A DNA stretch of 35,536 bases. It comes from Bdellovibrionales bacterium. GTDB taxonomy: Bacteria > Bdellovibrionota > Bdellovibrionia > Bdellovibrionales > UBA1609. A model generated the notes under the pieces. It saw only the letters and a list, made by a program, of their open reading frames with translations. It was not told the origin of the DNA and made no database searches. This document shows positions 1 through 35,536 of the stretch, in pieces. The stretch covers positions 1 to 35,536 of the forward strand of contig JALHOQ010000011.1 of NCBI GenBank assembly GCA_022842925.1. The letters run 5' to 3'. Position 1 is the stretch's first letter; each line of letters opens with the position of its first letter. Position numbers and translations under genes: made by a program.

Positions 1-549
1 GGATGGACCGGGCCGTGCGGGCGCATCGACGACAAACTGATTCGCCAGATCGCTGATGAGTCCTCGGCCTCCGGTCTCACCCGCGACGTTTATCTCTGCG
101 GGCCTACTGAGTTTATGAGTTCGGCCAAAAAAATCTTACTCGAAAAAAATCTTCCCCCGGATCGAATTCACATCGAGGACTTCGGCACGGACGTGCATAA
201 GCCCACTGCAACCGGACAAAAGGTCGAAGAGCACTGGACCTTTATTGGCCCGGCGAAGGTCACGGAAACGCCCGAAAAAATCATCGCCCAGATCAACGGC
301 GAGACTGTTGAAGTGGCGGCGAAAGAGGGTCAAAGCATTCTCGACACCCTACTTGAGGCCGGGGCCCAACCTCCCTATTCGTGCCTAGATGGCGCCTGCA
401 TGGCTTGCATGGCGAAGATTCAAGAGGGACGGGTGTATCAGGTGGATCCTGGAATTCTCACGGACGACAACGTGGTCAACTGCGAGGCCCTCACCTGCCA
501 GGCTAAACCGCTGTCTAGAATCGTCAAAGTCTCCTACGACAACCTGTAA
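1..549 (+). CDS. Ferredoxin-NADP reductase / PaaE-like oxidoreductase with C-terminal 2Fe-2S domain (5' partial)
   Basis: Frame 1 is open from the window edge (GWTGPCGRIDDKLIRQ...VYLCGPTEFM, the NAD-binding CGP motif), followed by a plant-type 2Fe-2S domain with YSCLDGACMACMAKI...CEALTCQA cysteines. Stop at 549. Confidence 0.85.
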   Translation, partial: GWTGPCGRIDDKLIRQIADESSASGLTRDVYLCGPTEFMSSAKKILLEKNLPPDRIHIEDFGTDVHKPTATGQKVEEHWTFIGPAKVTETPEKIIAQINGETVEVAAKEGQSILDTLLEAGAQPPYSCLDGACMACMAKIQEGRVYQVDPGILTDDNVVNCEALTCQAKPLSRIVKVSYDNL

Positions 550-579
550 GCGCCCGTAGTTTTCCGGCATTCTATAAAC

Positions 580-1707
580 ATGTATCGTCAACGGACGAAG
601 GCTTGGCTTTGCGTTCTTGGCACGCTGCTTTTTTTGCTGGCGTGGCCCGGGCCGGCGTCCGCCTCGCGCAACAGTTACCGCAACGCACACCCGATCGGGT
701 GGATGCATCTTCTTCCCGTCGGCGAAACCCCAGGATGGACTTTGCCTCAATGGGTGAATCTCGAGTTCAATCACGCCAACGTGTGGAATAAAGAGTTCGC
801 CATGACCGATCGGCGCTCGGGCTCCGTTTACACATATAAGGCCGACTTTGAGCAGAGCTCCGCCCTCCTCGAACTAGGTTGGGCGCTCAGCGAGGAAGTG
901 AGTCTCGCGCTCGAAATTCCCTACGCCAATCGCAATGGCGGCTTCCTCGATGACTTTATTGACCAGTTTCACGTGTTGATTGACAGCAACCGGTTTCTTC
1001 GCCATCTCAACGAACCCTTCGGCAACGACTTCTCGGTGCAAACCAACGGAGAGGAGCGCCTCACCTCCCAGCACGGCCAAGGAGTCGGCGGCCACAAGGT
1101 GAAAATGAAATGGTGGCTGTGGCAGCTCAAGAGCCCCACACCCGGCGTCTGCGACTGCGGCTTCTCTATCTCAGGCCAGGTCAAATTTCCGACGCAAAAG
1201 CGCGGCTTGGGTTTAAGTTCCGGCAGTAATGACTACAGTGGACTCGCTCACCTTGGCGTTCCTCTCGGCACACTGAGCGGCGCATGGATGACCGCCGCTT
1301 TCACCAAGATTGGAACTAACGAAACCTTCCACGGTTGGCCGCGCCGAACCTGGCTGCAGATGTATGAATTGTCGCTGGATATCGGATTCAATAAGAACTT
1401 TGGGATGATCCTGCAAGCCCGCACCGAGTCGCCACTGATGATGCGAGAGCACCTGATGTACAACTATACGACCCTTGACCCAGAAGGGCAAAGGGCCGAG
1501 CGCATCGCCTCGGGCTGGAACTCGCTTGTGGAATGGCGCGGCTCGCAGTCAATCGGTCTACGGTGGCGCTGGGGGCAAGGGAGTCAGGTCAATTTTCTGA
1601 TGATCGAGGATTGGGGTTTAGGCGACAAGGATGAACGGGCCGACAAACTCTACGTCAACAACGCGCCCGACGTGGCCTTCCTCTCGCAGCTGCACTTCGT
1701 CTTTTGA
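580..1707 (+). CDS. DUF3187 family protein (predicted outer-membrane/secreted)
   Basis: ORF with N-terminal signal peptide; RNSYRNAHPIGWMHLLPVGETPGWTLPQWVNLEFNHANVW resembles DUF3187. Confidence 0.75.
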   Translation: MYRQRTKAWLCVLGTLLFLLAWPGPASASRNSYRNAHPIGWMHLLPVGETPGWTLPQWVNLEFNHANVWNKEFAMTDRRSGSVYTYKADFEQSSALLELGWALSEEVSLALEIPYANRNGGFLDDFIDQFHVLIDSNRFLRHLNEPFGNDFSVQTNGEERLTSQHGQGVGGHKVKMKWWLWQLKSPTPGVCDCGFSISGQVKFPTQKRGLGLSSGSNDYSGLAHLGVPLGTLSGAWMTAAFTKIGTNETFHGWPRRTWLQMYELSLDIGFNKNFGMILQARTESPLMMREHLMYNYTTLDPEGQRAERIASGWNSLVEWRGSQSIGLRWRWGQGSQVNFLMIEDWGLGDKDERADKLYVNNAPDVAFLSQLHFVF

Positions 1708-1752
1708 TTCCACAAGGTTGCAAAAAACCAAGAGGCACCTTAACGTCTTTGC

Positions 1753-3129
1753 ATGATTGTAAACGACTCTATTTTAAACAAAGTGATTGAACAGGCGATC
1801 GCCGCCGGCGCCGACTTCGCCGAGGTGTATTTGGAAGATACGCAAACTCGCCAATTCTCTTATTTGAATTCGCGGCCCGACAAAGCGGTTTCGGGCCATA
1901 CGCTAGGCGCGGGAATCCGTGTCCTCAGCGGCACGGAGCAGATTTACACCTACACAAATGATTTATCCGAAGAAGGCCTGTTGCGCGCGGCCGCGCAAGC
2001 GGGTGCCGCATTGAAAGTCCGCTCCAAAGGAAAGTTTGCTGCGCCCTTAAAATTGGAGAGCCTGTCTGGCCCCACGCCGGTCCGAGTTTCCGCCGCCGAT
2101 AAGCAATGGTCCAATCTGAAACTGATGGACGAAGCGGCGCGATCAGTGAGCTCACTGATCACGCAGGTCAATGCGGCCCTGAATGAAAATCGCAAGCACG
2201 TGCAAGTTTTCAACTCGGAAGGTGTGAACCGCGAGGAGAGGCGCAACTATTTGAACGCGTTCGCCTTCGCTTACGCGGAAGATCAAGGAAATAAGGAAAG
2301 CGGTTATGAACGCACGGCCTTTCTTGGCAGCGGCGACGACTGGGACAAAGTGAACTTTCGTGAAATCGCCGAAACCGCCGCCGCCCAATCGCTGCGGATT
2401 TTAAAAGCCGAATGGGCACCGGCCGGAGAGATGCCGGTTTTGATCGACTCCGCCTTTGGCGGGGTGATTTTTCATGAAGCTTGCGGACATGGTCTTGAAA
2501 CCACATCCGTCGCGCGTGATGCTTCGGTGTTCGCTGGAAAACTAAATGAGAAAGTGGCGCACGAAAGCGTGACCGCGATTGACGATGGAACTTTGGTTAA
2601 CGAAAATGGCTCGCTCGAGATGGACGATGAAGGCGAAACCACTCAGCGCACCGTTTTGATTGAGAAGGGTATCTTGAAAAGCTATATTGTCGACCGCCTG
2701 GGCGCTCGTAAGACGGGCTTTAAAATCACCGGCAGCGGCCGACGCCAAGACTACCGCTTCGCACCCACATCGCGCATGCGAAATACTTTTATCGCTCCCG
2801 GAAATTCCACCTTCGAAGAGATGTTGAAGGATATCGACTACGGCCTCTACGCTAAAAACTTGGGCGGCGGGTCTGTTGTGCCGGGAACCGGGTCCTACAA
2901 TTTCGCGGTGAACGAGGCCTTTCTTGTTCGCAACGGTAAAATCGAAAAACAAGTCAAAGGCGCAAGCCTGATCGGCACGGGTATCGAAACCCTCGGCCGA
3001 ATTGTAAAGGTCGGTCAGGAGCTGAAGCTGGCCCCCGGGACTTGCGGTTCGGTGAGCGGGATGATTCCCGTGACCGTCGGTCAACCTCCGCTTCTCGTGT
3101 CGAAGCTGACCGTGGGAGGGAAGGTATGA
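1753..3129 (+). CDS. tldD: Metalloprotease TldD
   Basis: 458 aa; zinc motif FHEACGHGLE (HExxxH), GASLIGTGIETLGRI and C-terminal GTCGSVSGMIPVTVGQPPLLVSKLTVGG are typical of TldD. Confidence 0.93.
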   Translation: MIVNDSILNKVIEQAIAAGADFAEVYLEDTQTRQFSYLNSRPDKAVSGHTLGAGIRVLSGTEQIYTYTNDLSEEGLLRAAAQAGAALKVRSKGKFAAPLKLESLSGPTPVRVSAADKQWSNLKLMDEAARSVSSLITQVNAALNENRKHVQVFNSEGVNREERRNYLNAFAFAYAEDQGNKESGYERTAFLGSGDDWDKVNFREIAETAAAQSLRILKAEWAPAGEMPVLIDSAFGGVIFHEACGHGLETTSVARDASVFAGKLNEKVAHESVTAIDDGTLVNENGSLEMDDEGETTQRTVLIEKGILKSYIVDRLGARKTGFKITGSGRRQDYRFAPTSRMRNTFIAPGNSTFEEMLKDIDYGLYAKNLGGGSVVPGTGSYNFAVNEAFLVRNGKIEKQVKGASLIGTGIETLGRIVKVGQELKLAPGTCGSVSGMIPVTVGQPPLLVSKLTVGGKV

Positions 3130-4466
3130 ACAGCGTAGATCAGGCGATCGACTACATATTGAGTTCGGCCGCCCGCCGGTCCACCCCAGTCGAAATTCTC
3201 GCCAATGAGAGAAAGAACACGTCGGTGTCCGTTCAGGGCCGAAAAGTGGAACAATTCTCCTTCGCCGAAACGCGACAGGTAGGAGTACGTATAATCAACG
3301 GCCATCATGAAGGCTTAGCTTATTCGGAAAGTCTGGAACCCCAGAGCCTCGATGAAATGTTGACCGAGGCGATTAGCAATTCGCGGGTCATAAAAAAACC
3401 TTACGCCTCAACCCTACGCGGCGGGGGAGCACATCCCTCAATGGACTTTATTTACAACCCGAGCCTCGATACCGTGTCGGCTGAGGAAAAGGTGCAAGAG
3501 GCCCTAAATATGGAGGCCGCGGCATTTGATTTTGATCCACGCATCTCCAATGTGGCCTACGCGATTTACCGCGACGTTTGGATTCGCAACACCATCGCCA
3601 ACAGCAGTGGTTTGCGCGCGAATTTTCAAGCCAACTCCTGTTCGGCCGGCATTATGTGCCTGGCCAAGGACAGCGAGGGCAATGTTTCGGCCGGCGAGTT
3701 TACGGTCTCCCGCGATTTTGGCCAGCTCGGCGCGATCGCCAACGCCAAGCACGCGGCCAAGCGGACCCTCGACCGTCTGGGCGCACGCCGCCCAACTACG
3801 GGCCGTTATACGATTGTATTTGAAAATCGCATCGCGGAACATCTGATCGAAATGGTGGGCAGCTACTTCAGCGCGAAAGCGGTGGACGATGGCACTTCAC
3901 CTCTCAAAGGCAAACTCGGGCAGAAGATCTTCTCCGATGCCTTTACCCTAGCTGATGATCCGGCCCATGCCCTGGGCAATGCTTCGCGCCCCTTTGACGA
4001 TGAAGGTTATGTCGGGCACAAAATTCCCCTTGTGCAGAATGGTCGGGTGGAGAACTACCTGACCAATTCCGTTCTCGCGGCTAAAATGAAACTCCCACAT
4101 ACGGCCCACGCCTCGCGCTCGCCGTCGAGCGATCTTGGCGTGAGCCCCAGCAATCTAATTGTCGAGCCCGGAAGCAAAAGTCTTCCGGAACTGCTTAAGG
4201 CCGACGGCCGGGTCATCCTGATCACCAGCATTCTCGGTATGGCGGGCTTTCGGCACACGTCCGGGGACTTTTCACTACCCGTGGAAGGATTTCTCTTCGA
4301 GAACGGCAAACAGGTTCACGGTCTTAAAGACTTTTTAATTTCGGGCAATATGCTCCAGTTGCTGAATTCGATTGAAGCCGTGGGTGGGGATGCGTTAATG
4401 CCGCTGGGGTCCGTCATTTGCCCTTCCCTGCTAGTTCGTGATTTGAATGTATCTGGAGCATCTTAG
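3126..4466 (+). CDS. pmbA: TldD/PmbA family protein (TldE/PmbA partner)
   Basis: ATG at 3126 overlaps the tldD stop (ATGA). DGTSPLKGKLGQKIFS...GFRHTSGDFSLPVEGFLFENGK is characteristic of the TldE/PmbA partner. Confidence 0.88.
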   Translation: MNSVDQAIDYILSSAARRSTPVEILANERKNTSVSVQGRKVEQFSFAETRQVGVRIINGHHEGLAYSESLEPQSLDEMLTEAISNSRVIKKPYASTLRGGGAHPSMDFIYNPSLDTVSAEEKVQEALNMEAAAFDFDPRISNVAYAIYRDVWIRNTIANSSGLRANFQANSCSAGIMCLAKDSEGNVSAGEFTVSRDFGQLGAIANAKHAAKRTLDRLGARRPTTGRYTIVFENRIAEHLIEMVGSYFSAKAVDDGTSPLKGKLGQKIFSDAFTLADDPAHALGNASRPFDDEGYVGHKIPLVQNGRVENYLTNSVLAAKMKLPHTAHASRSPSSDLGVSPSNLIVEPGSKSLPELLKADGRVILITSILGMAGFRHTSGDFSLPVEGFLFENGKQVHGLKDFLISGNMLQLLNSIEAVGGDALMPLGSVICPSLLVRDLNVSGAS

Positions 4467-4478
4467 AGGAGGTTCCCG

Positions 4479-4769
4479 ATGTTGAGATTTTTGTTTGTGC
4501 TTTTTGCGGTGGCTGCGATTTCGGCCTGCGCTTCCCGCTCGGTTTTGCCTGACGTGAAAGAAGTTAAAGTGAGTCGCGACAATCCGGGCAAGGATTGTAA
4601 GGAAATGGGTCCGATTTCCGGTACCACCATGACGGCCAAAGGAACGCAGGAAGAAGCGTTGGCCGATCTTAAGAAAGAGGCTGCTCATAAAGGGGCCAAC
4701 TACGTGGTTGTAAAACAATACTCTTCCTACGGCACAACGGTTACGGGTACCGCTTACGAATGTCCCTGA
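4479..4769 (+). CDS. DUF4156 domain-containing lipoprotein
   Basis: Lipobox ISAC; KDCKEMGPISGTT...ALADLKKEAAHKGANYVVV; strong RBS gaggagg upstream. Confidence 0.8.
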   Translation: MLRFLFVLFAVAAISACASRSVLPDVKEVKVSRDNPGKDCKEMGPISGTTMTAKGTQEEALADLKKEAAHKGANYVVVKQYSSYGTTVTGTAYECP

Positions 4770-5209
4770 TCTGGGCTGCTTTATTTTTACCTCTGAACGA
4801 CATTACAACCACGCCTGAAAAGGCGCCGGTCTTTGTTGAAATCGGCAAGCTCGAGGCCCATCAGGGCAAGAATATGACCTACGACATGGGCTTACGCGAA
4901 AAACAGCGTGAGCTTTATCCCGACCTCGATGCACTCCGCTCAGGAAAGAGCGCCGAGCAAATGTTCCAACTGGTGGTGAACCTAGCCAAAGCGCAAGAGG
5001 GTTGGAAGATCGTCAATACCGACGAGGCGAATTTCCGTTTAGAGGCGACGACCACCACCGCGTTACTAAAATTTGTCGATGATGTGGTGATTGAGGTTCG
5101 TCCGGAACCCGATGGTTCAACAGTACACATGCGTTCTAAGTCGCGCGTCGGACGCAGCGACCTAGGAGCCAACTACAAACGAATTAAAAAATTCCTGAGT
5201 CTTCTTTAG
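4760..5209 (+). CDS. DUF1499 domain-containing protein
   Basis: GWKIVNTDEANFRLEATTTTALLKFVDDVVIEVRPEPDGSTVHMRSKSRVGRSDLGANYKRIKKFLSLL matches the DUF1499 signature. Start overlaps the end of the upstream gene. Confidence 0.85.
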   Translation: MSLIWAALFLPLNDITTTPEKAPVFVEIGKLEAHQGKNMTYDMGLREKQRELYPDLDALRSGKSAEQMFQLVVNLAKAQEGWKIVNTDEANFRLEATTTTALLKFVDDVVIEVRPEPDGSTVHMRSKSRVGRSDLGANYKRIKKFLSLL

Positions 5210-5830
5210 GACCGGCATAGGGATCTCATGGGCCCCGGAGAAACTCACCAATTGGCCTTGCGCACCTGAGGATTTCAGCAATTCATAAAGCTTCTGGCCA
5301 GCCGAAAACGGAAGCACTTGGTCCGCGGTGCCATGACTTTGAATAAAGCGTTTGCCCTTTAAGCCCGTGGCCATCTTAGTCCAACCCGGCTGATCGAGAA
5401 GAACTCCGGAATAAAGAATCAATCCATCGACGGTTTCGGGTTCATGCATGGCCAGATCGGTGGCGACCATGGCCCCTTGTGAAAATCCCCCCAAAATCAG
5501 CTTTTCTGGATTCAAATGAAAAATCAGCTCACTCACGAGCTTGCGCGATAGATCCAAACCGGGCGGCCGGATCTGCGTAAAATCGACACCCACTTCCAAT
5601 TCGCGAAGCGAGATCGGAAACCATCCCCGGCCCGTCCATCCGGGTCCGATTGGCACCTCCAATGGCGCTTCCGGAAAGTAAAATGTCCACTGGCCCTCCG
5701 GATCAATCATATCGGCTAAAGGTGCGAGATCGCTGGCATCCGCGCCGAATCCATGGAGGAGGACTGTCACGCGGTTGGACACCTCCCCTTCTCGTTTTAG
5801 ACACCTAAGCTGGCCTATCTTTTCAAACAT
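5162..5830 (-). CDS. Phospholipase/carboxylesterase family alpha/beta hydrolase
   Basis: VTVLLHGFGADASDLAPLA, GGFSQGAMVATDLA nucleophile elbow and SHGTADQVLPF (Asp) ...GAHEIP (His). Confidence 0.87.
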   Translation of the reverse strand: MFEKIGQLRCLKREGEVSNRVTVLLHGFGADASDLAPLADMIDPEGQWTFYFPEAPLEVPIGPGWTGRGWFPISLRELEVGVDFTQIRPPGLDLSRKLVSELIFHLNPEKLILGGFSQGAMVATDLAMHEPETVDGLILYSGVLLDQPGWTKMATGLKGKRFIQSHGTADQVLPFSAGQKLYELLKSSGAQGQLVSFSGAHEIPMPVLKKTQEFFNSFVVGS

Positions 5831-5966
5831 GTCCCAGAATGAAACACAGATTGAGAAGTAGTGGAAGAGTGAATAACAATTTGTGAGAATGAATTCAGGC
5901 CAGGGGTGGCCGGATTACTACAGCGGTTCGTCTTGCGGAAAACCACATCATTTCACAGGGGTCTAT

Positions 5967-6173
5967 ATGGTGGAAAAACTATTCTACGAGACGAAGCCTT
6001 TTATCTTCTTAGCCATGGGCTGGGCCGCTATTCAAACCCAGACCATGATGACCGTCGGCCGCATTCCGGCCACCGTTCTTATGTTCTGCGGAATTTTGGT
6101 CCTGATCATGCGTCTGGCCTACCGCGGATATCTGGGCGATAAGACGCGCTCGCGCCACAAACGCAATTTCTAG
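5967..6173 (+). CDS. Small predicted membrane protein, unknown function
   Basis: ATG 5967 with RBS caggggt; MVEKLFYETKPFIFLAMGWAAIQTQTMMTVGRIPATVLMFCGILVLIMRLAYRGYL, two hydrophobic segments. Confidence 0.55.
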   Translation: MVEKLFYETKPFIFLAMGWAAIQTQTMMTVGRIPATVLMFCGILVLIMRLAYRGYLGDKTRSRHKRNF

Positions 6174-6224
6174 TTTTACTCGCCGAAAATAGCGCGGTTA
6201 TAATCAGGTCTTCCGCTTCCAAGG

Positions 6225-7367
6225 ATGGGCGCCATGGACCAAGCTCCCGCAAAACCGCGCTTGAATCAGTTGCGCGAATACTATGACAAGAACGAGCAAC
6301 GGCTCGCCATCGCCTTTTTTATCGGCGGGTTTATCTTTGATCTGATCACCTTGGATCGGATCGACTCCTGGGTCACCGTCGGCCAGCAGGTCGTGTACTT
6401 GCTGGTGATTCTCCTAGCCCTGATGCAGATGTTTTTTGAGGAGCTTAAGCCGCCCCTCGACACCAGCAAGATGATTTCGCTGAAGCGCTGGTATTACGAC
6501 TACCGAACGGCCGTCATCCACTTCTTCTTCGGAAACTTGCTGAACCTTTACACCATCTTCTTTTTTAAAAGCTCTTCGCTCTTGGTTTCGTTCGGCTTTT
6601 TGATCGTCATCGTGTTCTTACTGGTGGCCAACGAATCGGCGCGCTTTAAATCCCTGGGCCTGCCGTTCAAGTTCGGACTTCTCGCATTGTGTTTCCTGGC
6701 CTTCTTCTCACATATCGTGCCGATCTTTGTGGGCCAGATCGGGATGATCGTGTTTTTGTTTTCGATGGTGGTGGGGTGCTTGCCGCTGGTGGCTGTGGGA
6801 TGGTGGATTCAGACCTATGTGCCAACGGCGTTTGAAAAGGCGAAGAGCCAGATCCTGGTGCCCATGGGCGTGGTCTTGATCGCTTTCTTGGCGCTTTATA
6901 TTTTAAAGCTGATTCCGCCGGTTCCCTTGAGCGTGCCGTTCGTAGGCGTTTATCACTCGGTCGAGAGGGCGCAAGATCCCGAGAAGGGGCTGGTGTTTAA
7001 GCTGGGGCACGAGCGGCCGTGGTGGAAGTTTTGGCACAACGGCGATCAGTTCTTTCTGGCACAAAAGAATGACAAGATTCATGTCTTCTTCCGAGTCTTC
7101 TCTCCGGCGCGATTTGCCGATCAGGTATTGGTGCGCTGGTATTGGCGCGACAACCGCCTGGGTTGGGTGCTACAGGATTCAATTCCCATCAAAATCCACG
7201 GCGGCCGCGAGGAGGGCTTTCGCGGCTATGGTGTAAAGGGCAACTACCAGCCCGGCAAATGGAAAGTGCAAATCGAAACCACGGACGAACGCGAAATCGG
7301 CCGGGTCTACTTCGAGCTCGAAAGCACCCCTGAACAGCCGCGCACGTTTCAGTATGATGTGATGTGA
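6225..7367 (+). CDS. DUF2914 domain-containing membrane protein
   Basis: Six or more predicted TM segments followed by a soluble C-terminal domain VLVRWYWRDNRLGWVLQDSIPIKIHGGREEGFRGYGVKGNYQPGKWKVQIETTDEREIGRVYF, typical of DUF2914. Confidence 0.82.
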   Translation: MGAMDQAPAKPRLNQLREYYDKNEQRLAIAFFIGGFIFDLITLDRIDSWVTVGQQVVYLLVILLALMQMFFEELKPPLDTSKMISLKRWYYDYRTAVIHFFFGNLLNLYTIFFFKSSSLLVSFGFLIVIVFLLVANESARFKSLGLPFKFGLLALCFLAFFSHIVPIFVGQIGMIVFLFSMVVGCLPLVAVGWWIQTYVPTAFEKAKSQILVPMGVVLIAFLALYILKLIPPVPLSVPFVGVYHSVERAQDPEKGLVFKLGHERPWWKFWHNGDQFFLAQKNDKIHVFFRVFSPARFADQVLVRWYWRDNRLGWVLQDSIPIKIHGGREEGFRGYGVKGNYQPGKWKVQIETTDEREIGRVYFELESTPEQPRTFQYDVM

Positions 7368-7386
7368 GCTCGGGCCGAATCGAAGC

Positions 7387-7626
7387 TCACCCTTCGGACT
7401 CAAATTTTTGCGTAACATCGCGCATAGGTGGACGAAGCCGTGGCTGTCGTTTGGTTCTCCAAACTACTATCCCAACCAACATCGCCGGGAGTACGGCCCA
7501 CCAATAGGCGCGCACGCCGACGGCGAGGACCTGCGCCCAGCGCATAATCAGCGGCAGAAAGCGCATCAACACCAACGCGCCAACCACAATTAAAATAAGC
7601 TTTACGAAGCTCAGGCCTCGAAACAT
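7387..7626 (-). CDS. Small hypothetical membrane protein
   Basis: 79-aa ORF with two hydrophobic segments (FVKLILIVVGALVLMRFLPLI / YWWAVLPAMLVGIVVW), convergent to the DUF2914 gene and upstream-spaced to the SPFH gene. Confidence 0.5.
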   Translation of the reverse strand: MFRGLSFVKLILIVVGALVLMRFLPLIMRWAQVLAVGVRAYWWAVLPAMLVGIVVWRTKRQPRLRPPMRDVTQKFESEG

Positions 7627-7662
7627 TAATTGCCCTTTAGATTTCCGATGGGGAGCAAGATA

Positions 7663-8466
7663 TTAGCACTGCTCCCCCCCCGCACCACCGCCAATGACCA
7701 GCGGAGAAATACCGTTCCACTTTTCAACAATCTGCAACTGCACTAAGCCCGGATTGTCTTGCACGGCACGTCCACGGACGCGAATGGCTTCGGCCTCACC
7801 CTTAGCGCGAATGATCGCGGTCTGCGCTTCAATTTCCGCTTTGGCTTGGGTAAACTTAGCTTTGGCGGCCTCTTGCTCCTGCACCATCTTGGCTTCGATG
7901 GCGGCCTCAAGCTCTTTGGAGAGCTTCACGTCTTGGATAACGATATCTTCGATGATCAGCAAGTCGCCGATCTTGGCGCGCGAAGATTCAAGAGTCTTGG
8001 CTTTGATCTCTTCCCGCTTTTTCACAATCTGCTCAGCGCTTTGCATGGCTGTGACTTCTTTAAGCGCCTCGCTCACGCGCGGAGCAATCAAGCTGTCGAA
8101 GGGGTCGCCGTGATAATCGCGAAACATCTTTACGATCTGACCTTCAGGAAGGCGGTAAAGAACTTTCAGCTCGACATTGATTTGTTGTAGATCCGACGAA
8201 TAGCACTCGGTGTTCGAAACAGTTGTACGCTGCCGCACCGAAATCGGAACAACCGTCGTCACGAAGGGCAACTTTAAGCCGAAACCCTCAGGGGCAAATA
8301 TCGAAGACACCTTACCCATGGTCACAAGCACACCACGATGCCCGGGCGGGATAATGTAGGTCGCACCCATAATAAAAATCGCCCCTAAAAAAACCGCAAG
8401 TGCCACCAGTATAGGCGATCGGCCGAGTTTGAGATTTCTAAGTAATTCTTCTGTTTGTCGGTCCAT
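7663..8466 (-). CDS. Prohibitin / SPFH (Band 7) domain protein
   Basis: N-terminal TM, GHRGVLVTMGKV...LKLPFVTTVVPISVRQRTT, long coiled coil AAKAKFTQAKAEIEAQTAIIRAKGEAEAIRVRG. Confidence 0.9.
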   Translation of the reverse strand: MDRQTEELLRNLKLGRSPILVALAVFLGAIFIMGATYIIPPGHRGVLVTMGKVSSIFAPEGFGLKLPFVTTVVPISVRQRTTVSNTECYSSDLQQINVELKVLYRLPEGQIVKMFRDYHGDPFDSLIAPRVSEALKEVTAMQSAEQIVKKREEIKAKTLESSRAKIGDLLIIEDIVIQDVKLSKELEAAIEAKMVQEQEAAKAKFTQAKAEIEAQTAIIRAKGEAEAIRVRGRAVQDNPGLVQLQIVEKWNGISPLVIGGGAGGEQC

Positions 8467-8583
8467 CGTTTTTTATCCTTTTTGCTCGAGATGGGTAGGG
8501 TATAGGCCAATAAAATTGACCTGTATACTGCGATCGACGAGCCCAGGTGACGTACAATGTTCCAACTCGGCGGGCCGAGTGAA

Positions 8584-9189
8584 CTAACCCCGCCGCAAAA
8601 ACTGCGACAGCTCCGGCCGCTCAGGTGCCGTCGGCATATTCAGGGCCTTGCCGATCATCAAAACGCCTTCGAGGCGAACTTCATCCGGATTCAACTCCAG
8701 AACAGAATAAGTTCGAGGATTTACGCCCCACGCGCCGGTGCTCCACTTAGAGGCCACGCCGTGTTGCCATAAAAACAAAGACATAATTTGCACGCTGCTC
8801 GCCAAGGTCGCGAAGTCCTCATGCTCCCGATGTTCATCAAATTTCAGATTCGAACCCGCGGCCATACTCAACAAGGTGCCGACACTCTTACCCAGCGTTC
8901 GCTTGAACCCTAATGAAATGAGATGCGCCGGGCCCAGCACGTTGTCGCGCACGGCCTTGCGCTTCACGTCCGGCAATTCCCCGCCCGCGCTCTTTAACTC
9001 GACGGCCAAGTCAGCTAAGCGGGTCCGCGACTCGGCGCCAATCCACGTGTACACCCAAGGCCACGACATTTTGTGATTAGGAGCCCATAGACTAAGGCGC
9101 AAGGCCTCTTCCACCAGGGCGTCCGGTACCGGATCAGGGCTATAATTGTGCACCGTGCGTCTTGTTAGTACTAGCTCGGAAAAATCCAT
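8584..9189 (-). CDS. Nitroreductase family protein
   Basis: TRRTVHNYSPDPVPDALVEEALRLSLWAPNHKMSWPW; GVASKWSTGAW; FMN nitroreductase fold. Confidence 0.85.
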   Translation of the reverse strand: MDFSELVLTRRTVHNYSPDPVPDALVEEALRLSLWAPNHKMSWPWVYTWIGAESRTRLADLAVELKSAGGELPDVKRKAVRDNVLGPAHLISLGFKRTLGKSVGTLLSMAAGSNLKFDEHREHEDFATLASSVQIMSLFLWQHGVASKWSTGAWGVNPRTYSVLELNPDEVRLEGVLMIGKALNMPTAPERPELSQFLRRG

Positions 9190-9207
9190 AGGCCTAGATT
9201 AGCCGAC

Positions 9208-9618
9208 ATGGACTGGCGAAACAAACCGAAATCCTTTTGGGCCGAACGCTTAACCCCCGAGCAATTCCGCATCATGCGCGAAGGCAGCACTGAGCGCGCC
9301 TTCACCGGCGCCCTGCTCAACAACAAAGACACCGGGCAGTATCTCTGTGGCAGTTGCGAGACCGTTCTCTTTGATTCCAAAACCAAATACGACTCCGGCT
9401 CCGGCTGGCCCAGCTTCTACAAAGCGGGAACAGAAGACCATAACGACCCGGTCGAGTACAAAAAGGACGATTCTCTGTTCGAATCTCGTGTCGAGATCCT
9501 GTGCAAAAATTGTGGCGCTCACCTCGGGCATGTTTTTGCAGATGGGCCTAAACCCACCGGCCAACGCTATTGCGTGAACTCCCTCAGCCTCAAGTTCAAA
9601 AAAGAGGACGAGGAATGA
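9208..9618 (+). CDS. msrB: Peptide-methionine (R)-S-oxide reductase MsrB
   Basis: Zn motifs CGSC and CKNCGAHLGHVF; SGSGWPSFY; catalytic RYCVNSLSLKF. Confidence 0.95.
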   Translation: MDWRNKPKSFWAERLTPEQFRIMREGSTERAFTGALLNNKDTGQYLCGSCETVLFDSKTKYDSGSGWPSFYKAGTEDHNDPVEYKKDDSLFESRVEILCKNCGAHLGHVFADGPKPTGQRYCVNSLSLKFKKEDEE

Positions 9619-10103
9619 AGAAACGAGTTTTGTTTGTGTGCCTGGGGAATATCTGCCGCTCCCCCGCCGCCGAGGGCATTTTTATAAAAATGGTTCAGGA
9701 TGCCGGACTTCAAGACGTGATACACATTGACTCCGCCGGTACCGGCGGTTGGCATGTGGGCGATGGCCCCGACAATAGAATGATTCGACACGCCAAGCAG
9801 CGCGGCTATGACCTCTCGCAGTTGGAAGCGCGACAGTTTTCAAGCCCCGACGACTTTCATAATTTCGATTATATCTTGACCATGGATAACTCCAACTATC
9901 GAAACGTCACCAGCCTTGACGTTAAAAAGGAGCATCACCATAAGGTGAAGCTTATGACATCATTCTGCCGTGTTCACAAAATCGGCGAAGTGCCGGACCC
10001 CTATTACAAAGAAGACGAAGGGTTCGAGCATGTTCTCGACCTACTTGAAGACGCGTGCACGGAACTGCTCAATCATATAAAAACCGAACTGGGGAGAAGC
10101 TGA
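9615..10103 (+). CDS. Low molecular weight protein-tyrosine phosphatase
   Basis: CLGNICRSPAAEGIF P-loop (CxGNxCRSP) and GEVPDPYY (DP general acid). ATGA overlap with msrB. Confidence 0.93.
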   Translation: MKKRVLFVCLGNICRSPAAEGIFIKMVQDAGLQDVIHIDSAGTGGWHVGDGPDNRMIRHAKQRGYDLSQLEARQFSSPDDFHNFDYILTMDNSNYRNVTSLDVKKEHHHKVKLMTSFCRVHKIGEVPDPYYKEDEGFEHVLDLLEDACTELLNHIKTELGRS

Positions 10104-11110
10104 TGAATCCGTTCTGGGCCTTAAGAGTTCACGAGCCCACGAGCGGCATCGGTCACGCCTACACCAACCTCGAGCAGATCAAACTCGAACAGCTCACCCA
10201 GGGCGACGTGACCGTTGAAGTGCATTACTCCGGCATCAATTTCAAAGATGCGCTCGCCACCACGGGCCGCGGTAAAATAATGAAACGCTATCCCCTCAAT
10301 GCCGGTATTGACGCGGCGGGGATCGTGATCGAATCCCGCAATCCGCAGATTAAGGTGGGCCAGAAAGTGCTCGTCGCCGGAGCCGGCACAGGTGAGAGTT
10401 TCGACGGCGGGTTCGCCGAAATCATGCGAGCCAATAGCGAGTCCGTGGTACCGCTGCCCGAAGGCCTCGACCTAAGAGAGGCCATGATCCTGGGAACGGC
10501 GGGATTTACCGCCGCCCTAGCTCTTCATCGAATGTTAGAGAATCACCAGAAACCGCCGATGGGCCCGATTCTTGTGACCGGCGCCAGCGGCGGCGTCGGC
10601 AGCTTTGCCGTGCAGTTGTTTTCGCAAATGGGCTTTGCTGTGCACGCCGTGAGCGGAAAGCATGAGGCGATTCGCTATCTCGAAACTCTCGGAGCCGAAA
10701 AAGTAATCCCGCCCTCTGAACTCGGGCTTGGCTCCCGGCCCCTGGAATCGGTCAAATACGGCGGCGTGGTCGACAACGTCGGCGGAAAACTACTCACGCA
10801 AGCGATGGCGCACACTCAGCTCTGGGGCAACATCTGCTGCATCGGCCTCGCCGACAGCCCCGACTTGCACGCCACGGTGCTGCCCTTGATCTTAAGAGGC
10901 GTGAGCCTCTTGGGCGTGAGCTCGAACAATACGCCACACGAGCTGCGCGTGAAGCTGTGGAACAAGCTCGGTCAGGAATGGAAGCCGCGCCACCTCGAAC
11001 GCACGCTCACCCGAACGGTTGAACTCAAAGACGCCATGGAGGCCTGCGAGGACCTGATGCATCGGCGAGTTACGGGCCGAATCCTCGTGCGGATCCGGCA
11101 AGGGGAGTAA
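10103..11110 (+). CDS. YhdH/YhfP-type quinone oxidoreductase (zinc-independent MDR family)
   Basis: SGINFKDALATTGRGKIMKRYPLNAGIDAAGIV, LVTGASGGVGSFAVQL. Start ATG overlaps the upstream stop (TGATG). Confidence 0.9.
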   Translation: MNPFWALRVHEPTSGIGHAYTNLEQIKLEQLTQGDVTVEVHYSGINFKDALATTGRGKIMKRYPLNAGIDAAGIVIESRNPQIKVGQKVLVAGAGTGESFDGGFAEIMRANSESVVPLPEGLDLREAMILGTAGFTAALALHRMLENHQKPPMGPILVTGASGGVGSFAVQLFSQMGFAVHAVSGKHEAIRYLETLGAEKVIPPSELGLGSRPLESVKYGGVVDNVGGKLLTQAMAHTQLWGNICCIGLADSPDLHATVLPLILRGVSLLGVSSNNTPHELRVKLWNKLGQEWKPRHLERTLTRTVELKDAMEACEDLMHRRVTGRILVRIRQGE

Positions 11111-11114
11111 ATAT

Positions 11115-11990
11115 ATGGCGCAGGTTTCGGCAGTGGAAGGGAACCGTCAGCTCCTCGACGGCGGCGCTATGTTCGGCAATGCACCCCGGCCGGTTTGGGA
11201 AAAATGGATCGCCCCGGACGAACTGGGTCGGATTCCGCTCGCCTGTCGGGCGCTGTTGATTGAAACCGACGGCCGCAAAATCCTGTGTGAGGCCGGAATC
11301 GGCGCTTTTTTTGAACCCAAGCTAGCCGATCGCTTCGGAGTCCAGTCGCCCGACCGCCATCTCTTAATCGAAAATCTGGCGGCCTTAGGTGTACAGCCCG
11401 ACGCCATCGACTACGTCATTCTGTCCCATCTGCACTTCGACCACGCCGGCGGCCTGCTGCCGACTTATAAGGAAATGCAGGAGGGACGTAAAGAACTCGT
11501 GTTTCCCAAGGCGAAGTTCATTGTCGGCGAACAAGCCTGGGCCCGGGCCCTCAATCCTCACTCCCGCGATCGCGCCTCCTTCGTGCCCGAACTCAATCAG
11601 TTGCTCCAAACCTCGGGCCGCTTGATTGTGTATCCCAAAGATCAACTCCCAGCCGAAATCTCCCGACGCTTTGAATTTATCGAGAGCGAGGGCCACACCC
11701 CAGGTCAGATGCACACCCTTTTCAAGGGCGACACCAAAAAAGTCTTCTTTTGCGGTGATTTAATCCCCGGTCGCCCCTGGGTGCACCTCCCCATAACCAT
11801 GGGTTATGACCGCTTTCCCGAAAAGCTTATCGATGAAAAGGCCGCAGTTTACCAACGCGCGGAGAAAGAACACTGGCTGTTGTTTTTCACCCACGATCCC
11901 GGCGCCGCCGCATCTGAAGTCAAATCCAGCGCTTCGGGCCGATATGAGCCCGTGCAAGTCCAGGAACAGTTGATCAGACAGGAAGTCTAA
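11115..11990 (+). CDS. MBL fold metallo-hydrolase
   Basis: LSHLHFDHAGGL (HxHxDH) and EGHTPGQMHTLF, FCGDLIP. Confidence 0.92.
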   Translation: MAQVSAVEGNRQLLDGGAMFGNAPRPVWEKWIAPDELGRIPLACRALLIETDGRKILCEAGIGAFFEPKLADRFGVQSPDRHLLIENLAALGVQPDAIDYVILSHLHFDHAGGLLPTYKEMQEGRKELVFPKAKFIVGEQAWARALNPHSRDRASFVPELNQLLQTSGRLIVYPKDQLPAEISRRFEFIESEGHTPGQMHTLFKGDTKKVFFCGDLIPGRPWVHLPITMGYDRFPEKLIDEKAAVYQRAEKEHWLLFFTHDPGAAASEVKSSASGRYEPVQVQEQLIRQEV

Positions 11991-12097
11991 ACCTACTTGG
12001 CCGATTTAAATTATTTGCTCGACGCAGGGTTTTTCTGACTAATTCTCGACTTTACCTTTATATCTGTCCCGACCAGAATGGTTTTCCGGGGGATAAA

Positions 12098-13114
12098 ATG
12101 GGTATCGAAGATCGCGTGGAACGCGTTCTGAAAAAGCTAAAGCTTAACAAATTTTATCCGTTCCCGTTTGCTCGCTCCGGATTTTGGCAAACCATATACG
12201 GGGTTTACTGGCCGATTCTCAAGCCCTCCAAGCCCGACCACTTCCACCACCTCATTCTTCCCGACGGAGATATTCTTGTGGTGGCTGAGAATCGTCCTCA
12301 GCAGTGGTCTCCTGGTAAACGCATCATGGTTCTCGTGCACGGAACCACCGGCTGTTACGAGTCCACGTACATGCAGCGCATGTGCCGCCGACTGTGCAAA
12401 AAAGGCTATCTCGTCTTACGACTCAACCTGCGCTTCTGCGGTCCCGGCCGCGGCCTAGCCCGTAAGCCCTATCACGGTGGCATCAGCGACGACACTCGCT
12501 ACATTCTCGAGTGGATCAAGCGCCAGTATCCGACTTCGCCCGTCACTCAGATCGGATTCTCACTTGGCGGAAATGTGACCTTAAAGATGGCGGGCGAAGA
12601 CGGCTCACGACCGGCCGGCAATCTAGACAGTATCGTGGCCCTGTCGCCACCCGTGGATTTGGCAGCCGCCGCCGCTCGAATGGACCAGCGCGAGAACCGA
12701 CTTTTTCAAAAAGTGTTCTTAAGCTATCTGAAGCACGACGTGAAGCTCATGGAAGATCTCTATCCGGAAGTGGGCAGAATCGAATTTCCAAAAGATCTGA
12801 CCATCCGCAAATTCGATGAACTTTACTCGGCCCCTCGCAGCGGCTATGCCACAGCCGCCGAGTACTACACGAAGTGCAGCAGCATCCATTACATTCCCGA
12901 AATAAAGATTCCGACACTGATTCTCGCCGCCCACGACGACCCGGTCGTCAATACTCACGGACTTTTCGATCTTCCCCATCGCAGCAATATCGATGTGCTG
13001 CTCACCGAACGGGGCGGCCACATGGGCTTTCTCGGCTGGGGCACAGATTACAGCGAAGTCCGCTGGTCCGACCAAGCCGTCACCCGCTGGATGGAAGACA
13101 CCCTCGCAATCTAA
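12098..13114 (+). CDS. Alpha/beta hydrolase (YheT-like)
   Basis: MVLVHGTTGCYESTYMQRMCRRLCKKGYLVLRLNLRFCGPGRG; GFSLGGN nucleophile; HDDPVV; GGHMGF. Confidence 0.9.
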   Translation: MGIEDRVERVLKKLKLNKFYPFPFARSGFWQTIYGVYWPILKPSKPDHFHHLILPDGDILVVAENRPQQWSPGKRIMVLVHGTTGCYESTYMQRMCRRLCKKGYLVLRLNLRFCGPGRGLARKPYHGGISDDTRYILEWIKRQYPTSPVTQIGFSLGGNVTLKMAGEDGSRPAGNLDSIVALSPPVDLAAAAARMDQRENRLFQKVFLSYLKHDVKLMEDLYPEVGRIEFPKDLTIRKFDELYSAPRSGYATAAEYYTKCSSIHYIPEIKIPTLILAAHDDPVVNTHGLFDLPHRSNIDVLLTERGGHMGFLGWGTDYSEVRWSDQAVTRWMEDTLAI

Positions 13115-13136
13115 GGTATGCCGTTCCTATTCGCGA
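13112..13136 (+). repeat. Copy 1 of stop-codon-abutting repeat TAAGGTAYGCCGTTCC...CGCGA
   Basis: TAAGGTATGCCGTTCCTATTCGCGA; its TAA is the stop codon of the hydrolase. 23/25 identical to 32567-32591. Confidence 0.7.
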
Positions 13137-13228
13137 CACGCCGTACCTCACTCCGACCTTGGTCCAACTGCCATTGCCTTAAGCACAATGCCGACCTACG
13201 CTTTTTTCATAAGCTTCGGGGGGAAGTT

Positions 13229-13624
13229 ATGAAATATCTAATCGGTTTGATGATTTTACTCGGCACAGGCCAGGCTTTTGCGCAGGAACGGGATTGTTTC
13301 GCACCTTGGGGCGGCTACGTCCGTCACGGTTCAGACGTCATGGCTTATAAAGATCAACGACCCACCGGCGGAGCCCGCTGCGAATACCAGTGGCGGCGCT
13401 GTAACGACGGCTTTCTATCGGGCTGGTACCAATACAGCAGCTGCCAAGAAGACTACTCCTGCAACACGCCCGAATTCGGTTACATGTCGCACTATCAATC
13501 GGTTACGGCCTACATGAATTCAGATGTTTGGGCGCCCAACCGCTGCCAAAGCGAAATCCGCACCTGCATCTACGGCCGGCTCGACGGTTCCTACCGGTAC
13601 AGCTATTGCCGCGAACATAATTAA
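13229..13624 (+). CDS. Secreted Cys-rich protein with internal tandem duplication (unknown function)
   Basis: Signal peptide MKYLIGLMILLGTGQAFAQ, then two copies of C-x27-C-x6-C-x13-C. Confidence 0.75.
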   Translation: MKYLIGLMILLGTGQAFAQERDCFAPWGGYVRHGSDVMAYKDQRPTGGARCEYQWRRCNDGFLSGWYQYSSCQEDYSCNTPEFGYMSHYQSVTAYMNSDVWAPNRCQSEIRTCIYGRLDGSYRYSYCREHN

Positions 13625-14367
13625 CGGCGACGGAGCCATGACCGCACCAGTTGAAAATAAACGGCCATGGCGAACAGCCCGCCCGATATCAAACAGGGCA
13701 AAATAAAGCCGCGAAACTGCCAAGAGCGGAACACGGGGACACCGGCCGCGGAGCCGGCGGTATAAAAGATGATGATCCCGATCCGCATTAGGTTCGCTAT
13801 CCATTCGTCCTCAACCCCATCGATACGCTTCCGGTTCAAGAAGCGTACAATTCCGATCCCGAGGTCGGTCGTCACTCCTGTTAAATGGGTTGTGCGCACC
13901 ACGGAGCGCGACACCAAAGTAATCGTGCCGTTTTGAACCCCGCAGGTGAAGCAGAGAAGGCTAACCAGCACGTAGCCGCGCAAGCTCGAAATCGGCACGC
14001 CCCACTCGCCGAACAAGTTATTAAAGCCGCCGACGGCGATCATCAGGGTGAGCACGAAGAGGAAGCCGAAGACGATGAAATACTTGGGCTTTTTTCGTAA
14101 TTTCAGGCGCAAATCGACCAGAATTCCGCTCACCATAGACCCGAGCAAAAAGGTCCCCGGAATGATCAAAAGGCCCACGGCCTGGGGGTAGTTGTTGCTC
14201 TCGAATTCCAGGGCAAAGAGGGTGGCGAATCCGGTGACATGGGAGACGAAGCTATGGACTGCCATTAAGCCGCCCACATTCAGCAGTCCGGCCTGAAATG
14301 CCAGAATCATCCAGATCGCAATATTGCCTCGAGTATAGGCGGATATGTTTTCGCTGCCAAAAATCAC
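13621..14367 (-). CDS. YoaK family (DUF1275) membrane protein
   Basis: AFQAGLLNVGGLMAVHSFVSHVTGFAT...CGVQNGTITLVSRSVVRTTHLTGVTTDLGI is the DUF1275 signature. Confidence 0.88.
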   Translation of the reverse strand: MIFGSENISAYTRGNIAIWMILAFQAGLLNVGGLMAVHSFVSHVTGFATLFALEFESNNYPQAVGLLIIPGTFLLGSMVSGILVDLRLKLRKKPKYFIVFGFLFVLTLMIAVGGFNNLFGEWGVPISSLRGYVLVSLLCFTCGVQNGTITLVSRSVVRTTHLTGVTTDLGIGIVRFLNRKRIDGVEDEWIANLMRIGIIIFYTAGSAAGVPVFRSWQFRGFILPCLISGGLFAMAVYFQLVRSWLRRR

Positions 14368-14475
14368 GAGTTGCTCACCTTCGCCAATAAAAATTTTAAG
14401 GCATCCGCACCCTTATGTAAATCTAACGAGGAAAACGTTGCCACTGCCCCAGGCCTCGCTTAAGGTCCTTTTTCC

Positions 14476-16362
14476 ATGCAAGAAAACATAAGAAACATCT
14501 GTATTATCGCGCACGTCGATCACGGCAAGACTACGCTTGTCGACCACCTTCTACGCCAGAGCGGGACCTTCTCCGAGCGGGCCCAGCTTGAAGACCGGGT
14601 CATGGACTCCATGGACCTTGAGCGAGAACGAGGTATCACCATTCAGGCCAAGAACGCGGCCATTCATTACAAGGATGTGCGCATCAACATCGTGGATACT
14701 CCCGGACACGCCGACTTCGGCGGCGAAGTGGAGCGGATCCTCGGCATGGTGGACGGCGCAGTTCTACTGGTGGACGCAGCCGAAGGCCCTCTTCCGCAAA
14801 CCCGTTTTGTTTTGCAGAAAGCGCTCGAGCGCGGCCATCGCATCATTCTCTGTGTAAACAAAGTCGACCGACCCGAGTGCTCGGACGGCCTGCGCACCAA
14901 AGAAGTCGTGAATCAGGCCTTCGATTTATTTATCGATCTCGGCGCCAGTGAAGAGCAGGCCGATTTTCCGATTGTTTACGCCACCGCCCGTGCCGGCTGG
15001 TGCACGACAGATCCCGCAGAGGTGCCAGCTCTGATCTCGGGCGAGAAAAAAGGCTCTCTTCAACCGTTGTTCGATTTAATTGTATCGACCATTAAACCAC
15101 CTAAAATTTTAGAAGGTGCCAGCTTTCAGATGATGGCGGCCAACCTCGGCTGGTCTGATTTTGTGGGTCGTTTGGCCATCGGCCGAATTCTCTCCGGAAA
15201 ACTGACCGTTGGCCAACGGGCCTACCGCTTCGGCGTGGATGATGCCGGCAAAGAATTGACCGAGGGCTTTACCGTGACCAAGCTATTCCGCTATGCGGGA
15301 CTGCTACAAACGGAAGTGAAGGAGCTTAACGCCGGCGATGTGGGCGTGATTGCAGGGGCCGAGAATTTCCAGATCGGCGATACGGTCGGTGGCGAAGAGT
15401 CGACCGCCCGCCTCCCCCGCATCGAGGTCAATAAGCCTACATTAGCGATGGTCTTTTCGGTGAACACGGCGCCCTTCTCCGGCCGCGACGGTGACGCCGT
15501 CCAATCGCGTAAGCTGCGCGAGCGCCTGCTGAAAGAAGTCCGCCACAACGTGGCCGTGAGATTTGAAGAAACCGAAGTCCCCGACCAATTCCGCCTTCTC
15601 GGCCGCGGTGAACTGCAGTTTGCCATCATCATTGAGCAAATGCGTCGCGAGGGTATGGAGTTTATGGTGGGTCGCCCCGAAGTACTGCTGAAAACGGAAA
15701 ACGGCCAGAAAATGGAGCCACTGGAACGGGCAACCTTAGACCTGCCCGAGGAATTCGCCAGCGCCGTGACCCGGATGTTTCAGGAACGTAAAGGAATTTT
15801 AATGTCTTACGAGGCCGTGGGAACCCATTCGGGACCCAGCGGCACCCAAAATCGCGTTCGACTCGAGTTCGATGTTCCGACGCGCGGCCTTTTGGGAATG
15901 CGCACCAAGTACCTGACCACGACGAAAGGCGAAGGCCTATTCTCATCGCAGATGGTCGGCTACACCGAGTGGAAGGGCGAAATGCTTCACCGCTCAAACG
16001 GTGCGCTAATTGCCGATCGTGACGGATTCGCGACAGAATACGCTCTATTGAATTTAGACGACCGGGGCTTGATGTTTATTAAGCCGGGCGTCGAGGTCTA
16101 TGAGGGCATGATTATTGGGGAATTTAACAAAGAGAACGACCTGAACGTGAACCCGACTCGAGAGAAAAAGCTCACCAACGTGCGGGCAGCCGGAAGCGAC
16201 CATTATGAGGCGCTCAAGGGGACCCGGGAGATGACTCTGGAGCGGTGTATTGAATGGATTGAGCAGGACGAATGGATTGAGGTCACGCCCCAAAACATAC
16301 GTATGCGTAAGAAGACGTTAAAGGGCAACTCACGCAGTATTGTTCGCCGGACCGACGACTAG
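14476..16362 (+). CDS. typA: Ribosome-associated GTPase TypA/BipA
   Basis: [81 protein letters not shown]. Confidence 0.97.
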
Positions 16363-16552
16363 GATCTACCTGGACCGAGTTTAAAAAACCTTGGAACCCA
16401 CGCCAGCAGCGGATTCCCCTTGCTGAATTTACGCCCTGTGATAATCTTATCCTCAGAATTTTGGTCCCGATCCGCCACAGAACTCGTAAGTGCATGGTGC
16501 CTTCCAGTCTCTCTCAGTGGCTTGTAAGTTCGGCCAAAGAGGAGAAAAAATA

Positions 16553-16930
16553 ATGGGTAAAAAACTCTACGTAGGCAATCTGCCCTACTCGACAGACGAT
16601 GCAGCTCTCGAGAGCCAGTTTAGCGCTTTCGGTAAAGTTGAATCTGCTCGCGTGATCACAGATCGCGACACTGGCCGCAGCAAAGGCTTCGGCTTTGTGG
16701 AAATGTCTTCGGACGACGACGCCAACAAAGCGATCGAGACACTGAACGGCCAAGCTATGGGCGGTCGTAATTTGACTGTTTCTGAAGCTCGCCCGCAGGC
16801 CCCCCGTGAAGGTGGCCGTGGTGGTGGCGGCGGTGGACGCGGTGGCGGCGGCTTCGGCGGCGGCGGACGCGGCGGCGGCGGTGGTGGCTACGGCGGTGGA
16901 CGCGGTGGCAACGGCGGCGGACGCTACTAA
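16553..16930 (+). CDS. RNA-binding protein: RRM domain plus Gly/Arg-rich tail
   Basis: RNP2 KLYVGNLPY, RNP1 KGFGFVEM, then a GGRGGGGGGRGGGGFGGGG... tail; RBS ggagaaaa upstream of ATG 16553. Confidence 0.93.
   Translation: MGKKLYVGNLPYSTDDAALESQFSAFGKVESARVITDRDTGRSKGFGFVEMSSDDDANKAIETLNGQAMGGRNLTVSEARPQAPREGGRGGGGGGRGGGGFGGGGRGGGGGGYGGGRGGNGGGRY
16809..16929 (+). repeat. Low-complexity GGN/CGN repeat encoding the Gly/Arg-rich tail
   Basis: Iterated ggtggcggcggtggacgcggt units in frame within the RRM gene. Confidence 0.85.
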
Positions 16931-16963
16931 ATAATAAGACTAGTTTATAAGCTGAATTTGACT

Positions 16964-16992
16964 AAAGGCCTGGTTTCGACCGGGCCTTTTTT
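16964..16992 (+). terminator. Rho-independent terminator of the RRM gene
   Basis: AAAGGCCTGGT-TTCG-ACCGGGCCTTT: 11-bp stem (one G-U), UUCG tetraloop, followed by a T tract. Confidence 0.92.
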
Positions 16993-17035
16993 GTTTACGT
17001 TTTCTATGGCGGCGTGAACCTCTATCATTAGTGGA

Positions 17036-17791
17036 ATGAGTAAGCCCAATATCGAAGACAAGAAAATGTTCCTGCTCGCCTCCGCCTCGAGTGAACGAAT
17101 CAAGTGGCTCCAAGATATAATTGAAAAGCATATTTCGCGGGCCGCGATTTTTGTCGCGCGCGATGGCCTCGACGCCGCGGCCAAATTGCAAAATGCCCCA
17201 CCTCATGTCGTGATCACGGATATTGAATTGCCGAAGACCAAACCCATGAAACTTGTCGAGCACGCGATGAATGTGCGCGGAGCAGATTCGACGTCGATTA
17301 TCGTCTGCGGTCCTTTGCCCAAGGAGGGCGAGTATTTGGATGAAATGGTGACTGGCAAGATCTGCTACTTTCACACGGAAAATGATGAGTCCGAGTTTTT
17401 GAAGGCCCTGATGAAGGCGTTGAACTTTTCGTCCCAGTCCACGCAGGCCGATTTCCATATCAAGTTCCTCGCGCCGGGCGAAGTGCTATTGAAAGAAGGC
17501 GACAAGGCGGATTTTGTATACTTCGTTAAAAAAGGACAACTCACAGCCTTTCGTGGACAAAAACCCGACGAGCAGGAGCTCGGAGCGATCTCCGTCGGCG
17601 AGTTCGTCGGTGAAATGGCCTACATCAACGGCGAACCCCGAAGCGCCTCGGTTAAAGCGGTCACCGACTGCGAGTTGATCGAAGTCGCTGTTGGAACTTT
17701 TGACAGCGTCTTATTCAAGCGCCCGGCCTGGTCAAAGGCGCTCATGATGACACTCTCGAAGAGAGTGAAAGCCGCCAATCAAACCAAATAA
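17036..17791 (+). CDS. Degenerate receiver-like domain fused to cyclic-nucleotide-binding domain
   Basis: N-terminal VVITDIELP receiver-like region; C-terminal PGEVLLKEGDKADFVYFVKKGQL...GEFVGEMAYINGEPRSASVKA cNMP-binding cassette. No HTH. Confidence 0.85.
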   Translation: MSKPNIEDKKMFLLASASSERIKWLQDIIEKHISRAAIFVARDGLDAAAKLQNAPPHVVITDIELPKTKPMKLVEHAMNVRGADSTSIIVCGPLPKEGEYLDEMVTGKICYFHTENDESEFLKALMKALNFSSQSTQADFHIKFLAPGEVLLKEGDKADFVYFVKKGQLTAFRGQKPDEQELGAISVGEFVGEMAYINGEPRSASVKAVTDCELIEVAVGTFDSVLFKRPAWSKALMMTLSKRVKAANQTK

Positions 17792-17813
17792 GGTACCAGG
17801 TTCTTTTTTCCGA
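17789..17813 (+). repeat. Divergent copy of stop-codon-abutting repeat (TAAGGTACCAGGTTCTTTTTTCCGA)
   Basis: 19/25 identical to the 32567 copy; the TAA is again the stop codon of the upstream gene. Confidence 0.5.
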
Positions 17814-17822
17814 GGCGTCGCG

Positions 17823-18257
17823 TCAGCTCTCTTGGTAAAACGACTGACGATAATTCATAGATAAATAATCGGCCGTCATTTTAAAGGGCACTTCGAAACC
17901 CGGTGGTAGTTCAGGATCGGATCCCGAAGCGATCAGATAAACGCTTTTGCCTTTGAGCCGGCGACCCAAATCCGTGCCGAGCAGGTCGGTGAAGCGATCA
18001 AAGAAGTTTTTCAGTAAACCGCTCATGGCGTACCAATAAACGGGCGTGGCAAACACGATGTGATCGGCTTCAGCCAATTTCGCGATAACCGATAAAAAAT
18101 CGTCCGCGCGATTTGTTTGGTGATCGTAATCGTAGGGATGAATGTTGAGCGTTCGCAAATCGATCAACTCATACTCGGCGAACGGACAAAGCTGTTCGAC
18201 AGCAGCGCGGGTATGACCATCACTGCGAGCGGACCCTAGAACCACGATGGTTTTCAT
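17823..18257 (-). CDS. NAD(P)H-dependent FMN reductase / flavodoxin-fold oxidoreductase
   Basis: VVLGSARSDGHTRAAVEQL; ADHIVFATPVYWYAMSGLLKNFFDRF. Confidence 0.9.
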   Translation of the reverse strand: MKTIVVLGSARSDGHTRAAVEQLCPFAEYELIDLRTLNIHPYDYDHQTNRADDFLSVIAKLAEADHIVFATPVYWYAMSGLLKNFFDRFTDLLGTDLGRRLKGKSVYLIASGSDPELPPGFEVPFKMTADYLSMNYRQSFYQES

Positions 18258-18899
18258 TTATTCCAACACCCTTCGCGCCCAAGCATAGTGCGTCTTATAC
18301 CAACCTTCGAATGGACGTAGCTGAATGCCGCCGTCGCTGGAGTCGAGAACCGTGTTCTCGTCGACATACAACAATGCGTGCGAAATTCGAGAAAAATCAT
18401 CGCTAAATAAAAAGATCAGATCGCCGGGCTTAAGATCCTCCGAGGCCGGCAGCATGCGACCGGCTTCGCTCGCCTGACGGTCGACCCTTGAACTGAAGCG
18501 AAGGCCGAAGGCGTAGTTGTAGACCCAAGCGGTAAAATTAGAGCAATCGAGCCCGCCCATGGCGGGTATATGACGATGGGCATAGGGGAGCCCGATCCAC
18601 TTCTTGGCCGCTTCGATCACGCGAATGCGCGACCACGCCAGCCGATTCGCCCCAGCGGGAAATTCCACCTGCGGATACGGCTGCGCGCACGGGCCGTAGG
18701 AACCACAGCAACTCAGCCACTCCGACTCCGCCACCTCGGTCTGGGGAAGAGAATCGCGATAAGCAAAATCGCCTGTGGGGGTAACCGACAGAGTGCGCTC
18801 CACAACAGGGGCGAGAAGCAGGTCCGTACAATCGAAGGCCCGAATGGCCTGCGCGGGAATAATAAAAAGCAGAGCATAGATCAAAGCCGTAACTGGCAC
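18258..18899 (-). CDS. Secreted NlpC/P60 family cell-wall endopeptidase
   Basis: GLDCSNFTAWVYNYAFG (catalytic Cys), LKPGDLIFLF, ISHALLYVDENTVLDS (His); N-terminal signal peptide. Confidence 0.9.
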   Translation of the reverse strand: MPVTALIYALLFIIPAQAIRAFDCTDLLLAPVVERTLSVTPTGDFAYRDSLPQTEVAESEWLSCCGSYGPCAQPYPQVEFPAGANRLAWSRIRVIEAAKKWIGLPYAHRHIPAMGGLDCSNFTAWVYNYAFGLRFSSRVDRQASEAGRMLPASEDLKPGDLIFLFSDDFSRISHALLYVDENTVLDSSDGGIQLRPFEGWYKTHYAWARRVLE

Positions 18900-18996
18900 G
18901 TCGGTCGCCTCCTGGGATTAGATAGACATCTCTTACGACTAAGTCGGTCCAATAGTCAAAAAGCTGAATTCTAAAAAGTGAATTTTACGGCAGGCT

Positions 18997-19599
18997 TTAA
19001 AACGAAAAATCCGAAACAACTGTCACGGCGGGATGCTCAAGTATCCACGATATCGGCAGGCTTTTTTCTGTGACCGCCTTCTTCATAATCGAGTGCTTTT
19101 TCTCGCCCTTAACCATGACCAGAATTTTCTTAGCGCGCATAAAGGCCGCGACTCCGTAGGTAAGACCCCAGGTCGGCTCACTTAAACCCAAATAGGTGCG
19201 GGTTTCTGAACTGAGTGGAACACAGCCGCCAATGAAACCACGGGGCAACCCCGGTTCATGAAAAGCCACATGTCCATTCACGCCCACACCGAGAATGGCG
19301 ACCTCAGCCAAGGACTCGCAATTTCCGATCCACTCCATTTGCGATAGGAACGGCTCGAGTTCGGCTTGAAAAAACTGGCGGAACTCGCCTTTACGCGGAC
19401 CTGTGATGATGTCGTCGATTTGCATCAGCCTTAGGGATTTTAATAACGCCGTCGGCTCCGCCGTCCAGCGGCGGTAAAGCGGCGTCGGGGTGCCTCCCGC
19501 GGGCACAAAAACACGTTGGCCTTTTTGAATCTCTTCATGAACCCAGGTCCAGGAATGCTTCACCCATTCGGTCTCGTCTTTTCCAATTAACACGCGCAT
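18997..19599 (-). CDS. Glucosamine-6-phosphate deaminase / 6-phosphogluconolactonase family protein (NagB-like)
   Basis: FVPAGGTPTPLYRRW, AILGVGVNGHVAFHEPG. Start MRVLIGKDE taken at 19599. Confidence 0.82.
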   Translation of the reverse strand: MRVLIGKDETEWVKHSWTWVHEEIQKGQRVFVPAGGTPTPLYRRWTAEPTALLKSLRLMQIDDIITGPRKGEFRQFFQAELEPFLSQMEWIGNCESLAEVAILGVGVNGHVAFHEPGLPRGFIGGCVPLSSETRTYLGLSEPTWGLTYGVAAFMRAKKILVMVKGEKKHSIMKKAVTEKSLPISWILEHPAVTVVSDFSF

Positions 19600-19627
19600 A
19601 ATAAAAATCATAGATGAGGTGACCGGT

Positions 19628-20299
19628 ATGAAAAAGCAGAACCTGATTGTGGTCGCACATCCGGACGATGAAACCATATTCTTCGGTGGTCTCGTCCAAA
19701 CTTACCGCCGCCGTCCATGGAAAGTGATCTGCGTAACCGATGGCAACGCCGACGGCGTGGGCATGCAACGACGCCTGGACTTTTTGTCGGCGTGCAAAAA
19801 GCTCGGCGCCAAAGAGGCCGAAATGTGGGACTTTCCCGACCTTTACGATGCCCGCGTCGATGTGGGCCGCTTGCAGCAAAGATTAAAACAAGAAAAGCCC
19901 GTCGAAGTCTTTACCCATGGAATTCTGGGCGAATACGGTCACCCCCATCACCAGGACGTATGTCTAGCGGTTCATCGCGCCTTCAGCGCTGAGCATAAGG
20001 TGTGGAGTGTGGCCTACAACTGCTTCGCCGACAAGATCGTCAAGCTCCCGCGCAAGGCCTATCAGCGTAAGTGCGAGGTCTTAAGCGAAATTTACTTCAC
20101 CGAGACTCACCGCTTCGCCCGCTGGCTCCCCGCATACAACCACGAAGGCTACGTGAAACTGAGTCTGAAAGAGGTGGAAGCACTGTACGCTTTCTTCGCT
20201 CACGGCGAGAAGCCGCCCAAGGAAACCCTGAAAGTTTACAATTGGTTCACGCCCTACCTTGAGGAATTTAGAACCCAGGTGACGGCCCGCCCCTTTTAG
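19628..20299 (+). CDS. PIG-L family (LmbE-like) deacetylase
   Basis: VVAHPDDETIFFGG, CVTDGNADG, GEYGHPHHQDV; RBS gaggtga upstream of ATG 19628. Confidence 0.92.
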   Translation: MKKQNLIVVAHPDDETIFFGGLVQTYRRRPWKVICVTDGNADGVGMQRRLDFLSACKKLGAKEAEMWDFPDLYDARVDVGRLQQRLKQEKPVEVFTHGILGEYGHPHHQDVCLAVHRAFSAEHKVWSVAYNCFADKIVKLPRKAYQRKCEVLSEIYFTETHRFARWLPAYNHEGYVKLSLKEVEALYAFFAHGEKPPKETLKVYNWFTPYLEEFRTQVTARPF

Positions 20300-20313
20300 A
20301 ATAAGACCCGAAC

Positions 20314-21264
20314 ATGCCCGTAATCTCAGTGAGTGATGCCGTTCAGAACCTGGCCGCGGGCGAGCTCGTGGCCATCCCGACCGAAACCGTTTACGGTTTG
20401 GCCGGCCGCATGGATCGAGAGGACACTCTTCGTGCCATATTTTCTACGAAGTCGCGGCCATTTTTCGATCCTTTAATCGTTCACGTGGCGGACGTGGATC
20501 AGGCCCGCGCCCTATCGAGTGATTGGCCCGAAATTTATGACCTGCTCGTGCGCGAGTTCTGGCCAGGGCCGCTCACCTTGATCGCCCCGAAAACCTCGCA
20601 AGTGTCAGCGCTGATTACGGCTGGTCTCGACAGCGTCGGCCTCCGCAGTCCGCAACATCCTGTGGCTCGAGAAATTTTGCGAGGCGTGGGTATTCCCTTA
20701 GCCGCGCCGAGCGCCAACCGCTTCGGCCGCACCAGTCCGACTCGAGCCGAGCACGTGATCCAGGAGTTTGGTGATCGAGTGAATGTAGTCGATGGCGGCG
20801 ATTGCGAGATCGGCGTGGAGAGCACGGTCCTTCTGGCGCGGCCTCTACATGAAAAATGGAATATTGAAATTCTGCGCCCGGGTGGTGTCTCGCAAAAACA
20901 GATCGCTCAGCTTCTCTTGCGAGAGAAAATCCCGTTCACCATCGGGCGCGCCCATTCCGTAGCGTCACCCGGCCACACCGCCGCCCACTATCAGCCGGAG
21001 AGTCCGGTCGTGATTGTCGACGGGGATATTTCAGATGAGGAAGTGAAAAGGAAATTGAAACAGATCGATCACGAGGTAACCCAAGTGCATCGACTTGCGC
21101 TGCCGGAGAACGCGATTCTTGCCGCTCGAGTGCTTTACGCCAAATTTCGCGAGTTATCAGCGAAGCAAGCTGTGATTGTCGTTGCGAAAACAGAAATTCA
21201 CGCCGGTGAGGACTGGCAGGCCGTGTGGGACAGAATTGAGCGCGCGGCGATTCTCCACCTATAA
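20314..21264 (+). CDS. L-threonylcarbamoyladenylate synthase (Sua5/TsaC family)
   Basis: AIPTETVYGLAGRMDREDTLRAIFSTKSRPFFDPLIVHV; KSRP motif; APSANRFGRTSPT; C-terminal Sua5-like domain beginning SPGHTAAHYQP. Confidence 0.94.
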   Translation: MPVISVSDAVQNLAAGELVAIPTETVYGLAGRMDREDTLRAIFSTKSRPFFDPLIVHVADVDQARALSSDWPEIYDLLVREFWPGPLTLIAPKTSQVSALITAGLDSVGLRSPQHPVAREILRGVGIPLAAPSANRFGRTSPTRAEHVIQEFGDRVNVVDGGDCEIGVESTVLLARPLHEKWNIEILRPGGVSQKQIAQLLLREKIPFTIGRAHSVASPGHTAAHYQPESPVVIVDGDISDEEVKRKLKQIDHEVTQVHRLALPENAILAARVLYAKFRELSAKQAVIVVAKTEIHAGEDWQAVWDRIERAAILHL

Positions 21265-21456
21265 ACAAAAGTACGCCCAAAAAAGACGCATATTGCAACA
21301 CGTCGGCACCCTCCTACGGCGGTAAATCTCCGTTTCCGTTTACGATTTGCAGACGTCCGTTCTTGCCACGCCGAACTATTTGATTTTCCTGCAATTTCCG
21401 TATAAATTTAGAATTCAAGATGGTGTGAACTTTAGGCTCAAACGATTGGACACGAC

Positions 21457-22191
21457 ATGACACACGACCTGACTGAAATGGATGCCTTTTTAAAAGAATT
21501 CGGATTAACGCTAAAAACCACACGTAAACAAATGGGATTATCTCAGGTCACCGCGGCCCAGAATATGAAGATCGACTATCGCCATTACCAAAATATAGAG
21601 GGCGGAAAGATCAATCTGCGGCTCGATACTCTGATGAAACTTGTGAAGTTTTACAACCTGGTCAACAAAAACGATGCCCCCTTCAATTTCGATGCATTTC
21701 TACAGCTGATCAATGGCTCTTCCTCTGGCAGCGATCACCATAACAATTGGGACGCATTGTATGATCATTTCGTCCAGGGCGGGCACGCCGGCTATCTCGT
21801 TGTTCGCTGTGATGGCAAGACCGTAGTAAAGGCCAACGAACGCTTGTTCGGCTCCTTAGGGGTTGGCTCGCAGCGGGATTTAGTGAGTCAACATCTCGCC
21901 CAGTTAATCAATGATGAAGGTTTACGAAGAGTGGAGGACTTCTGCCGCGGCTATCAACCGGACGAAGTCTCCAGCCCGTTTATCGTCTCCTTTAAAACGC
22001 AGCCACCCGCCTACCCCATTCCGATGATGGCGGTGCTGAAAGTGAAAAAGGAAAACAGTAACGGTGAAGATCTGCTCCATTGCATCTTCTTCGACCGTAA
22101 AACGTTGGAAGAGGAAGGCCATCGGCTGGCCGACATCCTCAGCGGATATAAGCAGTTTATGGAGCTTTACCCACAGCTGAAAGCCGTCTAA
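21457..22191 (+). CDS. XRE-family HTH regulator with C-terminal PAS-like sensor domain
   Basis: LKTTRKQMGLSQVTAAQNMKIDYRHYQNIEGGKINLRLDTLMKL (HTH_3); GYLVVRCDGKTVVKANERLFGSLG... PAS-like. Confidence 0.85.
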   Translation: MTHDLTEMDAFLKEFGLTLKTTRKQMGLSQVTAAQNMKIDYRHYQNIEGGKINLRLDTLMKLVKFYNLVNKNDAPFNFDAFLQLINGSSSGSDHHNNWDALYDHFVQGGHAGYLVVRCDGKTVVKANERLFGSLGVGSQRDLVSQHLAQLINDEGLRRVEDFCRGYQPDEVSSPFIVSFKTQPPAYPIPMMAVLKVKKENSNGEDLLHCIFFDRKTLEEEGHRLADILSGYKQFMELYPQLKAV

Positions 22192-22200
22192 TCTGACGAA

Positions 22201-23316
22201 ATGCCCCAGCGCTGGGACGAGGAAACGCTTTTTACATCAGGTGATGAGTACTTTTCCGAATTGCTGAATTCGATTAGCCAAGCGTATTCCTCTATCGAAA
22301 TGGAGAGCTACATATTTATTCAGGGCGTGCTCGCGGATCGCGTGACGAAGGCCTTGATTGAAGCCGCTCAGCGCGGTGTCCGCGTTCGGTTGATCGTGGA
22401 TGGCTGGGGCTCACCCAGTTTTCTCTGGGACTATTGGCCGCAGTTGCGTAAGGCGGGCGTGAGAACCCGATTCTTCCGGGTGATCCCACTCATTCTCCGC
22501 CGCCTTCCCGGCGATTCCGAAGGATTCTTTCAACGCTTTCTAAATCGAGTGCGCGGACTCAACCGCGGTAATCATCGAAAGTTCTGCCTGATCGATCGCC
22601 AGGAACTCTACGTCGGCAGCTTTAACGTCAGCGACGTCCATTTGACCGAAGTTCATGGCGATAAAACCTGGAAAGACTTAGGAGTGCGGGTTCGAGGAAG
22701 CGATCTCCGTTTTGCCGAGCGTGCTTTTCAACGCACCTTTCGTGGATGGACCGCACTGAACTGGCCGATGCGAAGTCCAGAGCTTCTGCTGCTCAACGAC
22801 ACCGTCCTACATAAACGGCGTGCGCGCAACCACCACCTTCGTCGCATTAAAAACGCTCGCGAGCGGATATGGTTGGCGACGCCCTATTTCGTGCCTATCC
22901 GAAGCGTGGCGCGGGCCCTGATGGACAGGGCCAAACGCGGAGTCGACGTACGTATTATGGTGCCGGAAGAGAACGACGTCTTTATCATGCACTGGCTCAG
23001 CTTGCCGCTCTTGCAGAATCTCACCAAACGCGGAGTTAAAGTTTACATTTACAAGCCGCGCTTCGCCCATCAAAAGCTCATCATCGCGGACGAGTGGATG
23101 GCCGTCGGCTCGACCAACCTTAACCATCGCAGCTTTCTGCATGATCTCGAGATGGATGTTGTGATCACCCATGACGAGAATAAAAAGAAATTGGTCGATC
23201 TCTACCAAGAGGACCAGAAGGTGTCGGAACTCTTTGACAGATCCGAATGGGCGAATTTACCGTTTTGGCAGAGATGGTTTACATCGGTTGTCGTGTTGCT
23301 AAAATATTGGGCATAG
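22201..23316 (+). CDS. Phospholipase D-family protein / cardiolipin synthase
   Basis: Two HKD motifs: NHRKFCLIDRQELYVGSFN and AHQKLIIADEWMAVGSTN. Confidence 0.93.
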   Translation: MPQRWDEETLFTSGDEYFSELLNSISQAYSSIEMESYIFIQGVLADRVTKALIEAAQRGVRVRLIVDGWGSPSFLWDYWPQLRKAGVRTRFFRVIPLILRRLPGDSEGFFQRFLNRVRGLNRGNHRKFCLIDRQELYVGSFNVSDVHLTEVHGDKTWKDLGVRVRGSDLRFAERAFQRTFRGWTALNWPMRSPELLLLNDTVLHKRRARNHHLRRIKNARERIWLATPYFVPIRSVARALMDRAKRGVDVRIMVPEENDVFIMHWLSLPLLQNLTKRGVKVYIYKPRFAHQKLIIADEWMAVGSTNLNHRSFLHDLEMDVVITHDENKKKLVDLYQEDQKVSELFDRSEWANLPFWQRWFTSVVVLLKYWA

Positions 23317-23879
23317 TGGTTTTGGCTGTCGGCTGCGCTAGCAAGCCGCCTAAGCCAGCGTTCAATAATGACTGCGATCGCACACCCGTTGTGCGCGAAG
23401 ACCTGAACCAGTTTAACGTCACGCCCGCGCCAAATAAAGTTACGGTATTGAGAATCTTCCGCAGCACCAGCCCCTATTGCCGCGAGGATCTGATGCGAAT
23501 CGGGATGCTCTTCAAAAATGGAACTTGGTCGACCGAACACGTGCAGCTCGTTTTGATCGCTTACAAAAAAGAGGGCATTGAAAACCGCCAGACCTTCGAC
23601 AAATTCGTGCGTCAAGATCTCGTGTCCCTTGGAATTCCACTCGAAGCCACGCAAATCGTCTTTCTCGACAAGAGCTACCCGACTTTAGCGCAGAGCAAGA
23701 GTAAATCGGGAGAGCCGGTGTTTGCCGAATGGAAGGCCGTTCCCTACGGGCTCGTCTTCGCCAAAGACGGGCGCCTGGCCTATAGCGGCCATTTTACGGC
23801 TAGCCCCGCCCTGCAAGACAATCACTATAAGTTCGTGACCGAACTTCAAACCGTGACCTGCGGACAAAATCCAAGATAG
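23274..23879 (+). CDS. Lipoprotein of unknown function, possibly thioredoxin-like fold
   Basis: Lipobox LAVGC; VTVLRIFRSTSPYCREDL...VPYGLVFAKDGRLAYSGHF is thioredoxin-like, with one Cys only. Start overlaps the PLD gene. Confidence 0.6.
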   Translation: MVYIGCRVAKILGIVVLAVGCASKPPKPAFNNDCDRTPVVREDLNQFNVTPAPNKVTVLRIFRSTSPYCREDLMRIGMLFKNGTWSTEHVQLVLIAYKKEGIENRQTFDKFVRQDLVSLGIPLEATQIVFLDKSYPTLAQSKSKSGEPVFAEWKAVPYGLVFAKDGRLAYSGHFTASPALQDNHYKFVTELQTVTCGQNPR

Positions 23880-23930
23880 AAATCCTAGTTTTCCTTGCCC
23901 GCCTGCGGAGCCTGAAATAAACCCTGAAAA

Positions 23931-24980
23931 GTGAAAACATTACGGCAATACTACACGGGCTCATTGGTGGTCACCGTCGTCGGTCTCATTTTTGGCGGAT
24001 GGATCGGTTACATTTATTCCGGCACTTGGACGGGGGCGCTACAAGCCGTGTTTCTGACGTTCATATTGAGCGTCCTTGAAACTTCGCTGTCCTTCGATAA
24101 CGCCGTCGTCAACGCGACAGTGCTTAAAAAGATGACTCCAGTCTGGCGACACCGCTTTCTGACCTGGGGTATTTTGATCGCCGTTTTTGGAATGCGGATT
24201 GTTTTTCCGCTGGCCATCGTGTCGATTCTCGCCAACGTAAATCCTTGGGAAGCTCTCGTTCTGGCCGCCACCAAGCCCGACGACTACGCCAAAATCATGA
24301 CCTCATCCCATCTGCAGCTGGCGGGCTTCGGCGGCAGCTTCTTGCTGATGGTCGCGTTGAAGTATTTCTTTGATCGTGAAAAGGACGTACACTGGCTGGC
24401 TTGGATCGAAAGACCGCTGACCAAGATGGGCAAGATTTCAGCGATCGAGCTCGCCTTCTGCTTGATGGTTTTTTATGTATTGAGTCTATTTTTGCCCGGC
24501 GATAACGAGAAGATTGTCTTTATCGTGTCGGGAATTTTCGGCATGGTCACTTTCGTCGCCGTCGACGGCATCAGCGCCATGCTGCAAATGCCAGAAGCGG
24601 GAAAGCGGGATGTGCACAAGGCCAGCGCAGCCATGTTTCTTTATCTGGAAATCCTCGATGCCTCGTTCAGCTTTGACGGAGTGATCGGCGCCTTCGCCCT
24701 GACCAATAACCTTTTCATTATCGCCGCTGGTCTCGGGACGGGCGCCATGTTCGTTCGAAGTATGACGATCCACCTAGTTGAGAAGAATACACTCAGTCAT
24801 TTCCGTTACCTTGAGCATGGCGCGTTCTATGCCATTGGTGCCCTAGCTCTAATGATGTTATTTGGCGTGTATATGCATGTACCCGAAGTGATCACCGGTT
24901 TGATCGGCGCGATCTTGATCGGTCTTTCCCTTTGGTCGTCGATCCGATGGGACAAAAAGCAAAAGAAACAAAAAAGGTGA
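23931..24980 (+). CDS. DUF475 / TerC-like integral membrane protein
   Basis: GTG start; FILSVLETSLSFDNAVVNATVLKKM...YLEILDASFSFDGVIGAFALTNNLFIIAAGLGTGAMFVRSMTIHLV. Confidence 0.9.
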   Translation: MKTLRQYYTGSLVVTVVGLIFGGWIGYIYSGTWTGALQAVFLTFILSVLETSLSFDNAVVNATVLKKMTPVWRHRFLTWGILIAVFGMRIVFPLAIVSILANVNPWEALVLAATKPDDYAKIMTSSHLQLAGFGGSFLLMVALKYFFDREKDVHWLAWIERPLTKMGKISAIELAFCLMVFYVLSLFLPGDNEKIVFIVSGIFGMVTFVAVDGISAMLQMPEAGKRDVHKASAAMFLYLEILDASFSFDGVIGAFALTNNLFIIAAGLGTGAMFVRSMTIHLVEKNTLSHFRYLEHGAFYAIGALALMMLFGVYMHVPEVITGLIGAILIGLSLWSSIRWDKKQKKQKR

Positions 24981-24983
24981 TTT

Positions 24984-25640
24984 ATGTCTCAGGATTGCAA
25001 AATTGATCCCGTGGTCCAACAAATCCTGTCGAAAGTTCAGCCCAACCCGATGAACGAAAATGGCCTAAGCGATGAGGACCGCATAGAGAAAATCGCCGTC
25101 CACTTCCGCCATATCATGCTGACACTGGGTCTGGACCTAACGGACGACAGCCTGCAAGATACTCCCCGCCGGGTGGCTAAGATGTATGTGAAAGAGATTT
25201 TCTCAGGATTAAACCCAGGCAACTTCCCCAAAATGACTAGCATCGAAAACAAACTCGGCTATGACGAAATGGTGACGGTTAAGGACGTTTCAATCATCTC
25301 CGTGTGCGAGCATCACTTTGTCACAATCGACGGTCGCGCCACCATTTCCTATATTCCAAAAAACAAAGTGATCGGCCTATCCAAAATCAACCGCATCGCC
25401 AAATTCTTTGCCCGACGGCCCCAAGTACAGGAGCGTCTGACCAAGCAGATCGCGGACTGCCTGGTGGCGGTTTTAGAAACGGACAACGTCGCCGTGAGCA
25501 TTCGCGCCAAGCACTACTGCGTCGTCCAGCGCGGAGTCGAGGATGTCGCTTCAGAAACGGTGACGAGTGATCTTCGCGGTGCCTTCCGCGAAGACGCCCG
25601 GACGCGACAGGAGTTCTACAGCATTGAGGCGTCTAGATAG
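24984..25640 (+). CDS. folE: GTP cyclohydrolase I
   Basis: [66 protein letters not shown]. Confidence 0.96.
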
Positions 25641-26120
25641 ATGTACACCATTCACCTGGCCAAGGAGCCGTTCAAGTTTTCGTGCTCTCACTTCACCATT
25701 TTCTCCGAAAACCAAGCCGAGAGGCTGCATGGCCATAATTACCAGATGCGAGTGGATCTGACCCTGAACGAGATTGATCCCAAGCTGGGCATGGCCTTCG
25801 ACTTTAATCAGATAAAGCCGAAGATTCGCATGCTCTGCGATGAACTCGACGAGCGCATTCTGGTTCCAGAGAATTCGCCTTTTTTAAAAATTAGCAGCGA
25901 CGGCACCCAGTTAAATGTGTCTTTCGCACATAAGAAGTACTCCTTTCCTGAAGAAGACTGCCTGCGCCTACCCGTAGCCAATATCACGACCGAGGAGCTC
26001 TCGCGTTATATCTGCCGCAGACTGAGCGCCGCCATAGCCGGAGTGCCCAAATGGCTCGAACTTAGAGTCAATATTGAAGAGACGCGCGGGCAAAGCGTCA
26101 CCTTTTCCGAGAGCCGATGA
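25641..26120 (+). CDS. 6-pyruvoyl-tetrahydropterin synthase / 6-carboxytetrahydropterin synthase family protein (atypical active site)
   Basis: CSHFTIF...AERLHGHNYQMRVDL zinc-binding histidines; GMAFDFNQIK; ITTEELSRYI. Adjacent to folE. Confidence 0.85.
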   Translation: MYTIHLAKEPFKFSCSHFTIFSENQAERLHGHNYQMRVDLTLNEIDPKLGMAFDFNQIKPKIRMLCDELDERILVPENSPFLKISSDGTQLNVSFAHKKYSFPEEDCLRLPVANITTEELSRYICRRLSAAIAGVPKWLELRVNIEETRGQSVTFSESR

Positions 26121-26965
26121 ACTCTTCCGGCCACGGAATCCTACACATGGAAGTGACGGTACCGGGAAGCCTACGTGACTTTTTGCTCAAGAATTCTCCC
26201 GACGAAAACCGGGTCGATTTCTGGCTACATCACGGCTGCGTATACGTGAACGGCATCCGCCGCCGACAAGATATGAGCGTGGAGCCGCATCAGATCGTCC
26301 GCCTTCACTCCAATCCGAAAAGCTATCTATGGAAGAAAGAGCCGCTCAAAGACCGAATCGTTTTCGATCATCCTGAGTTTTTCGTCCTCGACAAGCCCGC
26401 CGGCCTGCCCGTTCATCCTACGCTCGACAACTATCTCGATAATGCGAAGTACGTTCTCGAGCAGGATTTGGGTTTTCCGATTTATTCCACGCACCGTCTG
26501 GACGTTCCGACTCAGGGTCTATTGATTTTCGCCAAGACTCCGCCGGCGCAGTCGCTGTTTAACAAGATGTTTGCGCATCGGCGGGTGGAGAAAATTTACC
26601 GCGCGCGCACTGAGCGCGCGGTGCCTTTGGGTGAACATGTTTTGTATTTGAATCCCGATACCCGGGTTCCGCGCAAGCATTCGTTCTCACCGCAAACCGG
26701 CTGGTGGGAATGTCGACTCGAGGTTTTAGTCAGCCAGGGGTCCGAAGAAAACTACATGAACACGATCCGCCTCATCACTGGCAAGACCCACCAAATTCGC
26801 GCACAGCTCAGCGCCCTCGGCGCGCCCATTATTGGCGACACGACCTACGGATATCAGGGAGGAGTTTCAGATTTGGCTCTAGAATGTTACTCGCTCAGTT
26901 TTACCTTCCGCACTCAGCCCATAACAGTCACTAGAAAAGCTACGTCCCCAAGCGGCCGGCGTTGA
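26117..26965 (+). CDS. RluA-family pseudouridine synthase
   Basis: VLDKPAGLPVHPT, YSTHRLDVPTQGLLIFAKT (HRLD catalytic), GKTHQIRAQLSALGAPIIGDTTYG; N-terminal S4-like region. Confidence 0.92.
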   Translation: MNSSGHGILHMEVTVPGSLRDFLLKNSPDENRVDFWLHHGCVYVNGIRRRQDMSVEPHQIVRLHSNPKSYLWKKEPLKDRIVFDHPEFFVLDKPAGLPVHPTLDNYLDNAKYVLEQDLGFPIYSTHRLDVPTQGLLIFAKTPPAQSLFNKMFAHRRVEKIYRARTERAVPLGEHVLYLNPDTRVPRKHSFSPQTGWWECRLEVLVSQGSEENYMNTIRLITGKTHQIRAQLSALGAPIIGDTTYGYQGGVSDLALECYSLSFTFRTQPITVTRKATSPSGRR

Positions 26966-27046
26966 AAGCCATTCCCTTTCGACACCAGCCACTCGAGGAC
27001 ATTGACCCTTAGGAGGCCAAGTTATCTTTAAACAGTCCCCCTCCGT

Positions 27047-28210
27047 TTAAAGACTCCGAATCTCATTCAAAAATTTCACCAACTGGAGGCGCGTGCCGCC
27101 GCGGGTGTCGCGCTCCAGGGCCACGTCGACTTCCGAACCTTTGGCCGAAATCAAAGTCGACACGACTTTGCTGATTTCCATACGATCCGCCAGCGAGGCG
27201 CGGGCCAGGCCGACAGCCGCTGTCACGTGAGCGGCCGCGTACGCCGTTCCGCTAACCGTCGTATATCGATTTCCGGGTTTGAGAGTTAAAATGTCCTCGC
27301 CGGGAGCCGCGGTCAGCACATCCTGGGAATTGGTATTAGCCAGAAGAGTCCGCTTACCCTCTTTGTCCAACGCCGTGACGACCAAGATGTTGTCATAGCT
27401 CTTCAAAAGCTTGTCGACTTCCGAAGTACCAAACTGCGCCATATCGTCGCCGGCCCCGACCACAATCGGAATTTTCGCGGTCTGAGCGCGATCGAGATAG
27501 CTCTTCAGAATCGAAATTTCCGCGCGAACCAAATCGCCTTCAGCGCGGTGACCTCCGACTTGAATCTGCGCCGTCTGCAGGTAAATCACATGCGGCTTCA
27601 GTTTCAATGCGGCATCGAGTGCGCCGGCCAGATTCGCAATCGATGTTTGGCCGTTATTGTCGATGTAACGAACCGGTAAGAGCGTTACATGCTTCATCAA
27701 ACCTGCGATCCCAACACCGTTACGTTGATTGGCGGCAATAATTCCCGCCGCCGCCGTGCCTGCGCCCTGACGATCGAAGGCAAAACCATCGCCATCGACT
27801 ACGTCATAACCAGCTACATCGTCGACTAGTCCGTTTTTATCGTCATCCTCGCGATTCACACCGATGCGATCAGCTATCGCCCGCTGGGTGATTTCCCGCT
27901 TATTGACTTCAACCTGACCACAGAGGTCTTCGTGGTTGTAGTCGATGCCGGTCGACAAGATCGCGATACGCACATTCGCGTTGCCAAGTACGGTCGGCGA
28001 CTTCAACACCTCAGCCGTAACTCCGACTTGATTCAGGGCCCATTGTTCCATGGCTTTGGGATCATCCTCATCCTTCTGATCGCAGGCCTCGACCTTCGGC
28101 ATCGGGTCGATATTCGGGCTCGGTTTGAACAGAACAACGATCTCCGTGCAGCCGATTAATCCCGAGCTCATTACGGCAAAAAAGCCGACTTTAGATAATA
28201 CGGATCGCAT
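27047..28210 (-). CDS. S8 (subtilisin-like) pseudoprotease lipoprotein; all catalytic residues substituted
   Basis: Lipobox GLIGC; subtilase fold motifs retained but AILSTGID (D to S), RQGAGTAAAG (H to A), VGAGDD (oxyanion N to D), SGTAYAAAHV (S to A). Confidence 0.88.
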   Translation of the reverse strand: MRSVLSKVGFFAVMSSGLIGCTEIVVLFKPSPNIDPMPKVEACDQKDEDDPKAMEQWALNQVGVTAEVLKSPTVLGNANVRIAILSTGIDYNHEDLCGQVEVNKREITQRAIADRIGVNREDDDKNGLVDDVAGYDVVDGDGFAFDRQGAGTAAAGIIAANQRNGVGIAGLMKHVTLLPVRYIDNNGQTSIANLAGALDAALKLKPHVIYLQTAQIQVGGHRAEGDLVRAEISILKSYLDRAQTAKIPIVVGAGDDMAQFGTSEVDKLLKSYDNILVVTALDKEGKRTLLANTNSQDVLTAAPGEDILTLKPGNRYTTVSGTAYAAAHVTAAVGLARASLADRMEISKVVSTLISAKGSEVDVALERDTRGGTRLQLVKFLNEIRSL

Positions 28211-28212
28211 AA

Positions 28213-30135
28213 TCAGTTCCCCTTTCCTGTTTCGTCAGAAATATAAGCCACTCGGTCGATACGGAATCCTTCCGAGTTAAACGTTGTGAACTTCTTCGAG
28301 CCGCCGCCGTCGCTGCCTTCCTCGGCATCGACCTGGCAAATATACTCGTCGCCCTTCTTTTCAACCGATGTGGCGCCTCGTCCCGAGCACTGGCTTTCGC
28401 TATTGCCCTTGAACGGCGAACGGTTGATCTTCTGCACGAGCGCATTCACAAAACGGACTCGAACTGTGTCGCCGGGAATTGCAGGTGACCAGAAGTCGTC
28501 GACCATGTTTTGCTCGATACGGGCGATCAGGCGATAGTCTTTGTCATAAAGATAGACACTGTCGTAAGGCTCTTCGATTTGCAGAAAATCGAAGTGCACT
28601 TTGACCGACTTGGCGCCTTCGACTTTGATCTCGTGACGAATATCGACCAGATCACTTTGGAAGCCGCGTTGATCGACCACATGCGCTTTTGTCTGCCAAA
28701 CGGGAGCCATGCTCGGACCCGCGAGCTGAGCTGTGACCGCCTTATAGGCATTGATGCGTCCATTGGACTTTGCCCGGCCCACGAGGGCTTCTCTGACGTC
28801 GGCGGTTTCGTTTATTAGACGAACCACTTCGGCCGCGTTACCCGCAAGACTGGGATTCGCCGCCATCATCAAAGCCGCGACGCCCGCGACGTAAGGAGTG
28901 GCCATCGATGTTCCCGACATAATGGCATAGGGCGGACGGCCCGCATCAACCAATCCTGTCGGATAAGTACTAATGATCGCCACGCCGGGCGCGAACACAT
29001 CGACCGACTCATGCCCGTAGTTCGAGAAATCAGCGGGAGCATCCATATTGTCGGAAGCGCCGACCGAGATCACGTTTTGGAATTTCTTACCGCGGAATTC
29101 GGTATTGCTGAAGTTCGACGGATAGTGCGGTTTGATGTCGTTGTTGGTGCCGTCGTTTCCTGCCGCGACCACGAACAGAATTCCCTTTTGTTCAATTTTG
29201 CGCAGTTCCGACTTGAACAGTTCGCCTTCGTCCTGAGTCCCGCCCCAGGAGTTCGACATGATATGGGCGCCGTTCTCACGGGCGTAACGGATCGCGCGAT
29301 AGGCGTCGACCGTAGTTCCACCGCCGCTCGCGGCCATGAACTTCAAGCACATGATTTTGACTTTCCAGTTCACTCCCGCCACACCGATACCGTCATTCGC
29401 TTTCGCACCGATCGCGCCCGCACAGTGGGTGCCGTGGCCTTGGTCGTCCATCGGATCCGGATCACCGGGCACACCCTTGTAACTGGTACGGCCGCTCGAC
29501 ACGAAATCGTAACCGTAAACATCGTCAATGTAGCCGTTGCCATCATCGTCCTTACCGGCGACGCCGCCATTGGCCGGCGCTTCTTTCTCATTCACCCACA
29601 TGTTTTCTTTAAGATCGGGGTGAGTGTAATCGCAACCGGTGTCGATTACGGCCACGACAACCTTGTCCGAGCCCTTGGTGACCTTGTTCCAAACCTGGAC
29701 GATGTCCATATCCGCGCCGCGCACGCCGGGTAATCCGTAAGGCGCGCTTTGGCCGATGTTGTTCAATGCCCATTGTTTAAAGAACAGTTTGTCAGTCGGC
29801 CATTCGGCCTTACGCAATGAGGCGAGCGGTTGCAGGATGCGATTCGGCTCCACGCTGTTCACTAGCGGAGCCACACCTTCCATCACCGAGCGCAAACCTT
29901 GATCGCCCTGGTATTTCACCTGGTAAAACTGATCGCCCGCGTCCAGCACGGTGATCGAGGCCTTGAGACCTTTTTCTTCCATGTAGGCTGTGACGGCCTC
30001 TTTATCGCCCGAAAAAATAAACTCATTGGCGACGACCTCGCTGGGCTGGAACTTGGGGACCGGCTTTATCGCCTGCTTTTGATTTGTGCACGCGGCGGTC
30101 ATGGCCAATAAGGCAATTAAAGTTAAACGTCTCAT
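28213..30135 (-). CDS. S8 family serine peptidase (subtilase) lipoprotein with C-terminal beta-sandwich domain
   Basis: Lipobox TAAC; VAVIDTGCDYTHPDL, QGHGTHCAGAIGA, VVAAGNDG, MSGTSMATPYVAGVAAL; C-terminal P/CUB-like region. Confidence 0.94.
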   Translation of the reverse strand: MRRLTLIALLAMTAACTNQKQAIKPVPKFQPSEVVANEFIFSGDKEAVTAYMEEKGLKASITVLDAGDQFYQVKYQGDQGLRSVMEGVAPLVNSVEPNRILQPLASLRKAEWPTDKLFFKQWALNNIGQSAPYGLPGVRGADMDIVQVWNKVTKGSDKVVVAVIDTGCDYTHPDLKENMWVNEKEAPANGGVAGKDDDGNGYIDDVYGYDFVSSGRTSYKGVPGDPDPMDDQGHGTHCAGAIGAKANDGIGVAGVNWKVKIMCLKFMAASGGGTTVDAYRAIRYARENGAHIMSNSWGGTQDEGELFKSELRKIEQKGILFVVAAGNDGTNNDIKPHYPSNFSNTEFRGKKFQNVISVGASDNMDAPADFSNYGHESVDVFAPGVAIISTYPTGLVDAGRPPYAIMSGTSMATPYVAGVAALMMAANPSLAGNAAEVVRLINETADVREALVGRAKSNGRINAYKAVTAQLAGPSMAPVWQTKAHVVDQRGFQSDLVDIRHEIKVEGAKSVKVHFDFLQIEEPYDSVYLYDKDYRLIARIEQNMVDDFWSPAIPGDTVRVRFVNALVQKINRSPFKGNSESQCSGRGATSVEKKGDEYICQVDAEEGSDGGGSKKFTTFNSEGFRIDRVAYISDETGKGN

Positions 30136-30917
30136 AGTTCCACCATCCTTTCATTCTGCACGCGCAAAATTCGCGCGATGCCTAAGAGCAGGTTGTTGCG
30201 GGTCAAAACAGCTTCGGTACCGGCAGGCTTGGCATTTAGGCCGCCCAGGAATTTCATTAGGTTCTGATCAAAGAGTTCCGACTCGATCGTAAACCGGCCC
30301 TCGATTTTCAAATTGGTCTTGTCCGACCAATCGCGAGAGACGTCGTAGGTGATGGTTTGTTTTTCGCGCAACAGTCGCTCCATATCCATGGAACTGGCGA
30401 AGTTTCCGTAAACCGTGAACGGCCCACTGATCTTCACTTGCGAGCCGAGCGAACAATCCACCCCCGGATCCATCGATCCACCACCGTCGCCGTAGTCATC
30501 GAAAACGGGCTGTGTGGCCTTAGCCGCTTTTTCGGCCGGTGATTTACATTTGCGAAATGTCTCTTCCACTTTGAACATCATGGTGACCGCTGTCGGCAGC
30601 GACAAGTGCACCATAACGGGGTAGCCGCGCTTGTGCTCCCAGTAATCCGTCCACTCACTCGACTTCACTTCGGCTTTAATCTGATTGTTGAATTCCACAC
30701 CAGTGACGATCGGAAACCGTTTGAGTTTGGCGGCGAGTCGCTCGAACAAAAAGCTGCGGAGCATTTGCTGTTCAGTTTCGGCCGATGCTTTTTTCACGAT
30801 CGTTGTGACGGTCGCGTAGCTTCCTGTGATGTTATAGTTCGTCTTTGTCTCTTCAGCTTGAACGCCCTGAGTCATTGCGACCAGAAAGCTGAATAAAATG
30901 AAATGCCGTGATGGCAT
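30132..30917 (-). CDS. Secreted protein of unknown function, first gene of the subtilase operon
   Basis: Signal peptide MPSRHFILFSFLVAMTQGVQA; GGGGGGAGA RBS; ATGA overlap with the downstream subtilase gene. Confidence 0.72.
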   Translation of the reverse strand: MPSRHFILFSFLVAMTQGVQAEETKTNYNITGSYATVTTIVKKASAETEQQMLRSFLFERLAAKLKRFPIVTGVEFNNQIKAEVKSSEWTDYWEHKRGYPVMVHLSLPTAVTMMFKVEETFRKCKSPAEKAAKATQPVFDDYGDGGGSMDPGVDCSLGSQVKISGPFTVYGNFASSMDMERLLREKQTITYDVSRDWSDKTNLKIEGRFTIESELFDQNLMKFLGGLNAKPAGTEAVLTRNNLLLGIARILRVQNERMVEL

Positions 30918-30984
30918 TCTCCCCCCCTTTATGATTGCATCCCACTCCGTGATGCGATTTTGATATGAAAAAACTGGAGCAATA

Positions 30985-31005
30985 TTGGTTCCAATTTGGA
31001 TCCAA
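30985..31005. promoter_or_regulatory. Tandem near-palindromic operator-like element (TTGGTTCCAA-T-TTGGATCCAA)
   Basis: Two TTGG-N2-CCAA decamers whose starts are 11 bp apart, 68 bp upstream of the subtilase-operon start. Confidence 0.5.
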
Positions 31006-31131
31006 CGCTGCATCAAGATTTTTCGTGATTGAATTCAGGAGTTTAAATTTGAATTTATTGACCTCATAAATTGAATTTCTTGCAGATAGTTCTCAAATGA
31101 TTCGGAGCGTTTAGAAGGAAGTACAGGAAAC

Positions 31132-31950
31132 ATGCAACGTCATTGGTCAGTCGAATCACCAGCGGAATCCGTCGCGCGCTACGTGATTCAAGAATGCTCA
31201 TTGCGCCATGGCGCGCTCTGGCTAGGAAGCCGCGCGGCAGATGCGGCGCCCGCGGTCGATGCCGAGACTCAATTCGAAGGCTTGGCCGAACATGGTGTTC
31301 TGTTAACCGAGCGATTGCGGGAGCGCTTGATTGGCGTGAACGGATGGAGGGAGCTGGTCCGGCGCTTCCAATTAAAAGGCGTACGCGAAGACAGCCGGCT
31401 GGGACTTCTCGGTTGGCTTGATGCTCGCTATCCTCTTCACCTCACGCATAATCCGCCGACCCCTGAAGAAATGTTATCCCTACAATGCCGTGGCGAGCGC
31501 GTGGTCACTCTCCACCTCGAAGACAACGGCCCGATCGGACGGCACGCCGGACCTTTTGAATTCCTGCTGCATGATCTTGAACACGCGCACAAATTTTTTG
31601 GCGATCGGTCTTTCCCTGGGCAAAAGCGCTTTTTTAATCTGCTGCAAGAGGCGCTTGAAGCGGGAGTTTTTACGGAGCTGAGCCGGGATCGTGGTTTCGC
31701 CGTAGAATTCGAATACCTAATGGCCGACATGAATAGCCATCCACTCCACCTGATGAAATATCTGAAGGCCATCGTCCTCGAAGCGATGCCCGATAAAAGC
31801 GTGGCCGCACTCGACCGCTTTTGCGACGAACTCTTTGGCGTGTGGCAGCTTCCGCCACAAGTGTCTGAAGCCGCGCGCAAGATCAACTATCCCGCGCTCG
31901 AAAACAACGAAGCGCGATTGCGAGTCAGCGACTTTTTCAACTACAATTGA
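31132..31950 (+). CDS. Hypothetical protein with HDLEHAHKFF motif (possible metal-binding)
   Basis: 272-aa ORF with an 8-bp gap to the downstream oxygenase; no family confidently recognised. Confidence 0.7.
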   Translation: MQRHWSVESPAESVARYVIQECSLRHGALWLGSRAADAAPAVDAETQFEGLAEHGVLLTERLRERLIGVNGWRELVRRFQLKGVREDSRLGLLGWLDARYPLHLTHNPPTPEEMLSLQCRGERVVTLHLEDNGPIGRHAGPFEFLLHDLEHAHKFFGDRSFPGQKRFFNLLQEALEAGVFTELSRDRGFAVEFEYLMADMNSHPLHLMKYLKAIVLEAMPDKSVAALDRFCDELFGVWQLPPQVSEAARKINYPALENNEARLRVSDFFNYN

Positions 31951-31957
31951 GGTTTGT

Positions 31958-32569
31958 ATGAGCGTGAAACTGGTTTTTCCAACCTATATCTACACGGGCT
32001 CGCTGGGCGCGGCGGGGCGCAAGCTCAATAAACAGCTGAATAAAGAAATCCAGGTCTTGGCCCAAATCGATAAGGCCGGTCAGACCTGGAGCAAACGGAA
32101 TTATATTGGTGGCTACTCCAGTTACGGTTCGATGACTAAGCTGAACCAAACCTCACCCTACTTCGGCGAGCTCGAGCAGCGCCTTCGCTCGCACGTCAAA
32201 AAATTCGTGCGCAAACTGAATTGGGATTTGCTCGGGCGCAAACTCGAAATGACGACCTGCTGGGCCAACTCTATGGGCCATGCCACCTATCATACTTTGC
32301 ACTCCCATCCGCTCAGTGTTTTAAGCGGGGTCTACTATGTGGACGTGCCCGCCCACTCGAGTCCTTTCAAAGTCGAAGACCCGCGGCTGTCGTTTTTGAT
32401 GAACAGTCCTCCGCGCAAACCCACCGCGCCCGCCAACGAACAGAATTATTTGCTCATTCAACCGAAAGCCGCTGAATTTGTTCTGTTTGAAAGTTGGGTC
32501 CGCCACGAAGTCCCCCCGCACCGAGGCCAAAAAAACCGCCTGAGCGTGAGCTTCAACTATGAATTCTAA
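31958..32569 (+). CDS. Putative 2OG-Fe(II) oxygenase (TIGR02466-like)
   Basis: ATCWANSMGHATYHTLHSHPLSVLSGVYYVDVP...LSFLMNSP; FVLFESWVRHEVPPHRGQKNRLSVSFNYEF. Confidence 0.82.
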   Translation: MSVKLVFPTYIYTGSLGAAGRKLNKQLNKEIQVLAQIDKAGQTWSKRNYIGGYSSYGSMTKLNQTSPYFGELEQRLRSHVKKFVRKLNWDLLGRKLEMTTCWANSMGHATYHTLHSHPLSVLSGVYYVDVPAHSSPFKVEDPRLSFLMNSPPRKPTAPANEQNYLLIQPKAAEFVLFESWVRHEVPPHRGQKNRLSVSFNYEF

Positions 32570-32623
32570 GGTACGCCGTTCCTTTTCGCGATTCGCCTTG
32601 TCGTTAAAAGGAACGGCGTATCT
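32567..32623 (+). repeat. Hairpin copy of the stop-codon-abutting repeat
   Basis: TACGCCGTTCCTTTT (32572-32586) / AAAAGGAACGGCGTA (32606-32620): perfect 15-bp inverted repeat with 19-nt loop, extendable to 18 bp with one G-T pair. Confidence 0.85.
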
Positions 32624-32643
32624 CTTGCCCAAATGTCGATACC

Positions 32644-33417
32644 TTGTTTAGCGTCGGTGTGAGCTTGCAGGACTTGATCGGCGTGACCTGGGGCTTTCGC
32701 AATCCGCAGAAGGAAGAAGACAAGCTACAAAAAGGCGGAACGGAATATGAGGATTGGCGGTTAAATTTCGCGTTCAAACAGTTTCATGTGAAATTGAATT
32801 ACGCCCGCTTCAAGGGTTTTTTTATCGAGGACTCACGCGAAGTCAATCCGAGCTGGAATGAAGGCGACCCTTTTTATCAAAAGCCCGAGCTGATTTCACA
32901 AAACATCGGCGTCAACTTCACCTGGATTATTAACCCCGATGATTTCTCGCTCGTGGCCGCCTACGACCAAACCGAGCGGCAAGAGAAATCAGGTGGCAGC
33001 TTCCTGATTGGGGCGGCCGCTTCGGAAACTTTGTTTGAAGACCAAGACCAAATCATTCCCACCAATGTGCAAGGCCCTTTCGGGCAACACCAGCATATCA
33101 CCGAAGGCCGCTTTCAATCTTTCACGGTTAAAGCCGGTTACGGTTACACATTCGTGTTGGCTAAAAAATACTTCGCCGCTCTTTCAGGGCAGTTCGGCTT
33201 CGGACGTCAGTATATGAAAATCAAAGGCACTGACTTCTCGGACTCGACCTGGGCCCCGGCCAAAAAGGGCGATCTGATTGTCTCGTTAGGATACAATGGC
33301 GACGACTATTACTCAGGCCTCTTCGCCTCGGGCGATCAGACCGACTATAAGACCGGCGAAATGGAAATTGCGGTGAACCAATGGATGGTTCGGGCCTATT
33401 TCGGCTTTCGACTGTAA
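32644..33417 (+). CDS. DUF4421 family protein, apparently N-terminally truncated (possible pseudogene)
   Basis: LISQNIGVNFTWIINPDDFSLVAAYDQTERQEKSGGSFLIG is typical of DUF4421. There is no signal peptide and no ATG start; the frame is open only back to 32608, inside the hairpin. Confidence 0.75.
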   Translation: MFSVGVSLQDLIGVTWGFRNPQKEEDKLQKGGTEYEDWRLNFAFKQFHVKLNYARFKGFFIEDSREVNPSWNEGDPFYQKPELISQNIGVNFTWIINPDDFSLVAAYDQTERQEKSGGSFLIGAAASETLFEDQDQIIPTNVQGPFGQHQHITEGRFQSFTVKAGYGYTFVLAKKYFAALSGQFGFGRQYMKIKGTDFSDSTWAPAKKGDLIVSLGYNGDDYYSGLFASGDQTDYKTGEMEIAVNQWMVRAYFGFRL

Positions 33418-33441
33418 TTCCCCTATGTTAGAATTTGAACT

Positions 33442-33924
33442 ATGTGTTTGCGGTTTACCCTTCTAACGGCTGTGTTCATGTTCACCGCTTGTAGCGGTGG
33501 CGGCGATAGCGGCGGAAATTTTATTCCGACCGTACAGCTCCAATGCGCAACGGCCGCCGTTGCCGGCTGTTCACAAAATGGCAAGACCGCATGGGTGGGC
33601 CTAATTCAAACACTCACGGCCGGTGACTGCGATGACACCTTAGCTACCCTCGACTCTTCACAGCGGCAGCTTCTTTTTACAGTCTCCGGTAGTGTCGTGA
33701 GCTCCCAGGCCGGCGCCTATCTCACCGGACGAGTCAGCGATTGGATCAATAGCACGGGCGGGCAGCAGGATGTTTTGAATCCGGGAACCTATGAGGTTTG
33801 CGCCTTTGTCGACCTGAATGGCAACGATGTGATCGACACCAACGAACCCGTCGGTCGCGGTCAGATCTCGACGGGCGGTTCCGGGACTTACATTTTGAGT
33901 ACCTGGTCGGCCGCGTTTAACTAG
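33442..33924 (+). CDS. Small lipoprotein with EF-hand-like DLNGNDVIDTNE motif
   Basis: Lipobox FTAC; SGGGDSGG linker; C-terminal VCAFVDLNGNDVIDTNEPVG. Confidence 0.7.
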   Translation: MCLRFTLLTAVFMFTACSGGGDSGGNFIPTVQLQCATAAVAGCSQNGKTAWVGLIQTLTAGDCDDTLATLDSSQRQLLFTVSGSVVSSQAGAYLTGRVSDWINSTGGQQDVLNPGTYEVCAFVDLNGNDVIDTNEPVGRGQISTGGSGTYILSTWSAAFN

Positions 33925-34850
33925 CGCCGAATATAAACCGGGACATGCGACGAGCGAACCAGCCCGCGCGCCACACTGCCGAGCACGGCGGCCTCTAAGG
34001 GGCCTGAGTGCGTGAGCAACGCGATCACGTCGGCTTTTTTGTCGGCGGCGCACTTGTTAATGGCTTCGATCAGTGAACCATTGGAGGCCGAGAGAGAAAT
34101 TTCGGCTCGCACACCGGCCGCGCCCAAAGTCGTCTGCAGGCGTTCGAGCTGCTTACGCCGCTCGCCCAACTCGCTGTCGAGATAGCTCTGCACGCTGACC
34201 CAACCGCCACCGACCGCGTACACGCCTTGCTGAATCATGGGATCGAGCGGATCGGGTTGCTTATAAAACAAAGTTAACCCGGCGCCGGCACCCTTCGCGA
34301 AGGTGCCCACTGCCATGATAAAGCGTTCGCTTTCTTCACTGAGATCCGTGGGAACCAAAATGTTGTTCACGTTCTTCGGCAGCTCATGCTGCGGGTTGAT
34401 CACCATTACGGGAATGCTCGAAGACAGAATCAAAGTTTCGGCATAGCTCCCGAGGGTCCAACGTTCAATGCCAGAGCGGGCGTGAGTGGAGAGAAGAATT
34501 AAATCGGCGCCCTGGTTCTTCGCGTGCGTCTCGAGCGCTTTCACTGACGGCCTTAAACCCGACTCACTACAGGCCACGACGTCGATTTCGACCGAGTACT
34601 TCTGGCCTACTTCCTTCGCCTTTTCGCGCGCGAATGGCAAATAGCGGTCCAGCCACGGACCCGAGAACTCTCCCGTCCAATTCAAACTTTCCGGAGCCAG
34701 GATATAAACTCCGCGGAGGTGGGCTTTCACTTGCCCGGCCGAGGCCTTAGCAAAGTCGATCACTCGTTTGATATCGAGGTCGGAAAAGGGATCGATGGCA
34801 AAGAGCCATTTTTGCCCGCTCTGAGAGCCGGATGTGACATTATTTCCCAT
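33921..34850 (-). CDS. Universal stress protein (tandem UspA domains)
   Basis: GADLILLSTHARSGIERWTLGSYAETLILSSSIPVMVI and NNILVPTDLSEES...ADVIALLTHSGPLEAAVLGSVARGLVRSSHVPVYI. Confidence 0.92.
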   Translation of the reverse strand: MGNNVTSGSQSGQKWLFAIDPFSDLDIKRVIDFAKASAGQVKAHLRGVYILAPESLNWTGEFSGPWLDRYLPFAREKAKEVGQKYSVEIDVVACSESGLRPSVKALETHAKNQGADLILLSTHARSGIERWTLGSYAETLILSSSIPVMVINPQHELPKNVNNILVPTDLSEESERFIMAVGTFAKGAGAGLTLFYKQPDPLDPMIQQGVYAVGGGWVSVQSYLDSELGERRKQLERLQTTLGAAGVRAEISLSASNGSLIEAINKCAADKKADVIALLTHSGPLEAAVLGSVARGLVRSSHVPVYIRR

Positions 34851-34901
34851 TTTTCACCTACCCATTCGTTTTCATATAAACAAAGCAAACCAAATGCCGG
34901 G

Positions 34902-35536
34902 CTAGCTGCTGGCCGAAGCATACTGGCGCAGAACTCGCTTCCATAAAAAGGCCGTGAGAGTAAAAAGGCAAGACGCGAGCACCACGGCGTGAAGAAGAAG
35001 CGGACCGTTGAGTCCTTCCACCAGTATCTTCGAGGGAGCGCTCGCGATAAAAGCCACGGGGACCGCCGTCATAATGATCATTCGCAAATACGGGGGATAA
35101 AGAATATCCGGACGGGTTCCCAAGCGGAACAGGTTGTACCAAACAAATTGAATATTGCCCGCTTCATGTAAAATGATCGCGAGCATACCGAAGAGCAGGC
35201 GCATGCTGTAGTAAATCAGAAGTCCGCAAACCACCATCACGGCGAATCCCACAACCTGCGCCCAGCCAATCGGATTCGGTAACCGACTCAAGCCCCACGA
35301 AAGATAGGTCAGCACCAAGGCGAGATTGACGAAGTAGAACGAAGACACCTTTCGGCACGAAATCATAAACTGGGAGTTGATCGGCTTAACCAAATAGAGA
35401 TCCAGATCGCCTTTGCGCACCATGCTGGAGAGATGTTCCAGATTTTCGTGAAAGAAAATCATATAAAGCCCGTCGACCAAAAAGAGTGTGCCCATAAAAA
35501 CGCGGACCGCGTTGATATCCCAACCGTGGAGCGTCC
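34902..35536 (-). CDS. ABC-2 type transporter permease (ABC-2 family, PF06182-like), 5' partial at window end
   Basis: The frame is open beyond MGTLFLVDG to the window edge (TLHGWDINAVRVF); FFHENLEHLSSMVRKGDLDLYLVKPINSQF and multiple TM segments. Confidence 0.82.
   Translation of the reverse strand, partial: TLHGWDINAVRVFMGTLFLVDGLYMIFFHENLEHLSSMVRKGDLDLYLVKPINSQFMISCRKVSSFYFVNLALVLTYLSWGLSRLPNPIGWAQVVGFAVMVVCGLLIYYSMRLLFGMLAIILHEAGNIQFVWYNLFRLGTRPDILYPPYLRMIIMTAVPVAFIASAPSKILVEGLNGPLLLHAVVLASCLFTLTAFLWKRVLRQYASASS

Follow-up and report, generated by a model that had tools for sequence, protein, structure and literature searches.

A subtilase, a second subtilase-like protein that lacks the catalytic triad, and a third, secreted-looking protein are encoded side by side in the Bdellovibrionales DNA analysed here, and three genes in the same order are found in distant bacteria. 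This shared order argues that the trio is probably a real protease system with several parts, one that is conserved, operon-like and apparently undescribed. The window, that is, the whole stretch of 35,536 nucleotides that was analysed, is part of contig C11 of a 3.66 Mb assembly, which has 320 contigs and 22 matches to PF00082.

Layout of the trio

The genes are called g1, g2 and g3 in their order on the minus strand.

30132..30917, minus strand: g1, open reading frame for a predicted secreted protein of 261 aa, with its ATG at 30917; the signal peptide predicted from the sequence covers about residues 1-21 (VQA/EE)
30132..30135, minus strand: 4-bp ATGA stop/start overlap of g1 and g2, read from the sequence
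28213..30135, minus strand: g2, active-type S8 subtilase of 640 aa (PF00082 match, triad intact)
28211..28212, minus strand: 2-bp gap between g2 and g3, read from the sequence
27047..28210, minus strand: g3, pseudo-subtilase and predicted lipoprotein of 387 aa (PF00082 match, catalytic columns)

The coordinates, common direction, 4-bp overlap and 2-bp gap that an earlier note had described are all confirmed in the sequence. Scans for promoters and terminators gave matches no more frequent than expected by chance. A foreign base composition was considered and rejected, the G+C content of the trio stretches (51-55%) being that of the window.

An active-type subtilase

Judged by its residues, g2 is a peptidase S8 (subtilase) of the active type. 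It scores 207 bits against PF00082, for which the cut-off (gathering score) is 21.8, and the Pfam match extends over residues 157-446. In the window the catalytic residues are D165, H234, N327 (the oxyanion Asn) and S410, and the D/H/N/S set is intact at all ten trio loci. By sequence rules the N terminus carries a lipobox-like TAAC with its Cys at position 16; about 150 residues (149) then separate this Cys from the catalytic Asp, forming a prodomain-like N-terminal region. The corresponding region of the g2 protein of locus L010 has a weak match, below cut-off, that is Fervidolysin_NPro-like.

The C-terminal tail of g2 begins at about residue 475, carries an insertion and has no Pfam match. 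Its profile weakly matches residues 221-313 of Kremen (E 0.015), which we take to be Kremen's CUB domain, and the tail is perhaps CUB-like. It does not serve as a marker of the trio; this use was rejected when related tails were seen on other subtilase-length frames in other genomes.

A subtilase fold without a triad

The sequence of g3 also scores well above the PF00082 cut-off (83.5 bits versus 21.8), and the protein is predicted to be a subtilase fold that has no catalytic triad and falls outside the active S8 peptidases. Its catalytic columns in the window read S/A/D/A (D to S, H to A, N to D and S to A). Elsewhere, Asp has become S or G, His has become A, S, Y or V, and Ser has become A, H or N; both Asp and His are replaced in all nine g3 proteins and Ser in eight, the exception being L124. 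For comparison, 98 of 98 other subtilases, seven of them from the window's own genome, read D/H/N/S. The pairing of an active with an inactive S8 protein, as the earlier note saw it, is thus upheld: the triad is intact in g2 and missing from g3, and both proteins lie above the family cut-off. The Ca-loop-like DDDxxG and the core motifs are retained in g3.

The prodomain is missing from g3 as well. Only about 35 residues lie between Cys21 and the QW motif, and the distance from the Cys to the triad column is about 64 aa, versus 149 in g2. This Cys is part of a lipobox-like LIGC in the window, and a signal-peptide Cys occupies one aligned position in all nine orthologues. The standard lipobox pattern is found in eight of them, L010 being atypical at position -3. 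With both a signal peptide and a lipobox Cys, g3 is a predicted lipoprotein. A lipobox is present in g2 at all five loci of the window's phylum; in Planctomycetota four of five g2 proteins have no clear one, and the fifth (L010) is doubtful. The claim of two lipoproteins consequently stands for the window and its kin, but across the loci it is only in g3 that the Cys is kept everywhere.

Mean pairwise identity is 43% for g3 and 44% for g2, and the two sets of identities correlate (r = 0.95). A dead copy that is as conserved as its live neighbor, and varies in step with it, argues that g3 is under constraint.

Conservation and distribution

Conservation beyond this genome, which the earlier note had made its main test, was found: eight other complete loci have the same order. 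Together with the window this gives nine complete g1-g2-g3 loci, plus one in which g3 is cut, distributed between Bdellovibrionota (the window's phylum) and Planctomycetota. The subtilase tree fits this placement of the window, its phylum mates being interspersed among Bdellovibrionota records. When 84,980 species genomes were searched for g3 by a pattern-based method, L009, L010 and L011 came out as the best matches, far above all others; all three are from Planctomycetota, each has the full trio, and L010 belongs to Ca. Uabimicrobium amorphum. Searches of both phyla with g1 and g3 added the loci of genomes G009 (L092), G030 (L093), G039 (L094), G007 (L124), G440 (L125) and G377 (L126). At L093, the N terminus of g3 (signal peptide, Cys and KP...LDPLP) starts 2 bp after g2, and the likeness to g3 ends near the end of the contig.

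The order accessory-protease-pseudoprotease holds at every locus, always on one strand, with intergenic gaps of -32 to 88 bp. Outside the window the gap between g2 and g3 ranges from -32 to 57 bp, and the 4-bp overlap of g1 and g2 is likewise present at L092, L093 and L124. The flanking genes vary from locus to locus with no neighbors in common, which argues that the trio itself is the unit.

The distribution was sampled in 369 and 392 genomes of the two phyla and in 280 genomes of two others. The trio is rare, with 5 carriers among the 369 genomes from the phylum of the window and 5 among the 392 sampled Planctomycetota. Within the 369, relatives of g2 at E <= 1e-110 are found in 246 genomes; the g2 profile, however, reaches 1007, 1005, 997, 929 and 618 bits in five of them versus at most 494 elsewhere. 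These five g2-clade genomes are exactly the five that have g3 or a g3 fragment. The g3 profile behaves similarly in this phylum (598, 628, 584 and 366 bits, with 183 for the next best), and the g1 profile finds g1 in four of the five, g1 of G007 being recognized by position only. In the two further phyla (198 genomes in that of G773 and 82 in that of G770), the g3 profile A5 found only longer frames of at least 572 aa scoring at most 224 bits, which we take for ordinary subtilases.

The accessory protein

At all loci g1 is secreted-looking, with an ordinary signal-peptide-like N terminus and, by sequence, no lipidation. It is the least conserved member of the trio, with a mean identity of 21% and 12-21% between the main groups (close to its C terminus, the L094 protein is interrupted by a stretch of X from masked or unknown bases). 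Assignment to a named family was rejected, since no Pfam or NCBIfam match rises above cut-off; the most divergent g1, that of L126, has a weak Polyketide_cyc match (E 0.048) below it. Comparison of g1 profiles between the phyla with hhalign (A8 versus A9) gives E 0.07, a value at which homology is not established, and A8 versus the L126 protein gives E 0.0006 with a probability of 28%. Given this result across phyla, g1 may be several proteins that occupy the same position.

An AF2 model of the L010 protein (mean pLDDT 68.1, pTM 0.67) offers a clue to the fold. Its top Foldseek matches in the PDB are Ups1/PRELI, Bet v1-like and START structures, with E values from 0.0012 (none at E <= 0.001), probabilities up to 1.00 and TM-scores of 0.2-0.5. 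Nearly all of the best 50 matches are of the START/Bet v1/PRELI kind, the remainder being structural-genomics entries. The window's own g1, modelled by AF2 from a shallow alignment, reaches a pLDDT of 36.9, a quality too low for interpretation. If the Planctomycetota model is a guide, the window's g1 is possibly SRPBCC/START-like, a lead rather than a result.

Origin of g3 and of the trio

The earlier note had proposed that g2 and g3 arose by duplication. As stated, this is not supported: the scores and the free tree give it no support, but the AU test does not reject it. The g3 profile gives the window's g2 about 102 bits versus up to 183 for the best ordinary subtilases, and in a free subtilase tree g2 forms one clade and g3 another, the two not being sisters. 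Forcing g2 and g3 into one clade does not make the tree worse (AU p = 0.54), so that tandem duplication is a possible origin of g3. The QWALN.(I/V)G-like motif had been read as a sign of duplication, but a permissive form of it is matched by 23 of 98 other subtilases; it is loosely characteristic of this region of the S8 family and by itself no such sign.

Within both the g2 and the g3 families, four Planctomycetota members group apart from the members of the window's group, each set in a clade of its own; L124 and L126 lie outside these clades or are uncertain. L124, although a member of the window's family, is not part of the window's clade. This placement and the patchy distribution of the trio suggest horizontal transfer or loss.

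How the trio may work

The reading that we favor, although we would put it at about an even chance of being right, is a subtilase complex, either secreted or anchored by lipid, with g3 as the lipid-anchored, dead partner of g2 and g1 as an accessory factor. The three genes would then make up one envelope or secreted protease system. Its catalytic subunit would be g2, an autoprocessing subtilase; g3 would be a dedicated non-catalytic partner with a subtilase fold, tethered to the membrane through the lipid at its N terminus, and would retain and/or regulate g2 in the role of an anchor, a scaffold or an allosteric or inhibitory subunit. As a soluble secreted factor, g1 would serve the folding, export or control of the g2/g3 pair, perhaps acting through a START/Bet v1-like ligand pocket. 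The Cys of g2 precedes the prodomain, and normal prodomain cleavage would therefore release the catalytic domain of a lipobox-bearing g2 from its own anchor. Having neither prodomain nor triad, g3 would keep its anchor, which would thus persist after g2 is released. Here we infer lipidation, complex formation, anchoring or regulation by g3, the role of g1 and a biological substrate.

A signal-gated switch like that of CspC/CspA/CspB, in which a ligand is sensed by g3, alone or together with a g1 that possibly binds ligands, and g3 then releases or activates g2, would make anchoring secondary. The working model for C. difficile gives pseudo-subtilases such a role, g3 keeps the Ca-loop-like and core motifs, and the folds that the L010 model of g1 resembles are mostly binders of hydrophobic ligands. 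The spore context is absent here, however; CspC keeps a prodomain, which g3 does not have; and the fold of g1 comes from one medium-confidence Planctomycetota model (pLDDT 68). We consider such a switch rather unlikely, though worth keeping in mind. A more elaborate proposal, that the trio is an undescribed class of envelope protease machine whose secreted START-like g1 and lipid-anchored g3 jointly sense a cue, a lipid or something else hydrophobic, and gate g2, and that the cassette of three genes was transferred between Planctomycetota and bacteria like Bdellovibrionota, seems to us improbable.

Similarly unlikely is a role of g3 as a dedicated inhibitor, or as a protector of the immunity kind, that occupies or blocks g2 at the membrane of the producer until g2 is released. 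The genes are tightly coupled and g2 and g3 co-occur, as such a role would have it, and g3 would remain cell-bound through its Cys while g2 could be shed. Yet it is normally the prodomain that keeps a subtilase in check, and g2 seems to possess one (the weak L010 match), and a whole subtilase fold would be an unusual inhibitor. The hosts themselves bring to mind a predatory or engulfing lifestyle, in which g3 would be the subunit that binds prey or substrate or mediates adhesion, offering targets to g2: they are Bdellovibrionota and Ca. Uabimicrobium amorphum, which engulfs bacteria (PMC11032199). The trio is missing, however, from the majority of genomes in the window's phylum, among them every genome of f8, the best-sampled family of the order, and we regard this role as quite improbable. 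That g3 is a decaying former protease with no function of its own is hardly credible: the window's g3 has lost all three triad residues, but a pseudogene was rejected given open frames, conservation equal to that of g2, a gene order shared by two phyla and a Cys that is fixed in position.

Comparison with known systems

The favored reading, a complex of g2 with a lipid-anchored g3 and an accessory g1, can be set against two systems that are precedents in principle, although not by family. The earlier note knew of no described system with this architecture. A limited search of PMC literature under open licence did turn up no description of the trio, but the principle itself has precedents in CspB/CspA/CspC and in dentilisin.

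In C. difficile, Csp pseudoproteases act together with the active CspB; as in the trio, an active subtilase and dead subtilase partners are encoded in one transcription unit, and the dead ones regulate the active one (PMC6464247, PMC6636752). The Csp proteins are spore-specific, however, and CspC, described as soluble, has an uncleaved prodomain and a jelly-roll domain, whereas g3 has a lipobox-like Cys and no prodomain. Scores against the NCBIfam CspC/CspBA models are far below cut-off (27.7 against 675 and 26.1 against 1250 for g2; 23.7 against 1250 for g3).

Dentilisin, a surface subtilase complex of oral treponemes, is likewise the product of a three-gene operon, prcB-prcA-prtP, in which a small secreted accessory is encoded first and the non-catalytic subunits are lipid-anchored; the acylated N terminus of PrtP is released, and the accessory lipoproteins have been proposed to anchor the complex (PMC8167434). 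In that operon the protease gene comes last (accessory-accessory-protease), no partner is described as a pseudo-subtilase, and PrcB is a lipoprotein and has no homologues outside oral treponemes. Against the PrtP equivalog model NF033595 (cut-off 300), g2 scores 116 bits and g3 36.6.

By sequence, g2 (E 8e-67) and g3 (E 5e-25) have the same closest solved relative, deseasin MCP-01 (PDB 3vv3), which with its kin belongs to the secreted S8 proteases. The matches lie only within S8, and in g3 the triad is lost. For g1 the likeness is to the SRPBCC folds (START, Bet v1, PRELI/Ups1), through the predicted L010 fold, but its sequence matches are below cut-off. No gene for a dead partner of deseasin is known to us.

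Pseudoproteases have been studied mostly in eukaryotes, and among bacterial subtilases the C. difficile Csp proteins are the main case found (PMC6464247). The trio adds an apparently independent pairing of subtilase and pseudo-subtilase, probably lipid-anchored, with no prodomain in g3 and coupled to a third protein. As a defined genetic unit with several homologous loci, it allows tests, away from spores, of what a dead subtilase contributes to a live one. Natural variation between the loci can help to dissect this: the Ser is retained in one g3, and g2 proteins occur with or without a lipobox of their own.

Subtilases with and without an accompanying pseudo-subtilase gene

Subtilases related to g2, the active-type S8 member of the trio, are widespread in the window's phylum in the absence of g3, the gene for the pseudo-subtilase and predicted lipoprotein; the g2 profile detects g2 relatives in 246 of the 369 genomes sampled from this phylum. 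Those without g3 score as high as 494 bits against the profile, and their open frames are mostly 540-620 aa long; in some genomes of the phylum a C-terminal CUB-like tail similar to that of g2 is present. The window's own genome contains about 20 subtilase genes (22 PF00082 matches in the profile search), and the catalytic residues are intact in all seven of the others that were aligned. At four loci (L046, L055, L074, and L107) two subtilase genes adjoin each other; here too, the catalytic residues are intact in every case.

Trio loci and their surroundings

In the window, the trio is flanked by the following genes, given in order along the DNA:

24984-26120, GTP cyclohydrolase I and 6-pyruvoyl tetrahydropterin synthase (adjoining genes)
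26117-26965, RluA-type pseudouridine synthase
31132-31950, 272-aa ORF, divergently transcribed and adjoining the trio (zero Pfam or NCBIfam matches)
31835-32569, 2OG-Fe(II) oxygenase-like gene
32644-33417, DUF4421 gene

A marginal match to the profile of g1, the putative secreted accessory protein (E 9.8e-4; G295:C10:129416-129640, locus L098), lies in a genome that lacks the trio. At the trio locus of genome G030 (L093:1-237), the likeness to g3 ends after about 36 N-terminal residues, close to the contig end; this contig may be truncated or mis-assembled.
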